From contig CAIVJW010000017.1 of NCBI GenBank assembly GCA_903906315.1, forward strand, positions 1-64,000: DNA of 64,000 bases, read 5' to 3'. A program made the position numbers and the translations under genes. The stretch is from an uncultured delta proteobacterium (GTDB taxonomy: Bacteria; Myxococcota_A; Polyangia; Polyangiales; Polyangiaceae). Shown here piece after piece: positions 1 through 64,000 of this stretch. The notes under the pieces were generated by a model that saw only the letters and a program-made list of their open reading frames with translations, made no database searches and was not told the origin of the DNA. Every line of letters starts with the position of its first letter. Position 1 is the first letter of the stretch.

Positions 1-12
1 CATATGGAAACA

Positions 13-41
13 GAAACGCCGGCCACGAGGGCCGGCGTTTC
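13..41 (-). terminator. Intrinsic terminator after the RRM gene
   Basis: A perfect 12-bp stem (13-24 pairs with 30-41) closes a 5-nt loop. It lies 54 nt past the stop codon of the minus-strand RRM gene. Read on the minus strand the stem ends in GTTTC and is followed by TGTTTCC, a short U-rich stretch. This is the clearest terminator in the left half of the window. The A/T-containing ends of the stem mean it could also act on plus-strand transcripts. Confidence 0.8.
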
Positions 42-45
42 CGAA

Positions 46-90
46 GTGTCAGTCGTAGACTCGTCTATCGTAGACGTGTCAGTCGCAGAC
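46..90. repeat. Three tandem 15-bp units in the 3' region of the RRM gene
   Basis: Three consecutive 15-mers (46-60, 61-75, 76-90) align as GTGTCAGTCGTAGAC, TCGTCTATCGTAGAC and GTGTCAGTCGCAGAC. The outer two differ by one base and the middle one has diverged in its first half. They lie between the RRM stop codon and its terminator, so they would be transcribed into the 3' UTR. Units contain small GTC...GAC dyads. The function is unknown. Confidence 0.7.
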
Positions 91-95
91 GACTC

Positions 96-407
96 TTACC
101 AGCGGTTCCCGCCGCCGCCGCCGCCGTAGCCGCCGCCGCCGCCGCCGCCGGTGCGCGCCGGGCGCTCCTGGGCCTCGTTCACCTTGAGCGAACGGCCGTC
201 GATCATCATGCCGTTGAGCTGGGCAATCGCCGCGCTCGCCGCCTGGGCGTTGCCCATCGTCACGAACGCGAAGCCGCGCGGCTGGCCCGTCTCGCGGTCG
301 GTCGGCATGGCGACCTCACGAACCTCGCCGGCAGCGGCGAAGGCGGCCTCGAGAGTGGCCTGGGTGGTGGAGTAGGAGAGGTTGCCGACGTAGAGACGAT
401 TTCCCAT
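96..407 (-). CDS. Glycine-rich RRM-domain RNA-binding protein
   Basis: This 103-residue protein is a single RNA recognition motif of the bacterial glycine-rich type, related to cyanobacterial Rbp proteins. RNP2 is LYVGNL (residues 5-10) and RNP1 is RGFAFVTM (44-51). A tail of almost pure glycine with one tyrosine (about 87-100) follows. It should bind single-stranded RNA in the cytoplasm; family members are often cold-induced, which is not shown here. The ATG at 407 was chosen because the RRM starts directly after it; an in-frame start at 476 would add 23 residues of low-complexity sequence. It appears monocistronic, with a terminator downstream and a long leader upstream. Confidence 0.92.
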   Translation of the reverse strand: MGNRLYVGNLSYSTTQATLEAAFAAAGEVREVAMPTDRETGQPRGFAFVTMGNAQAASAAIAQLNGMMIDGRSLKVNEAQERPARTGGGGGGGYGGGGGGNRW

Positions 408-835
408 GGTGCTTGCTCGATGACTTCCGTCGGGCGACCGGGAGGAAGCCCTGCGCCGACCGTTCGTGGAAGCCAATGAAGGCGAACGGGGGCGCGCCGG
501 ACATGCTCAGCACCCGTCATGGGAGCGTTGCTTGCCGCGGCGCACGTCGCGTCTTCCAGTCTTCCGAGCGAGCCGCATTCATCGAAGAAGAGCGACGGGC
601 CAAGCGGCTAGGGACGAGGTCGTGTACGAGCGGCAACGTAGCCCGCCCGCGACCGTTTGGCAAACGGTGCTCGAAGGGTCGGCCAATCGGGCCCGTGCGA
701 ACGCCTCCGCTCCGAACGCCGATCGCTGCGCGCACCGACCGAGCCGCCGCGCGATTCAAGGCAATTTCGCCTGATTTCGCGCGGCCGAACGACACGACGG
801 TCGGCACCGGGGCGTGGCCGGCCGCGGCGCGGACC
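408..835. other. 428-bp gene-free region upstream of the RRM gene
   Basis: No convincing gene was found on either strand; the short open frames here have no recognisable product. The stretch holds the candidate RRM promoter and inverted repeat at 635-668, implying a 5' leader of roughly 220 nt. Its far end is the 3' flank of the SDR gene, whose stop codon is at 836. No clear terminator for the SDR gene was seen. Confidence 0.6.
635..668 (-). promoter_or_regulatory. Candidate RRM promoter with inverted repeat over the -35
   Basis: On the minus strand, TTGCCA (663-658) and TACGTT (640-635) are separated by exactly 17 nt, a sigma70-like arrangement. The -35 hexamer lies inside a perfect inverted repeat at 652-668, ACCGTTT-GCC-AAACGGT. 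This is where a repressor could block polymerase. The predicted start near 628 leaves about 220 nt of leader before the ATG, like the long leaders of cold-shock genes. The promoter is an inference from sequence. Confidence 0.45.
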
Positions 836-2443
836 TCACCACTCGGTGGGGAAATAGTCCTTCAAGAACAGCCCGTGCACGTGCTTGCCCGTGATCGTGC
901 CGGCAAAGATCGGGTCGCACACGCGCGCTGCGCCGTCGACGATGTCGAGCGGCGGGTGGAAGCCGTGCTCTGCGACCTTGCGCTCGGCGAGCACGGCCGG
1001 GTCCTCGTCGGTGACCCAGCCGGTGTCGACGCTGTTCATGAAGATGCCGTCCTTCGCGTAATCCGCGGCCGACGTGCGCGTCATCATGTTGAGCGCGGCC
1101 TTGGCCATGTTCGTGTGCGGGTGACGGTCGGTCTTCCACGCGCGGTAGAACTGGCCCTCCATCGCCGACACGTTGACGACGTGCTTCGCGTCCGTCCGCT
1201 GGCGGAGCATGAGCGGCTTGAGGCGCCCGTTGAGGACGTAGGGCGCGACCGCGTTGACGAGCTGCACCTCGAGCAGCTCGATGGTCGGCACGTCGGCGAG
1301 GCCGAGGCGCCAGCTGTTGCTCACGCGCAGGTCGACCTGCTGAAGGTCGGCGTCGAGGCGGCCCTCGGGGAACAGCTCGAACGCGGGCGCGAGGTCGTCG
1401 CTCACGCCGGCGAGCTGCGACAGCAGCGCGGGCGCCCGCAGGCCCGCGTCGCCGCCGGCCATGGAGGCGCCCGGAAGGCGCGGGGCGCCGCCCTGCCGGC
1501 GGAGCTCGTCGTAGTCGGCGCAGAGGCGTCGCACGGGCTCGGGCTGCGCGTCGAGAGGCGCGGACTCGGCGGCCACGAGGTGCGCGTAGAAGCCCGGCGG
1601 GCGGCGCACGGTCTGGCAGGCGTTGTTGACGATGTGATCCAGCCGATCGAGCGTGCGATCGAGGTGCCGGACGAGCAGCTCGACGCTCGGCGTGTGGCGC
1701 AGATCGAGGCCGTAGATCGAGAGGCGATCGCGGAAGCCGTCGTAGTCGGCCTCGGCGGCGTAGCGCGCGGCGGCGTCGTGCGGGAAGCGCGTCGTGACCA
1801 GGACGCGCGCGCCGGCGCGCAGGAGCTTGATCGCGATCTGGTAGCCGATCTTCACGCGCGCGCCGGTGACGAGCGCGACCTGGCCGCGCAGGTCGGCGGT
1901 CTGCGTGCGCTTCTCGAAGTTGAGGTCGCCGCAGGGCGAGCACATCGCGTCGTAGAAGGAGTGGACGCGGCGAAACTCGCCCTTGCAGACGTAGCACTTG
2001 CGAGGCGCGTGGAGCTCCGGGCCGGCGTCGGGATCGGACGCGGTGGCAGTGGATGGCGCCGGCGGGAGCGTCCGCGTGCCGCTCGCGTCGGGCGTGCGGA
2101 ACACGGGCTCGCGGCGGAGCGTGCGGATGCCGGTCGCGTCGAGGACGGAGGCGTCGGACGAGCGGCGGTCGCCGCGCTCCTTGCGCCGGAAGGTCTTCGA
2201 GAGGTCGCGCTGCTCGGCGCGCGAGGGCTTCGACACGCGACCGGCGGCGGTGAGCAACCGGCGGCGCTCGGCCATCGGGAGGCCGGCGAGGACGCCGCGG
2301 TCCTCGGCGGCGGCCTCGAGCACGCGCAGGCAGGCCGCGACGTCTGCGAGGGCGAGCGGCTCGCGCGGCGCACGCAGCAGGCGAGACGCATCCGCAGCGT
2401 CGCTCGCCTCGCCCACCTCGCTCGCGTCGTCGTTCGAGCTCAT
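836..2443 (-). CDS. Large SDR-family oxidoreductase with zinc-binding insert
   Basis: This 535-residue protein has an SDR Rossmann domain in its C-terminal two thirds: dinucleotide motif TGARVKIG at about 193-200 and an NNAC motif (VNNACQTV). Before it lies a low-complexity region and a CxxC...CxxC cluster (Cys150, 153, 168, 171) that probably binds zinc. It is roughly twice the usual SDR length. The catalytic region reads VSAMEGQFYRAWK...HTNMAKAALNMM. The lysine in MAKAAL is in place, but the residue four before it is Thr, not Tyr; the only nearby tyrosine is in YRAWK. The substrate is unknown. An ATG start at 2443 is supported by a GCTACG -10-like element 9 nt upstream. Confidence 0.85.
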   Translation of the reverse strand: MSSNDDASEVGEASDAADASRLLRAPREPLALADVAACLRVLEAAAEDRGVLAGLPMAERRRLLTAAGRVSKPSRAEQRDLSKTFRRKERGDRRSSDASVLDATGIRTLRREPVFRTPDASGTRTLPPAPSTATASDPDAGPELHAPRKCYVCKGEFRRVHSFYDAMCSPCGDLNFEKRTQTADLRGQVALVTGARVKIGYQIAIKLLRAGARVLVTTRFPHDAAARYAAEADYDGFRDRLSIYGLDLRHTPSVELLVRHLDRTLDRLDHIVNNACQTVRRPPGFYAHLVAAESAPLDAQPEPVRRLCADYDELRRQGGAPRLPGASMAGGDAGLRAPALLSQLAGVSDDLAPAFELFPEGRLDADLQQVDLRVSNSWRLGLADVPTIELLEVQLVNAVAPYVLNGRLKPLMLRQRTDAKHVVNVSAMEGQFYRAWKTDRHPHTNMAKAALNMMTRTSAADYAKDGIFMNSVDTGWVTDEDPAVLAERKVAEHGFHPPLDIVDGAARVCDPIFAGTITGKHVHGLFLKDYFPTEW

Positions 2444-2560
2444 CGCGACCGGCGCGTAGCACGCCGCGCGGAGCCTGGCGACGGATCGATGGGGACGATG
2501 GGAAGGCAGATGCGCGGGGGGCGCGCCGTGCAGGCCCGCGGGACGCCGCGCAGCTGCGTG

Positions 2561-4021
2561 CTAGCGGCGGCGTGGCGGTACGCTGGCCGCGACGACCTCG
2601 AGGAACCCGCGGCCGAGCGGCCCGCCTTGCGGGTCGACGGCCTCGACGCGCACGACCCAGGGGCCGGGCGGCGAGCGAGGCTCGAGCTCGGTGCGCCAGG
2701 TGTCGCCGTCGCGCCGCCACGTCGCGTCGACCTCGGCGAGGTTCACGCGGACGGTGAGGCGGGGCTCGAAACCGGGGGGCTTCGGGCCGTGGACGAGCAC
2801 CGAGACGGTCACAGGGTCGAACGGCCAGACCGCGGTCTTCGGCCCGAGCTCGACGTCGGCCCGCAGCGCGCGCTGCGTGAGCAGGACCGAACGCGTGGCG
2901 GTGTCGCCGACCAGGCGAAGCACCAGGCGCAGCGGGGCGTCATCGTCCAGCACGAGCTCCGCCGGAGCGGGCTCGAACGGCGACTTGCCTCGTCGAAGCT
3001 CGACCCCGCCCGGATCGTCGAGCACGACCGGGACGCCGACCGGCACCGTGAACGCCTCACCGACGACCGCAGAGCCCGGCGGCAACTTGACGCGCAACAC
3101 GCGCAGGGGTCGGGTCGGACCTGCCGCTCCGGGCAGGCCGACGGCGTCGAGCGCGCGCGCCCGGGCCACGTAGCGGCCGGCCGGGAGCGGAGGGGTGTCG
3201 ACCGGACCGGCGGCGGCGAGCTCGCAGCGCGCGACGGTCTCGGTGAAGGCCTCGGATCGGGCGACCTCGACCACGTAGCCCGAGGCGGCCGGCACCGCGC
3301 CCACGCGCAGGCGGAGAGGCGCCCGCGCGTCGTCGGAGGTGACCAGGGCGAGCGCGCCTCCGCTCGCCTCGGCCGCGTCGCGCTCCCACGGCGGCGCGGC
3401 GACGGTCGGGCGGGTCGTGCTCGGCTCGGGGGCCGCGAGCCGGCGCACCTCGCCCTGGGTGAGCGGCTTCCACGTCCCGTGCGCCGAGTACGCCGCGTCC
3501 CCACCGTAGAGCACGACGTGAAGCGCCCGCGACGCGCTGCGCGCTCCGGCGGCAGCGGCGAGCGCGCCCCCGGCACGCACGAGGACGAGGTTGTCACCCG
3601 AGAGGACGAGGAGCTGGTCGAGCGAGCCAGCGGGCACCGTCGCGACGAGCTGGCCCGATCGCAACAAGAGCTTGGCCGCGGGCTTGCGGCCGGCCGCGCC
3701 CTGGACCTCGAGCCGCCCCTGGAGCACCGCCACCGCGCCGGGGGCGAGCTCGACCCGCGCATCGCCGAAGCGCAACGCGGTCATCCCGGAGACCGCGCGA
3801 ATATCCTTGTACGACGGCGGGCGCTCCCCCGCGGGGAGCGGCGCGAACGTCCCGGCATCGGTGCGCACCTCGACCTGACCCGACACGACGACCGCCGCCG
3901 ACGCCTCCGCCGCGGGCGCCGACGCGGGCGCGGAGCCGAGCGCGCCCGCGCCCCTTGGACCGAGGATCGCGAGCGCGAGCGCGGTGAGGGCTACGACGTT
4001 GCGCGGAAAGAGGGCGGTCAC
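2561..4021 (-). CDS. FecR-like domain secreted protein
   Basis: This 486-residue protein starts with GTG. It has an N-terminal hydrophobic segment (about 9-28) consistent with a signal peptide or anchor. It then has a FecR-type module with the features SGMTALRFGDARVELAPG and an SGQ-type turn (LLLRSGQLVATV). The C-terminal half resembles Ig-like beta modules (VVEVARSEAF, YVARARALDAVG). FecR proteins usually relay signals to ECF sigma factors, but no sigma factor or TonB receptor is adjacent, so this more likely belongs to the free-standing FecR/LysM-type surface proteins. A GAGG sequence abuts the start codon. Confidence 0.75.
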   Translation of the reverse strand: MTALFPRNVVALTALALAILGPRGAGALGSAPASAPAAEASAAVVVSGQVEVRTDAGTFAPLPAGERPPSYKDIRAVSGMTALRFGDARVELAPGAVAVLQGRLEVQGAAGRKPAAKLLLRSGQLVATVPAGSLDQLLVLSGDNLVLVRAGGALAAAAGARSASRALHVVLYGGDAAYSAHGTWKPLTQGEVRRLAAPEPSTTRPTVAAPPWERDAAEASGGALALVTSDDARAPLRLRVGAVPAASGYVVEVARSEAFTETVARCELAAAGPVDTPPLPAGRYVARARALDAVGLPGAAGPTRPLRVLRVKLPPGSAVVGEAFTVPVGVPVVLDDPGGVELRRGKSPFEPAPAELVLDDDAPLRLVLRLVGDTATRSVLLTQRALRADVELGPKTAVWPFDPVTVSVLVHGPKPPGFEPRLTVRVNLAEVDATWRRDGDTWRTELEPRSPPGPWVVRVEAVDPQGGPLGRGFLEVVAASVPPRRR

Positions 4022-4200
4022 CCTCAGATCATCGGCAGAATCGGGCGAATCTTGAGGTCTTTCGCGCGGTCCGGCGCGGTGGCGGGCCGGAGCGCCGACG
4101 GAGACGCGAGCGGCGGTGCGGCGGCGCCGCGGACGGACGACAGGGCGGGCGGAAGCGAGGTGCGCGACCCGAGGTGAAGGCGCCTAGCGAGAGGGCAGGC

Positions 4201-5220
4201 TTACGGCGGGAGGCGGGCAACCGTGATCGCGTCGTCCTCGGGCCCCTCGCCGGCGACGACGGCCATCGAGAGGCCCGAACAGGCGAGCGCGAGCACGGTC
4301 GGCGCGACGGGCTTGCGCTTGCACTCGGGGCCGCGGCCCACCAGCCGATCGAACTCGCCGCGCAGCGCGGCGACCTGGCGCACGATCGCGTCGATGCGCC
4401 GCGGCCCGTCGCCGGTAGCGATGGCGCGCACCGTGTGGGTCTCCTCGAGGCGCAGGAAGAGCTCCGGCCCGGCCAGCGTGACGGCCTGGAGGCGGCCGTC
4501 CGCGTCCTCGTCGACGTCGATCTGGAGCGTGATCTGGCGCGGCTCGACGACGGCGCCGACCAGCACGGGATACTCGAGCTCGACCATCTTCGTGCAGCGC
4601 CGGCCGGCCGGGGCGAACGGGGCGCCCGACGCGCGCGCCCTGGGCTCGGCGCGCCCCCCCTCGCCCGCCGGTCGGCAGACGGGCGCCGGGAGGCCGAGGC
4701 TCCACGGAACCACGAGACCGACGGGGGCGTCGGCGACGCGACCACTCCAAGCGGCCGGGTCGAGGAACCGGCCGACCCAGGCCGCGACGGCGTCACGGGC
4801 CGCCGCGCGCCGGGCCGACGCGCGCGCGAGCCGCGCCTCGGTGGCGGACGCCTGTCGCCCCGCCTCGTCCGGCGAATCCTTGGCGTCGCGCTCGACGCGC
4901 AGGAGCGCGTACGCCTCCCGCGCGTGCGGCCCGTGCGGCAGCGCCTTCAGGTAGGCCCCGAGCGCGTGCGCACTGCCGCGCCGCGCCTCGAAAAAGGCGG
5001 GCTCGGCGCGGCCGAACCAGGCGCGCACCTCCGGGGCGAACGCGCCCTCTGGGAAGCGCTCGAGGTACGCTTCGGCGGCCGCGACGCGATCGTCGAGGGT
5101 CTCGCCTGCGCGCGTGCCGCGGTATGCCGCGTAGTCGTCCGGCGCCGAGACGAGCGGCCGGAGCGGACCGCAGCCGACGCCGGCGAGGATCGCGGCGAGG
5201 AGGACGGCGCGCGCGGTCAC
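4201..5220 (-). CDS. Hypothetical lipoprotein, last gene of a three-gene envelope unit
   Basis: This 339-residue protein starts at GTG 5220, which overlaps the stop codon of the upstream gene by four bases (GTGA). The signal peptide TARAVLLAAILAGVGC ends in a lipobox (GVGC), so it is probably a lipoprotein. The first part is helical and TPR-like (YLERFPEGAFAPEVRAWFG), as in outer-membrane assembly or tol-pal-type lipoproteins. The second half carries isolated cysteines and a VEPRQITLQIDVDEDADG strand region. No defined family was recognised. The overlaps make co-translation with 5217-5615 and 5612-6274 likely. Confidence 0.75.
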   Translation of the reverse strand: MTARAVLLAAILAGVGCGPLRPLVSAPDDYAAYRGTRAGETLDDRVAAAEAYLERFPEGAFAPEVRAWFGRAEPAFFEARRGSAHALGAYLKALPHGPHAREAYALLRVERDAKDSPDEAGRQASATEARLARASARRAAARDAVAAWVGRFLDPAAWSGRVADAPVGLVVPWSLGLPAPVCRPAGEGGRAEPRARASGAPFAPAGRRCTKMVELEYPVLVGAVVEPRQITLQIDVDEDADGRLQAVTLAGPELFLRLEETHTVRAIATGDGPRRIDAIVRQVAALRGEFDRLVGRGPECKRKPVAPTVLALACSGLSMAVVAGEGPEDDAITVARLPP

Positions 5221-5615
5221 CGCTTCCCCGCGGGGCAGAAGTCGCACTCGGTCGGCACCGAGGGCGCGTCGGTGGAGAGGTAGCTCGCGTAGTCCGTGCA
5301 GCTCGCGGCCTGGAGCGCGTCGAGGCAGACCTCGCCGTCGTGCACGAGCGGGTAGCAGCCGGCCGCGAACTCGCTCTGCTGGAGAGCCGGTGCGCACGCG
5401 CGGTCGCAGGCCGGCGAGGAGATTCCGCACTCGTCGCAGCGCCGGCAGTCGAGCGCCTGCTTGGAGCCGAAGAACTTGGGCGCATCCAGATCCTCGGCGG
5501 GCTGGCCGCAGCTGCCGACGTCCCCGGCCGTCGGCGCGGCCGACGCGAACAGGGCGAGCGCGAGCCAGCCGATCGGGAGGCGGCGCGGAGGCCGAGGAGA
5601 AGCGCTTCGGCTCAT
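5217..5615 (-). CDS. Secreted cysteine-rich protein
   Basis: This 132-residue protein has a basic N-terminus and a signal peptide (hydrophobic core IGWLALALFASAA). The mature part is cysteine-rich (CRRCDEC, CDRACAPAL, CYPL, CLDA, CDFCPAG), suggesting disulfides outside the cytoplasm, or metal binding. It overlaps both neighbours by 4 nt: ATGA with the upstream gene and GTGA with the downstream gene. This fixes the ATG at 5615. No family was recognised. It presumably works with the adjoining barrel-like protein and lipoprotein. Confidence 0.75.
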   Translation of the reverse strand: MSRSASPRPPRRLPIGWLALALFASAAPTAGDVGSCGQPAEDLDAPKFFGSKQALDCRRCDECGISSPACDRACAPALQQSEFAAGCYPLVHDGEVCLDALQAASCTDYASYLSTDAPSVPTECDFCPAGKR

Positions 5616-6274
5616 GGCAGGATCTCCCAGTCGACGAGCAGCCCGATCTGCCCCGACAGGATCGGGTAGACCGCAGCTCGCACCTCGCGCGTGCCGGCGC
5701 CGACGAAGAGGTCGCCGACGACCTCGCCCGTGAGCGCGAGGCCGGAGGTGAGGTAGTAGCCCCCGCCGACGGCGAGCTCGCCGCCGAGGTTCCAGTCGGG
5801 GCCGAGGAGGTTCGGCGCGCCGACGCGCGCGAAGGCGATCGTGTGGGGCGACCCGCGGTAGATCGCCAGCACGCTCGGCGTGAGCACGCTCTGCGGGACG
5901 CCCGCGAGCGCGGCGGAGAGGTGGAGCGCGACGCCGGTCTGGAGGCCGCTGGGCGCGCCGAAGGAGGCGGCGGCCCCGAGGTCGAGGTAGCCGGGGGTCA
6001 TCGAGACCGATTCGCCCCCCGACCCGAGCTCGGTGCGCAGCCGATACGGGTTGTTGAAGCGAAACCCCGTGCCGAAGCCGATCGATCCGAGCAGGCGCGC
6101 GTAGCGTCCGCCACGCTCGCTCGACGGGCGGAGCGCGGCGACTGCCTGGTCGTCCGCGGGGGCGCCGGGGGCGGCCGCAGCGGGGGTGGCCTCGTCGGCG
6201 TGCGCCACGCCGGTCGCGAGCGCCCCTGGAGCGCCGGCGAAGAGCCCGGCCAGGACGAACGACGTCACCCGCAT
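5612..6274 (-). CDS. Outer-membrane beta-barrel-like protein
   Basis: This 220-residue protein has a signal peptide (MRVTSFVLAGLFAGAPGALATGVAHA). After it come alternating polar and hydrophobic strands rich in Gly and aromatics (YARLLGSIGFGTGFRFNNPY, GGYYLTSGLALTGEVVGDLF) ending in WEILP, which is typical of a small outer-membrane barrel. It is first in a unit with 5217-5615 and 4201-5220. A TAAGGT -10-like element (6288-6283) ends 8 nt before the ATG, so the transcript leader may be very short. Its exact role is unknown. Confidence 0.7.
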   Translation of the reverse strand: MRVTSFVLAGLFAGAPGALATGVAHADEATPAAAAPGAPADDQAVAALRPSSERGGRYARLLGSIGFGTGFRFNNPYRLRTELGSGGESVSMTPGYLDLGAAASFGAPSGLQTGVALHLSAALAGVPQSVLTPSVLAIYRGSPHTIAFARVGAPNLLGPDWNLGGELAVGGGYYLTSGLALTGEVVGDLFVGAGTREVRAAVYPILSGQIGLLVDWEILP

Positions 6275-6338
6275 CGCCTTCGACCTTAGCATCGGCGGCG
6301 AGCGAGGGCGGCAACCACGAAGCGCCCCGACGAGAAGG

Positions 6339-7766
6339 TCAGTCGAGGCTGCGCAGGAGGCGCCGCGGGCGGCCCTCGGCGGCGAGGTCGACGAGGAGCT
6401 CGTTGCGCGGCGGCTGACCATCGGGCATCACACGGACGCGGGCGCGCGGCGTGGCGAACTGCGCCGGCGAGTCGACGAGCGACGTGGTCTCGACGACCCG
6501 CCCGTCCTCGAGCTCGATGAGCGTCCCGGGCGGGAAGCGCCCCATGCGGTTGACGAAGACCTGGAGCAGCACCGGGTCGTAGCGGGTGCCGGAGCCGGCC
6601 ATCATGCCGACGAGCGCCTCGGCGGGCGAGAGGCCGCCGCCGGTGGGCCGGCAGTAGTTGTCGAAATCCTCGGCGATCCGCAGGATCCGGCCGAAGAGCG
6701 AGGGCTTCCCCCGCCGATCGTCGTGGTCGCGGTGGTGGTGGAGCGCCGCGAGGATGCGGCGGACCTTGGCCTCGTGGAAGCCACGCCGGACGGCGAGCAT
6801 GCGAGCTCCACGGACCGGGTGGCTCGCGACGTGCGACGCGCCCTCGCCGAGCTCGTCGCCGGCGGTGTAGCCGACGTCGTGGAGCACCGCCGCGACGCCG
6901 AGGTCCTGGAGCACGGACTCGGGCAAGCCCGCGGCCTTGCCGATCGTGAGCGCGAGGAGGTTCACCCTCATGGCGTGCGCGACGTGCGGAGGCGCTTGCG
7001 CGTCGGCCTTCCACACCGCGTCGTCGTCGGTGCCCAGCGCGAGCAGCTCGGCCACCATGCGGCGAAGCGCGAGCGCGTTGATCATGTGGCCGGCGGCCGC
7101 GTTCCTCCAGACGGCGGCGACCGTCTCGTCCGCGCGGTCGATGACCTCGCGGACGTCGTGCGCCACGGACTCGCCCGCGCTGCGCTCGCCGACCTTCGGA
7201 AAGCGGTTGATGCCGCCGAGCTCGATCCCGCGCACGCCGTGCTTTTCGAGGAAGCGCGCGAGCGCGGCGCGCGGCGAGGCCGGGTCCGGCGCCTGCGAGA
7301 AGCCGCCGACGAGCGCGCGGATGTGCTCGTCCGTCGGCGGCGCCTGGAAGGTGATGCCACCCACGTTATGCTTGCCGAGCTCGACGCCGAGCTCGCCAGG
7401 TTTGCCAGATTTTTCGCCGAAACGAACGCGGACGTCGTTGACGTACACCTGGTCTTGCACGCACACGAGCGTCACCGGGCCGAGGCGGCTCGTCAGACGC
7501 GCGACGCACGTGGCGAGATCGGTGACGGGCGAGTCGAAGGCCTTGTTCTCGGCGGCGTAGAGGCGGCTCGTGCGCAGGAGGCCGTAGATCAGGTTCGCCA
7601 GCTGCTCGCCGCGCTCGCGGACCTCCTGCGCCAGCTCGCGATCCTCTCCGACCTGCGCGCGCTCGATCGCGTGCGCGAGCCGATCCTGGACCACGCGCTC
7701 GGCGTCGGCCGGGCCCTGCACTGGGGCCGAAGCCGAGGGCGCGTCGTTCGGTCGTTCGTCAGCCAC
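6339..7766 (-). CDS. HD-domain protein, degenerate HD-GYP type
   Basis: This 475-residue protein starts with GTG. An N-terminal module of about 200 residues (LLRTSRLYAAENKAF, VCVQDQVYVNDVRVRF) precedes an HD domain with VLHDVGYT and HHHRDHDDRRGKP. The latter aligns with the HHExxDGxGYP signature of HD-GYP c-di-GMP phosphodiesterases, but GYP is GKP and the HHE glutamate is absent. FDNYCRP matches the usual FDALTSDRPY region. Phosphodiesterase activity is therefore uncertain; metal-binding His/Asp residues remain. It overlaps the end of the HEAT gene by 8 nt, and the two share a related N-terminal module. Confidence 0.8.
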   Translation of the reverse strand: MADERPNDAPSASAPVQGPADAERVVQDRLAHAIERAQVGEDRELAQEVRERGEQLANLIYGLLRTSRLYAAENKAFDSPVTDLATCVARLTSRLGPVTLVCVQDQVYVNDVRVRFGEKSGKPGELGVELGKHNVGGITFQAPPTDEHIRALVGGFSQAPDPASPRAALARFLEKHGVRGIELGGINRFPKVGERSAGESVAHDVREVIDRADETVAAVWRNAAAGHMINALALRRMVAELLALGTDDDAVWKADAQAPPHVAHAMRVNLLALTIGKAAGLPESVLQDLGVAAVLHDVGYTAGDELGEGASHVASHPVRGARMLAVRRGFHEAKVRRILAALHHHRDHDDRRGKPSLFGRILRIAEDFDNYCRPTGGGLSPAEALVGMMAGSGTRYDPVLLQVFVNRMGRFPPGTLIELEDGRVVETTSLVDSPAQFATPRARVRVMPDGQPPRNELLVDLAAEGRPRRLLRSLD

Positions 7767-9519
7767 GCGGCGTCCCTCCGGCTCGGCGTGCGATCACCTC
7801 GCGGGTGTGGTTCAAGAGCTCGTCGTGCGCGCGCCCGAGCACGTCGGCCAGGAGCTGATCGGCCTCGACACCCGGCACCATCTCGAGGCCCGCGACCGCC
7901 GTCCAGGTCAACATTCGCTGCGCCGGCGTCTCCTTGGCGAAGCGCGATACGAGCGCGCGGAAGCCGCGCGCGCGGCCGGCCCACTCCGCGAAGTGGGGCA
8001 TCGCGTCCTCGCCCGAGGCGTGGGCGAGCGCCCGACCGAGCGCCGACGCCTCGGTGGCCGTCAGCGTCGCCGCGGTGCGCGTCACCTGCTCGGCGATGGG
8101 GGTGACCGCGCGCGGCCCGCCGCGTTGCGCGAGGCGCTCCGCTGCCCGAACTCGGACCTCCTCGTGCGGTGACGCCATCAGCTTCTGCAGCCCGCGCGCG
8201 AGCCGCACGTTCGCTGGCGCGCGCCCGACGGTCTCGACGAGCTCGAGCTGGAACGCCGGATCGGGGTGCCCGACGAGCTCGAACGCCGCGTCGAGGCAGC
8301 GCTCGGGCGCGAGGCGGCCGAGGATCGTGAACAGCTCGCGCGCGAGCGGCGGCGCGGCGGTGGGCAGGCGCTCCACGAGGAGCTCGGGCCGGGCCTTCGC
8401 GGCGCGCTCGACGATCGCCACGAGCGCCGCGCGCCGGCTGCCCTCCGCGCCCGTCGTCAGGAGCTCGAGGGCGCGGCCGAGGTGGTCGCCCGGCAGCCCG
8501 TCGAGCATCGTGAAGAACGAGTGCGGGACCTCCGCGACGCGCTCGGGCAGCGCCCGCAGCAGGCGCTCGAAGGCCTTGTCGTCGCCGAGCATGGGCAGCG
8601 TCCGCCCATCGCCCCCCTGCCCCTCGAACGCGGCCGCGTACAGCGTGGCGAGCTTGGCGATCTGGTCGAGCTTGCGCTCGACGAAGAGGTACTCCTGCAC
8701 CTCCTCGACGAACGGGACGAGGTCGTCGCGGAGCTTCGTGTCGCGGAGCTCGCGTGCGAGCCCGAGCATCTCGCTCACCGCGCGCAGCGCCAGGTCGGCG
8801 AGCGCGTCAGGCCCCTCCTCGGCCTGCAGCGCCGCCAGCGCGTCGGCCGGAACGGGGCGGTACTCCGGCTTCGTGCCGGCGCCCGGGCGCGGGAGCGGCT
8901 GGTCCCAATCGTCGGGCGGCGCGGCGGTGCGGTCGCGCTCGGCCGCCTGCGCCGCAGCGGCCTGCTTGGCGCCCTTCGAGCTCGCCTCGGGGTGCTCCTC
9001 GTCGGGCATGTAGCCCTCGACGGCCTCGATCTCGATGTGCTTGAAATCGGCCTTGCGCAGGAGGGTGATGAGGTCCTCCTCCTGCTGCCGCACGCCCGAG
9101 CAGCGGACGCTGAGCACCTCGAGCAGCGAGACCATCTCGGTCCAGTCGACGCCGCCCTCGAGCTTGACCTTGCGGACGCCGTCGCGGAAGAGCCGAAACG
9201 AGAGCGATCGCTCGCGATCCGCTTCCTTGTAGACCGACTCGTCACCGAGGTTGATGTCGAACGGGTAGACCTCGAGCGCGATCGGCGCGCGGCGCAGGAG
9301 GGCCGCAGTCTTGTCGCGGTAGTCCGCGATCAGCCGCTTCACCGCCTCGTTTTGCGGGTCGTAGAGCGAGAAGCTCCGCGACGCGCGTGACAAGCTCTGC
9401 AGCGCTGCGGCGACGTCCTGCCCTGCGGCGGACGCCGTGCGGAGCCCGCCCCCCAGGGGCGGCGCCGCGGACGGCGAGGGCTGGTTCTGCGGACCCGGGG
9501 GCTCGTGCGGCTCGGCCAT
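7759..9519 (-). CDS. HEAT-repeat protein with LYxxxN-type N-terminal module
   Basis: This 586-residue protein starts at ATG 9519. Residues about 40-150 form a module (SLYDPQNEAVKRL, APIALEVYPFDINLGDESVY, LFRDGVRKVKLEGGVDWTE) related to the one in the next gene. A low-complexity linker follows, then a C-terminal half of HEAT-like helical pairs (RLPTAAPPLARELFTILGRL, VRVRAAERLAQRGGPRAVTP). It looks like a cytoplasmic scaffold for the HD-domain protein encoded next, with which it overlaps by 8 nt. The partnership is inferred from overlap and shared domains. Confidence 0.75.
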   Translation of the reverse strand: MAEPHEPPGPQNQPSPSAAPPLGGGLRTASAAGQDVAAALQSLSRASRSFSLYDPQNEAVKRLIADYRDKTAALLRRAPIALEVYPFDINLGDESVYKEADRERSLSFRLFRDGVRKVKLEGGVDWTEMVSLLEVLSVRCSGVRQQEEDLITLLRKADFKHIEIEAVEGYMPDEEHPEASSKGAKQAAAAQAAERDRTAAPPDDWDQPLPRPGAGTKPEYRPVPADALAALQAEEGPDALADLALRAVSEMLGLARELRDTKLRDDLVPFVEEVQEYLFVERKLDQIAKLATLYAAAFEGQGGDGRTLPMLGDDKAFERLLRALPERVAEVPHSFFTMLDGLPGDHLGRALELLTTGAEGSRRAALVAIVERAAKARPELLVERLPTAAPPLARELFTILGRLAPERCLDAAFELVGHPDPAFQLELVETVGRAPANVRLARGLQKLMASPHEEVRVRAAERLAQRGGPRAVTPIAEQVTRTAATLTATEASALGRALAHASGEDAMPHFAEWAGRARGFRALVSRFAKETPAQRMLTWTAVAGLEMVPGVEADQLLADVLGRAHDELLNHTREVIARRAGGTPRG

Positions 9520-9604
9520 GCGAGGTCGGCATGCTCGCAGGAAGTCGACGGCGAAGAAAGGTGCGCCGGCTCGCCAGGAGCGACGCGCCCCACGGCGGGC
9601 CCGG

Positions 9605-10729
9605 TCAGCCGCCCCCCAGCGCCAGCGCGAGCACCTTGCGGGCCAGCGTCGACGTTCCGAACCCCTCGGCGTCGGGCGCGCGCCACGCGGCCCGCTCGTA
9701 CGCCCCGGCGAGCACCGAGGGCACCACGGGCCGATCGCGCGCCACGCCGTGCACGACGAGCACGTCGAGATCGCGGTGCGACAGCACGTGCCGGACGCGC
9801 CCGGCGCTGCGCAGCCGCACGCCCTCGATCGGGAGCCCGGCAACCGCGAGCGCCGCGCGCGCCGCCGAGAGCCCGGGCGCCTCGACCATGGGCGGCTCCC
9901 ACAGCCCGCCGAAGAGGCCGCCCTCGGCGCGACGCGCGAACAGCACCTCCCCCTCGTGCAGGACCACCGCCGCGACCACGCGGACGCGAGGCGACGCCTT
10001 CTTCGCGCGCACGACGGGCAGCTCCGCCTCGCGCCCGTCCCGGTGGGCGCGGCACACCGCGCGCAGCGGGCAGTCGCCGCAGCGCGGATCGCGGGGCGCG
10101 CAGATCGTCGCGCCGAGCTCCATCAGCGCCTCGTTCCACTTGCCCGGCTCGCGATCCGGCACGAGCCTCGCCGCCGTCTCCCACAGGCGCCGCGCGCCGG
10201 CCGCGCTCTTCGGATCCTCCTCGAGGCCGTCGAGGCGCGAGAGGACGCGCGCGACGTTGCCGTCCACGAGCGGCTCGCGACGGCCGAACGCGATGCTCGA
10301 GACGGCGCCGGCCGTGTACGCGCCGACGCCGGGGAGCGATCGGAGATCGCTGGCCTCGGCGGGCACGCGACCGCCGTACCTGGCGACGATCTCGCGGGCG
10401 GCGAGGTGCAGCCCGCGCGCGCGCCGGTAGTAGCCGAGGCCCGACCACAGCGAGAGGACGTCGTCGACGGGCGCGTCCGCGAGCGCGCGGACGTCGGGGA
10501 ACCGCGCGAGGAAGCGCTCGAAGTACGGCACGACCGTCTCGACGCGCGTCTGCTGGAGCATCACCTCGCTCAGCAGGATCGCGTACGGATCGCGCGTGCG
10601 CCGCCAGGGCAGGTCGCGCGCGACCCGCGCGAACCAGGCCTCGAGCGCCGCGCGCGCGGCCTCGTCACGCGCGGCGTCGCCGGTCCCCTCCCCTCGCCCC
10701 GCCGCCGCCGCGAGCTTCGCCCGCGTCAC
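9605..10729 (-). CDS. A/G-specific adenine DNA glycosylase MutY
   Basis: This 374-residue base-excision repair enzyme removes adenine mispaired with 8-oxoguanine. The helix-hairpin-helix is LPGVGAYTAGA (about 132-142). The catalytic glutamate is Glu55 in SEVMLQQTR and the aspartate is Asp156 in VDGNVAR. The iron-sulfur cluster cysteines are 210, 217, 220 and 226 (C-X6-C-X2-C-X5-C). A C-terminal NUDIX-like domain (AAVVLHEGEVLFARRAEGGLFGG) recognises 8-oxoG in the family. The GTG start at 10729 overlaps the stop codon of the aminopeptidase gene (GTGA), so the two are probably co-transcribed. Confidence 0.95.
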   Translation of the reverse strand: MTRAKLAAAAGRGEGTGDAARDEAARAALEAWFARVARDLPWRRTRDPYAILLSEVMLQQTRVETVVPYFERFLARFPDVRALADAPVDDVLSLWSGLGYYRRARGLHLAAREIVARYGGRVPAEASDLRSLPGVGAYTAGAVSSIAFGRREPLVDGNVARVLSRLDGLEEDPKSAAGARRLWETAARLVPDREPGKWNEALMELGATICAPRDPRCGDCPLRAVCRAHRDGREAELPVVRAKKASPRVRVVAAVVLHEGEVLFARRAEGGLFGGLWEPPMVEAPGLSAARAALAVAGLPIEGVRLRSAGRVRHVLSHRDLDVLVVHGVARDRPVVPSVLAGAYERAAWRAPDAEGFGTSTLARKVLALALGGG

Positions 10730-12021
10730 GCCCGGCACGCGCGCTCGACCGCGTCGACCGTCTTCGGGAGGTCTGCGGTGAGCTCCCGTCGGCCACCTTC
10801 GATCACGACGACGTCGTCCTCGATGCGCACGCCGAGGCCACGGTACTCGGGCGGCACCGAGGCGTCGTCGGGTCGGAAGTACAGGCCGGGCTCGACCGTG
10901 ATCACCATGCCGGGCGCGAGCGGGCGAGGCGCGCCGCCCACGTGGTACGCGCCCACGTCGTGTACGTCCATGCCGAGCCAGTGGCTGGTCCGGTGCATGA
11001 AGTACGGCTTGTGGGCGCACTCCGCGACGAGGCGCGACGGATCGCCGCGGAGCACCCCGATCCGCACGAGCCCGAGGACGATCGTGCGCACGGCGACCTC
11101 GTGGACGCCGTCGACGGTCGCGCCGGGACGCACGGCCTCGATCGCGGCGAGCTCGGCCTCGAGCACGATCTCGTAGATCCGCCGCTGCGCTGGGGAAAAC
11201 GTGCCGCTCACCGGGAACGTCCGCGTGACGTCGGATGCGTAGTACTCGTGCTCGCAGCCCGCATCGACGAGGACGAGATCGCCGTCCGCCATGCGCCGCG
11301 CGTTCTTGCGATAGTGCAAGATGGTCGCGTTCGGACCCGACCCGACGATCGGCCCGTACGCCGGGCGCTCGCAGCCGTTCCGGCGGAACACCTCACGGAT
11401 CACCGCGTCGAGCTCGAACTCGTGCCGCCCGTCCGCCGCGAGGCGCATCGCGCCGAGGTGCGCGTCGCGGGTGATCTCGGCAGCGCGCCGCATGTTCGCG
11501 ATCTCGCCCGGCGATTTCACGAGCCGCGCCTCGTGGACCAGGACGGCCGGATCGACGATCTGCGCGGGCCAAGCGAGCGGGGATCGTCCGCGCGCGCGCG
11601 CCTTCTCGATGGCGCCGAGGACGCGCTCGTCGGTCGCGCGGTCGCGGCCGAGGCGGTAGTGGAGACGGTCGTGCCTGGCGAGGTAGCCGGGCAGCCGGTC
11701 CGCCAGCTCGGCGACCGGGTACGCCGCGTCGACGCCGAACCGCTGCACCGCGTCCTCGACGCCCACGCGCGGTCCGTCCCACGCCTCGCGCCCTGGTTCC
11801 CGCGGCCGGACGAACATCACCGCACGGTGCACCGGGTGGTGCGGCACGAGCAGGAGCACCGCCTCGGGCTCGACCATGCCCGTCAGGTAGAAGAGGTCCG
11901 AGTCCTGCCGATACTCGTGCTCGACGTCGTTGTTGCGCAGCGCGACGAGCGCCGCAGGGATCAGCGCCGCGCCGTCGAGCCGGGCGAGCAGCGCCCGGCG
12001 ACGGGACGAGAAGGGCTCCAT
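10726..12021 (-). CDS. Xaa-Pro aminopeptidase (M24B)
   Basis: This 431-residue metallopeptidase would cleave N-terminal residues preceding proline. The N-terminal creatinase-like domain (NDVEHEYRQDSDLFYLTG) is typical of PepP. Metal ligands are visible in order: two Asp in VDAGCEHEYYASDVTRTF, His in SHWLGMDVHDVG, Glu in TVEPGLY and Glu in RIEDDVVV. The ATG at 12021 follows a TAGCCT -10-like element with only 6 nt between, which suggests a leaderless message. It is first in a two-gene unit with mutY. Confidence 0.92.
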   Translation of the reverse strand: MEPFSSRRRALLARLDGAALIPAALVALRNNDVEHEYRQDSDLFYLTGMVEPEAVLLLVPHHPVHRAVMFVRPREPGREAWDGPRVGVEDAVQRFGVDAAYPVAELADRLPGYLARHDRLHYRLGRDRATDERVLGAIEKARARGRSPLAWPAQIVDPAVLVHEARLVKSPGEIANMRRAAEITRDAHLGAMRLAADGRHEFELDAVIREVFRRNGCERPAYGPIVGSGPNATILHYRKNARRMADGDLVLVDAGCEHEYYASDVTRTFPVSGTFSPAQRRIYEIVLEAELAAIEAVRPGATVDGVHEVAVRTIVLGLVRIGVLRGDPSRLVAECAHKPYFMHRTSHWLGMDVHDVGAYHVGGAPRPLAPGMVITVEPGLYFRPDDASVPPEYRGLGVRIEDDVVVIEGGRRELTADLPKTVDAVERACRA

Positions 12022-12027
12022 CGAGGA

Positions 12028-12033
12028 AGGCTA
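12028..12033 (-). promoter_or_regulatory. -10-like TAGCCT, 6 nt before the PepP start
   Basis: TAGCCT preceded by GC, with 6 nt to the ATG at 12021. In leaderless genes of other GC-rich bacteria a TANNNT -10 sits at this distance, so transcription would begin at or beside the start codon. No good -35 was recognised. Confidence 0.45.
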
Positions 12034-12079
12034 GCGCAGCCGGCACGCGCGAGGAGCGCCGGCGCGGCGGCCCTCGGCG

Positions 12080-13876
12080 CTAGTTCACCTTCTTCGGGCA
12101 GGTGTGGCCGACCGAGAAGCTCTTGACCTTGGGCGACTCCACCTTCATGTCGTCGACCGAGATGCTGAGCCACACGTCGAGGTCCAGGTACCTCGCCGGC
12201 GTGATGCCCGCGGACTTGAACCGAGCCGCGAGATCGACGGGCGAGACCGCCGAGGGGATCGTCGCCGCGGAGATCCACTTCGCGTTCGCGAGGTCCGCCG
12301 GGCTGCCCGCGGTCCGCACGCGGAACATCACGGCCGTGTCCTTCGGGACCGTCGCGTCCCAGGCGAGCTCCACCCAGTTCGTCTCGCCGTCGAGGCAGCC
12401 GGTGAACGTCTCCAGGTAGTGGCCCGGGTCGTTCTTCGCGAGCGCAGCCTGCAGGCCCGTCATGTCCGAGTACGTGTACGGCCCGACGAGCCCGGTGACG
12501 GCGTTCTGCGTCACCGTGTTGTCGTTCAGGCCGGGCCCGGGCGTGATGACCGTCGCGAACCCCTCCATGTAGCTGATGGCCCAGATCTTCCCCTGCTTGT
12601 CGACGGCCATGCCCTTCGAGCTCGCCGTCGGGATGACCGTGGCCTCCATCGTGTCGCCGTTGAGCCGCACGACCTCGGGGTGCCGGGCGCCCCAGATGAA
12701 GCCGTTGGCGTCGGCCGCGACGCCGTGGGAAAACCCGTTCTGGCTGGCCGCGTAGCGCTGCCCGGGCGCGGCGTGCGGGTCGTAGCGCTTCAGGCCCTCG
12801 CCGCCGCCGAGCCAGACGCGCTGCTTGAAGTCGACCGTGATGCCGTACGTCCCGTCGGGCAGCGAGACGGCCTCCTTGCCCGCGGCGTCGCACGCGGCCG
12901 TGCAGTCGCCGCCCGCGCCGCAGCTCGACTGGCAGACGTCGAGCGCGTTGCAGCTCGCGTCGTCCTTGCACTTGGTCGTGTCGATGCGGCCGACGCAGTT
13001 GCCGGACGTCATCCAGAGCTGCCCCTTGCCATCGAGCGCGAAGCCGTAAACCGGGCACGGCGCCTGCGTCGTCGCCAGCACGGCGCCCGTCTTGCCGTCG
13101 AGCTTCCACACGATGCCGTCGAGCGTGCCCGCCCACACGTAGTGCTCCTCCTCGATCGTCGGCGGCAGGTCGGGGTCGCCGGAGGGGATCTGCGTGTAGA
13201 CGTCCTGCGCCGCGACGCCGCGAATCGCATGGCCGAGCGGCGTCTCCCACACACGGCAGTCGTCCTGACCGTACGGCAGCACGTCGTTCGGTCCCGTCGA
13301 CGTCGTGATGGCGCCGTCGCCGTTCGAGTCCGGGCACTTGTCGCCCGCGGAGAGGATCTTCGTGACGCTCGATCCGCCTCGATTGCCGACGTACACGTTG
13401 CCGAGCGCGTCGACCGAGGTGCGGGACGGATCGCCGGCCCCCGTGGCGTAGCGGCCGAGCTCGGTGAAGGTCGTCGTGTCGACCTTGGAGACGACGTTGC
13501 CCTGCGAGTTCGCGATCCAGATGAGGCTGCCGCCGCCGCTCGCCGCGCGATCGAGGACGAGCGCGCCGTCCTTGTCGACGCTGACGTTCGAGCTCTCGTG
13601 CTTGGACGTGTCGAACGGGTCCGCCGAGCCCGCACCGGCCTTCGAGCGCTCGCAGCCGGCGCCGCACGCGGCAGGTGCGTCGGTCGTGGTCACCGGGTTG
13701 CCGGTGCCGCCGGTGCCGCCGCCGGTCGTCGTCTGCGCGGAGCCGCCCGACCCCCAGTCCCCCTTCGACGCGCCTTCGTCCTCGGTGCCGCCGTCCGTCG
13801 ACGATCCGCAGGAGGCTCCCAGCAGAGCGAGGGGCAGAGCGCCAAGGACCAGGAGAAACGTCACACGAGCGTTCAT
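12080..13876 (-). CDS. Beta-propeller (NHL/Vgb-like) lipoprotein
   Basis: This 598-residue protein has a signal peptide ending in a lipobox (LLGASC), a Gly/Thr/Ser-rich linker, and then repeated blades such as SLIWIANSQGNVVSKVDT, GNVYVGNRGGSSV, YVWAGTLDGIVWKLDG and GFIWGARHPEVVRLNG, as in NHL/streptogramin-lyase-type propellers. Small calcium-like clusters (CPDSNGDGAI) and CxxxC pairs are inserted. The C-terminal portion (about 470-598) is a separate beta domain. It is probably anchored outside the cytoplasm; ligand or enzyme activity cannot be told. ATG 13876 was chosen for the signal peptide. Confidence 0.8.
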   Translation of the reverse strand: MNARVTFLLVLGALPLALLGASCGSSTDGGTEDEGASKGDWGSGGSAQTTTGGGTGGTGNPVTTTDAPAACGAGCERSKAGAGSADPFDTSKHESSNVSVDKDGALVLDRAASGGGSLIWIANSQGNVVSKVDTTTFTELGRYATGAGDPSRTSVDALGNVYVGNRGGSSVTKILSAGDKCPDSNGDGAITTSTGPNDVLPYGQDDCRVWETPLGHAIRGVAAQDVYTQIPSGDPDLPPTIEEEHYVWAGTLDGIVWKLDGKTGAVLATTQAPCPVYGFALDGKGQLWMTSGNCVGRIDTTKCKDDASCNALDVCQSSCGAGGDCTAACDAAGKEAVSLPDGTYGITVDFKQRVWLGGGEGLKRYDPHAAPGQRYAASQNGFSHGVAADANGFIWGARHPEVVRLNGDTMEATVIPTASSKGMAVDKQGKIWAISYMEGFATVITPGPGLNDNTVTQNAVTGLVGPYTYSDMTGLQAALAKNDPGHYLETFTGCLDGETNWVELAWDATVPKDTAVMFRVRTAGSPADLANAKWISAATIPSAVSPVDLAARFKSAGITPARYLDLDVWLSISVDDMKVESPKVKSFSVGHTCPKKVN

Positions 13877-14118
13877 GGGGGCGACTCCTCGACAGGCGGT
13901 GGGCGGTCCGACGATCGACCTTGCGCAAGGTCCGAGCCGACGCTCGGGAGAGCGCGGCACCCTTCAGATTACACGGAACACGCGCGTGTCCAGCGGTCGG
14001 ATCGAAGCGCTCGTGTCCCGCTCCTGCCATGGGTGGATCAGGCGTGACCCACTCCGCCGATCCACGTGACGTGGCGGGCGCGGCTCGCGGCGACTTCGCC
14101 ACGGCGCGCGTTCGCCTG

Positions 14119-14124
14119 TATGAA
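14119..14124 (+). promoter_or_regulatory. -10-like TATGAA, 6 nt before GTG 14131
   Basis: TATGAA precedes the GTG start codon of the 236-residue lipoprotein by exactly 6 nt, the same geometry seen before several other genes here. The sixth base is A rather than T. It supports GTG 14131 as the start codon. Confidence 0.35.
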
Positions 14125-14130
14125 GGGCCC

Positions 14131-14841
14131 GTGCGCACCGCACGCTGCATCAAGCTGGTCGTCCTCGTCACGGCTTCCGTCGGGGCGGCCTGCCATCGCT
14201 CGCCGCACCCGTGGGAGGGCTCGGCCGACGCCGGCGGCCACGCGCTCGGAGCGGCGCCGATCGCACCCGCGAGCGAGGCCACCGCGGCAGCCAGCGGCGC
14301 GAGCGCCCGCGACGCGGAGGAGGCCGATGGAGGCGACTCGGCCGGCGCTACGCCGTCGGCGGTGCGGGTCGGCGGGCCATGGGTGCGCTGCTACGGCAAC
14401 TTCCGGGTGGGCGGCGAGCCGCTGAAGGACGTGACGCGGCTGGCGATGCTCTGCGGCCCCGAGAACGGCATGACGCGCCTCTCGCCGAAGCCCCTCGAAG
14501 GGACGGTGAGCGAGGGCGGCGCCGTGGTGACGGAGGCGTTCCGCGTGCAGCGTGGGGTCTGCTACCGCGTCTTCGCCACCGCCACGCCTTCGGTGAAGGA
14601 CCTCGACGTGGTCGTGCGCAGCAGCCGCGGCGCGGCGATCGCCGCCGATCACGGTGAGGACGCGTGGCCGATCGTGCAACCCGACCGGCCGTTTTGCGCG
14701 CTCGAGGACGACAACGTCACGATCGAGGTGTCGGCGCGGCGCGGCGAGGGCCGTTTCGCCGCCGAAATCTGGCAGCTCCGGTCGGCGCCTGCGCTCGCGC
14801 CCGAGGAGGCGGCGCGCCGGCGCGAGGCAGGCAAGCCGTAG
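14131..14841 (+). CDS. Hypothetical lipoprotein
   Basis: This 236-residue protein starts at GTG 14131. The signal sequence (IKLVVLVTASVGAAC) ends in a lipobox. An Ala/Gly-rich linker follows, then a globular domain of about 140 residues with conserved-looking cysteines (WVRCYGNF, AMLCGPENG, RGVCYRVFA, RPFCALED). The pattern DLDVVVRSSRGAAIAADHGED followed by VTIEVSA resembles extracellular beta-sandwich domains found as orphan lipoproteins in myxobacteria. No known family was recognised. It diverges from the propeller gene across a 254-bp intergenic region. Confidence 0.7.
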   Translation: MRTARCIKLVVLVTASVGAACHRSPHPWEGSADAGGHALGAAPIAPASEATAAASGASARDAEEADGGDSAGATPSAVRVGGPWVRCYGNFRVGGEPLKDVTRLAMLCGPENGMTRLSPKPLEGTVSEGGAVVTEAFRVQRGVCYRVFATATPSVKDLDVVVRSSRGAAIAADHGEDAWPIVQPDRPFCALEDDNVTIEVSARRGEGRFAAEIWQLRSAPALAPEEAARRREAGKP

Positions 14842-14921
14842 CGGCGCGAGCCCGCGGCGCGGCCGAACGCGACCCACCGAGGTTGACGTAGGCGGTCCGG
14901 CCCGCTAGTGACGCGCAACGG

Positions 14922-15488
14922 ATGGGCGACGACCACGACGTTCCGCCTCGCGAAGGCGACTACTCGCCCGACGACAAGTCGGAGGGCGAGGGCAAGCGCC
15001 TGTTCGAGCGCGTCGTGCCGGAGGTCCTCAAGGGCCTCATCGAGCGCGCGCTCGAGCGCGGCGTGGGCCGCATCGCCGAGGGCCCGGAGAACCTGCGCCA
15101 CCTCGTCGGCGATCTCAAGCTGCCGAAGGAGGTGCTCCACTACCTCTACACGCAGATCGACGACACGAAGAACGGCCTGTACCGCGCCGTCGCCAAGGAG
15201 ATCCGCGACGTGCTCGAGCACACGCAGTTCGCCGAGGAGATGACGAAGGTCCTGACGAAGCTGTCCTTCGAAATCAAGACGGAGATCCGCTTCATCCCCA
15301 ACGACGCCGCCAAGGCCGGGGACCGGCGCGACGACTCGGAGGACGAGGACGACGCGAACGAGGACGAAGACGACGCCGAGCCCAAGGGCAAGGCCGGCCT
15401 GCCCAAGCCCGAAGTCTCGGCGCAGGTCACGGTGAAGGATCGCAGCAAGGAGGCGCGGCGCGAGCGCCGACGCCGCGAGGGCCCGTGA
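14922..15488 (+). CDS. Hypothetical helical protein with acidic/basic tail
   Basis: This 188-residue protein has an N-terminal helical domain (FERVVPEVLKGLIERAL, LPKEVLHYLYTQIDDTKNG) followed by a strongly acidic stretch (DDSEDEDDANEDEDDAE) and a basic C-terminus. There is no signal peptide. The IAEGPENLRHLVGDLKLPKEV segment recalls small phasin-like or assembly proteins, but no family was recognised. The stop codon overlaps the start of the next gene (GTGA), so they are probably co-translated. A TAGTGA element lies 10 nt before the ATG, with TTGACG 17 nt further upstream. Confidence 0.75.
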   Translation: MGDDHDVPPREGDYSPDDKSEGEGKRLFERVVPEVLKGLIERALERGVGRIAEGPENLRHLVGDLKLPKEVLHYLYTQIDDTKNGLYRAVAKEIRDVLEHTQFAEEMTKVLTKLSFEIKTEIRFIPNDAAKAGDRRDDSEDEDDANEDEDDAEPKGKAGLPKPEVSAQVTVKDRSKEARRERRRREGP

Positions 15489-15976
15489 CGACGACGAGCA
15501 CGACGAAGAAGCCGAAGACCGGCGGCGAGATCGACTCCTTCTGCACCAAGTGCAAGCTCGACCTCACCCACCGAATCATTGCGATGGTCGGTGAGGTGGT
15601 GAAGAAGGTCGAGTGCAAGACCTGCGGTTCCCACCACCTCTATCGACGACCGAAGAGCGAGCAGCCGCCACCGGGCGTGCGGGCGACGCGGCCTCGCGCC
15701 GAGCGCGCCGGAACGACGGGGGGATCGAGCAAGGGCGAGCGCCTCACGGCCGCGCAGAAGCTCGAGCGCGAGCACACGCAGAGCTGGGAGCGCGCGATCG
15801 CCGGCCAGCCCTCGAGCGCGTTCAGTGCCTACCGGACCACGCTGAGCTTCTCCGCGGGCGAGCTCGTGCGGCACGCGAAGTTCGGCGACGGCGTCGTTTC
15901 TCGCGTCCTCGATCGGCAGAAGATCGAGATCCTGTTCAAGGACGGTCCTCGCACGATGGCTCAAGCGCAGGACTGA
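15485..15976 (+). CDS. Zinc-ribbon protein with C-terminal Tudor-like domain
   Basis: This 163-residue protein starts at GTG 15485, overlapping the previous stop by 4 nt. Residues about 19-50 hold a CxxC...CxxC zinc ribbon (CTKCKLDLTH, CKTCGSHHLYR). The C-terminal 40 residues (GELVRHAKFGDGVVSRVLDRQKIEILF) form a small SH3/Tudor-like beta module of the kind found in UvrD/PcrA C-termini and CarD-like proteins. Together these suggest a nucleic-acid or RNA polymerase binding factor. The stop codon lies in the loop of a perfect hairpin. Confidence 0.8.
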   Translation: MTTTSTTKKPKTGGEIDSFCTKCKLDLTHRIIAMVGEVVKKVECKTCGSHHLYRRPKSEQPPPGVRATRPRAERAGTTGGSSKGERLTAAQKLEREHTQSWERAIAGQPSSAFSAYRTTLSFSAGELVRHAKFGDGVVSRVLDRQKIEILFKDGPRTMAQAQD

Positions 15977-15987
15977 AAGTCCTGCGC
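15965..15987 (+). terminator. Stop-codon hairpin after the zinc-ribbon gene
   Basis: A perfect 9-bp stem, GCGCAGGAC (15965-15973) with GTCCTGCGC (15979-15987), closes a TGAAA loop holding the TGA stop codon. No U-tract follows, so it may act as a 3' end stabiliser or a Rho-independent-like pause rather than a classical terminator. Confidence 0.45.
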
Positions 15988-15990
15988 GGT

Positions 15991-16132
15991 GGGTCGCGAT
16001 GGGGCCGCGAGCGGCCCCAAACCCCGCGACCCGTCGGGTCGACGAGCGCATCCGGACGCGAGGTCCTGTGCTGGCAGGGGTCGCGATGGGGCCGCGAGCG
16101 GCCCCAGGCCCCGCGACCCGTCGGGTCGACGA
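15991..16132. repeat. Two 55-bp copies of a nested-hairpin element
   Basis: Copies at 15991-16045 and 16078-16132 are 87 bp apart and differ at two of 55 positions. Each contains an inner stem TGGGGCCGC-GA-GCGGCCCCA enclosed by an outer stem GGGTCGCG/CGCGACCC. A third stem, CGACCC-GT-CGGGTCG, reuses the right arm of the outer stem, so two exclusive folds are possible. They fill the space between convergent genes ending at 15976 and 16237. The copies look like a REP/mobile-hairpin family or a 3' end structure. Confidence 0.75.
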
Positions 16133-16236
16133 AGGAATGGCGACGGCGATCATCCGGCAGCGCGCGCGCCCTGAGGCTCGCCATCGCCCCGGCCCGGCCG
16201 CTCGCGCGTCGGGGCGGTCGGCGGCCCACGTCGACG

Positions 16237-17565
16237 TCAGACCGCGTCGGTGAAGGCGTTGGCGGTGAGGTCGCCGAGGACGCGGTGCCACATGTGGCCG
16301 GGCGTCTGCTCGACCTCGCGGACCTTCGCGCGCATGAGATCGAGCACCGGCGGCTGGGCGACGTCGTACACGTCGCCCTGAAGGAGCTTGAGCACATCGA
16401 GCCGGTACTTGGGGTTCTGGACGAAGTGCGTGAAGAGCACGTTGAGCCGGTAGTAGACGCTGATGAAGTCGTACCAGTTCTTGATACCGAGTCGCATCGT
16501 GCGGTCGTAGGTGCCGAAGCTCGCCTTCGACAGGTCCCCCTGCTCGAGGGCCGCGGCGACGTCGCGCGACGCGAACCGGGCGGAGTTCAGCGCGATGCTC
16601 ACGCCGGTCGAGAAGATCGGGTCGACGAAGCGGGCCGCGTCGCCGATCATCATGAACCCGTCGCCGGTGAACTCGGTGATGGCGTAGCTGTAGTCGGCCT
16701 CCTCCTTGAACGGGCGCACCTGCCGGGCGCGCTCGAGGCGCGCGGCGAGGTCCTCGCGGCTGCGCACGCAGCTCCAGAAGAAGGCCTCGCGTGACTCCTT
16801 CGACCCGAGGAAGTTCTTGCGCTGCGTGACGACGCCGACGCTGGTCACGCCGTCGCGGATCGGGATCTGCCAGACCCACGAGTTGACCAGCGGCAGGAAG
16901 TGGATGTGGATGTTCTCGGCCGCGGGGCCGTCGCCGCGGTCGAAGCCCTCGAACCAGGTGTGTACGGCGTACTGGTCGAAAAGCGGGTCCTTGACCTTCA
17001 GCTTGAGCTGGCTGCCGAGGACCGTGCGCCGCCCGCTCGCGTCGACGATCATGCGCACGCGCGCGCTTCGTTCGCCTCGCCCGAAGCGATAGCGGATCTC
17101 CGGCGCGTCGCCGAGGACCACGCCGGTCACGTCGACCCCCTCGTAGACCTCGGCGCCGAGCTTGTTCGCGTGCTGCAGGAAGGCCAGGTCGAACTCGCCG
17201 CGATCGACGTGGTACGTGTAGTTCTGCTCGACGCCAGGCTGCTCGCGCTCGTCGAAGCGGATGTCGGCGCGACAGTCCGGGTCGAGGCCGTCCCAGTTCA
17301 TCGCGTACGGGCGCACGGCGGGGCTCGAGGTCCAGGTCGCCCCGTATTTCCGCGGGAAGCGGTGCGCCTCCATCTCGGGCAGGAAATCGAGGTCCTTGAA
17401 GATGCGCGTCGAGGACGGCACGAGCGACTCGCCGACGTGCTCGCGCGGGAAGAGCTCACGCTCGAGGATGCAGCACGAGACGCCGGCCTTGGCCAGGTAC
17501 GCGCCCATCGCAGCGCCCGCGGGGCCGCCGCCGATGATGCCCACATCGAAGTCGTAGTCGCTCAT
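16237..17565 (-). CDS. Flavin-dependent halogenase-like monooxygenase
   Basis: This 442-residue FAD enzyme belongs to the halogenase/geranylgeranyl-reductase-like group that includes CndH and CmlS. Features are the FAD motif IIGGGPAGAAMGA (about 10-22), a lysine in the expected catalytic region (Lys73, PRKYGATW), the halogenase signature WVWQIP (230-235) and the GDA motif MIGDAARFVDP. Family members chlorinate or brominate phenolic or acyl substrates using FADH2. No NRPS, PKS or flavin reductase gene is adjacent, so the substrate is unknown. The ATG start at 17565 directly precedes the FAD domain. Confidence 0.85.
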   Translation of the reverse strand: MSDYDFDVGIIGGGPAGAAMGAYLAKAGVSCCILERELFPREHVGESLVPSSTRIFKDLDFLPEMEAHRFPRKYGATWTSSPAVRPYAMNWDGLDPDCRADIRFDEREQPGVEQNYTYHVDRGEFDLAFLQHANKLGAEVYEGVDVTGVVLGDAPEIRYRFGRGERSARVRMIVDASGRRTVLGSQLKLKVKDPLFDQYAVHTWFEGFDRGDGPAAENIHIHFLPLVNSWVWQIPIRDGVTSVGVVTQRKNFLGSKESREAFFWSCVRSREDLAARLERARQVRPFKEEADYSYAITEFTGDGFMMIGDAARFVDPIFSTGVSIALNSARFASRDVAAALEQGDLSKASFGTYDRTMRLGIKNWYDFISVYYRLNVLFTHFVQNPKYRLDVLKLLQGDVYDVAQPPVLDLMRAKVREVEQTPGHMWHRVLGDLTANAFTDAV

Positions 17566-17635
17566 GGCGCGGGATCATCCACGACGCCGGGGCGCCGGCC
17601 AACCAAAAGCGTGACCTCGGCCACGCGGCGCGGCG

Positions 17636-18355
17636 TCAGACGACGAAGCGCGAGACCCGCTGCAGGAGCTTGCCGCCGCAGAGCTCGTGGGGCTGGACCT
17701 CGAGGCGGTCGAGGAGCCCTCGGTGGTTGCTCGCGACGACGGAGGTGATGCGCGGATCGTCGCGACAGCTCACGAGCAGGTCCTGCACCAATCGCGCGCT
17801 CTCGGGGTCGAGGCCCGCGTCCGGGTCGTCGAAGAACATGAAATTCGGCTCGAGGGCGAGCGCGCGCGCGACGGCGACGCGCTTGCGCACGCCGAACGAG
17901 AGGTGCGCGGGGAGCGCGTGCATGTCGGCGCGGGCCACATCCATCCGGGCGAGCGCGTCGCGGGCGCGCCGGTCGACGGTCGCCTCGTCGAGGCCGAGGA
18001 CGTCGGCGTGGTAGCGCAGCGCGAGGACGACATTCGCGAACGCGCTCAGGTTCGAGAGCAGCCCCCCCTGCTGGAAGACGAAGCCGCGGCGCACGCCTGC
18101 GCGAAAGAGCGCGCTCGGGTGCACGCGGTCCGGGCTCCGGCCGTCGAGCAGCACGGCGCCGGACGAGACGGGGATCAGGCCGGCGCACAGGTAGAGGAGC
18201 GTCGACTTGCCGACACCGTTCTCGCCGGTGACGACGAGCGTCTCGCCCGGCTCGACGGAGAGGCTCTCGTCGTCGAGGACCACGATGTCGCCGTAGCGAA
18301 AGGACGCGTCGAGGACGACGAGGCCGGGGCGCGGGGGGATCATGGACGCAGTCAT
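17636..18355 (-). CDS. MlaF-like ABC transporter ATPase, divergent
   Basis: This 239-residue ABC ATPase has Walker A GENGVGKST, signature LSFGVRKRV (canonical LSGGQ) and Walker B FFDDPDAGLD, where the catalytic glutamate of DEP is Asp. H-loop His is present (SNHRG). Together with the upstream permease it resembles the MlaFE/Mce phospholipid transporter of the inner membrane. It starts 26 nt after the permease stop, so the two form an operon. The altered signature and Walker B suggest slow or altered ATP hydrolysis. ATG 18355 was chosen; a second ATG at 18343 is possible. Confidence 0.8.
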   Translation of the reverse strand: MTASMIPPRPGLVVLDASFRYGDIVVLDDESLSVEPGETLVVTGENGVGKSTLLYLCAGLIPVSSGAVLLDGRSPDRVHPSALFRAGVRRGFVFQQGGLLSNLSAFANVVLALRYHADVLGLDEATVDRRARDALARMDVARADMHALPAHLSFGVRKRVAVARALALEPNFMFFDDPDAGLDPESARLVQDLLVSCRDDPRITSVVASNHRGLLDRLEVQPHELCGGKLLQRVSRFVV

Positions 18356-18381
18356 GGGAGCGCGCGGCCGCGGCGCGATCG

Positions 18382-19239
18382 CTAGTATCGCATCGGCGAG
18401 CCCACCGCCCAGTAGAAGGCGGCGGTCACGGCGGTGTTGAACACGACGCAGCCGAGGAGCGAGGTCACCACCGCGCGGCTCGCCATCTGGGGGACCTCGG
18501 TCGGCGAGACCGACACCTGCAGGCCGAAGTGGCACGAAGCCCACCCGACGATGGTCCCGAGGCCGACACCCTTGCCGAAGAAGAGCAGCAGGTCGGCCGG
18601 GCCGAGCGCCTCGGAGAACCCCGCGCGCAGGGCGCCGAAGCTCGACGGAATGATCGGCAGGCTGACGATGTAGCCGCCGACGATGGCCACGACGCCGAAG
18701 TAGACCATCAGCGCGAGGACGGAGACGACCACGCCGAGCAGCCGCGGCAGGACGACGTACCGCGAAGGATCGATGCCGAGCGACGAGAGCGCGAGGATCT
18801 CGGAGTTGACCTTCATGCCGCCGAGCTCGGCGGCGATCGCGGTGCCCGATCGGCCGCCGACGATGATGGCGGTGCCGAGGGGCGCAAGCTCGCGCAGCAC
18901 GACGGCGACCAGGATCCTGCCGAGGATGTCGCCGGTGGTGGCGGGGGCCATCATGCCGATCTGGATGATGATCGTCGCGCCGAGGAAGAGCGCGATCACG
19001 CTGACGAGGCCGAGCGCCTGCACGCCGGTGAAGAGGATCTGCATCAGGAGGACGCGGCGGGCGACCGAGCGCGCGGCCGAGCCGGGGGCCGCCACCGAGC
19101 CGAACGCCCCGCCGAGCGTCGCGAGGGCCCGGGTCGTCGCGTGCAGCGCCGCGATCGCGCGCACTCCCACGCCCGCGACGAGGCGGCGCGAGGTGGCCTG
19201 CCCGGCGACGCGCGGGTCGAAGAACGCGGACGGACGCAC
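18382..19239 (-). CDS. MlaE-family ABC permease
   Basis: This 285-residue integral membrane protein is of the MlaE/YrbE family. It has several hydrophobic segments and the family region GTAIIVGGRSGTAIAAELGGMKV, followed by SSLGIDPSRYVVLPRL. It is likely the inner-membrane permease of an Mce/Mla-type lipid transporter, with the ATPase encoded next. No MlaD/Mce substrate-binding gene is adjacent. GTG 19239 was chosen because a TACACT -10-like element lies exactly 6 nt upstream, and the protein then begins at a sensible place. Confidence 0.85.
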   Translation of the reverse strand: MRPSAFFDPRVAGQATSRRLVAGVGVRAIAALHATTRALATLGGAFGSVAAPGSAARSVARRVLLMQILFTGVQALGLVSVIALFLGATIIIQIGMMAPATTGDILGRILVAVVLRELAPLGTAIIVGGRSGTAIAAELGGMKVNSEILALSSLGIDPSRYVVLPRLLGVVVSVLALMVYFGVVAIVGGYIVSLPIIPSSFGALRAGFSEALGPADLLLFFGKGVGLGTIVGWASCHFGLQVSVSPTEVPQMASRAVVTSLLGCVVFNTAVTAAFYWAVGSPMRY

Positions 19240-19245
19240 GCGATG

Positions 19246-19251
19246 AGTGTA
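19246..19251 (-). promoter_or_regulatory. -10-like TACACT, 6 nt before the MlaE-like start
   Basis: TACACT (19251-19246 on the minus strand) is followed by 6 nt and GTG 19239. It matches the TANNNT-N6-start geometry seen repeatedly in this window and supports the GTG start. Confidence 0.45.
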
Positions 19252-19409
19252 AGCCCATCCGGGCTCGCACGTTCCAGCGTCGCGTGGGGCGCAGCCCGGA
19301 GAACTTCCTCGCGGCCCGGGCGTCCAAGGACGCGCCATCCCCAAGGTCAAAATCGAGCGCGCCCGCGGGCCCGCTCTCGCAACCGCGCCCGCGCGGAAGG
19401 GTTACCGTC

Positions 19410-21524
19410 ATGCGTTCCTGGCTTCTCCTGGCGGGGCTCGGGCTCCTCGGCTGCAGCAGCACGACCACGTACGTGAAGTCCGACTCCGCGCTCGGGCGAG
19501 TCGTCGTCTACCGCAACGGCATCGCGTACTTCGAGCGGACCGCGCACGTGACCGACACGCTCCGGCTGTCGGTGCCGGCGGACAAGGTCGACGACTTCCT
19601 CAAATCGCTGACGGTCGTCGACGCCAAGACCGGCGAGCAGCCGCCCGTGTCGTACCCCACCGCGTTGCCGGCCGGGGACAAGGGCGACTCGGGGTTCATC
19701 GACATGCAGATCCGCCTGATGGAGCCGGGCCCCCACGACCTCAAGCTCAGCTACGTGACCGACTCACCGAGCTGGAAGCCGAGCTACCGCGTGGTGGTGG
19801 GCGACGACGGCAAGGTGGCGCTGCAGGCGTGGGCGGTCGTCGACAACGCCTCGGGCGAGGACTGGCAGAAGGTCAAGCTCGGGGTCGGGTCGAGCTCGGC
19901 GCTGTCGTTCCGGTACGACCTGCGCACGGTGCGGCTGGTGCAGCGCGAGACGCTGCGGACCGACGATCTCTTCGCGCTCGCGCCGCCGATCGGCAGCGCG
20001 ACCCACGGGGGCGATCGGGGCGGACAGCCAGTGTTCGCCGAGCTCTCGGACGACAAGCTCGCGGCGCTCGACCCGGGCGACCGCGACGAGGCGCCGTCCA
20101 TGGCGACGGCGCGTGGGGCCTCGTCGATGCCATCGCCGACGGTGCAGGCGCCGTCGGGCGGCGGCAAGGCCGGGCGGATGGCCCCGGTCAAGGAGGACAA
20201 GCACGCGCGGCAGCAGTACGGCGCGGCGCAGGCGATGCCCGATTCGGAGGTCGATCGCCTCGCGCGATCGCTGACGGCGTCGAAGAAGGCGGTCGTGATC
20301 GAGGGCTACGCGGGGTCGTCCGACGGCGACAAGACGGCGGCGTCGCTCGCGCGCGCCAACCGCCTCCGGGGCGAGCTCGTGCGGCGCGGCGTCGCGCCCG
20401 AGCAGGTGCTCGCGGTCGGCAACGGCGCGCAGAGCGGCCGAGGCGCGGGGGTGCGCGTGGTCGAGGCGCAAGCGCAGGCCGCGCAGCCGCCCGCCGTCAA
20501 GGCGGAGAAGCCTGCGGCGGCGCCCGACGCGGAGCCGATCGGCACGTCCCACTTCGAGTCGACGCGGCCGATGGACGTGCCGCGCGGGACCTCGGCGATG
20601 GTGAGCATCCTCAGCACGGGGACGAAGGGCGAGATCGTCTACCTCTACGACGCGGAGACCGCGCGCGGAAACGCGGCCTTCCCGTTCCGCTCGGTCCGCA
20701 TCGAGAACCCGACGGACTCCACGCTGGAGAGCGGGCCGGTGACGGTCTTCGGCAACGGCAAGTTCATCGGCGAGGGCCTCTGCGAGCCGATCCCGGCGCG
20801 CGCCGCGGGCTTCGTCCCCTTCGCGCTCGATCGGCAGGTCGTCGTCGAGCACGAGGGCGGCGAGCGCGACGCGATCGGCCGCATCATCACCGTGCAGCGC
20901 GGGGTGTTCTCGACCGAGGTCCAGCACACGCGATCGACCAAGCTCACGCTGACGAGCCGGCTGCGCGAGCGAGCGATCGTCTACGTGCGACACTCGGTGC
21001 CCGCGGGCTACAAGCTGACCAAGGCGCCGAAGCAGCTCGAGCGCATGGGCGCGGCGTACCTCTTTCGCGTCGAGGTCGAGCCGGGCGGCAAGGCCGAGGT
21101 CGCGATCGAGGAGGCGACGCCGGTGTGGAAGAGCGTCGACATCCGCGCGCCCGGCGATCTCGAGCTGGTGAAGGCGTACGTGTCGTCGGCCGCCGCCGAC
21201 GGGCCGCTCAAGTCCGCCGTCGAGGACCTGCTCAAGGTGCACCGCGAGATGGCCGACCTCGAGCAGCTGATCCGGTCGACGCGCGAGCAGATGGGCGAGT
21301 ACCGGGCGCGCATCGACGAGCTGCACGCGCAGGTCGTGACGCTCCGGCTGGCCAAGGCGGGCCCCGCCCTGATGAGCACGCTCGAGAAGAAGCTCGGCGA
21401 GATGAACGACAGGGTCTCGCGCTCGACGCTCGACCTCGTCGGGCTCGAGGAGCGGCTGATGGTCTCGCGCATCCGGTTCCAGGACGGCGTGAGCGAGCTC
21501 TCGCTCCAGGGCGGCAAGGGCTGA
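19410..21524 (+). CDS. DUF4139 lipoprotein with OmpA-like insert
   Basis: This 704-residue protein has a signal peptide and lipobox (LLGC15). DUF4139 sequence occupies about 25-200 (VVVYRNGIAYFERTA, WKPSYRVVV) and about 375-704 (FPFRSVRIENPT, LERMGAAYLFRVEVEPGG). Between them, after a Ser/Gly/Lys linker, residues about 281-352 read like an OmpA C-terminal peptidoglycan-binding domain (VVIEGYAGSSDGD, ARANRLRGELVRRGVAPEQVLAVGNG). A coiled coil lies near the C-terminus (HREMADLEQLIRSTREQMGE). It is predicted to be a surface or periplasmic lipoprotein. GGAAGG lies about 9 nt before the ATG. Confidence 0.82.
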   Translation: MRSWLLLAGLGLLGCSSTTTYVKSDSALGRVVVYRNGIAYFERTAHVTDTLRLSVPADKVDDFLKSLTVVDAKTGEQPPVSYPTALPAGDKGDSGFIDMQIRLMEPGPHDLKLSYVTDSPSWKPSYRVVVGDDGKVALQAWAVVDNASGEDWQKVKLGVGSSSALSFRYDLRTVRLVQRETLRTDDLFALAPPIGSATHGGDRGGQPVFAELSDDKLAALDPGDRDEAPSMATARGASSMPSPTVQAPSGGGKAGRMAPVKEDKHARQQYGAAQAMPDSEVDRLARSLTASKKAVVIEGYAGSSDGDKTAASLARANRLRGELVRRGVAPEQVLAVGNGAQSGRGAGVRVVEAQAQAAQPPAVKAEKPAAAPDAEPIGTSHFESTRPMDVPRGTSAMVSILSTGTKGEIVYLYDAETARGNAAFPFRSVRIENPTDSTLESGPVTVFGNGKFIGEGLCEPIPARAAGFVPFALDRQVVVEHEGGERDAIGRIITVQRGVFSTEVQHTRSTKLTLTSRLRERAIVYVRHSVPAGYKLTKAPKQLERMGAAYLFRVEVEPGGKAEVAIEEATPVWKSVDIRAPGDLELVKAYVSSAAADGPLKSAVEDLLKVHREMADLEQLIRSTREQMGEYRARIDELHAQVVTLRLAKAGPALMSTLEKKLGEMNDRVSRSTLDLVGLEERLMVSRIRFQDGVSELSLQGGKG

Positions 21525-21694
21525 GATCGAAGGCGGCCGCGCGCGCATCGGGCGCGCGCGACCACGGGCGGGAATGGAGGCGCGCCTCCACGGCGTTGTC
21601 GCGCCCGTGCAGGACGATGGCGACGAGGCGAGGGGCCCGGAGCGGGCGGGCGCGGGAGGCGACGACGGCGACGCCGGCCCCGGCGGGCCGGAAT

Positions 21695-21723
21695 TTGGGG
21701 GCCGCGCTTCCATAAGCTATCGT
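21695..21723 (+). promoter_or_regulatory. Promoter-like pair before the phosphodiester glycosidase gene
   Basis: TTGGGG (21695-21700) and TATCGT (21718-21723) are 17 nt apart; the start codon GTG 21733 follows 9 nt later, with GAGGGA in the gap. This is one of the few TANNNT elements here with a TTG -35 at standard spacing. Confidence 0.4.
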
Positions 21724-21732
21724 CCGAGGGAC

Positions 21733-23007
21733 GTGGCGAAGTCGAAGCGACGCAGCAAGGACGGGGGGAGGCGCTGGCCGCGCCGGCTCCTCGTGGGCAC
21801 GGCGGTGGTCGCGGTCGGGACCGCGGGCCTCTGGACGGCCATCCACCACGTGCCGGGCTTCGGCCCCGCACTGGCCGACGGGGTGCGCGCAGTCGTCGGC
21901 CCCGCGCCGGTGGCCTGGGCCGAGGACGTCGCCTACGGCGTCGCGGACCGCGTGAACCGGCTGCGCTTCCGCGACGCAAAGCCGAAGGAGTTCTGGGACG
22001 CTCCGCCCCCCGGCGCCCCGACCGCCACACCGCCGAGCCCTGCGACCGCGTCGCCGACGGCCGTCACCGCGGCCTCGGGCGCCCCCACCGCGCCCGGCGC
22101 CGAGGCCGCCAAGCCCGCGGTGACGGCGGCGCCCGACTACCCGCCGCCCGCGTACTCGCCGCCATTCCCTGGCGTCGCGGGCAACGGCGACGGCACCTGG
22201 ATCGCGATGGGCGAGCCGGGCGCGCCCGGCGATCCGCCCGCGATGCACAAGAGCCTGGTCCACCCCGATCCGAAGCGCACCTTCGCCGCGGTCGCGATCG
22301 TCGCGATCGACCTCAAGCGCCTCGACCTCCGCCTCGTCGCCGGCACCGTCGAGCCCGAGTCGAGCGGCGTGCCCAAGGACCGGCGCAAGGGCATGGTCCC
22401 GGCCGAACACTTCGGCGACCTCGTCGCGGTCTTCAACGGCGGCTTCAAGGCCACGCACGGCCACTACGGGATGATGATCGGCGGCGACACGTTCCTTCCG
22501 CCGCGCGACATCGCCTGCACGGTGGGCCTCTTCAGGGACGGCGCGATCCGCATCCGTACGTGGCCCGCGCTGAAGGCCAGCGAGCCCGACATGACCGCGT
22601 ACCGGCAAACGCCGCCGTGCCTCGTCGAGCAGGGCAAGGAGAACGACGCGCTCAGCGTCGAGTACAACCGCAACTGGGGCGCGGCCGTGGGCGGCGAGAC
22701 GGTCATCCGGCGATCGGCGATCGGCATCGACAAGGCCGGCCGCACGCTGTTCTACGGCCTCGGCGAGTCGGTCACCGCGCAGGCGCTCGCGCGGGCGATG
22801 CACGTCGCGGGCGCGGACGGCGCCGCCCAGCTGGACGTGAACTACTCGTACCCGCGGTTCCTGCTGTACGGCAAGACGCCCGGCGTCGACGGGCCGCGCG
22901 CGCAATCGGCGCTCATCCCGGGGCTGAAGTACGTGAGCTGGGAGTACGTCGGCGACGCCTCGCCGCGCGATTTCTTCTACCTGATCCGGCATCGAAGCGC
23001 GTCGTAG
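21733..23007 (+). CDS. Membrane-anchored phosphodiester glycosidase family protein
   Basis: This 424-residue protein has a basic N-terminus, one transmembrane anchor (RRLLVGTAVVAVGTAGLW), a long Pro/Ala/Thr linker (about 95-160), and then a C-terminal NAGPA/DUF2233-type domain with FNGGFKATHGHYGMMIGG, GLGESVTAQALARAM and DGAAQLDVNYS. The family hydrolyses sugar phosphodiesters such as those in cell-surface polymers. The domain would face the periplasm. GTG 21733 was chosen for its GAGGGA ribosome-binding site; an upstream in-frame ATG at 21574 would add 53 low-complexity residues. Confidence 0.82.
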   Translation: MAKSKRRSKDGGRRWPRRLLVGTAVVAVGTAGLWTAIHHVPGFGPALADGVRAVVGPAPVAWAEDVAYGVADRVNRLRFRDAKPKEFWDAPPPGAPTATPPSPATASPTAVTAASGAPTAPGAEAAKPAVTAAPDYPPPAYSPPFPGVAGNGDGTWIAMGEPGAPGDPPAMHKSLVHPDPKRTFAAVAIVAIDLKRLDLRLVAGTVEPESSGVPKDRRKGMVPAEHFGDLVAVFNGGFKATHGHYGMMIGGDTFLPPRDIACTVGLFRDGAIRIRTWPALKASEPDMTAYRQTPPCLVEQGKENDALSVEYNRNWGAAVGGETVIRRSAIGIDKAGRTLFYGLGESVTAQALARAMHVAGADGAAQLDVNYSYPRFLLYGKTPGVDGPRAQSALIPGLKYVSWEYVGDASPRDFFYLIRHRSAS

Positions 23008-23022
23008 CGACGCGCGCGCCGG

Positions 23023-23505
23023 TCACTCGGGCACGACGAGGTGCTCGGCGAGCTCGCGCACCGGCCGCGGCAGGTCCGAGCCCTGCGCGACGCGCAGGAT
23101 GTCGGGGCGAAGCTCGCGGAGCTCGCTCGGAAGCAGCCAGCGCAGCGCGAGGCTGACGAGGAACGGCACGCGCCGGGCGAGGACGGCGCGCACGACGCCG
23201 GTCGACGGGAAGGCGAGCACGACGGCGTCCGGATCGAGCCCGACCGCCCGAGCGGCGTCCTCGATCGCGCCCTCGAACTCGGCGCGCTTCTGCTCGACGG
23301 CCTCGTACAGGACGTGCTCCTCGCCTGCGGTGGCGGGCCGAACGCTGCCGTCCGGCATGAGCAGCGACCACCCGAGCTCCGCGTCGATCGCGACGCGCCC
23401 GCCCGACTCGAGCGTGACGAGAGGCAGCACCGCGCGCCCGCCGAGGACCTCCCCTCGCCCTGCGTCGAGCGCCTCGCGAACCGCCTCCGAGAGCGATGCC
23501 GCCAC
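23023..23505 (-). CDS. Small partner protein coupled to the actin-like ATPase
   Basis: This 160-residue cytoplasmic protein has no recognised family. It looks alpha/beta (GGRAVLPLVTLESGGRVAIDAELGWSLL, DAVVLAFPSTGVVRAVL). Its ribosome-binding site GGAGG overlaps the end of the ATPase gene and sits 6 nt before GTG 23505, while the ATPase stop codon is only 9 nt away. This strongly suggests translational coupling. It may be a nucleotide-exchange or adaptor partner of the ATPase, by analogy with other Hsp70-like operons. That is inference. Confidence 0.7.
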   Translation of the reverse strand: MAASLSEAVREALDAGRGEVLGGRAVLPLVTLESGGRVAIDAELGWSLLMPDGSVRPATAGEEHVLYEAVEQKRAEFEGAIEDAARAVGLDPDAVVLAFPSTGVVRAVLARRVPFLVSLALRWLLPSELRELRPDILRVAQGSDLPRPVRELAEHLVVPE

Positions 23506-23514
23506 CGATGCCTC

Positions 23515-26046
23515 CTACGTCGCGAGCTCGGCGATCGCCGCAAGCAGATCGACCGACCAGCGCGTCGCGTCCTCGCCCGGATCGCCTCCCGGCGGGCCGT
23601 AGGAGACCTCGACACGCGCGGGCCCGACGGCGCGCACGTAGACGCGGTGCCCGATGGCGTCCGCGCCGACGCGACACGAGGCGCGCATCACGCGCGGGTC
23701 GTCGGCGGCGACCTCGGGGTCGTCGGCGGCCACCATGTAGAGCACCTCGACGTCCGGCTTGGTGCACGGGCCGAGCTCGCGCCACACGTCGTAGTCGACC
23801 GTCGGGTCGAGCGCGTCGACCAGCTGGCCGTGGCGCCCGCGACCCACGCGGTAGCGGAACGAGTCGCGGGCCTCGACGCGGCGGCGGGCCCCGACGCGGT
23901 CGAGCCGCATCGCGAGGGCGCCGAGCGCGGTCGACGTCTTGACCGTGGGCGCGGCCATGTTGCCCTTGCCCGGCTCCTGGAAGCGGTGGAGCTTGACCTG
24001 CGCGGGCAAGGCCTTGGTGAGGCGATCGCCGAGCGTCGCGTGGAGCCCGAGCCGACCGCCGAGGAACACGTGCAGCCCGTCGTACGGGTCCGGCCCGCGG
24101 CCGATCTTCACGAGCGACGTCGAGAGCGCGCGCGTGATGCCCTCGACGCCCTCGGTGAGCCAGCCCGCGAGCGCCGAGGTCAGCCCCGGGCGATCGAGCT
24201 CGAGCGCGAGATCGCGAGGCACTCCGCCCTCGTCGCAGAGCGCGACCTTGGCCGGGAGACGGGCCGCGAGGTCGCCGACGAGCACCGGTCGGATCGCCTC
24301 CTTGAGGAGCATGGCGTTCGCGCGCGCCTCGGGCGAGATCGCGAGGAGATCGGCGCCGACGTCGGGGAGCGGCTCGTCGATGGGACGCTCGAACGGGATG
24401 CGCGCCGCGCGCAAGGCCTCGCCGTTCGCCTGGTAGACGCGATACGCGAGCCGGTGCAGGAGGCGCTCGCCGCCGATCGCGGGCAGGATCGTCGGCTCGA
24501 GGTACTCGACCGTCCGCTCGAAGCCGTCCTCGCGCTCGTCGGCGCGCGCCTGGCGGTAGACGCCGCAGACGATCGCCGTCTCGCTCGCGCCGGCGTCGAC
24601 GGTGCAGAACGGGACGGGGCCGTCCTTGGGCTGCACGGCGAACGCGCGGAACGCGTGCACGACGAAGGCGACCGCGGCAGGACCGCCATCGTGAACCTGG
24701 AGCGCGTCGAGGTCGTGGTACTCGACGAGCCCCGCGGGCAGGCTGCGGAAGAGGCCGCGCCGGAACGCGACGAGCACGCTCTGCCTCCGGTCGGACGGCC
24801 AGCCCGTCGGCATCGTCACGGTGTAGCGGAGCGCGATGCCACGCTGCCTGTGGTTGACGTGAAGTCCGACGTAATACGCGTAGATTTCGAGGGGATCGAG
24901 CGGGTCGTGCGCGCCGATGCCCTCCTCGTCGATGATGGGCGGCGCGGGCTTCTTGAGGACCTCGCTCGTGTCCGGGTCCTTGAGCCCGCGGAGGCGCACC
25001 GACTCCTTGCGCTCGATGCGCTCGCGCAGCCACGGCAGCTCCGTCAGCGTCGCGGCCGCGCGGGCGGGCAGATCGGCGCCCGGCTTCGTCCGACGCGCGC
25101 GAGCCTCGTGCCCGGCCACGACGTCCTCCCAGCGCGTCGTCGGCAGGATCACGCGATCGCGCCACGACTTGGCGGTGCGCGAGAGCGAGTCGAACGACAG
25201 CTCGGTCGGGTTCTCGTAGTCGGCCGGCACGGTCGCCGGCGCGGTGGATCCGACGCGCACGAACTCCGTCTGCGGCGACGAGAGGCCGCGCACCGCGACG
25301 ACCGTCGAGGAGGCGCCGAGGTCGATCGCGACCCAGCAGGGCTTCACGTCGAGGCGCGGGTTGCGCGGCTTGAGGTCGGGCGGCGGCGGGTCCTTCTCCG
25401 GGCGGCCAGCGCGGCGGTGGAGGCCGACCACCTTCTTCTCGCGGAGGATCGCGATCTTGGTCGGGCCGAGGAAGCGCGCGCCCGTCCAGAACCCGCGGCT
25501 CGGGTCCGTGAGCGTGGAGCCGGCAACCGGGTCGAGGTTGGCGACCACGAACGGGAAGAAATCCGCGAGCAGGTCGGGCGCGGTCACGCCGTCGTAGCGC
25601 TCCACCTTGATCGGAGGGCTGTAGTAGTCCTGCGGGCCGTTTCCGTAGATCTTCGGCGTGGACTGGATGAGCTTCAGGTAGGGCACCGGGCAGCTCACCT
25701 CGTCGAGGCGGAACTCCTGGTACGCCTTCGACGGGCTGACGAGGTTCTCCATCTCCGGGCCGATGCGCGGGACGCTCTCGCTCATCTCGGTGCCGAAGTA
25801 GAGGAACTTGGTCGCGGCGCCGCCGACGAACGCGCCGAGCCGAACCTCGTTGAAGCTGCCCTGGCCGGCGATCAGAGGCGGCAGCGCGATGCAGTAGTCG
25901 AGCACGATCGTGGTGCTCCACGGCTGCTCGAACAGGCGCGATTCCCAGTTCATCACGACGGTCGGGTAGCCCCGACCCTGGAGCGACACGACCTCTTCGG
26001 CCTGGCGCACCAGGACGGGGTCGATCGACAGCTCGTAGAGCGCCAT
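23515..26046 (-). CDS. Actin/Hsp70-superfamily ATPase with novel N-terminal domain
   Basis: This 843-residue protein has an N-terminal domain (about 1-215) matching nothing I recognise, rich in aromatic and Pro residues (NWESRLFEQPW, YLKLIQSTPKIYGNGPQDYY). A Pro-rich linker follows, then an ATPase of the actin/Hsp70 fold: phosphate-1 motif DLGASST (242-248), phosphate-2 motif DAGASET (484-490) and adenosine motif HVFLGGRLGLH (about 659-669). A beta-rich tail follows. It is much longer than FtsA or MreB and lacks the DnaK peptide-binding domain. TAACGT sits 11 nt before ATG 26046. It is probably cytoplasmic; substrates are unknown. Confidence 0.78.
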   Translation of the reverse strand: MALYELSIDPVLVRQAEEVVSLQGRGYPTVVMNWESRLFEQPWSTTIVLDYCIALPPLIAGQGSFNEVRLGAFVGGAATKFLYFGTEMSESVPRIGPEMENLVSPSKAYQEFRLDEVSCPVPYLKLIQSTPKIYGNGPQDYYSPPIKVERYDGVTAPDLLADFFPFVVANLDPVAGSTLTDPSRGFWTGARFLGPTKIAILREKKVVGLHRRAGRPEKDPPPPDLKPRNPRLDVKPCWVAIDLGASSTVVAVRGLSSPQTEFVRVGSTAPATVPADYENPTELSFDSLSRTAKSWRDRVILPTTRWEDVVAGHEARARRTKPGADLPARAAATLTELPWLRERIERKESVRLRGLKDPDTSEVLKKPAPPIIDEEGIGAHDPLDPLEIYAYYVGLHVNHRQRGIALRYTVTMPTGWPSDRRQSVLVAFRRGLFRSLPAGLVEYHDLDALQVHDGGPAAVAFVVHAFRAFAVQPKDGPVPFCTVDAGASETAIVCGVYRQARADEREDGFERTVEYLEPTILPAIGGERLLHRLAYRVYQANGEALRAARIPFERPIDEPLPDVGADLLAISPEARANAMLLKEAIRPVLVGDLAARLPAKVALCDEGGVPRDLALELDRPGLTSALAGWLTEGVEGITRALSTSLVKIGRGPDPYDGLHVFLGGRLGLHATLGDRLTKALPAQVKLHRFQEPGKGNMAAPTVKTSTALGALAMRLDRVGARRRVEARDSFRYRVGRGRHGQLVDALDPTVDYDVWRELGPCTKPDVEVLYMVAADDPEVAADDPRVMRASCRVGADAIGHRVYVRAVGPARVEVSYGPPGGDPGEDATRWSVDLLAAIAELAT

Positions 26047-26237
26047 ACGGGGGCGGGACGTTATCACGACGATCCCCGGTTTGAACGGAAACGAGGGGGC
26101 TGTCGAGCACGACCCCGGGGCGCCGGCCGGAGAAGCCCCGGCGACGGGCGCCGGATGGCCCGGCCGCCCGGGGTCCGCCGGGGGATACGGCGCGCCGGCC
26201 GACCGCAGCCACCCCCGCAGCCGCCCTGCCGGCCGCG

Positions 26238-27950
26238 TCAGCGAGGCCCGTCGGCGGACAGGTCCTTTCGCAGGTAGAGCTCGAGGTAGTACGACGTCAG
26301 CGTCTCGCCCGCCGCGTGCTGCCCGTCCCCGAGCGGCGCGTACGCCCCCGAGCCGTCGGGCGCGAGCCGATCGTAGTCGGGCCAGCGCGCCACGAAGCCG
26401 TAACGGTCGCGCATGCGCGGGTCGGCGAGCAGCGCGCGCGAGGCCCCGATCGGCCAGTACGCGAACGCCGGGCCGGGCCCCTTGTTCGGCCCCGGGCGGC
26501 GGGAAATGAGCACGATCGCGCCCGGATCGCGGCCGAATACGTAGTCGAGGTCGAGCACGCGATCGAGCAGGTTGCCCGGGCGGCGCGCGAGGACCGGGTC
26601 GGTCAAGCCGGACATGTCGAGCACCGGCAGGCCGGAGCGGTACCCGAGCTCGCCGATGTCGAGCGTCACGACGAGCGCGCTCGGCGGCAGGTGCGCGCCG
26701 AGCCACTCGCCGAGCGCCTGGCTGGAGTCGGCGATCACGCGCCTCCGCAGCTCCTCGAACGGGCGCACGCGGTCGCGCGAGTGGTCGATCCACTTCGCGC
26801 ACGCAAACCCCGCGACGATGAGCAGCGCGGCCTCGACCTCGAGGCCCGAGGAGCTCGGATCGCGACGCCGCATGCGCGAGGCCAGCACGCCCGCTCCGAG
26901 CGCTGCGCACACGTAGAAGAGCGGCAAATACGGCACGAGGTAGCGGTAGCCGATCATGAAGTCGGCGCCGCTCACGCCCAGCGTGACCGCCGCGAACAGC
27001 GCCGCGGCAACGACCACCCGCGAGGGGGCGTGCCGGCGGGCGCGCTCGACCGCGAAGAGCGCCGCGAGCGCCGTGAGGACGCCGAGCAGGTCGAGCCCCT
27101 TCGTGAAGAAGCCCCAGGCGTAGCTCGCGCGCGTGTCCATGCCCGGCGGGAGGGCCGCGCCGACCTTCGCGACGAAGGTGTTGGGGACGATCGCGCCGTA
27201 GTAGGCGAGGCGGAAGAGCGCGTGGGCGCCGACGATCGCGACGAACGGCGCGACGAAGCCGACGAGGTGCCGACGCCCGGCGGGCCCCGCCCCGCGAGCT
27301 GCGAGCGCGACCAGCGCGGCGAGGACGACGAAGGCGCCGATGGCCTCGGGTCGCGTGAGCGCCGCGGCCGCCAGCACGACGGACGCCCCGCGCAGGCGCC
27401 GATCACCGAGCTCGAGCACGAGCAGCGCGACGCCGATCGTGAGCAGCGCCGAGAAGAAGATCGTCTCGAGCCCGGTGACCGAGTTGACGACGAACGCCCA
27501 GTTGCCCGCGAGCAGGACCGGCGGGACGAGCGGCAAGATGCGGGCGCGCGGCTCGAAGTGGCGGACCAGGAGGAAGCTCGCGCCGATCGCGGCGCAGCCT
27601 GCCCCCACGGACAGCGCGCGGGCGACGGCGACCGGGTCGGCGGCCTTCGAGATCGCGAACGGCACCGCGAGCAGCACGGTCCAGAGGAAGTTCGTGTAGC
27701 CCTCGACGCGCTCGCCCGGGTTCCACACGAGCCCGCGCCCCTCGGCGAGGTTGCGCGCGTACCGGAAGGAGATGAATGCGTCGTCCTGGAACCGCGCGTC
27801 GAGGTGCCGCGCGTGGACCACGTAGCCGACGACGGCCGCCGCGAGCGCGGCGAGCTGGAGCGCGAGCACGAGGCGCGGGGGCAGCGCCGGGGTCGTCGTC
27901 TCGCGCGGCTGGCGCGCCCCCTCCACCGCTCGCTTCGGCCGTCTGCGCAT
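26238..27950 (-). CDS. GT-C-type polytopic membrane glycosyltransferase-like protein
   Basis: This 570-residue protein has about ten hydrophobic segments. The first loop reads [15 protein letters not shown]...[12 protein letters not shown], the acidic catalytic loop typical of dolichyl/undecaprenyl-phosphate-sugar-dependent GT-C enzymes (ArnT/PMT-like). The C-terminal region (about 440-570) is soluble and would face the periplasm. The likely job is transfer of a sugar to an envelope glycan or lipid; acceptor unknown. ATG 27950 was chosen because the longer frame runs into the terminator and tRNA. Confidence 0.75.
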
Positions 27951-28003
27951 GACCGGCTGGCTTAGCCGATCAGGAACCGCCCCGAATAGGGCAACCGAGC
28001 CCC

Positions 28004-28043
28004 GAAAAAACAAAGGCCCCGAACCACTTGGATTCAGGGCCTT
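28004..28043 (-). terminator. Intrinsic terminator of tRNA-Gly
   Basis: On the minus strand, AAGGCCC (28043-28037) pairs with GGGCCTT (28019-28013) across an 18-nt loop, and the stem is followed by TGTTTTTT (plus-strand AAAAAACA). This is a classical stem plus U-tract directly downstream of the tRNA. Confidence 0.85.
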
Positions 28044-28050
28044 CACCGGA

Positions 28051-28122
28051 GCGGGACACGAGGTTCGAACTCGCGACCCTCAGCTTGGGAAGCTGATGCT
28101 CTACCAACTGAGCTAGTCCCGC
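28051..28122 (-). tRNA. tRNA-Gly (anticodon CCC)
   Basis: The minus strand gives a complete 72-nt cloverleaf. Acceptor arms are GCGGGAC and GTCCCGC. The D-arm is GCTC-AGTTGGTA-GAGC, the anticodon stem is TCAGC/GCTGA around the loop TTCCCAA (anticodon CCC), and the T-arm carries TTCGAAC. The CCA end is not encoded. A terminator follows at once, so it is likely transcribed alone. Confidence 0.97.
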
Positions 28123-28215
28123 GCGGGTGATGACCTTCTAGCCAATCCTGGCGCGCAGGGCAACAGCTCCGCGCACGCGACCGAACGATCGCGTTCGCGC
28201 CGCCCCGGGGGACCG

Positions 28216-28722
28216 TCAGGCGCCGTCGTCGCCGACGACGAGCGGCTCGCCCGGAAGCCTCGAGGCCCTGCCCGCCGGAGCCGCGAGCGCGGCGCACGCC
28301 TCGCACGCGGACGCGATGGCGCGGGCGATCTCGGCCGAGCTCGCCTCCGGTGAGACCCAGGGCAGCGCGCGAAGCTCGACCGCGCTCGGCGGCAGCCAGC
28401 GGAGGCTGCGCGTGACGAGCACGACCGGGCGGCGCTCGCGCGCGATCTCCTGGGCGAGCCGGACGCCCCCGATCGGGGCGGGCGGCAGGTCGAGGCAGAC
28501 CAGACTGACGTCGACAGGCAGCGCGTGCCCCGCCGTGCGGGCGTACTCCGCCGAGGGGGCGTCGAAGATCTCGACGTCGGCGAAGGCCGCGCGCAGGGCG
28601 ATGCATAGGGCATCGCACGTGCGCGTCGACGGGTCGTGCGCAAGTAGCACCCCCACCCGCGCGACCCGGGTTCCCGAGCGATTGGCGGTCCCGCGTGCGT
28701 CCGAGCGACTATGAATGGGCAT
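28216..28722 (-). CDS. Receiver-like small protein
   Basis: This 168-residue protein has no signal peptide. After a short basic N-terminus it reads RVGVLLAHDPSTRTCDALCIALRAAFADVEIFDAPS, then VDVSLVCLDLPP and RRPVVLVTRSLRWLPP. That order of strands and helices recalls a CheY-like receiver fold, with the aspartate of CLDLPP at the usual phosphorylation site and a Thr in VTR. The C-terminal helix is Ala-rich. ATG 28722 was chosen for AGGAG about 8 nt upstream. It may be an atypical response regulator; there is no histidine kinase nearby. Confidence 0.65.
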   Translation of the reverse strand: MPIHSRSDARGTANRSGTRVARVGVLLAHDPSTRTCDALCIALRAAFADVEIFDAPSAEYARTAGHALPVDVSLVCLDLPPAPIGGVRLAQEIARERRPVVLVTRSLRWLPPSAVELRALPWVSPEASSAEIARAIASACEACAALAAPAGRASRLPGEPLVVGDDGA

Positions 28723-28769
28723 CCTCACGACTCCTGTCGGGTGAAGCTCGGCCGCATGGCGAGCACCCC

Positions 28770-28825
28770 TTGAGCCCGTTTCGGGGGGCAACTATACGCA
28801 TCCATCCGCGGGCCCGAAAGGGCCC
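28770..28825. promoter_or_regulatory. Divergent promoter region with GNRA-loop hairpin
   Basis: On the plus strand, TTGAGC (28770-28775) and TATACG (28793-28798) are spaced 17 nt, pointing to the 87-residue gene at 28876. The same A/T patch read on the minus strand gives TATAGT (28796-28791), facing the receiver-like gene. In the plus-strand leader, GGGCCC-GAAA-GGGCCC (28810-28825) forms a hairpin with a GNRA tetraloop. Confidence 0.5.
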
Positions 28826-28875
28826 ACCGCACGCAGGCGCACAGATGGCGCCCACCAGGAAGGGACACGGACCAC

Positions 28876-29139
28876 ATGCGACGCTTCACCATCAGCTCCC
28901 GCTGCGAGTGCCAGGCGCGGCTCGGGGCGTTCCTCGACGAGAAGCGCCTCGTGATGGGCGGGGCCGCCACCCGCCACGGCGTGACCGAACGGGCACCGGC
29001 GCACAGCATCGGCGCGGCGTCCGAGCGCTTCGAGGTCGGCTGGCTGTGCCCGTTCTGCGGCCGGAACACGGTCCGTTCGTTCGACGCGGGCTCGCTCGTG
29101 GCCGCGCCCGAGGGCGCGGACGACGTCCGGACCCCATAG
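28876..29139 (+). CDS. Small zinc-finger-like hypothetical protein
   Basis: This 87-residue cytoplasmic protein carries CEC near the N-terminus (SSRCECQARLG) and CPFCGRNTVRSFD near residue 60, a likely zinc-binding knuckle. AGGAAGGG lies 9-18 nt upstream of the ATG. It is transcribed divergently from the receiver-like gene, probably from the TTGAGC/TATACG promoter with a leader of about 70 nt containing a hairpin. Its family is unknown; a nucleic-acid-binding or regulatory role is possible. Confidence 0.68.
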   Translation: MRRFTISSRCECQARLGAFLDEKRLVMGGAATRHGVTERAPAHSIGAASERFEVGWLCPFCGRNTVRSFDAGSLVAAPEGADDVRTP

Positions 29140-29159
29140 CCGACAACGTGCCGGCTGCG

Positions 29160-29226
29160 GGGCGGGCCTGCCGCGATGCCGGCCCGCCCGCACAACCGGA
29201 GCCCCGCGCCGCCTATTCCGGGGCTC
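29160..29226. terminator. Two hairpins between convergent genes
   Basis: GGGCGGGCC (29160-29168) pairs with GGCCCGCCC (29181-29189), and GAGCCCC (29199-29205) pairs with GGGGCTC (29220-29226). They lie between the converging ends of the 87-residue gene and the TPR-like gene. Neither has a U-tract, so termination is only inferred. Confidence 0.4.
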
Positions 29227-29271
29227 GATCCGCTTTCCGCGCCGCGACCGACGCGCCCGTGGCGGCGAGCG

Positions 29272-29622
29272 TCACGCCGCTGCCGCCTTCGCGCGATCGA
29301 TCACCCGCTGCGTCGCGGCCGCTCGACCCGACTCGCCGGCCCGGGCGCGCAGCCACCGGGCATGGCGGAGCGCGCCCTCGGCCTCGGCCCGGTGCCCCGT
29401 GCGGAGCAGCAGCGCGCCGAGCAGCGTGAACGACCTGGCCCGTCGGTCGTCGAGCGCGCACGCCTGCCGAAGGACGACGACCGCGCGACGGAGCTCGCCC
29501 CGGCGGCGCAGTCGCCGCGATCGGACGACCAGGGCCTCGACGGGGTCGGGGGCCGACAGGACCGCCAGGCGCATCGAGCGCGCGTCGTGGCTGCGTGCCA
29601 GCGGTCGTCGCCTGCGGCTCAT
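29272..29622 (-). CDS. Small TPR-like protein
   Basis: This 116-residue protein has a basic start followed by helical TPR-like pairs (ALVVRSRRLRRRGELRRAVVVLRQACALD, ARSFTLLGALLLRTGHRAEAEGALRHARWL). There is room for about two TPR units. There is no signal peptide. AAGGGGG precedes the ATG at 29622. It probably mediates a protein contact, but no partner can be named from context. Confidence 0.65.
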   Translation of the reverse strand: MSRRRRPLARSHDARSMRLAVLSAPDPVEALVVRSRRLRRRGELRRAVVVLRQACALDDRRARSFTLLGALLLRTGHRAEAEGALRHARWLRARAGESGRAAATQRVIDRAKAAAA

Positions 29623-29745
29623 CGTGGCCCCCTTCCCAGAACCGGCCTCCTGCGTGCGGGAAACGCGGGAGGCGGGCCAACGTTTCGCTGGCCCGTCGGC
29701 GCCCAGAGGCGGCGTCCAGGGGAGACGACGAGCGTCGCGAACGGC

Positions 29746-30345
29746 CTATTCGCCCATCGTCCGGAAGACCCAGTCCCAGAGCGGCGAGGACACCCCCCAC
29801 CGCGCGTTCTCCCCGGTGTGGTGGTGGATCATGTGGTTGCGCTTGAGCCACTTGCCCCACCGGGAGCTCATCCGGAAGTGGTGGAGAGCATAGTGCATGC
29901 CGTCGTACGTCAAGTACCCGAGGCCGAAGCCGATGAAGAGCGGATCGACGTAGGGGCGCCCGAAAGCGACCAGGAACAGCGCGTAGAAGAGCGAGCCGAG
30001 AGGCACGCTCGCGCCGAGGGGCATGACAAGGCGATCCGCGTCCTGAGGGAAGTCGTGGTGGACGCCGTGGAGCACGAAGTACATGCGCCGCTGCCACGGG
30101 CGCGGCCCGACGTAGTGGAACAGGTAACGATGCAGGAAGTACTCGGTCAGCGTCCAGACGATGAGGCCGGCGAACGCGAGGCCGAGGCCCGTCCCGATGC
30201 CGACGCCGTTCGCGGCCGCGCGGTAGCCCAGGTACGCGAGCACCGGCAGCCAGAAGAAGAGCGGAGTCGCGGGGTGGATTCGCGAGAACCGCTCGATGAT
30301 CGGCGTCTCGAACATCTGGCACGTGGCTGGGCGCGTCGCGGACAT
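29746..30345 (-). CDS. Fatty acid hydroxylase superfamily membrane protein
   Basis: This 199-residue protein has three or four transmembrane segments and a full set of di-iron histidine motifs: EYFLHRYLFH, HGVHHDFP, MHYALHH and RNHMIHHH. This is the pattern of FA2H/Scs7-type fatty acid 2-hydroxylases and sterol desaturase relatives. It probably hydroxylates an acyl chain of a membrane lipid, perhaps a sphingolipid or lipid A-type lipid. A second ATG at 30315 is possible; GCTAAGCG lies 7 nt before the first ATG. Confidence 0.88.
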   Translation of the reverse strand: MSATRPATCQMFETPIIERFSRIHPATPLFFWLPVLAYLGYRAAANGVGIGTGLGLAFAGLIVWTLTEYFLHRYLFHYVGPRPWQRRMYFVLHGVHHDFPQDADRLVMPLGASVPLGSLFYALFLVAFGRPYVDPLFIGFGLGYLTYDGMHYALHHFRMSSRWGKWLKRNHMIHHHTGENARWGVSSPLWDWVFRTMGE

Positions 30346-30450
30346 GGGCCCTCGCTTAGCGCAAGTGCCCCGGTCGTACCAGGGGCCGCAGGTCGCGCGG
30401 CCGGAAACGCAGGCGGTGCGGCCTCCCGGCGAGCACCGGCCGCGCGCCGG

Positions 30451-31092
30451 TCACTTCACGCGCACGGACAGTATCGGCCGCGTCGTCGAGAGCGGCACGA
30501 GGACGCGCTCGCAGATCGCGCGGACCCGGGCGAACCGCTGGTGATTGCTGCGGGCCGGGTTCAGCTTCGAGTCGATCACGCCGATGCGGACCTCGAGCAC
30601 GCGCTCCTCCTCGCCGATGCTCATCACGAAGACGTCCGGGCTCACCGCGTCGAGCAGGGCGTTGGTCGCCTCGCGTGAAGGCGGCCAGTCCGACGCCGGG
30701 GCGGGATCGGCCGGATCGGCGAAGCGCACCTCGAGCTCGGAGCCGATGCCGTTGAGCAGGGCGTTGACGTTTTCGAGTGGGAAAGGCAGTCCCGCCAGCC
30801 AGGCGATCACGCGCGCGCGGGCGCCGATCAGCGCGAGGCTGGAGACGACCACGACAAGGAGCGGAGCGAAGGAGAGCAACCCCAGCGAACGAACGACGTC
30901 GGGGGCAGCGTCGCGGCTACGGGCGACCAGGTAGGCGACGAAGAAGATCGCCGTCGGCACGCCCGCCGACGCGGGGTCGCCGAGGACGCCGAACGGCGAC
31001 GTGCTTGCGTTCATCAGCCGCGAGAAGCGGGCGGCGATCGCCTGCGCGGCGCGGTCGCGGCCCACGCCGACGAGCGCGGGGGCGTCAGGCAT
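30451..31092 (-). CDS. Membrane protein co-encoded with Ser/Thr kinase
   Basis: This 213-residue protein has two transmembrane segments (TAIFFVAYLVARS, LGLLSFAPLLVVVVSSLALIG) followed by a soluble C-terminal domain of about 110 residues (VFVMSIGEEERVLEVRIGVIDSKLNP). No family was recognised. It overlaps the end of the kinase gene by 8 nt, so it is probably its membrane partner or substrate. An ACCGGC/GCCGGT hairpin abuts its stop codon. Confidence 0.72.
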   Translation of the reverse strand: MPDAPALVGVGRDRAAQAIAARFSRLMNASTSPFGVLGDPASAGVPTAIFFVAYLVARSRDAAPDVVRSLGLLSFAPLLVVVVSSLALIGARARVIAWLAGLPFPLENVNALLNGIGSELEVRFADPADPAPASDWPPSREATNALLDAVSPDVFVMSIGEEERVLEVRIGVIDSKLNPARSNHQRFARVRAICERVLVPLSTTRPILSVRVK

Positions 31093-32827
31093 CGCGGTCC
31101 CCCAGGAGGCGCCAGAACGCCATCGCGACGCCGACGACCGCCAGCGGCGCCGCGACCCAGAGGGGCCGCACGCCCTCGATGCGCAGCAGCTGGCCCTGCG
31201 TGTTGGCGACGAACAGGTCGACCATCGCGATCGCGACGGCGATGCCGACGATGAGGAGCGGCCCGCGGAGGCGGTCGCGGATCTCGGCCATGTCCTGGCT
31301 GGTGTCCACCGACGGCTCCGGGTAGCGGCCCGGCGGCGGGCGACGGCGGGTCGAGGGCGACGTATCGAAAGGAACCGGAGCGACGTGCCGCCCGGGCGGG
31401 CGCGCAACCACGAAGGCAGGGTTGTTGCGGGCCAGATCGATCTCGGCGCCGAAGGGCTCGACGTCGTCGAACGGGTCGAGCGTGGCGGGGACCGCGAGCT
31501 GCCGACCGGAGCGCGGCGCGGCCCCTCTGGACGGAGGCGGTGGATCGGGTGGCGGCCTCTGCTTCTCGGCAACGAGGGTGGGGATTCGGGGGCCTGGAGC
31601 CTGCGTCTCCGCCTCGCCGGATCGCTGCGTCGCCGCATCGACCGTGATCGCCCCCGCGAGGCCTTCAAGGCCCGGCCGCGACGGGCCGGGACCCTGCGCG
31701 CGCCGAGGCTCGAGCGTCGGGATCTCGCGGCCGACGGGCGGCGCGGGCGCGGGCGCTGGGGGAGCCGGGCGCGCCGCCGCGGCGGGGGCAGCGATCAAGC
31801 CCCCGGGCTGCGTCATCGGGCCCGGGGGGTCCGAGGGCATCGGGCTCGTGGGATCGCGGCGGCCATCGCGAGACACGAACGAGGACGACATGCCGAGGGC
31901 CGCCTCGAGCTCCCCCCAGAAGGTCTCGAGGTCCTTCGTGCGGTTGCGAGGGTCGACCGCGAGCGCACGCTCGAAGACGCGCTCGATGTCATCCGACACC
32001 GAGACGCCCTCGTTGCGAGGCGTCGGCCGCCGGTGCTCGTCGAGCGCCGTGCCCATCATGGCCGGGATCTCGCCGTCGATCGGCGTGTGACCGCAGAGCG
32101 CTTCGACCATCGTGATCGCCAGGCCCCAGACGTCGGTCCACGGCCCGGTCTGCCCGTAGCGCTTGGGCACCCACTGCTCCGGCGCGCCGTACGCCGGGGT
32201 GAACGCGTTGAGCCCCTCGCCTGCCGTCACGCGGCCCGCCATCTGCGTGGCGACGCTCTTCGTGCGGGCGATGCCGAAATCGAGGATCTTCACCTTCTCG
32301 ACGCCGTTGACGATCGAGATGAAGATGTTCTCCGGCTTCAGATCGCGGTGGATGATGGACACCGCGCCCTCGGGCCCCTGAAAGTGGTGCGCGCGGGCGA
32401 GCGCGTGGGCGATCGGGCGGAGCGTCTTGACCAGCTTGTGCATGGACATCGGCTGCCCGGAGCCGCGGCGCCGCGCGAGGATCTGGTCGAACGGCTCGCC
32501 CTCGAGCCACTCGAGCGCGAGGAACGGCGCCACGTTGCCGTCCGCCTGGTGAAGGACGTCCACGTGCAGCGGCCGCACGACCTCGGGGATCATGGCCGAG
32601 AGGCGGAAGAGCATCTCCGCCTCCTCGCTGAACTTCTCGAGGAAGGTGCGCCGCTGGTCCGGCGTCATCGCCGTGGGCACCTTGAGGACCTTGATGGCCA
32701 CCGGCGCGCGGAAGCCCCCGTGCAGCGCGCGGTAGACGACCCCGAACCCGCCCTCGGCGACGACGCGTTCGACGTGGAAGTTGCCGGCGACCGTGGTGCC
32801 GACGATGCCGAAGACGTCTTCCGCCAT
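31085..32827 (-). CDS. Ser/Thr protein kinase (PknB/Stk type)
   Basis: This 580-residue protein has an N-terminal kinase domain with every key element: glycine loop AEGGFGVVY (about 24-32), Lys46 in VAIKVLK, HRDLKPEN (160-167), DFG (183-185) and APE (215-217). A long Pro-rich linker separates it from two C-terminal transmembrane segments (LLIVGIAVAIAMVDLFVA, LWVAAPLAVVGVAMAFW). There is no extracellular sensor, so signals must come through the linker or the membrane partner encoded next. A 16-bp inverted repeat overlaps its -10 region. Confidence 0.93.
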   Translation of the reverse strand: MAEDVFGIVGTTVAGNFHVERVVAEGGFGVVYRALHGGFRAPVAIKVLKVPTAMTPDQRRTFLEKFSEEAEMLFRLSAMIPEVVRPLHVDVLHQADGNVAPFLALEWLEGEPFDQILARRRGSGQPMSMHKLVKTLRPIAHALARAHHFQGPEGAVSIIHRDLKPENIFISIVNGVEKVKILDFGIARTKSVATQMAGRVTAGEGLNAFTPAYGAPEQWVPKRYGQTGPWTDVWGLAITMVEALCGHTPIDGEIPAMMGTALDEHRRPTPRNEGVSVSDDIERVFERALAVDPRNRTKDLETFWGELEAALGMSSSFVSRDGRRDPTSPMPSDPPGPMTQPGGLIAAPAAAARPAPPAPAPAPPVGREIPTLEPRRAQGPGPSRPGLEGLAGAITVDAATQRSGEAETQAPGPRIPTLVAEKQRPPPDPPPPSRGAAPRSGRQLAVPATLDPFDDVEPFGAEIDLARNNPAFVVARPPGRHVAPVPFDTSPSTRRRPPPGRYPEPSVDTSQDMAEIRDRLRGPLLIVGIAVAIAMVDLFVANTQGQLLRIEGVRPLWVAAPLAVVGVAMAFWRLLGDRDA

Positions 32828-32833
32828 GAAGCA

Positions 32834-32849
32834 GCGCTATCTATAGCGC
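32834..32849 (-). promoter_or_regulatory. Inverted repeat over the kinase promoter -10
   Basis: GCGCTAT-CT-ATAGCGC is a perfect 7-bp inverted repeat 7-22 bp upstream of the kinase ATG. On the minus strand it contains TATAGA, a good -10. A repressor or autoregulator bound here would cover the promoter. Confidence 0.5.
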
Positions 32850-32874
32850 CTGGGGGGCGCGCCGCGAAGCGGCT

Positions 32875-34158
32875 TCACGGCTCGTCGTCGGGATTCGTGG
32901 CCGGCGGCACCGCGGCGCCGGGCGCAGGGGGCGCCGAGACCGCGAGCGCGTGCGCGGCGAAGAAGCGGAGGAGCTGGTCCTCACGCGGCTTGGGCCAGCG
33001 AGCGTGATGCATCGAGCCCTTCGCTTTGGTGCAGCGGTTGCGCACGGTGCAGCTCGGCTCGTCCTCGTTCGCCGCGCCGAGCCTGGCCCACGAGGTCTCG
33101 GCGGACAGGGCGTCGCGCGCGCGGAGCCATCGCTCGACCTCATCGCACGGCGCTGCATCGTCGCACGCGCGGTAGAGCATCAGCGCGGGGGGCGGCGGAC
33201 CGCCGCACGACCAGGCGGCGCGCGGCGCCACCGTCGCGAACGTCGCGAACGCCGCGACCTTGTCGGCGCGGATCATCGAGTACGTCGCAGCCATCGCGCC
33301 GCCCTCGGCGTTGCCGAGAGCGAAGACCCGGCGACGGTCGACGAGGCCCTTGGAGGCCAGCTCCTCGACGAAGTGATCCACGGCCGCGACGTCGACGTTC
33401 GCTTCGCCGGTGAAGTCGGTGTCGAAGACGGATCCGTAGCGCCCGCCCTTCAGCGCGCGGCCCTGCGTCGACAGGATGATGAAGCCGACGTGCGCGGGGT
33501 CGCCGGTCAGGTCGAACCGGGCGGTGAGCTTGCGGAGGCTGGTCTTCTTGTCGACGCTCGTCGGGTCGTCGTCGGGCGCGTGGAAGAACAGGACGAGCGG
33601 CAGCGGCGCGCGCGCCTCGAGGCCCCTCGGCGCGATCACGCAGGCGTAGCGGGGAGATCCGTCCGCGTCGCGCCACTCGAGCACGCGCGCGTCGCGGCAC
33701 GCAGGGCGGCCGAGGAACCGCCGCAGCTCGCGATTGGGCTGGCCCTCCTCGGCCGCGCACACGCCTTCGGACGGGGGCCGCGTGGTCGGCGCGGCGACCG
33801 CGGGCGCGGCTTCGACCCCGGCGTCCGCGCCTTTGCGCCGCTTCTTGCCGCCGGCGTCGCGAGGAGCCCCGCCGTCGCGCGACGCGTCGACGCCCGCGTC
33901 GCGCTCGAAGACCCCGAGGAGATCCCCGCCGTCGACGTCGGACGACGGCGTGTGACAGGCGGCGCCGCTCGCGCCCCCCGCGAGGGAGGCGGCGAGCCCC
34001 AGCGCGATCGCGATCCGGCGACCGCCCGGTCGCGCCGGTCGCCCCGAGGCACCGCGGCGAGGGGCCGACGATCGCAGGACGGGCGCGGCGCGATCGGCGC
34101 AGCGACCAGCACCGCCGACCGTGGCGCGCGTCCCCCCGGGGGTGCTCGTCGGTCGCAC
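32875..34158 (-). CDS. Esterase/PHB-depolymerase-like lipoprotein without nucleophile
   Basis: This 427-residue protein starts at GTG 34158, 6 nt after TAGCGT. A signal region and lipobox (ASGAAC68) are followed by a charged low-complexity linker and an alpha/beta hydrolase domain of the LpqC/PHB-depolymerase type (LPLVLFFHAPDDDPTS, VGFIILSTQG). The nucleophile elbow, normally GLSNGG, reads GNAEGG, with Ala in place of Ser. A His-rich segment (MHHARWP) remains where the catalytic His is expected. It is probably an inactive, binding-type hydrolase relative. The n-region before the hydrophobic core is long (about 48 residues). Confidence 0.75.
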   Translation of the reverse strand: MRPTSTPGGTRATVGGAGRCADRAAPVLRSSAPRRGASGRPARPGGRRIAIALGLAASLAGGASGAACHTPSSDVDGGDLLGVFERDAGVDASRDGGAPRDAGGKKRRKGADAGVEAAPAVAAPTTRPPSEGVCAAEEGQPNRELRRFLGRPACRDARVLEWRDADGSPRYACVIAPRGLEARAPLPLVLFFHAPDDDPTSVDKKTSLRKLTARFDLTGDPAHVGFIILSTQGRALKGGRYGSVFDTDFTGEANVDVAAVDHFVEELASKGLVDRRRVFALGNAEGGAMAATYSMIRADKVAAFATFATVAPRAAWSCGGPPPPALMLYRACDDAAPCDEVERWLRARDALSAETSWARLGAANEDEPSCTVRNRCTKAKGSMHHARWPKPREDQLLRFFAAHALAVSAPPAPGAAVPPATNPDDEP

Positions 34159-34164
34159 GCCGGC

Positions 34165-34170
34165 ACGCTA
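34165..34170 (-). promoter_or_regulatory. -10-like TAGCGT, 6 nt before GTG 34158
   Basis: GC-TAGCGT, then 6 nt, then the GTG start codon of the esterase-like lipoprotein. It has the same geometry as before PepP and the MlaE-like gene. Confidence 0.45.
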
Positions 34171-34336
34171 GCACCACTTCGCCGGCGCCGCGTGAACGCG
34201 GGCCGCATTCCACGCCACGAAGGAGGTGGCGCGCGAGGGTCGTAGGAAGACCGCGCAGGCGCCGTCCTGCCGGGTCGAGTGCCCGGCGCTTTCCCCGCCG
34301 TGCGCACCCGCGACGGCGCAACCGGAGAACTGCGTC

Positions 34337-34951
34337 ATGCGCCCGAGCCATCGAGCCTCGTGGGCGGGCCCTTGGCTCGTCACGGCGACCGTCCTTCTCG
34401 CGTCCGGCGCGGTCGGCCCCACCGCGCGCGCCGACGACGCGACGTCCGCCGCCCTTCGGCGCCCTCGACCGGTCGCAACGGCGACGGCGAGCAAGTCCGC
34501 GGCGCCCCTCGCGCCAGCGCCGATCGCGCCGCCATTGGCGCCCGCCGCGCAGGCGGATCCACCGGCGCCGCCGCCGCCGCCGCTGCCCCTGCCCGCGAAG
34601 GCCGTCGACGAGGCGCCCCGGCGACGCCTCGTGATCGCCTGCCAGGAGGCGGCGATCGCGATCGAGAGCGCCGCGATGACCACGCAGGCGGAGCTGCGCG
34701 CGGCGCGTGCGGGGCGCGACGCCGCGCGCGCCGCGTGCCTCGACGACGCGCTCTCGCAGCTCCACGCGGCCAGCCGCACGGCGCGATCGCTCGTCGACGC
34801 GGTCGTCACGGCGAGCCGACGGGACGACGCCCCGCAGGTCGCGCTCGAGCGCGATCGCCTGGGCGTGGTGGCCGATCGGGCCGCGCGGCTCCGCGTGGGC
34901 GCGGCCGGGTGCGGCGCGGCCGGTGGTGCTCGACGCGACGCGGAGCGGTGA
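34337..34951 (+). CDS. Secreted hypothetical protein
   Basis: This 204-residue protein has a signal peptide (ASWAGPWLVTATVLLASGAVGPTARA). An Ala/Pro-rich stretch with PPPPPPLPLP follows. The C-terminal domain of about 95 residues is helical, Ala/Arg-rich, and has cysteines (LVIACQEAAIAIESAAM, AARAACLDDALSQLHAASRTARS). It may be periplasmic. No family was recognised. ATG 34337 was chosen for the signal peptide. Confidence 0.6.
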   Translation: MRPSHRASWAGPWLVTATVLLASGAVGPTARADDATSAALRRPRPVATATASKSAAPLAPAPIAPPLAPAAQADPPAPPPPPLPLPAKAVDEAPRRRLVIACQEAAIAIESAAMTTQAELRAARAGRDAARAACLDDALSQLHAASRTARSLVDAVVTASRRDDAPQVALERDRLGVVADRAARLRVGAAGCGAAGGARRDAER

Positions 34952-35095
34952 GCGGGCGACCGCTCCGCGCGATCGCCACGAGCGCGCCGTGCGTCGAGCC
35001 TCCAGGGCGGTTTGAACCCACCGCTGGACGAGCGGACGCTCCGATCGGGCTCACCTTGCGGCCCCCGGATCGATGGCTACGCTCGGGCCTACGAC

Positions 35096-35320
35096 ATGGC
35101 ATTCGAGCTGATCATCGGCGCGGCGTTGCTCGGGCTGCTCGCCTTCCAGGGCTGGCTCACGGCGCGCGTGTGGAAGAGTCGCCTCTACGAGCGCAAGCAG
35201 AAGGTGTGGCAGGTGCAGCTCATCTGGCTCGTGCCGGTCATCGGCGCGGGGCTCGTCTTCTCGGTCCTTCAGGACGACGAGCGCTCCGAGCGGCGCCCGA
35301 CCACGCAGCTCAAGAGCTGA
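35096..35320 (+). CDS. Small two-helix membrane protein
   Basis: This 74-residue protein has two transmembrane helices (FELIIGAALLGLLAFQGWLTA and VQLIWLVPVIGAGLVFSVL) separated by a basic loop (RVWKSRLYERKQKVWQ). A charged tail follows. It resembles small phospholipase-D-nuclease-N-terminal/PLDc_N-like helical pairs. TTGCGG (35056-35061) and TACGCT (35078-35083) precede the ATG with 12 nt to spare, a plausible promoter. Confidence 0.7.
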   Translation: MAFELIIGAALLGLLAFQGWLTARVWKSRLYERKQKVWQVQLIWLVPVIGAGLVFSVLQDDERSERRPTTQLKS

Positions 35321-35507
35321 ACGCGCCCGGTCCGGGCGGCGCCCGCGATCGCGCGCCTCGGCACCGCCTCCACCACGAATGCGGCCCCTTTTCGAGGCCC
35401 GCCGACGGGCGAACCGAGGCGCCCGCGGGCGGCGCGGATCGATCCCGAGGTCGGCCGGGATACAGAGCGTTGAGCCACGCAACGCTTCGTCGTAACGTGC
35501 TCGGCCG

Positions 35508-37100
35508 ATGTCGACCCAGGCCCAGGCCAGCTCTCTCCTGACCGGCCCCTTCCCGCCCGGCTCCCTGCGCGCCGAGCTGGAGGCGCGGCGCTCGGCGGGG
35601 CGCGCGTTCTCCGTGCGCGAGGCCACGTCCATCCTCGTGCCGCTCTGCACGCAGCTCGCGGGCCTGCACGAGGCGGGGCAGCGGCTCGTCGTGCACCCCT
35701 CCGTGGTCCGCTATTCTGCGACGACCGGCGCGCAGCTCGTGGCCGGGAACGCGCAGCGCCAGCCGGAGCACCCGCGCGATCGCGCGTGCCTCGCGCGCGA
35801 GGAGCGCAGCGGGAGCGACGGCGACCAGCGTTCGAGCGTCTACACGATCGGCGCGATCCTCTACGAGCTGCTGACCGGCCAGAGCGTCGGCCCCGCCATG
35901 CGCAGGCCGACGGAGCTCGTGCCCGGCCTACCCCCATCCGTCGAGGTGATCCTCGGCAAGGCGCTCGTCGCCGACCCGTCGCATCGGCCACACGACCTGC
36001 ACGCGCTCGCGCAGGCGCTCCACAACCTCGCCCCGGGCGCCTCGGCCGCACCGCCGCAAGCCGACGAGTCGCACCTCGACCACGACACCGACTTCGAGGT
36101 CGACGTGTCGCTCTCGATGCTGCCGCCCCCGCCGACGACGGCCGGCGCCCCCGGCCAGGCGCGCCTCGCGGCGGCGAGCACCGACGCGCCCTATTCCGTC
36201 CCGATCCGCGGCGCGCAGCCGCCGCCGTCGCAACAGGACCCGACGAGGCGGCTCGCCGACCTGAAGGCGGCGCTCGAGTCCGACCCGCGCCCCCGCTACG
36301 TCGTCATCAAGGACGGCATGGACCACGGGCCGTTCTCGGCGGTCGAGCTGCTCCAGCAGATCGCCTCGGGCGTTTTCAAGGTGCACCACGCGCTGCGAGA
36401 CGTGCTCGGCGGCGAGGAGCGCCAGATCAAGGACTGGGACGAGTTCGCCCCGTTCGCGGACCAGACGCAGCTGAACCGCGACATCGCCCACGAGAAGAAG
36501 ACCTTCGAGGCCGTCGTCGCCGCGGAGACGAAGACGACGCGGACGAAGGCCGTCGTAGCCTCGACGGTGGTCGGCGCGCTCGTCGTCGCGATCGGTGGAT
36601 CGTTCGCCTATCGCGGCTACCAGCGGCACCAGGCGGAGCTCGAAGCCCAGGGGCAGCGCGCCGACCAGATCGTCAGCGACGGGTCGCTCGCTCCTTCGGT
36701 CAGCGCCAGGAGCCACGCCGGGCGGCCGATGGGTGGCGGTCCGCGCGCGGCCGGAGGCGGAAACTACCCGATCCTGTCCGGCTCGATGAGCTGCGAAGGC
36801 GCGCAGGCCCGCTACGTCGAGGAGTACAAGATGGGCAACGAGACACCGCCCGACCTCACGGCCGGCGCGTACGGCGCGGTGCTGAACAAGGGCGGGTACC
36901 TCAACGCGTGCGGCGTGCCGCAGAGCACGGAGGTCAACATCTGCGCGGCCGTGCAGAACGGGCGCGCGGTCGGGGTGACCGTCACGACGAGCCCGCCGAA
37001 CCCGGGCGTCTCGTCGTGCATCGCGGCGCAGGTCCGCGGCCTCCCCTTCCCTTCGCACCCGCGCCTCGACGTCGCCCGCACGACCTTCGCCGCAAACTAG
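35508..37100 (+). CDS. Transmembrane pseudokinase with GYF_2-like domain
   Basis: This 530-residue protein begins with a truncated kinase C-lobe (about 35-175): LCTQLAGLHEAGQ, then LVVHPSVV where HRDLKPEN should be, no DFG, SSVYTIGAILYELLTGQ (alpha-F region, usual Asp lost) and a final DPSHRP. The N-lobe is missing, so it cannot be an active kinase. Residues about 263-318 (YVVIKDGMDHGPFSAVELLQQIASG) match a GYF_2/DUF4339-like module. One transmembrane helix (VVASTVVGALVVAIGGSFAY) leads to a periplasmic TonB/AgmX-like domain with Cys pairs. The next gene starts after a 1-nt gap. Confidence 0.82.
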   Translation: MSTQAQASSLLTGPFPPGSLRAELEARRSAGRAFSVREATSILVPLCTQLAGLHEAGQRLVVHPSVVRYSATTGAQLVAGNAQRQPEHPRDRACLAREERSGSDGDQRSSVYTIGAILYELLTGQSVGPAMRRPTELVPGLPPSVEVILGKALVADPSHRPHDLHALAQALHNLAPGASAAPPQADESHLDHDTDFEVDVSLSMLPPPPTTAGAPGQARLAAASTDAPYSVPIRGAQPPPSQQDPTRRLADLKAALESDPRPRYVVIKDGMDHGPFSAVELLQQIASGVFKVHHALRDVLGGEERQIKDWDEFAPFADQTQLNRDIAHEKKTFEAVVAAETKTTRTKAVVASTVVGALVVAIGGSFAYRGYQRHQAELEAQGQRADQIVSDGSLAPSVSARSHAGRPMGGGPRAAGGGNYPILSGSMSCEGAQARYVEEYKMGNETPPDLTAGAYGAVLNKGGYLNACGVPQSTEVNICAAVQNGRAVGVTVTTSPPNPGVSSCIAAQVRGLPFPSHPRLDVARTTFAAN

Positions 37101-37101
37101 C

Positions 37102-37902
37102 GTGCAGGACCCGCCGACGTCCTATTCGCGCCAGGGCCGGAGCAGCCTGCCGGCGGGCCCGATCAAGATCCGCATCGAGCAACTCCACAAGCAGTTCAAC
37201 GCGATGCCGGTGCTGCGCGGCGTGGACCTGGACGTCCCCGAGGGCTGCCTCTACGGCCTCATCGGCCCGGGCGCCTCCGGCAAGAGCGTGCTGCTCAAGA
37301 TGATCAGCGGCCTGATGCGGCCGGAGCATGGTCGCGTCCTCGTCGAGGGGCGCGACGTGCACGCGATGACGGAGCTCGATCTGGCGACGTTCCGGCTCAA
37401 GTTCGGGATGCTGTTCCAGAACAACGCGCTCTTCGACTACATGACCGTCGGCGAGAACATCGCGTTCCCGCTGCGGCGCCTCTTCGATCTCAGCGAGGAC
37501 GAGATCGCCGCGCGCGTGGCCGACCGCCTGAAGGTCGTGTCGCTGCCCGGCTACGAGGACCGCATGCCGTCGGGCCTCTCGGGCGGCCAGAAGAAGCGCG
37601 TCGGCGTCGCGCGCGCGACGGTGACCCAGGGCGAGATCGTCCTCTACGACGAGCCCGCGGCGGGGCTCGACCCGGTCACCTCCCAGCGCATCTTCGAGCT
37701 GCTCCGCGCCGAGCAACGCGCGGCGGGCTCCACCGTCATCATGGTGTCGAGCGACCTCGACCGGCTGCTGACCGTGACCGACCGGGTCGGCATGCTCTAC
37801 CGCGGTCGCCTCATCTTCGACGGGACGACCGCCGAGGCGAAGTCGAGCGACGATCCGCGCGTGAAGCAGTTCGTCCACGGGCTGACCGAAGGCCCGCTGT
37901 AG
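37102..37902 (+). CDS. MlaF-like ABC transporter ATPase (orphan)
   Basis: This 266-residue ABC ATPase of the Mla/Mce lipid transporter type starts at GTG 37102, one base after the pseudokinase stop. Walker A is GPGASGKSV, the signature LSGGQKKRV and Walker B LYDEPAAGLD are canonical, but the H-loop reads MVSSDLD, with Ser where MlaF has His (VSHD). No permease or Mce gene is adjacent. It may serve the MlaE-like permease at 18382-19239 or a permease elsewhere. Coupling to the pseudokinase suggests control by it. Confidence 0.88.
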   Translation: MQDPPTSYSRQGRSSLPAGPIKIRIEQLHKQFNAMPVLRGVDLDVPEGCLYGLIGPGASGKSVLLKMISGLMRPEHGRVLVEGRDVHAMTELDLATFRLKFGMLFQNNALFDYMTVGENIAFPLRRLFDLSEDEIAARVADRLKVVSLPGYEDRMPSGLSGGQKKRVGVARATVTQGEIVLYDEPAAGLDPVTSQRIFELLRAEQRAAGSTVIMVSSDLDRLLTVTDRVGMLYRGRLIFDGTTAEAKSSDDPRVKQFVHGLTEGPL

Positions 37903-37924
37903 CGCCGCGGCGGGTCACGCCGGG

Positions 37925-38803
37925 CTACACGAAGTGGAACCACTGCGTCGGGTGGTCGCGCAGAAAGCTCTCGAACGCGGTCACGAGCTGCTGGGCGGCG
38001 GCGTCGAGCTGCGACGGCGAGGGCCGCCTCGGTAGTCGGATGGGCGCGCTCGCGATGGCCTCGTATTCCATGAAGCCGATCCGGCGGGTGAACACGGGCA
38101 GGACGGGTGCCCCGCTCAGCGCGGCGATCTGGAGCGGGCCCTCCGGCACGTCCCAGGGCGCGCCGAAGAGCTGCACGGTGCGCGCGCGCACGCCGGGCGG
38201 GACGCGGTCCATCTGCATCGCCACGACGGCGCCGCGCTTGAGGTGGTGCAGGAGCCCGATGGCGCCGAGCGGGTCGTCGCCGACGTGGACGACCTTCACC
38301 CCGGTGCGCAGCCGCATCTCGTCCTGCAGCGCCCGGGCTCGCGCGTCGCGCTCGGGCGCCATCACGACGACCACCTCGCCGGCGTGCACGCCCCGCAGCA
38401 CGGGGCCGGCGACCTCCCAGCCGCCGGTGTGGGCCGTCGCGATGACGACGCCCTTCCCCTCGGCCGCGCAGCGAAAGTAGTTGTCCACGCCGCGCGATCG
38501 CGACGCGAGGGGATAGCGGCCGGTGCCGAGCAGGAGCGCCTCGGTGAGGCACGAGGCGTAGTTGCGGAAGACCGCGGCGACGTCCGCGAGCTCGAGCAGC
38601 GGGTGGCGCGGGCCGAGGACGCGGCGCAGGTTCGCTCGGACGAGCTCGCGCTTCTCGGGGAGGACCGCGCCGAACGCGAGGCCGAAGAGCGGCGGGCTGT
38701 ACCGGACCCAGGCTTCGGGGCCGAACTGGACCCCCGCGAGCATCGCCTTGCGCCAGAGCGCGGAATCGGGGCGCAGCAGATCGGGGACCGGAATGCGCCA
38801 CAT
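37925..38803 (-). CDS. LpxL/HtrB-like acyltransferase
   Basis: This 292-residue protein belongs to the lipid A acyltransferase family (LpxL/LpxM). The catalytic motif HTGGWE (HX4E) is followed by MQMDRVPPG, VPEGPLQIAALSGAPVLPVF and the terminal HPTQWFHF, all at family positions. An N-terminal amphipathic or transmembrane region anchors it to the inner membrane. It probably adds a secondary acyl chain to lipid A or another glycolipid. It converges on the MlaF-like gene with 22 bp between. TATGAG lies 8 nt before the ATG. Confidence 0.88.
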   Translation of the reverse strand: MWRIPVPDLLRPDSALWRKAMLAGVQFGPEAWVRYSPPLFGLAFGAVLPEKRELVRANLRRVLGPRHPLLELADVAAVFRNYASCLTEALLLGTGRYPLASRSRGVDNYFRCAAEGKGVVIATAHTGGWEVAGPVLRGVHAGEVVVVMAPERDARARALQDEMRLRTGVKVVHVGDDPLGAIGLLHHLKRGAVVAMQMDRVPPGVRARTVQLFGAPWDVPEGPLQIAALSGAPVLPVFTRRIGFMEYEAIASAPIRLPRRPSPSQLDAAAQQLVTAFESFLRDHPTQWFHFV

Positions 38804-38865
38804 GGCGCGCCCTCATACCGCAAAGCGGAAGGATGGGCGCGCCATTCGTCGGCGCGTTCGCGCCC

Positions 38866-39546
38866 CTACTTCTTGCCGGGCGGCTTCGCGCCGGTCGGCG
38901 CCGGCGGCGCGGTCGGCTTCGCGGACGGGGCGGCCGTCGGCGCACCCGGCGGCGCGCCGGTCGCGGGCTTCGTCGTCGGCTGCGGCGGCGGCGGCGGGAC
39001 CTTCGACGTGGCGGCGGCCTTGCTGCCCCCCTTGGTGCCCGTCTTGGGCGGACCGAACTTCGGCCGCGCGGCCGGATCGGCGCCGCCCGGCAGGCAGTAC
39101 TTGAGCGCCCCACTGTCGGAGATGCGCTCGCACAGCTTCATCCCAGCAGGGCAGTCGTCCGCGGTCGCGCACCACTTCGAGCAGATGCCGGGAGCCGTGT
39201 CCTCGCCGACCTTGTGCAGGCAGTTGCCGTTGGCGCAGTCGTCGCCCTGCTGGCAGCCGCCGTTCGGCGGCGCGCCCAGGTTCTTGCTGCAGACGCCCGA
39301 CGCCGGCGCCGTCGCGTGACAGACGTACTCGCCGCCGCAATCGCGGTCGTAGGTGCACGACTTCGAGCAGATGTTGCCCTGGTCCGAGCACGTCATCGAC
39401 TCGCAGTCCAGGTCCTCGGCGCAGGTCTCGCCGAAGGCCTTCTTCGGCTTCGGCTTGCAGCCCTCGACCGTCGCCACGAGGCCGGCCGCAAAAAGGAGCG
39501 CCAGCACCGCACCACCCACTCGCCGAACACGACCTGCGTCTCTCAT
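38866..39546 (-). CDS. Cysteine-rich lipoprotein with Pro-rich tail
   Basis: This 226-residue protein has a signal peptide and lipobox (VEGC). Residues about 40-150 hold repeated EGF-like spacing (CAEDLDCESMTC, CTYDRDCGGEYVC, CQQGDDCANGNC, CATADDCPAG). The tail is Pro/Thr/Ala/Lys-rich. This is a myxobacterial type of surface lipoprotein. GGGGAGAG is a strong ribosome-binding site about 5 nt before ATG 39546. Related Cys-patterns occur in the proteins at 5217-5615 and 62582-63229. Confidence 0.8.
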   Translation of the reverse strand: MRDAGRVRRVGGAVLALLFAAGLVATVEGCKPKPKKAFGETCAEDLDCESMTCSDQGNICSKSCTYDRDCGGEYVCHATAPASGVCSKNLGAPPNGGCQQGDDCANGNCLHKVGEDTAPGICSKWCATADDCPAGMKLCERISDSGALKYCLPGGADPAARPKFGPPKTGTKGGSKAAATSKVPPPPPQPTTKPATGAPPGAPTAAPSAKPTAPPAPTGAKPPGKK

Positions 39547-39711
39547 GGTCTCTCCCCTGTTGAGGACTCTTGCCCGTGTATCACAGCCGCGATCGCGACA
39601 GGGGGTCCGCGCGCCGGGGCGCGGGCACTTCGGCCCGCCCCGCCGGCCGGTCGGCGGCCGCCGAGAAGGGCGAAGTCGGTCGCCGTTCCGGCTAAGCTCG
39701 CGGGCACCGCG

Positions 39712-42276
<2,565 letters not shown>

Positions 42277-42428
42277 CGGACGGATCGCGGGACGAGGCGA
42301 CCGCGCCAAAGGCGCCACGATCGCCAACGGATCGGAGCCCGTCGATCGGCGCCGATCGGCCGCGAAGCGCCGACCGAGGGCGGCGAGCGGCGCGTCGGGC
42401 CTCGCCTTGCTATGGTTGCGGGGCTGCC

Positions 42429-42752
42429 ATGGCCCAGGATCCCAAAGAGCGAGAAGACCGCGAGGGCGAGCTCGTCACCGAGCGCAAGGGCAAGGTCGCC
42501 AAGCCCCGCCGGTTCAAGGTCGTCCTCCACAACGACGACTACACGACGATGGAGTTCGTCATCCTCGTGCTGATGAGGTTCTTCCACCGGAGCGAGACCG
42601 AAGCGACGCACATCATGCTGAGCGTGCACCACAAGGGGCACGGCGTCGCCGGCCTCTACACGAAGGACGTGGCGGAGACGAAGGTCGCCGAGGCCTCGGA
42701 CTACGCCACGGAGAACGGCATGCCCCTGAAGCTCACCGCGGAGCCGGAGTGA
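42429..42752 (+). CDS. ClpS adaptor for ClpA
   Basis: This 107-residue adaptor delivers N-end-rule substrates to the ClpA unfoldase. The binding region is VVLHNDDYTTMEFVILVLMRFF, and the C-terminal part (HKGHGVAGLYTKDVAETKV) is typical. The ATG at 42429 follows TATGGT with a 12-nt gap. The stop codon is 2 nt before the clpA start codon, so the two are co-translated. Confidence 0.96.
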   Translation: MAQDPKEREDREGELVTERKGKVAKPRRFKVVLHNDDYTTMEFVILVLMRFFHRSETEATHIMLSVHHKGHGVAGLYTKDVAETKVAEASDYATENGMPLKLTAEPE

Positions 42753-42754
42753 CG

Positions 42755-45016
<2,262 letters not shown>

Positions 45017-45030
45017 CGCCCGCGACGCCG

Positions 45031-45456
45031 TCAGTTCAGCGAGTGCGGCATCGCGAGTTCGAACCTCGCGATGTCGGCCTCGAACGTGCGGCCATCGAGC
45101 CGGACCATGTGATAGGTGCCGACCATCGAGCCGCGGGGCGTGTCGAGCACGCAGCCGCTGGTGTACTCGAAGTGGTCGCCCACCTTGATCGTCGGTTGGT
45201 GGCCGACGACGCCCGGGCCGCGCACCTCCTCGACCTTGCCCGAGCCGTGCGTGATGACCCAGTGGCGGCTCTCGAGCTTGGCGGTCTCGGTGCCCTCGTT
45301 CGCGATGCGGATCGTGTACGCGAAGACGTACTTGTGACCGGCAGGCGACGACTGCGACGGGACGTACACCGTCGAGACGGTCACCCGGATGCCTTGCGTG
45401 ATGGCGGTGGACGTCGACACGACGTACGACGTGCCACGCGTGAAGCCCGCGCACAA
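45031..45456 (-). CDS. ApaG-domain protein
   Basis: This 141-residue ApaG protein has the domain GHKYVFAYTIRIANEGTETAKLESRHWVIT followed by VVGHQPTIKVGDHFEYTSGCVLDTPRGSMVGTY. The fold is a fibronectin-III-like beta sandwich; E. coli ApaG affects cobalt resistance. The start codon is uncertain: TTG at 45456 has GAGGCGAGG upstream, while GTG 45420 gives 129 residues, closer to the family's length. It lies convergent with clpA, with 14 bp between. Confidence 0.92.
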   Translation of the reverse strand: MCAGFTRGTSYVVSTSTAITQGIRVTVSTVYVPSQSSPAGHKYVFAYTIRIANEGTETAKLESRHWVITHGSGKVEEVRGPGVVGHQPTIKVGDHFEYTSGCVLDTPRGSMVGTYHMVRLDGRTFEADIARFELAMPHSLN

Positions 45457-45524
45457 GCCCCTCGCCTCGCGGCGAGCGGGGCGGCGCGGTTGACAGATCG
45501 TCGCGCCGTCCGCAGGTTCGGCGC

Positions 45525-46622
45525 GTGATCGACGACGTCGAGAGGCACGAGTCCCCGAACCATCCGATCGAACCGAGGGCCGCGACGTCGTCCGGACCGG
45601 GAGATGCGGCGGAGCCGTACCGCGCCGCGTCGACGGCGACGCCCACCAGCGACGGCTTCCGCGGCGACGGCGCGCGGCACGCGCCGCGGCAAGACGAGCC
45701 GTTCGAGATCGGCCTCGTGGCGCTCGGCCCGGTGCGCGGGGATCGCAAGATGCGCGAGCACGCGCTCGTGCTGCAGTCGATGGGCGTCGGCCACGCGGTG
45801 CGTCCGACGCAGGCGGGCTACTTCCTCCTGGTGCCCGAAGCGGACGAGCCGCGCGCGCGGGCGTCGATCGATCGCTACGAGGAGGAGAACCGCGACTGGC
45901 CGCCGCGCCCGAGGCGCGAGCGCCCGGGTTTCGCTGGCGCGCCGCTCGCGCCGCTGCTGTTCCTGGCCGTGGCCGCGTTCTTCGTCCTCGCGACGGGCCC
46001 GGTGGCGTCCGGATCGCGCTGGTTCCAGCACGGCACCGCCGTCTCCGATCTCGTGATCGGCCGCGAGCCGTGGCGCGCCGTCACCGCCCTCACCTTGCAC
46101 GCGGACTCGGTGCACATCCTCGGCAACGTCATCTCGGGCGGCGTGTTCGCGTCGGCCGTCGACCGGCGGCTCGGGCCCGGCCTCTCGGCGCTCGCGGTGC
46201 TCGCGTCGGGCGCGGCGGGCAACGCGGCGAACGCCCTGTGGCACCACGCGATCGGCGAAGGCGGGCACGCCTCCATCGGCGCGTCGACGGCCGTCTTCGG
46301 CGCGGTCGGCTTGCTCGCGGCGACGCAGCTCGTGCTCGATCGATCGCAGGCGCCCCGCGGTAGACGTTGGATCGAGGTGGTCGCCCCCGTGGTCGGCGGA
46401 GCCGCGCTGCTCGGATCGCTCGGCGCGAGCCCGCAGTCGGACCTCGGCGCGCACCTCTTCGGCTTCCTCGCGGGGATCGTGATTGGCCTGCCGATCGCGC
46501 TTGGCGTGCGCTGGCGCCGCGGGGGCCCGGTCGCGCGCGGCCCGCGCTGGTGGACGCAAGCGAGCGCGGCCGCGATCGCGGTCGGGCTGGTCGTCGGGGC
46601 GTGGCAGCTGGCAGCGCGTTAG
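45525..46622 (+). CDS. Rhomboid-family intramembrane serine protease
   Basis: This 365-residue protein starts at GTG. It has a cytoplasmic N-terminal domain (about 1-140) with a DNAJ-like or RRM-like core (EIGLVALGPVRGDRKMREHALVLQSMG), then a six-helix rhomboid domain. Catalytic Ser is in IGASTAVFG and His in DLGAHLFGFLAG; HADSVHILGNV carries the L1/oxyanion side. It cleaves transmembrane substrates. TTGACA at 45490-45495 is a possible -35, but the -10 (CAGGTT) is weak. The N-terminal extension is common in myxobacterial rhomboids. Confidence 0.9.
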   Translation: MIDDVERHESPNHPIEPRAATSSGPGDAAEPYRAASTATPTSDGFRGDGARHAPRQDEPFEIGLVALGPVRGDRKMREHALVLQSMGVGHAVRPTQAGYFLLVPEADEPRARASIDRYEEENRDWPPRPRRERPGFAGAPLAPLLFLAVAAFFVLATGPVASGSRWFQHGTAVSDLVIGREPWRAVTALTLHADSVHILGNVISGGVFASAVDRRLGPGLSALAVLASGAAGNAANALWHHAIGEGGHASIGASTAVFGAVGLLAATQLVLDRSQAPRGRRWIEVVAPVVGGAALLGSLGASPQSDLGAHLFGFLAGIVIGLPIALGVRWRRGGPVARGPRWWTQASAAAIAVGLVVGAWQLAAR

Positions 46623-46662
46623 CCGCGAGGGGGCCGCGACCGGACGCCGGCCCGCGGCGCCC

Positions 46663-47874
46663 TCAGACGGGCCACATGCCGACGGATCCGCCGACCCAGG
46701 TGAGCCCGCGGTTCTGGTCGACGCCGAGCATCTTGCCTCGCGAGAGGCGCACGAGGTTCAGCACCAGATGGGGCTCGGCGTCCTCGGGCGGGCGCAGGAA
46801 CATCATGCGGACCTCGGCCTTGACCCCGTTGCCGTCGGGCATCTTCAGCGCGGGCTCGTAGGTCACCTTCTCCTGCAGGAGCCAGCCGTGCCGCTCCGCG
46901 GGCGGGATCGCGGCGATGTCCTCGGGCGTCGGGTCGACCTTCACGCCCGACCCCGCGAAGGAGAAGAGCGGCTTGAGCACGTAGCGATCCGCGAGGTCCG
47001 CCGGGAGCTCCGTCACGTCGGACAGGTAGCGCGCCCGCGGGACCGCCGGGTGATCGACGTGCGGCAGGGTGTATTTCGACCAGAGCCAGTACCAGTTCGG
47101 GTGCGGGACCCAGGTCACGTCCAGCTCGTCGGTGTACGAGAACGGCAGCGCGACGCGCTTGGACTCGAGCTCGTCGAAGACGACGCGGTTGTAGATGCGT
47201 CGCAGCTCGACGAGCTTGCCTTCCTTGCGGCGGAAGAGCCGGCGGCCCTCGCGCACGAGCTCGGTGGGGCACATCGAGTCGATGCCCACCAGCTGCTTCG
47301 TCGCGACGAAGTCGGGGTAGGTCTTCTGCGCCTCGGGCGCGAGATCGAGCAGCACCACCGACTCCGGATCCTCGCCCGCGAGCAGCGTGCGGCGGAACGC
47401 GGAGATGAAGCTCTCGCGGTCGTGGCCCGAGAAGTAGATCGACCAGCTCTTGTCGAGCCCGGGGAGGTCGCGCATCACCTCCGCGAACGTGTCGGCCTGC
47501 ACGACCATCAGGGCGTAGAGCGACGGGAACGCCTGCAGCTCGACCACGCGGCCGTCGAGCTCGCCGTCCGGGCCGCGCACGATGGCGAAGTCGACCTGGG
47601 TGCAGGCCGGCCAGCCCGCCAGACCGGGCACGTCGAGGTGCTTCGGGATCGCGGGGCGCAGGCGCTCGGTCAGCGCAGGCGAGGAGATTTGCTTGACGAT
47701 CTCGCTGGCGGACTTGGCGAGCCGATCGCGGAGGGCGGCCGGCAGGAAGAGCGGCGTCTCGGCGAGGGCGAACGGGACCGTGCAGCCGAGGCGGCGCTCG
47801 AGCAGGCCGCGGAAGCGGGCATAGACGGCGTCGGAATAGGCGGCGTTGTACGCGGCACGAAGCACCGGATCCAT
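46663..47874 (-). CDS. ATP-grasp-like protein
   Basis: This 403-residue cytoplasmic protein has the region DRYVLKPLFSFAGSGVKV followed by WLLQEKVTY and VKAEVRMMFL, which looks like the ATP-binding part of an ATP-grasp ligase, with an N-terminal domain (FALAETPLFLPAALRDRLAKSASEI) that may bind substrate. Members of such clades include glutathionylspermidine-synthase-like and circularly permuted ATP-grasp ligases. No specific reaction can be assigned. GCTACGAC is 9 nt before ATG 47874. It is divergent from the small lipoprotein gene. Confidence 0.72.
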   Translation of the reverse strand: MDPVLRAAYNAAYSDAVYARFRGLLERRLGCTVPFALAETPLFLPAALRDRLAKSASEIVKQISSPALTERLRPAIPKHLDVPGLAGWPACTQVDFAIVRGPDGELDGRVVELQAFPSLYALMVVQADTFAEVMRDLPGLDKSWSIYFSGHDRESFISAFRRTLLAGEDPESVVLLDLAPEAQKTYPDFVATKQLVGIDSMCPTELVREGRRLFRRKEGKLVELRRIYNRVVFDELESKRVALPFSYTDELDVTWVPHPNWYWLWSKYTLPHVDHPAVPRARYLSDVTELPADLADRYVLKPLFSFAGSGVKVDPTPEDIAAIPPAERHGWLLQEKVTYEPALKMPDGNGVKAEVRMMFLRPPEDAEPHLVLNLVRLSRGKMLGVDQNRGLTWVGGSVGMWPV

Positions 47875-47935
47875 GGTCGGTCCGTCGTAGCACGACCGCG
47901 CGCGGGAGCCTCCTTCTCCGCGGGGCACGGCGTGC

Positions 47936-47941
47936 TAGGCT
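47936..47941 (+). promoter_or_regulatory. -10-like TAGGCT, 6 nt before GTG 47948
   Basis: GC-TAGGCT, 6 nt, then the GTG of the 68-residue lipoprotein. It supports the short gene as real and suggests a leaderless message. Confidence 0.45.
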
Positions 47942-47947
47942 CCCGCC

Positions 47948-48154
47948 GTGCTCACCCGACGCATCGCCACGTTCCTCCTCGGGGCCGGCCTCGCCGTGCT
48001 CCTCGGGGGCTGCTCCGCGCTCACCCACGCGAGCGAGCTGACCATCACGGCCGAGCCGATTCCGCCGATGAACGCGCCGCCGCCGGCCGCCGTGGCGCAG
48101 GCGCCCGTGGCTCCGCCGTCGGGTGGCGCTCCGGCCCCAGCCCAAGGTGGCTGA
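47948..48154 (+). CDS. Small lipoprotein
   Basis: This 68-residue protein has a signal peptide (RRIATFLLGAGLAVLLGGC) with a clear lipobox and a short Pro/Ala-rich mature part (about 46 residues). GTG 47948 is supported by TAGGCT 6 nt upstream. No family was recognised. It may be an envelope small lipoprotein like others in myxobacteria. A hairpin (48168-48186) follows. Confidence 0.6.
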   Translation: MLTRRIATFLLGAGLAVLLGGCSALTHASELTITAEPIPPMNAPPPAAVAQAPVAPPSGGAPAPAQGG

Positions 48155-48462
48155 GGCCACTAGGCCGAGGCTCCAGGTTGGAGCCTGAGCGAGAGACCCC
48201 GGCTCGGGAGGCGACGGCGCCCCGGGCTGCGACGGTGTAGAAGGCGCTTCTGCGCGGACCTCCGCGCCTCGAGAGCGGCGGCGACGCCAGCGTGCGCGAT
48301 GGCGTGCGCGCGCTCGCCGAGGCCGAGGTTCCGCGCCACGCTCGCGCCTGGGACGAGGCAATCAGGTTGCCGCGTCGGCTCGACCCGCAAGCCCGCAAAT
48401 GCCGACCTCCTCGGCGTCGGCTGCGGCGAGGTCCACGGAAGTACCACCAGTAGGACGGAGGG
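48155..48462 (+). other. 308-bp gap with no gene
   Basis: No gene was recognised here. The first part holds the hairpin at 48168-48186. The last part contains the GGAGGG ribosome-binding site immediately before ATG 48463. The remainder has high GC and no repeat that I can see. Confidence 0.5.
48168..48186 (+). terminator. Hairpin after the small lipoprotein gene
   Basis: AGGCTCCA pairs with TGGAGCCT around a GGT loop, a perfect 8-bp stem 13 nt past the stop codon. No U-tract follows. Confidence 0.4.
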
Positions 48463-49080
48463 ATGATGAACGTGCTCGGAATGCGACGGATCGCCGCTCT
48501 CGCTGCCGTCACGGCGGTGTGCGGGGCGTGCAACAAGACGCCCGAGCCCACGCCGATCGCGCGCCCGGCCGGCACGTCGCCCGCCGCGGCGAGCCCGGCG
48601 GGGTCCGGTGCGGGCGGACCGCAGGCCAAGGCGGGCGACCTCGTGTGGGACGTGCCGGCGGCCTGGCGATCGGTCCCGAACAGGAGCCCGATGCGCCGCG
48701 AAACCTACCACCTGCCGCCGGCGCCCGGCGATCCGGACGACGCCGAGATGGCCGTGTCGCGGGCGGGCGGTTCGATCGAGGCGAACCTCGAGCGGTGGAA
48801 ATCGCAGCTGAGCGACGGGCCGGCCGGTTTCCCGAAGCGCGAGGAGGTGAAGGTCGGCGACCTCAAGGTCACGATCGTCGAGCACCGAGGGACGTTCACC
48901 GCGATGAACGCCATGCCCGGCACCGCCGACGCGCCCCCGCGCGCCGGCTGGGCGCTCCTCGGCGCCATCGTCGAGGTCGGAGCGGCACCGTATTTCTTCA
49001 AGGTCACCGGACCGGAGCGGACGGTGAAGGCGGCGCGCGCGGACTTCGACAAGCTCATCGGTAGCATCCGGCCGAGGTGA
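48463..49080 (+). CDS. Hypothetical lipoprotein
   Basis: This 205-residue protein has a signal region (IAALAAVTAVCGAC) whose lipobox is imperfect (CGAC). After an Ala/Pro/Gly-rich linker comes a domain of about 150 residues (LVWDVPAAWRSVPNRSPMRRETYHLP, VTIVEHRGTFTAMNAMPG, YFFKVTGPERTVKAARADFDKLIGSI), which resembles orphan periplasmic domains in myxobacteria and planctomycetes. Alternative ATGs at 48466 and 48481 are possible; GGAGGG abuts 48463. Confidence 0.75.
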   Translation: MMNVLGMRRIAALAAVTAVCGACNKTPEPTPIARPAGTSPAAASPAGSGAGGPQAKAGDLVWDVPAAWRSVPNRSPMRRETYHLPPAPGDPDDAEMAVSRAGGSIEANLERWKSQLSDGPAGFPKREEVKVGDLKVTIVEHRGTFTAMNAMPGTADAPPRAGWALLGAIVEVGAAPYFFKVTGPERTVKAARADFDKLIGSIRPR

Positions 49081-49173
49081 AGCGTTGACCGTCCGCGCGA
49101 GCCGCACCGTAGGCTCCGCGGATTCGCTATGCTCTCGGGCTCCCGCGGCCGTCGCGGTCGCCGACGAGGAAGC

Positions 49174-52100
49174 ATGAGCATCGACGCCACCGACCAGGCC
49201 AGCGAGGGGCTCGCGCCCTCGGATCCCATGTCCCCCGCCCTCCTCGCGGCGGGGCACGCGCCCGACGACGACGCGCTGTGGGACGAGGCCGAGAGGGTCG
49301 CGGCCGACCTCGGCCGGCCCGACGAGATCGCAGCGCTCTACCGCACCGTGATGGCGCGCGACCTCGAGCCCACGCTCGGCGTTCACCTCGGCGAGCGCGC
49401 GGTGCGCTTCCACGGCGAGTGGTTCGAGGAGCCGGCGCCGCTGGCCGAGGTCCTCGGGCGCGTGCTCGCGATCGACCCGACGCAGACCTGGGCGTTCGAC
49501 CGGCTCTCGATGCTGCTCACGGTCGGGGAGCGGTGGGCCGAGCTGCTCGCGCTCTACGACCGCGTGCTGCCGTTCACGACCGACCCCGCGCGCCTGATCG
49601 TGCTGCTGAACGAGGCGGCGCACGCGGCGAAGGACTTCGCGGGCGACGCGGATCGGGCCATCCGCTACCTGGAGGCGCTGTCGGCCCGCAAGCCGGGCGA
49701 CGCGCAGGTCGCCTCGTCGCTCGAGCGCCTGCTCGAGCGCGAGCAGCGCCACGCGGACCTGATCCGGTTCTGGACGGGGCGGCTCGACCACACGACGCCG
49801 GACGCGTCCCAGGCGCTGCGCGTGCGCATCGCCACGTGCCAGCTCGAGCACCTCGGCGACGCGGCGGGCGCCCTCGCCGCGGCGCTGCCGCTCCTCGTGG
49901 ATCCGGCGCACGACGCCCCGGCGGCCGCGATCCTCGGCACGATCTCTTCGTCGGCCGCGGCGCCCGAGCCGACGCGGCGCGAGGCGCTCGACGCGCTGTG
50001 CGAGCACCACGCCTCGCACGGGCGACCGCACGAGGTCGCGCGCGCGCTCGAGGCGTCGCTCCCTGTCGCGCCGCCCGAGGCGCGCCCCGCGCTCCACCGG
50101 CGCATCGCGGACCTGTTCAAGAAGCTCGGCCGCCGCGAGGAAGCGACGCCGCACCTCGCCGCGCTGGTGACGATCGAGCCCGCGAACGACGCCGCCCGCG
50201 ACGAGCTGCGCGATCTGGCGACCAGCACCGGCAAGCTCGACGCCTTCGCGAGCGCCGTCGCGGCCGCGGCGGACGCCTGCGACGACGAGGCGCGCGCCGG
50301 CGCGCTGCGCGTCGAGGCTGCGCGCGTCTACGAGGAGGATCTCGGCGCCGCGCCTCGCGCGATCGCGCTCTATACGCGGGTCTTCCGCTCCACCGGCGCC
50401 GACGACGCGATCGCGCTCACCGTGTCGCGACGGCTCCGCGCGCTGCTCGACCCAGCGACCGATGGCCCCGACCTGCTCGACGTCTTCGAGCGGCTCGCGG
50501 CGCTCGAGCCCGACGACGACGCGCGGCGGGGAGCCCTCGGGCTCGGCGCCGAGCTCGCCGACGCGACCGGCGATCCGAACCGCGCGCTCGGTCTGTGGCG
50601 CCGCCGCCTGGACGCCGACCCCGCCGACCGCGAGGCGCTCGACGCCGTCGTCGGCCTGCTCGAGCGCGCTCGCAGGTACGAGCCCCTCATCAACGCGCTG
50701 CAGAGCCGCGCGGCCGCGGCCATCGACGATCGCGAGCGACGCGAGGACCTCACCGCGATCGCCACGATCTACGCCGATCGGCTCGACGCGGCGCCGGAGG
50801 CCATCGAGGCCTGGCGCGAGGTGGAGCGCGCGTTCGGCCCCGACGGCGAGACGACCGACGCCCTCGACGCGCTGCTGGGGCGGGTCGGGCGGTGGCAAGA
50901 GCTCGCCGAGCTGCTCGACGCCGCGACGGCACGCGAGGTCGATCCGGCCCGCCGCGCCCACGCGCTGCACCGCCTCGGCGACGTGTGCGTCGACCGGCTG
51001 GACGCGCTCGCGCGCGCCGCCGGCTGCTACGAGGCCGCGCTCGCGATCGACCCGGCCCACGACGGCGCGCGAGCGGGGCTCGCCACGCTCCTCGACGACG
51101 AGGGCTGCCGAGCCGGAGCGGCTCGCGTCCTCGCGGCAGCGTACGCCGCGACCGACGATTGGGCGGGGACGCTGCGCTTGCTGCCGCACCGGCTGGCGAC
51201 CGCCGCGGACGACGCCGAGCGCACCGAGCGGCTCCTCGAGGCGGCGCGGCTGCACGAGCTGCGCGCCGAGGACCTCGCGGGGGCGCTCGACGACGTGGCG
51301 CGCGCGATGCCGATCTCCCCGGAGGATCCGAGCATCGAAGAGGAGCTCCAGCGCCTCGCGCACGCGACCGGCGCGTGGGCGATCGCGTCGGACGCGTACC
51401 GCGCCGCGATCCCGCGCGCGACGGATCCTGCCCGGCTCGCGACGCTCCGGCACCATCACGGGATGCTGCTCGAGACCCGGATCGGCGATCTCCCCGCGGC
51501 GCTCGAGGCCTACCTCGCGATGGCCGCGCTCGCGCCGGGCAGCCTCGCCGCCGCGCAGGCGTCGGTGCGCGTCGCGGCGAGCACGGGGCGCTGGGACGTC
51601 GCGGCGGAGGCGACCCTCGACTCGGCGCGCGTGCGCGGGCGCGTCGAGCCGGCGCTCGTCGACGAGCTCGAGGCCGCCGCGGAGGCGGCGAGCGAGTGGG
51701 ACGCGGCCGCGGCCTCGCTGTGGGCCGCGATCGACGCGGCGAACGAGGATCGCGCGCTGGAGCCGGAGGTCGCCCGCGAGATCGGCATGCTGGTCGCAGC
51801 GTGGCACCGCGACCGGCGCGGCGACGCGGCGGCCGCGGAGCAAACGCTCGTCGCGACGCTCGCGCGGGCCGGCCAGAGCGTGCGCGCGCTCTCGGCCCTC
51901 GCCGACCTGCAGCGACGCGCGCCGGGCCGGTCGCTCATCGACACGCTGCTGGCGCTCGCGGCCGCAGGGCACGAGCCGCTCGAGTCGATGCGCGAGGCCG
52001 CCGAGGTCGCGCTGCGCGCGGTCGACCGGACGCTGGCTGCGACGATCCTGGAGCGGCTCTTCGCGCAAGCGTCGCAGCGCTGGGTCGACGAGGCGCACGA

Positions 52101-55100
52101 CGCCGGGCGCCTCGAGGATCACGCGACGTTCGCGCTCGATCGGCTCGTCGAGCTGTCGATCGCGGACCACGATCACAACCGCGCGCTGCTCCTGCTCGTC
52201 GAGGGCGCGCGCCTCCCCTTCTCGGTCGCGACCGCCCGCGCCATGGTCCACCGCGCGGCCGCCATCGCCGCCGACGATCTCCGCGACGCGGATCGCGCGA
52301 TCGCCCTCTACCGCGGCATCCTCTCGCGCGCGCCGGACGACGCGCCGGCGATCCTTCGCCTCGGAGAGCTCTTCCTCGCCGAGAGCCGGATGGACGACCT
52401 GGTCGCGCTGCGGCGCCACCAGATCGCGCTCACGCTGCCGACGATCGACGCGCCTCCGATCGAGGAGGACGCGTCCGAATTCGGCGCCCCGGACGATCGC
52501 GATCGGACGCCGCCTGCGCCCGCCGACGACGCCGTCGAGCGCCGCCTCGCGCTGCGGCTCGACATCGCCGCCCTGCTCGGCCGGACGGGCGAGATCGTCG
52601 GCCGCGTCGAGGCGCTCCTCGAGAACCTCGCCGAGCGCCCTGGCCACCTCGCGTCGGTGGAGGAGCTCGACGCGGTCCTCGGCGCCGCCGGCCGCCACGG
52701 CGAGCTCTGCGATCGGCTCACAGAGCAGGCCGCGACGGTCGAGGAGCGCGGTGATCGCGACGAGGCCCGCGTCCTCTGGGAGCGCGTCGGCGCCCTGGCC
52801 GAGGAGCAGCTCGTCGATCCGCCGCGCGCGATCGAAGCCCGCAAGCGCGCGGTGGCGATCGGCGAGACGCCGGCCTCGCTCGACGCGCTGGCCCGCCTGC
52901 ACGTCGGGCGAGGGCAGCACGCCGCCGCCGTCGGCTGGCTCGAGCGGCGCGCGGCGAAAGCCGAGCCCGCGGAGCGCGCCGGCATCGCGTCGCAGCTCGC
53001 CCGCGCGCACGTCGCGTCGGGGCGAGCGGAGCGAGCGCGCGCGTGCCTCGAGGACGCCCTCGCAGTCGAGCCGGGAGCCCGCGCGCTGCGCGCCGAGCTC
53101 GCGGCGCTCTACCGCACGTCGGAGGCGTGGGAGGACCTGGTCCGCACGCTCGCCGGCGGCGCGGCGAACACCGGCGACGTCGAGGCGAAGCTCGCGTTCC
53201 TGCGCAACGCGGCGGACGTCGAGCTCTCGAAGCGAAAGAGCCCTTCGGCGGCGATCCCGCTGCTCGAGGAGGCCACCGCGCTCGCGCCGAGCGACCGCGC
53301 GACGAGGACCCAGCTCGCCGACGCGCTCCGCGAGACGGGCCGCCTCGACGCGGCGCACGAGCTGCTCGGCAAGCTCGTCGAGGAGTTCGGACGGCGGCGC
53401 CCACCCGAGCGCGCGGAGCTGCACTTCCGGCTCGCGCAGGTGGCACGAGCGCGCCACGACCTCGGCGAGGCGCGCACGCAGCTCGAGTCGGCGACGAGCA
53501 TGGACGTCGGGCACGCCGGGGCCTATCGCGCCCTCGGCGACCTCTACCGTGACGAGGCCGAGCTCGAGCGCGCCGAGCGGGCGTACCGCGCGCTGCTGCT
53601 GATCGTCCTTCGCCGCGCCCGCGAGCCCGGCGAGGCCTCGGGCGCGAGCGAGGTCCTCCTCGAGCTGTACCGGCTCGCCAAGCGCCTGGACCGGGCCGAT
53701 CGCGCCGCCGAGGTCCTGGCCTCGGCCTTCGAAGCGGCCGGCGAGAGCGACGCCGAGTCGCGCATCTTCGAGAGGGCGCTCGTCGCCGCCGGCGAGCGTG
53801 AGCTCACCTTGCGGGCCCTCGAGGCGCGCCTCGCGCGCACCGAAGGCGGCGCCGCCGCGGCGCGGGTGCTGTCCGAGGTCGGGGACGTCCACGAAGCCCT
53901 CGGTCACGCGGCCGAGGCGCTCGACGCCCGCCTGCGCGCGCTCGGGCACGCCCCCACGGCCGCGGAGCTCCACGACGCCGCCCGAGCGGCCGCGTCGCGC
54001 GCCGGGGCGAGCGAGCGCTACGCGGGCGCGCTCACCGCGATCGCCGAACGCGCCAGGAGCGAGGCCGAGGGCGACCTCGCCTGCCAGCTCTACGTGAGGC
54101 TCGGCGAGGCGATCGAGGCCGACCTCGGTGACAAGCCCAGGGCGCGCGACGCCTACCGGAGCGCCGAGGAGTCGGGATCGGCCACGTTGCCGGTCTTCCG
54201 CGCCCTCGACCGCCTCGCGGCCGACCTCGGCGATCGAGACGGCCAGATCCACGCGCTCCGCCAGATCGTGCTCGCCGGCGGCGACGAGGGGGATCCGGCG
54301 CGCCAGACGGACGACCTCTACCGGCTCGCCCGGATGGAGCTCGCGTCGCAAGGCACGTTCGACCAGGGCATCGACACGCTCGTGTGGGCGCTCGATCACG
54401 AGGCGCGCAACGAGGACGCCGCGACCCTGCTCGAGGGCGCCGCCCGCCTGCGGCCCGAGCCTGCGGTGATCGCGCTTTACGAGCGCGTCGCGCGCGCGGC
54501 CGACGATCGGCCGCGCCTGCTCGACGCGATCGAGCTCGGCTCGCGCCTCGAGGGCGCCACCGTCGACGCGCTCCGCGAGGCGAGCGACCTCGCGACCGAG
54601 CTCGGCGACCCGGCGCGGGCCGAGGCGGCCCTGCTGCGCGCCGTCGAGGTGGCCGAAAAGGAGGGCAACGAGGCCGGCGCGGCCTGGGCGCTCGGCGCGC
54701 TCGCGGACGCGCACGAGCGCGCGGGCGAGCTCTCGCGCGCGGTCGAGTTCCTCCGCCGCGCCGCCGACCACGCCGACCCGGACGACGCGACGCGCCTCCG
54801 CGTCCGCGTCGCCGAGCTCGCGGCCGGTCCCCTCGGCGACCTCGCGCTCGCGATCGAGACCTACGAGCGGCTCCACGATCGCGAGCCGGGCGACAAGGCG
54901 TTCTGGGAGCCGCTCCTCGCGGCCCACCGCCGCCGCGGCGACGCAGAGGCCCTCGAGGCGCGGCTCGCGACCGTCATCGACGGCGTGTTCGAGGCCGAGG
55001 ACCGCGTGCGCCTGCGCCTCGAGCGCGCGAAGCTCCTGCTCGCGCGGGGCGACCGCGACGAAGACGCCATGGCCGTGCTGCGCGAGGTGCTCGACGAGGA

Positions 55101-57051
55101 CCCGAGCCACGAGGAGGCGGGCGATCTGCTGATCGGGGCCTGCGAGCGGCTCGGCCTCGACGAGGCCCTCGCCGAGCTCCTCTCGCGGCGCCTGGACGCC
55201 GCCCGCGACCGCAAGGCAGGATCGGCCGTCGAGGCGCTGTCGCTGCGGCTCGCCGCGCTGTATGCGGCGACGCGACGCGACGACGCCCGCGAGGTGCTGC
55301 GCGGCGCGCTGTCCGAGGCCGGCGACAGCCGAGCGGTCATCGAGGCCCTGCTCGCCCTGCTCGAGGGCGACGACGACGCGCAGGAGCGGGCGGACCTGCT
55401 CGAGCGCCTGCTCGGGTTCGAGAGCGGTCCGGCCGCACGGGAGCGCGCGATCGCGCTCGCCGACGCGCGCGCGACGATCGGCGACGAGGGCGGCGTCGAG
55501 CGCGCGCTCGAGACCGCGTTCCGCGCACAGCCGGACGACGACTCGACCCGCGAGCGCCTGCGCCGCTGGTACGACGACCACGGCAAGCACGCGCAGCTCG
55601 CCGGGCTCGTCTCGCTCGAGGCCGCCGGCCTCCGCGACCCCGCCGCCGCCGCCGCGAAGCTGCGCGAAGCCGCCGCCATCCACCGCGACCGGCTCGGGGA
55701 CCCGCGCGCCGCCGCCCGCGAGCTGCGCGCCGCGCTCGATCGCACCCCGGGCGACCTCGCGATCATCGTCGATCACGCCCGCTGCCTCGCCGCGGCCGGC
55801 GATCACGCCGACGCCGTCACGGCGATCGGCGCGGCGCTCGAGGGCCGCACCCCGGGTTCGATCGAACGCGTCGATCTCCTGCGGCTCCGCGCCGAGCTGC
55901 GGTCGCTCGCCGGCGACGAGGCGCAGGCGCTCGCGGACCTGGAGCTCGGCTTCGGCGAGGCGCCCTCGCAGGTCGGCGCGGACCTCGCGGCGGCGCTCGA
56001 ACGCAAGCGCGCGGGCGCGGCCGAGGCCGGCGACGCCGCCACGGAGCGCGACGCGACGATGCGGCTCTGCGACGTCACGAACCAGCTCGGCGACCCGGGT
56101 CGCGCGCACCGCTTGCTCTCGGAATGGGCCCTGCGCGCGCCCGACGACGTGACCGCGCTCCGCACGCTCCAAGACCTCGCCATCGCCGGCGAGCGCTGGG
56201 AGGAAGCCTCATCGCTCGCGGACCGCCTCGTGCGGCTCGAGCAGGGCGAAGCGCGCGTCATCGCGGCGCTCCGCCTCGTCGACGCCGCGGAGCGCGTCGG
56301 GCAGCCCGACTCGGCCCGCACCGCGCTCGAGCTCGTGCTGCGCGAGGAGCCCGCCGACGCGCGCCTCCACGCGCCCCTCGAGGCCATCTACGAGCGCACC
56401 GGCGCGCACCGCGAGCTCGCCGAGCTCTGCCTCGCCCGCGCGGCGCTGCTCGAGGACCGGGACGCGCGCTTCGGCGAGCTCCGACGTGCCGGCCAGCTCT
56501 GGCTCCACGGCGTCCGCGAGCCGCTCCGCGCCGTCGAGGCGCTCACGGCCGCGCGCGAGCTGCACCCGGACGACCACGACGCCGTCGTCCTGCTCGCCGA
56601 CGCCTATCTGCAGGGCGGCCTGCTCCAGGAAGCGACGACCATGCTCGGCGACGCGGTCGCCGCGCACCGCGGCCGCCGCTCGCGCGAGGTCGCCGTGCTC
56701 CAGCAGCGCATGGCGCGCGTGGCCTACGCCACGGGCGACCGGACCATCGAGATCGCGTGGCTCAACGCGGCGCTCGACAGCGACAAGCAGAACGGCGAGG
56801 TCGCCTCCGAGCTGGCCGAGGCCGCCATCGCGACCGACAACCTCGAGGTCGCGCTGAAGGCGCTACGCGCGATCACCTCGATGCGGTCGGTCAGCACCAC
56901 CGAGCGCGCCGTGGCCCTCCTGCGGCAAGGCCAGATCGCCCACCGGCAGGGCGACGTGAGGCGGGCGATCCTGATGGCCAAGAAGGCCCAGAGCGAGGAC
57001 CCGGAGCTCGCAGAGGTCACGGCCTTCCTCGCCGAGATCGGTGGATCCTGA
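49174..57051 (+). CDS. Giant TPR-repeat protein
   Basis: This 2,625-residue protein is built almost wholly of TPR-like helical pairs (for example GRWQELAELLDAATAREVDPARRAHALHRLGDVCVDRL). There is no signal peptide or transmembrane helix. TPR solenoids bind proteins; a polypeptide this long probably scaffolds a large cytoplasmic complex. Ala, Arg, Leu, Asp and Glu make up most of it. AGGAAG lies 4-6 nt before ATG 49174, and TATGCT is 40 nt upstream. A 2,670-codon open frame on the opposite strand overlaps it; the sense frame is preferred because it is a coherent TPR protein. Confidence 0.88.
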   Translation: MSIDATDQASEGLAPSDPMSPALLAAGHAPDDDALWDEAERVAADLGRPDEIAALYRTVMARDLEPTLGVHLGERAVRFHGEWFEEPAPLAEVLGRVLAIDPTQTWAFDRLSMLLTVGERWAELLALYDRVLPFTTDPARLIVLLNEAAHAAKDFAGDADRAIRYLEALSARKPGDAQVASSLERLLEREQRHADLIRFWTGRLDHTTPDASQALRVRIATCQLEHLGDAAGALAAALPLLVDPAHDAPAAAILGTISSSAAAPEPTRREALDALCEHHASHGRPHEVARALEASLPVAPPEARPALHRRIADLFKKLGRREEATPHLAALVTIEPANDAARDELRDLATSTGKLDAFASAVAAAADACDDEARAGALRVEAARVYEEDLGAAPRAIALYTRVFRSTGADDAIALTVSRRLRALLDPATDGPDLLDVFERLAALEPDDDARRGALGLGAELADATGDPNRALGLWRRRLDADPADREALDAVVGLLERARRYEPLINALQSRAAAAIDDRERREDLTAIATIYADRLDAAPEAIEAWREVERAFGPDGETTDALDALLGRVGRWQELAELLDAATAREVDPARRAHALHRLGDVCVDRLDALARAAGCYEAALAIDPAHDGARAGLATLLDDEGCRAGAARVLAAAYAATDDWAGTLRLLPHRLATAADDAERTERLLEAARLHELRAEDLAGALDDVARAMPISPEDPSIEEELQRLAHATGAWAIASDAYRAAIPRATDPARLATLRHHHGMLLETRIGDLPAALEAYLAMAALAPGSLAAAQASVRVAASTGRWDVAAEATLDSARVRGRVEPALVDELEAAAEAASEWDAAAASLWAAIDAANEDRALEPEVAREIGMLVAAWHRDRRGDAAAAEQTLVATLARAGQSVRALSALADLQRRAPGRSLIDTLLALAAAGHEPLESMREAAEVALRAVDRTLAATILERLFAQASQRWVDEAHDAGRLEDHATFALDRLVELSIADHDHNRALLLLVEGARLPFSVATARAMVHRAAAIAADDLRDADRAIALYRGILSRAPDDAPAILRLGELFLAESRMDDLVALRRHQIALTLPTIDAPPIEEDASEFGAPDDRDRTPPAPADDAVERRLALRLDIAALLGRTGEIVGRVEALLENLAERPGHLASVEELDAVLGAAGRHGELCDRLTEQAATVEERGDRDEARVLWERVGALAEEQLVDPPRAIEARKRAVAIGETPASLDALARLHVGRGQHAAAVGWLERRAAKAEPAERAGIASQLARAHVASGRAERARACLEDALAVEPGARALRAELAALYRTSEAWEDLVRTLAGGAANTGDVEAKLAFLRNAADVELSKRKSPSAAIPLLEEATALAPSDRATRTQLADALRETGRLDAAHELLGKLVEEFGRRRPPERAELHFRLAQVARARHDLGEARTQLESATSMDVGHAGAYRALGDLYRDEAELERAERAYRALLLIVLRRAREPGEASGASEVLLELYRLAKRLDRADRAAEVLASAFEAAGESDAESRIFERALVAAGERELTLRALEARLARTEGGAAAARVLSEVGDVHEALGHAAEALDARLRALGHAPTAAELHDAARAAASRAGASERYAGALTAIAERARSEAEGDLACQLYVRLGEAIEADLGDKPRARDAYRSAEESGSATLPVFRALDRLAADLGDRDGQIHALRQIVLAGGDEGDPARQTDDLYRLARMELASQGTFDQGIDTLVWALDHEARNEDAATLLEGAARLRPEPAVIALYERVARAADDRPRLLDAIELGSRLEGATVDALREASDLATELGDPARAEAALLRAVEVAEKEGNEAGAAWALGALADAHERAGELSRAVEFLRRAADHADPDDATRLRVRVAELAAGPLGDLALAIETYERLHDREPGDKAFWEPLLAAHRRRGDAEALEARLATVIDGVFEAEDRVRLRLERAKLLLARGDRDEDAMAVLREVLDEDPSHEEAGDLLIGACERLGLDEALAELLSRRLDAARDRKAGSAVEALSLRLAALYAATRRDDAREVLRGALSEAGDSRAVIEALLALLEGDDDAQERADLLERLLGFESGPAARERAIALADARATIGDEGGVERALETAFRAQPDDDSTRERLRRWYDDHGKHAQLAGLVSLEAAGLRDPAAAAAKLREAAAIHRDRLGDPRAAARELRAALDRTPGDLAIIVDHARCLAAAGDHADAVTAIGAALEGRTPGSIERVDLLRLRAELRSLAGDEAQALADLELGFGEAPSQVGADLAAALERKRAGAAEAGDAATERDATMRLCDVTNQLGDPGRAHRLLSEWALRAPDDVTALRTLQDLAIAGERWEEASSLADRLVRLEQGEARVIAALRLVDAAERVGQPDSARTALELVLREEPADARLHAPLEAIYERTGAHRELAELCLARAALLEDRDARFGELRRAGQLWLHGVREPLRAVEALTAARELHPDDHDAVVLLADAYLQGGLLQEATTMLGDAVAAHRGRRSREVAVLQQRMARVAYATGDRTIEIAWLNAALDSDKQNGEVASELAEAAIATDNLEVALKALRAITSMRSVSTTERAVALLRQGQIAHRQGDVRRAILMAKKAQSEDPELAEVTAFLAEIGGS

Positions 57052-57198
57052 CGCCCTCCGCGGCGCCTCGCGCGGACCGCTCCGCGCTCGCCGTGGTATA
57101 GCGATCCGCGCCGCCGGGGCGTTCCCGCGGCGCTCGCGCGAGCCCGCCGCGGACCGGCCCCGCCGGGCGCGTTCCCCTCGCGACCCAGGAGAGACGCC

Positions 57199-58284
57199 AT
57201 GCCCCGTGCCTACAACTTCAATGCCGGCCCCGCCGGCCTCCCCCTCCCCGCGCTCGAGCGCGCGCAGCGCGAGATGCTCGACTTCGAGGGCACCGGAATG
57301 AGCATCCTCGAGCACAGCCACCGCGGGAAGGCCTACGAGGGTGTGCACGACGAGGCCATCTCGCTGCTGCGCGAGCTGCTCGCGATCCCCGACGACTACT
57401 ACGTCCTGTTCCTCCAGGGCGGCGCGAGCCAGCAGTTTGCCCAGGTGCCGATGAACCTGCTGCCGGCGGGCAAGAGCGCCGACTACCTCCTCACGGGCGG
57501 CTGGTCCGAGAAGGCCTACGAGGAGGCCGGCCGCGTGGGCACCGTGCGCGTCGCGGCGACGACGGCCAAGGGCAAGGCCTACACGCGCATCCCGAAGCAG
57601 GCCGAGATCTCGCTCGACCCCGCCGCGGCGTACGTGCACATGACGTCGAACAACACCCTCTTCGGCACCCAGTGGCACTGGCTACCGGAAGCGGGATCCG
57701 TGCCGCTCGTCGCGGACATGTCGTCGGACTTCCTGTGGAGGAAGCACGACGTCAGCAAGTACGCGCTCATCTACGCCGGCGCGCAGAAGAACATCGGGCC
57801 GAGCGGCGTGACGGTCGTGGTCGCGCGAAAGGACCTGGTCGACGGCGGGCGGAAGGACATCCCGATGATCTTCCGCTACTCGACGCACGCGTCGCAGAAC
57901 TCGCTCTATCACACGCCCCCGACGTTCGGGATCTACCTGGTGCGCAACGTGCTCGCGTACACGAAGGAGATCGGCGGCCTCGACGAGGTCGAGCGGCGCA
58001 ACCGCGAGAAGGGGGCGCTGCTCTACGGCGCCATCGACGCGAACCCGGACTTCTTCCGCGCGCCCGTCGACAAGGACAGCCGCTCGTACATGAACGTCGT
58101 CTTCCGGCTGCCGACCGAGGAGCTCGAGAAGCGCTTCGTGGCCGAGGCGGCGAAGCTTCACATGGTCGGCCTCGCGGGCCACCGATCCACGGGCGGGGTC
58201 CGGGCCTCGACGTACAACGCGGTGTCGATCGAGGCCGTGCGCGCGCTCGTCGACTTCATGAACGACTTCGCCCGGCGCGCCTGA
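57199..58284 (+). CDS. Phosphoserine aminotransferase SerC
   Basis: This 361-residue class-V PLP aminotransferase makes phosphoserine from 3-phosphohydroxypyruvate. It has [10 protein letters not shown] at the N-terminus, [31 protein letters not shown] and the PLP-lysine motif [13 protein letters not shown]-terminal [15 protein letters not shown] is typical. AGGAGA is an excellent ribosome-binding site before the ATG. TATAGC at 57097 is a possible -10, leaving a leader of about 95 nt. Confidence 0.97.
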
Positions 58285-58351
58285 GGCGGTCCCCGCCGCG
58301 GCGGGAGCGCCGCGGACGCTCGATCGCGGCGCAGACGAACCGGTCGGTCCG

Positions 58352-58369
58352 CGGGCTCTCGTGAGCCCG
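58352..58369. terminator. Hairpin between convergent serC and zinc-ribbon genes
   Basis: CGGGCTC pairs with GAGCCCG around a TCGT loop, a perfect 7-bp stem in the 185-bp gap between converging genes. It could serve both directions; there is no U-tract. Confidence 0.45.
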
Positions 58370-58469
58370 TCGGCCGCTCGGCGGCGACGCCGGCGTGGGC
58401 GGTCTGCGCCGCCTCCCGCGATCGCGATCTCGCGGCGAGGCCGGAGCGTCGCGGTCGCAACGATCTCGA

Positions 58470-59222
58470 TCAGCTGTCGTCGGACGAAGAGCCCGAGTCG
58501 CCCATGAGCTCGTCGAGGATGCCCCCGCCGCCCGAGTCGTTGCTCGACGAGGAGGACGAGTCCGACGAGCCGCCGAAGAGCTCGCTCAGGATGCCGCCGC
58601 CGCTGCCGCCGGGCTGATCGTTCGCCTGCCCGGAGTCGGTCGAGCCGTAGTCCGAGCTGGCGCCTCCGCCGCTCGACGACGAGTCGAAGAGCTGATCCAT
58701 GATGCCGCCGCCCTGGTTCTGGCCGTAGCTCTCGCCGCCGCGGCCCCGGTAGCCGTCGTCGGATCGCTGGTGATCGTGGCCGTGCGCGTACCCGTCGCCG
58801 TTGCGCTGGAAGCCGCCGCTGCTGCCCCACGATCCGCCCACGGCCGCGCCCGCGGCCGCGCCGAGGAACGTGGCCGCGACCGATCCGACCTGACCGACGA
58901 CCTGCATGGTCTGCTGCCTCGAGGCCTGCTCCTGCCGCTGGCGCAGCCGATCGGGCGCGCCGGCGAAGACCTCGCTGCACTTCAGGCACGCGGGCGCGTT
59001 GTGCGGCGAGAGCGCGCGACAGAAGACGCACGCGACGACGATCCACGCCTGGCAGGCGACGCACTTCTGCGTGCCCCATTCGCTCAGCGTCGCGCACCGC
59101 GGGCACGGCACGGCGGGCCGGTCCGGGTCGGTCTCGAAGATCGCCTTGCAGTACTTGCAGGCCGCGAAGCCGGGAACGCGGGGGGCTCCGCAGCGCGCAC
59201 AGGGTTCTCCGCCTTGCGTCAT
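58470..59222 (-). CDS. Multi-zinc-ribbon protein with GGGI repeats
   Basis: This 250-residue protein has six CxxC pairs at 8/11, 22/25, 40/43, 54/57, 65/68 and 79/82, which make three zinc ribbons. A short hydrophobic Gly/Ala segment (VATFLGAAAGAAVGGSWG) resembling a glycine zipper follows. The Gly/Ser/Asp tail carries three copies of a motif: GGGIMDQLF (171-179), GGGILSELF (208-216) and GGGILDELM (232-240). The last may be peptide ligands for a partner. TACCAT sits 6 nt before ATG 59222. Its function is unknown. Confidence 0.8.
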   Translation of the reverse strand: MTQGGEPCARCGAPRVPGFAACKYCKAIFETDPDRPAVPCPRCATLSEWGTQKCVACQAWIVVACVFCRALSPHNAPACLKCSEVFAGAPDRLRQRQEQASRQQTMQVVGQVGSVAATFLGAAAGAAVGGSWGSSGGFQRNGDGYAHGHDHQRSDDGYRGRGGESYGQNQGGGIMDQLFDSSSSGGGASSDYGSTDSGQANDQPGGSGGGILSELFGGSSDSSSSSSNDSGGGGILDELMGDSGSSSDDS

Positions 59223-59228
59223 GCCCCG

Positions 59229-59234
59229 ATGGTA
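59229..59234 (-). promoter_or_regulatory. -10-like TACCAT, 6 nt before the zinc-ribbon start
   Basis: TACCAT (59234-59229 on the minus strand), then 6 nt, then ATG 59222. It fits the TANNNT-N6 pattern of the window. Confidence 0.4.
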
Positions 59235-59307
59235 CCGCGGAACGGCGGCGGGGCGAGCGATCCGCGAGGCCGGGCGCCCCGCGGAGCCCGCCCGGCGGTC
59301 GGTGGAA

Positions 59308-60645
59308 TCACCCGAGCGCCCGGGAGAACGCCTCGATCGACCGCGCCACGTCGGTCACCCCGGCCAGCTCGCGGCACGAGTGCATGCTGAGCATGGGCGC
59401 GCCGACGTCGACGGTGGGGATGCCGAGCTGCGCCGCGGTGATGGGGCCGATGGTGCTGCCGCACGGGAGGTCCGTGCGCACGACGAAGCGCTGCGGGCGG
59501 AAGCCGGCGTCCTGGCAGATGGCCTCGAAGCGCGCCGCCGTCTCGCCATCGGTCGCGTAAGACTGGTTCGCGTTCGACTTGATGACGAGGCCGCCGTTCA
59601 GCTGCGGCGCGTGCTGCGGCTCGTGCCGGTCGGCGTAGTTGGGGTGGATGGCGTGCGCCATGTCGGCCGAGACGAGGAGCGATCGCGCCATCGCCCGCGG
59701 CAGCGCCTGCGCCTGCCGGTCCGCGTGGCCGTCGACGATGCGGCCGAGGACGTCGCGCAGCACCGACCCGGCCGCCCCGGCGGCGCTGCGGCTGCCGACC
59801 TCCTCGTGATCGTAGAGGACGACCACGCGCGTCTCGGGGCCGGGCGAGGTGCGCGCCAGCAGGGCGGTGGTCGCGGCGTGGCAGCTCGCGAGGTTGTCGA
59901 GCCGGGACGCGAACACGAGCTCGTCTTCGAGCCCGCCGATCGTGGCCTTCTGCACGTCGTAGAGGCAGAGATCGAAGCCCAGGATCGCGTCCTCCTCGAC
60001 GTCGATCGCGCGCGCGAGGACGCCGCGCAGGACGGGCTCCTTGCCGAGGCCGACGACGGGCGCCAGGTGACGCTGCTCGTTCAGGACGAGGCCGTCCTTG
60101 TTGACGCCGCGGTTCAGGTGGATGGCGACGTTCGGCACGCGCGCGACGGCGCGGCCGAGGTCGACGAGGCGGGCCTTCACGCCGCCGCCTGCGCGCAGGA
60201 ACACGCGGCCGGCGAGGGAGAGGTCGCGGTCGAGCCAGGTGGAGAGCAGGACACCGCCGTAGACCTCGACGCCGAGCTGCTGCCAGCCGCTCTTCGAGAC
60301 GTCCGCGTTGGGCTTCACGCGCAGGTTGGGCGAGTCGGTGTGCGCGCCGATCACGCGGAAGCCGCCCGTCGCGGGGGACTCCGCGCCGACGACGAACGCG
60401 ACGATCGTGCCGCCTCCGCGCCGCACGAAGCGGCGGTCCCCCGGCTCGATCCGGAAGGCGTCGCGCTCGTCCTGCTCGGTGAAGCCCGCGGCGGCGAGGC
60501 GCGCCGCGACCTCGGCGACCGCGTGGTACGGCGTCGGCGATCGGTCGATGAAGGCGCACAGGTCGCGGGCGGCGGCGAGGCTCGCCGCGCGGTCGGCGGC
60601 AGGCTCGCGGAGGTCGGTCGTCGGGAGGGCGTCGTCGGTGGCCAT
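59308..60645 (-). CDS. M18 family aminopeptidase (aspartyl aminopeptidase type)
   Basis: This 445-residue metallopeptidase belongs to M18. Metal-binding and catalytic regions are visible: IGAHTDSPNLRVKP, the acidic pair in LYDHEEVGSRSAAGA, ADMAHAIHPNY and a final His in SMHSCREL. The protein begins with the family's FIDRSPTPYHAV motif. It removes N-terminal acidic or neutral residues and acts in the cytoplasm. TATAGT lies 8 nt before ATG 60645. It diverges from the GNAT gene across an 82-bp region containing palindromes. Confidence 0.93.
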   Translation of the reverse strand: MATDDALPTTDLREPAADRAASLAAARDLCAFIDRSPTPYHAVAEVAARLAAAGFTEQDERDAFRIEPGDRRFVRRGGGTIVAFVVGAESPATGGFRVIGAHTDSPNLRVKPNADVSKSGWQQLGVEVYGGVLLSTWLDRDLSLAGRVFLRAGGGVKARLVDLGRAVARVPNVAIHLNRGVNKDGLVLNEQRHLAPVVGLGKEPVLRGVLARAIDVEEDAILGFDLCLYDVQKATIGGLEDELVFASRLDNLASCHAATTALLARTSPGPETRVVVLYDHEEVGSRSAAGAAGSVLRDVLGRIVDGHADRQAQALPRAMARSLLVSADMAHAIHPNYADRHEPQHAPQLNGGLVIKSNANQSYATDGETAARFEAICQDAGFRPQRFVVRTDLPCGSTIGPITAAQLGIPTVDVGAPMLSMHSCRELAGVTDVARSIEAFSRALG

Positions 60646-60653
60646 CGCCCGCG

Positions 60654-60718
60654 ACTATAGCCCGATCGGGCCTCGACCGGGCCCGACCGCGGGCGCGCCG
60701 GCGCGCATCGGCTACGCT
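60654..60718. promoter_or_regulatory. Divergent promoter region with 12-bp palindrome
   Basis: TATAGT (60659-60654, minus) faces the M18 gene and TACGCT (60713-60718, plus) faces the GNAT gene, which starts 9 nt later. Just upstream of the minus -10, GCCCGATCGGGC (60660-60671) is a perfect 12-bp palindrome, and CGGGCCCG (60678-60685) is a second. A shared regulator is possible. Confidence 0.4.
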
Positions 60719-60727
60719 CCCGCGATC

Positions 60728-61870
60728 GTGATCGAGGTCCGTGCGCACGCGAGCCTCTCGGCGATCGCCGAGGCCGAATGGGACGCTCTCGACGGCGCGT
60801 CGGCGCCCTTCCTGCGCTGGCGCTGGCTCGACGCGCTCGAGCGGACGGGCTGCGTCGGCGGCGCCACCGGCTGGCACCCGCACCACCTGACCTTCCACGA
60901 GGGCGGCCGGCTGGTCGCGGCCGCGCCGGCGTACCTCAAGGAGAACAGCGAGGGCGAGTTCGTCTTCGACCACGCCTGGGCCGCGGCGGCCGAGCGGATG
61001 GGCAAGGCCTACTACCCGAAGCTCGTCCTCGCCTCGCCCTTCACGCCCGCGACCGCGCACAAGCTGCTCGTCGCCCGCGCCGCGGACCGGCCGCGCCTCC
61101 TGCCCGTGCTCGCCGAGGCGATCGCGAAGATCGTCGCCGCCGAGCAGCTCTCCTCCGCGCACGTCCTCTTCCCGCCCGAGGCCGAGGCCGTGGCGCTCGC
61201 GGAGGCCGGGATGGCCCACCGCCTCGGGCTCCAGTTCCAGTGGCGCAACGACGGGTACGCGACCTACGACGACTTCCTCGGCCGCTTCGGATCGAAGCGC
61301 CGCCATCAGCTGCGGCGCGAGCGGCGCGCGATCGAGGATCAGGGCGTGCGCATCGAGACGCTCCGCGGCGACGCGATCGGGCCCGACGTCCTCGAGGCGA
61401 TGTACGGCTTCTACACGAGCACCGTCGACAAGTTCGCCTGGGGGCGCCGCTACCTCCGGCGCGAGCTCTTCGAGGAGCTCGGCGGCCGGCTGCGCGACGA
61501 CGTCGAGATCGTCGTCGCGCGTCGGTCCGCGGGCGGCGCGCCGATCGCGGGCGCGCTCAACCTCGCGGGGGACGGCGTGATCTACGGGCGCTACTGGGGC
61601 GCGCGCGAGGACCTGCCGTTCCTGCACTTCAACGTCTGCTACTACCACCCGATCGAGGAGTGCATCGCGCGGGGCGTGGGCGCGTTCGAGCCGGGCGCGG
61701 GCGGCGAGCACAAGCTCGCGCGCGGCTTCTCGCCGACGGTCACGCACAGCGCGCACCTCGTCACCGACCGCCGACTCGACGCCGCGGTGCGCGAGTTCCT
61801 CGGGCGCGAGCGCGAGGCGATCCGCGCGGCCGCGAGCGACCCCGGGGTAGCCTTCCGCGGCGGGCGCTGA
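60728..61870 (+). CDS. GNAT/FemAB-like (PF04339) acyltransferase
   Basis: This 380-residue protein is of the DUF482/FemAB-like GNAT family: FLRWRWLDALERTG, PAYLKENSEGEFVFDHAWA and YYPKLVLASPFTPATAHKLL in the first half, FGSKRRHQLRRERRAI and HFNVCYYHPIEECIARGVGAFEPGAGGEHK in the second, all typical of the family. It may transfer an acyl or aminoacyl group; substrate unknown. GTG 60728 lies 9 nt after TACGCT. Confidence 0.88.
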   Translation: MIEVRAHASLSAIAEAEWDALDGASAPFLRWRWLDALERTGCVGGATGWHPHHLTFHEGGRLVAAAPAYLKENSEGEFVFDHAWAAAAERMGKAYYPKLVLASPFTPATAHKLLVARAADRPRLLPVLAEAIAKIVAAEQLSSAHVLFPPEAEAVALAEAGMAHRLGLQFQWRNDGYATYDDFLGRFGSKRRHQLRRERRAIEDQGVRIETLRGDAIGPDVLEAMYGFYTSTVDKFAWGRRYLRRELFEELGGRLRDDVEIVVARRSAGGAPIAGALNLAGDGVIYGRYWGAREDLPFLHFNVCYYHPIEECIARGVGAFEPGAGGEHKLARGFSPTVTHSAHLVTDRRLDAAVREFLGREREAIRAAASDPGVAFRGGR

Positions 61871-62062
61871 AGCTGCGACGCGCGCCCGCGCGCCGCACGG
61901 CGGGGTCGTCGATCCCGGTACGCGCCCACGGGCGCCGCGCGGTGCGGACCGAGGAGGGCGCCGAGGACGCCAGAAGAACGGGGCCCTGCGGGGCCGGAGG
62001 CCGGCCGGCGGATGCGCCCTGCGTGGGCGCCCAAGCTTGCGGCACGACACCCCCAATCTTCC

Positions 62063-62116
62063 CTTGGCGCTCTTGGCGCTCTTGGCGCTCTTGGCGCTCT
62101 TGGCGTCCTTGGCGCT
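62063..62116. repeat. 9-bp minisatellite, six copies
   Basis: Six tandem 9-mers CTTGGCGCT (62063-62116), with one altered copy (CTTGGCGTC, the fifth). On the minus strand it would read AGCGCCAAG (Ser-Ala-Lys). The tract is noncoding here and is likely prone to copy-number change. Confidence 0.85.
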
Positions 62117-62208
62117 CCTCTCGATCCCTGTCCGTCCGCTCCACGGCTCTGCGAGCCAGCCAGTGGACGGCGATCGAACCGAGGGCCGTGAACGCGCACC
62201 GAGGAAGA

Positions 62209-62336
62209 GAGCTGCCACGCGAACGGAAAGGTGAGCAGCCACTGGCGCAGAGCGACCTCGGGCAGGACGTGGTCGATGAGATTCGCGGACGTGGCGCACA
62301 TACGGCGGCCCTTGCATGAGGGGCAGAATCCGGTGT
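62209..62336 (-). pseudogene. IS91-type transposase fragment
   Basis: About 42 codons on the minus strand (TGFCPSCKGRRMCATSANL and IDHVLPEVALRQWLLTFPF) match the zinc-finger region shared by IS91-like transposases (usual form GFCPSCGGRRM...DHVLP...RQWVLS.P). Upstream and downstream sequence in the same frame does not continue the family, so this is a scrap of a once larger element. Confidence 0.65.
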
Positions 62337-62581
62337 CAACGGGCCACCCGCCGGGCGGGTAGGCCGTGCAAACGCGACCCGGTCGGGTAGCCACCCCGTC
62401 GAGCCCGCCGGACCTCCCCGGCCGGGCCGTCAGCAGACACAAGATCTCTTCCGCGAGGTCACGTCCAGCCTCCTCGGCGCGAGGCCCAAGACCGCGCGAT
62501 CCTGCAGGAAATCGGTCCAGAGAGCAAGGCTGGAGCGTCGATGACTCGCAACGTAGAAGGTGGTAGAATCGCGCGACACGC

Positions 62582-63229
62582 ATGCTGATCTCCGCGCCTC
62601 ACTCGACCTCTGCTCTCCGGGCCGCACTTCGCACGTTCGGCTTGTCCTCGTCGATCGCCCTCTCCCTCGCCGCGTGCTCGTCGAGCACGCCCGCGCCGAG
62701 CGCCTCGTCCGTCGCGACGAGCGCGGGCGGCGCGGGCGGTCTGGGTGGTGGCGGGGGCGCGTCCGGCGGCGCAGGCACGGGCAGTGGAGGCGAGGCCGAG
62801 TTCCTGAACGGAGGTTGTCGCACGGGCCAGGACTGCCCGGACGACGGGTCGTGCGTGCCGCCGGGCGAATCCGACCCGGCCTGCGGTATTCCCGCCCCCG
62901 ACACCTGCATGTCCGACGCGGAGTGCGCGTCGATGGCGAACGGCATCTGCGATGGCGAGGTGTGCGGCGGTCGCCACTGCGTCCCTGGGTGCGCGGACGA
63001 CTCGGCCTGCTCGCCGTCGATGGCCTGCCAGGCGGGCCACCGCTGCGGCCCGAAGCCGTGCGCGAAGGACTCGGACTGCCCCGAGGACTTCGCGTGCGTC
63101 GCCGAAGGAGGCACGGACCGCGTCTGCAGGCGGCAGCAGTGTACGAGCCGCACCGACTGCGCTCACCACTGCGTGAACGGGGAGTGCTACGAGTCCCTCG
63201 GCTCGTGCTCCGGGCCGCCCGCCGGGTAG
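62582..63229 (+). CDS. Cysteine-rich lipoprotein
   Basis: This 215-residue protein has a signal peptide and lipobox (LSLAAC), a Gly/Ala/Ser-rich spacer, and a C-terminal region with about 20 cysteines in short EGF-like spacings (CMSDAECASMANGICDGEVC, CADDSACSPSMAC, CAKDSDCPEDFAC, CTSRTDCAHHC). It is similar in style to the lipoprotein at 38866-39546. TAGAAT, a strong -10 hexamer, lies 12 nt before the ATG. Confidence 0.8.
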   Translation: MLISAPHSTSALRAALRTFGLSSSIALSLAACSSSTPAPSASSVATSAGGAGGLGGGGGASGGAGTGSGGEAEFLNGGCRTGQDCPDDGSCVPPGESDPACGIPAPDTCMSDAECASMANGICDGEVCGGRHCVPGCADDSACSPSMACQAGHRCGPKPCAKDSDCPEDFACVAEGGTDRVCRRQQCTSRTDCAHHCVNGECYESLGSCSGPPAG

Positions 63230-63643
63230 CGGTCGACCTCCGTCGGCGTGACTCCGTCCGCCGACTTCCCGCGGGTCGCCCTCCGTTGCGCCCCGCGCGC
63301 ATGCGCCCTCTCCGCTCCGCCCCGATCGCCGCGCTCCCGCTCCTCCTCCTCGCCTGCGGTGGCGCGCCCGAGCCCGCGCCCGTCACCCCCGCGACGCCGC
63401 CCGCGCCGCCCGCCGAGGCCACGAGCGCGAGGCCCGCGGCGCCCGTCGTGCCGAGCACGCCGACCCCAACGTCGGACGAGACGGGCGGCGCGGTCAAGGG
63501 CCGCGGACGGTGCGCCGCCCGCGCCCGGCGCGCCCGCCCCCCGCTCACCTGGCGGCGGGCTCGAACGCGCCCTCGGAGATGGCGCCCGGCGCCCGCACGC
63601 GGCCGAGCGGGATCTCGAGCGCGTCGAAGGGCGGCGCGCGCAT
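63230..63643. other. 414-bp region with no intact gene
   Basis: Apart from the lipoprotein-signal open frame beginning at 63301, no gene was recognised on either strand. The stretch is Pro/Ala-coding-like GC-rich DNA between the Cys-rich lipoprotein and the minus-strand pair at the right edge. Confidence 0.45.
63301..63500 (+). pseudogene. Possible truncated lipoprotein
   Basis: ATG 63301 opens with a convincing lipoprotein signal (APIAALPLLLLACGG) and a Pro/Ala/Thr linker. After about 65 codons the composition becomes Arg-rich and reads as antisense to the minus-strand genes, with no stop before the window end. It is probably a lipoprotein gene broken by a frameshift or fusion at about 63500. 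Confidence 0.3.
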
Positions 63644-63910
63644 CTACACGCCGCCCGACCCGCCCGCGACGCGGCGGGGGTCGAGGTCCGAGGCGCCCGA
63701 GTCGACGCGGCGGGCCAGGTGCAGATGCCTCGTCAGCTCCGAGAGCGCGCGCAGCTCCGCGAGGCGGCGCGCGACGCCCGCGGCGAACGGCTCCGAACGC
63801 GGTGGCGGCGCGAGCCGGCCGCGCGCTTCCTCGGCGGTCATGGGCGCGTAGGAGGTGCGGAGCCACGCGAGCCGCGCGGCGACCGCGGGCGGCGACAGGT
63901 CAGGCGTCAT
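63644..63910 (-). CDS. Small helical protein overlapping a nucleotidyltransferase-like gene
   Basis: This 88-residue protein starts 11 nt inside the upstream gene (stop 63900). It is helical (PPAVAARLAWLRTSYAP, VARRLAELRALSELTRHLHLARRVD). I recognise no family. The overlap with a nucleotidyltransferase-like gene resembles two-gene toxin-antitoxin-type modules, where a helical small protein accompanies the enzyme, but the order here is enzyme first. Confidence 0.6.
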   Translation of the reverse strand: MTPDLSPPAVAARLAWLRTSYAPMTAEEARGRLAPPPRSEPFAAGVARRLAELRALSELTRHLHLARRVDSGASDLDPRRVAGGSGGV

Positions 63911-64000
63911 CGGTGCGCTCCAGCGCCTCGAGGTCCGCGAGATCCTGCGCGCGGCCGGCGAGGCGCTTCATCTTCACGAGCGCGTCGCGCGTCACCACGA
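63900..64000 (-). CDS. C-terminus of a nucleotidyltransferase-like protein (partial)
   Basis: Only the last 32 codons lie in the window. They read LVKMKRLAGRAQDLADLEAL and end in DDA, which matches the C-terminal helix (LIxMKxxAGRxQDLxDIExL) common in AbiEii/MNT-type nucleotidyltransferase proteins. The rest is beyond position 64000. The stop codon overlaps the start of the small gene by 11 nt. Confidence 0.6.
   Translation of the reverse strand, partial: VVTRDALVKMKRLAGRAQDLADLEALERTDDA

Follow-up and report, generated by a model that had tools for sequence, protein, structure and literature searches.

P0001, an 843-residue Hsp70/actin-like protein encoded in the analysed window (the whole stretch of 64,000 nucleotides of DNA), is best read as a clade-specific branch of a wider, undescribed Hsp70-like family of the ASKHA fold that lacks the peptide domain. 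We see about an even chance that this branch, in which catalytic positions are altered, acts as a nucleotide-binding switch or scaffold, with the 160-residue protein P0002 as an auxiliary partner. An earlier note, made from the sequence of the window, had placed open reading frames of 843 and 160 residues at 23023–26046 and had described them as a two-part actin/Hsp70-like ATPase system. Coordinates and lengths were borne out (Table 1), and both frames were accepted as genuine genes because full-length orthologs show conservation at the protein level.

Table 1. Features of the P0001–P0002 locus (positions in the window)
Feature	Position	Strand	Remarks
P0001, 843-aa Hsp70/actin-like protein	23515..26046	minus	ATG start, TAG stop; orthologs across residues 1-840
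P0001 N-terminal domain, residues 1-215	25402..26046	minus	no relatives known outside the clade
P0001 Hsp70/actin-like nucleotide-binding core, residues 237-712	23911..25338	minus	hhalign to long family; BLASTP to plasmid protein P0003
Phosphate-1 motif, D242-LGASST	25303..25323	minus	Ala at the DnaK T11 position (orthologs: A/S/T)
Connect-1 region, D453-GGPAA	24673..24690	minus	DnaK E171 position is A457
Phosphate-2 motif, D484-AGASET	24577..24597	minus	DnaK T199 position is E489
Adenosine-type motif, G663-GRLGLH	24040..24060	minus	
P0001 C-terminal domain, residues 720-843	23518..23889	minus	common to long family (hhalign E 9.5e-7) and plasmid relatives
TAGGAGG, P0001 stop codon overlapping P0002 ribosome-binding site	23511..23517	minus	
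P0002, 160-aa protein, conserved orphan family	23023..23505	minus	GTG start

Full-length orthologs of P0001 (49–64% identity) were present in 29 of the 184 genomes of the order, distributed over 11 genera of one family, and an ortholog was also found in Sorangium cellulosum So0008-312. All sampled carriers fell into one clade of an rpoB tree (division support 100/99), which is most simply explained by a single gain of the gene followed by inheritance; in the window's clade it stands alone on the chromosome and is inherited vertically. Most carriers share the same neighbours, a convergent phosphodiester-glycosidase-like gene (21574–23007 in the window) and two small genes of no clear family assignment (14922–15488 and 15485–15976), and these regions (14922–15976 and 21574–23007) form a syntenic block with the P0001 gene. 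No functional partner was visible near the P0001 gene or its orthologs, the conserved neighbours having no evident link to P0001. Further along, the window encodes a 2625-residue protein with many TPR repeats (49174–57051).

Up to an E value of 10, neither protein matched Pfam, NCBIfam or PADLOC; PHROGs gave no match up to an E value of 1, and no curated Hsp70 (DnaK family) model of Pfam or NCBIfam reached its cut-off with P0001. Searching the PDB with P0001 alone returned nothing, and PDB searches with profiles of the P0001 and P0002 families gave weak, non-significant matches only. We also considered SrfB (PF07520) of the srfABC operons, which we take to be a large bacterial protein, possibly Hsp70/actin-like; this identity was rejected, as P0001 did not match PF07520 at E values up to 10. 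A phage or viral origin was likewise discarded, no homolog being found in phage or viral collections. The description as "undescribed" was thus appropriate, since no family name exists for P0001 in the libraries searched. Judged by its sequence conservation, P0001 is a real, conserved and unnamed protein from one myxobacterial group.

Direct comparison of P0001 with DnaK by hhalign was not significant, and homology to DnaK runs via a family of longer proteins (about 900–980 residues) from the same order, here termed the long family. Residues 226–826 of P0001 aligned with this family (hhalign E 3e-23), the core of which in turn aligned with DnaK (hhalign E 1.1e-9); the long family also gave weak NCBIfam matches to HscA/DnaK, and its top PDB match was DnaK (E 0.0034). 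The fold class proposed in the earlier note could therefore be reached by homology through the long family. Outside the clade, Hsp70-like proteins matched residues 166–834. They included a protein of the Acinetobacter piscicola plasmid pYH12207-1 (tblastn E 1e-52 over residues 234–814; BLASTP covering 166–814), which has a tandem paralog, a plasmid protein of Helicobacter sp. NHP19-012 (E 3e-14) and a protein from one other myxococcotal genome, G355, which belongs to a different family within the phylum (E 2e-59 in the profile search, with a BLASTP match reaching residue 834). Current family libraries have missed this Hsp70-like family, which has relatives encoded on plasmids and close to dynamin GTPases. 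As a separate observation, genome G000 yielded 13 DnaK/Hsp70-type matches; two of these are larger Hsp70-like frames that form a pair on contig C155.

The phosphate-1, phosphate-2 and adenosine motifs named in the earlier note are all present (D242, D484 and G663), and the DnaK-type peptide (substrate) binding domain is indeed absent: the core is followed instead by a C-terminal domain of 124 residues that matches the tail of the long family and has no Pfam match. Likewise, the N-terminal domain of 215 residues, which had already resisted placement, found no match in Pfam, PHROGs or the PDB, nor did the first 236 residues alone, and hhalign detected no match between it and the N-terminal domain of the long family. 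Together with residues 346–440, this domain is the best-conserved part of P0001 (mean column identity about 0.77–0.79), while the segments around phosphate-1 and phosphate-2 lie below it at about 0.69. A short D-P-x-x-G-x-W-like motif at the end of the N-terminal domain is present in all relatives. The N-terminal domains themselves differ among the relatives, with a weak match to Lcl_C in Acinetobacter and another domain in the long family, suggesting that a common engine may have been fitted with different recognition modules. A structure model of P0001 from a two-row alignment (pLDDT 32) was too low in confidence to be used.

From connect-1 to phosphate-2, the clade could be aligned with the Acinetobacter proteins nearly without gaps. 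All relatives outside the clade carry (S/T)E(P/A) at connect-1 and DxGGGT at phosphate-2. The position of DnaK T199 is Glu (E489) in 23 of 23 clade orthologs and Thr in all outside relatives; the position of DnaK E171 (457) is Ala, Ser or Asn in the clade and Glu in all outside relatives. The T11 position holds Ala or Ser in most clade orthologs, while the D194 position (484) stays acidic throughout, as Asp or, in some, Glu. Catalytic positions were altered only in the window's clade, and none of the Hsp70 catalytic residues T11, E171 and T199 is kept in P0001. K70 was dropped from the list of lost catalytic residues; relatives with intact motifs have no Lys there either. The designation "ATPase" is doubtful because the T199, E171 and mostly also the T11 positions are replaced; every ortholog has lost side chains that serve hydrolysis in Hsp70.

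In DnaK, the substitution T199A greatly reduces ATPase activity and leaves the ATP-driven conformational change intact, E171 helps, together with D8 and D194, to keep the Mg-water shell in place, and T11 and K70 contact the gamma-phosphate (PMC12406271, PMC13012618). The T199A phenotype and the roles of E171, D8 and D194 make it plausible that P0001 lost hydrolysis while retaining switching. Hsp70-type hydrolysis by the proteins of the clade is thus unlikely, whereas nucleotide binding and switching are possible, and P0001 probably serves as an ATP-binding switch or scaffold and not as a chaperone. We consider it rather unlikely that P0001 is still an active ATPase whose catalytic acid has been relocated, with E489 standing in for the Glu lost at the E171 position so that hydrolysis would drive the cycle. 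Such a relocation would fit the co-occurrence of the changes at the E171 and T199 positions, seen together in all orthologs and absent from all outgroups, the acidic residue kept at position 484 and the strong constraint on the core, but T11 has been lost as well in most orthologs, and we know of no ASKHA protein with an acid at the T199 position. The fuller version, a working motor whose acid moved from the E171 to the T199 position and which couples a rewired active site to an N-terminal recognition domain with a novel fold, appears less likely still.

The best reading remains a scaffold derived from an Hsp70-like/dynamin system that would bind ATP and hydrolyse it poorly. In such a scaffold, the core would bind nucleotide and ATP would close it; closure would set the position of the conserved N-terminal recognition domain and of the C-terminal domain, and both domains would dock other proteins. 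Strong selection continued to act on the core in the window's clade once its hydrolysis residues had been replaced. This raises a clear question: whether an Hsp70-type core that carries Glu in place of the phosphate-2 threonine can bind ATP, and whether it retains the ability to hydrolyse it.

A derivation from a dynamin-linked system was suggested by the gene context of the relatives, most of which are encoded close to a dynamin-type GTPase or a coiled-coil protein. In G355, a Dynamin_N GTPase gene is located three genes after the Hsp70-like gene (two between), and dynamin GTPase neighbours of relatives were recorded at loci L114, L117, L118 and L180. Genes of the long family accompany a coiled-coil protein of 240–290 residues, a Dynamin_N GTPase (about 850–880 residues) or both, and at some of these loci a gene for a protein kinase or for a PP2C-like phosphatase is also present. 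The tails of the coiled-coil proteins were compared with the GrpE wing; the long family alone gave no significant result, and a single comparison with the plasmid relatives added reached hhalign E 2e-4, so that the likeness to GrpE is suggestive only. The closest outside relatives tie P0001 to dynamin-type GTPases and coiled-coil proteins, a context on which the earlier note could not draw, although no linked GTPase or GrpE gene was recognised near the P0001 gene or its orthologs. Within Polyangiales, a long Hsp70-like protein lacking the peptide domain, a Dynamin_N GTPase of ~850–880 residues and a ~650-residue protein of unknown family are encoded together (L117:71-8359, L118:2379-11661, L120:1132-7998 and L116:981-5998), in some cases with a coiled coil bearing a GrpE-like tail or with a protein kinase; this arrangement is an undescribed conserved gene cluster.

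On the A. piscicola plasmid pYH12207-1 (L180:1-13871), the tandem Hsp70-like genes are preceded by the gene of an ATP-binding protein (HerA/FtsK-like on visual inspection) and by a coiled-coil gene; after them come genes for a HEPN protein, a short dynamin-family protein and a recombinase/integrase; a HipA gene is also near, and the region looks like a mobile conflict-type island. On the Helicobacter sp. NHP19-012 plasmid (L181:5115-13810), a coiled coil with a GrpE-like tail is encoded upstream of the Hsp70-like gene; downstream lie genes for an FtsK-type ATPase and a small protein resembling WXG100 (by eye). The Hsp70-like protein is split there over two overlapping open reading frames and is thus perhaps frameshifted.

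In line with what has been inferred for related Hsp70/GTPase operons, P0001 itself might still take part in a defence or conflict response, with a dynamin and an effector supplied in trans. The dynamin, HEPN, recombinase and HipA genes around the Acinetobacter relative and the dynamin gene two genes from the relative at L114 are consistent with this idea, as is the use of an Hsp70 without peptide domain plus GrpE in published GTPase-centred conflict systems (PMC7159879). We nevertheless regard it as improbable: the P0001 gene is single-copy and vertically inherited, no dynamin or effector gene was recognised in its conserved chromosomal surroundings, and the searches of PADLOC and of the phage and viral collections described above were negative.

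As to the partnership with P0002, the coding strand at the gene junction reads GCGACG TAG GAGGCATCG GTG GCG (continuous sequence: GCGACGTAGGAGGCATCGGTGGCG). The TAG stop codon of P0001 is part of TAGGAGG, which is spaced 5 nt from the GTG of P0002, in agreement with the earlier statement that the ribosome site of the smaller gene overlaps the end of the larger one. Orthologs of P0002 share about 41–46% identity (24 invariant columns in an alignment of 10 sequences) and occur in 21 of the 29 P0001 carriers; in the 155 other genomes of the order none was detected at E below 1e-40. Only in the window genome, one of the 21 with both, do the two genes adjoin. In the other 20 they lie about 48 kb to >1 Mb apart or on different contigs, and the unlinked P0002 orthologs have no common gene neighbourhood. 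No P0002 was found in genome G141 or in the P0001 carriers of two genera, g6 with 4 genomes and g67 with 3, indicating that P0001 works without P0002 somewhere. Lack of linkage in 20 of 21 genomes and absence from g6 and g67 make P0002 at most auxiliary.

Hence, of the two-part system, adjacency and the overlapping site in the window stood, whereas linkage did not extend to other genomes: the pair is conserved in co-occurrence but not in gene order. Co-occurrence is mild evidence of a link because everything follows one clade, and it was rejected as proof of an interaction, as presence tracks that clade. A better hint comes from the operon that the two genes form in the window genome, although the link may be incidental given the absence in g6 and g67. 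We infer that P0002 is a probable auxiliary binding partner in those lineages that keep it. A hybrid kinase encoded downstream of the P0001 ortholog in Sorangium (L002, L020) was considered as an enlarged partner and rejected, being unrelated to P0002.

A single-sequence model of P0002 reached pLDDT 65 and had no Foldseek match below E 0.37. Its family profile gave a non-significant match to FtsA (E 0.027) at approximately residues 57–104 (window 23034–23335), which bears on a very improbable reading of P0001 as a protein forming putative nucleotide-dependent filaments like those of MreB, ParM and FtsA, with P0002 as regulator or anchor. FtsA assembles upon ATP binding and does not need fast hydrolysis, and P0001 belongs to the same ASKHA fold class. 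However, the sequence of P0001 leads to Hsp70 and not to the polymerising actins, it carries big extra N- and C-terminal domains, the FtsA match belongs to P0002, and a segregation-type gene context was not seen.

Compared with the nucleotide-binding domain of DnaK/Hsp70 (TIGR02350, NF003520), P0001 arranges its phosphate-1, connect-1, phosphate-2, LGG and adenosine motifs in the same order and shares the fold class, which was reached via the long family. It differs in lacking the substrate-binding domain, in the replacement of T199, E171 and mostly T11 and in its extra N- and C-terminal domains, and it gave no direct HMM match. CnuD of the type III CoCoNuT systems (CnuCD) has been described with both nucleotide- and substrate-binding domains and accompanies McrB/McrC homologs (PMC11090510). 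Like CnuD, the family of P0001 has an Hsp70-like core found in nuclease/coiled-coil operons, a HEPN gene adjoining the Acinetobacter relative; no McrB/McrC-type genes were recognised in the gene lists of the window and of the ortholog neighbourhoods, a minority of whose genes were scanned against Pfam. In the GTPase-centred conflict systems (DO-GTPase), GrpE is paired with an Hsp70 that lacks the peptide domain (Kaur et al. 2020, PMC7159879). P0001 has such a core, but no GTPase or GrpE-like protein was recognised among its gene neighbours, and no GAP1 gene was recognised. A coiled coil resembling GrpE and a GTPase are encoded close to the relatives of P0001, not to P0001 itself, and these GTPases are dynamin-type, not DO-type. 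The context of the relatives is a thematic match to the GTPase-centred conflict systems.
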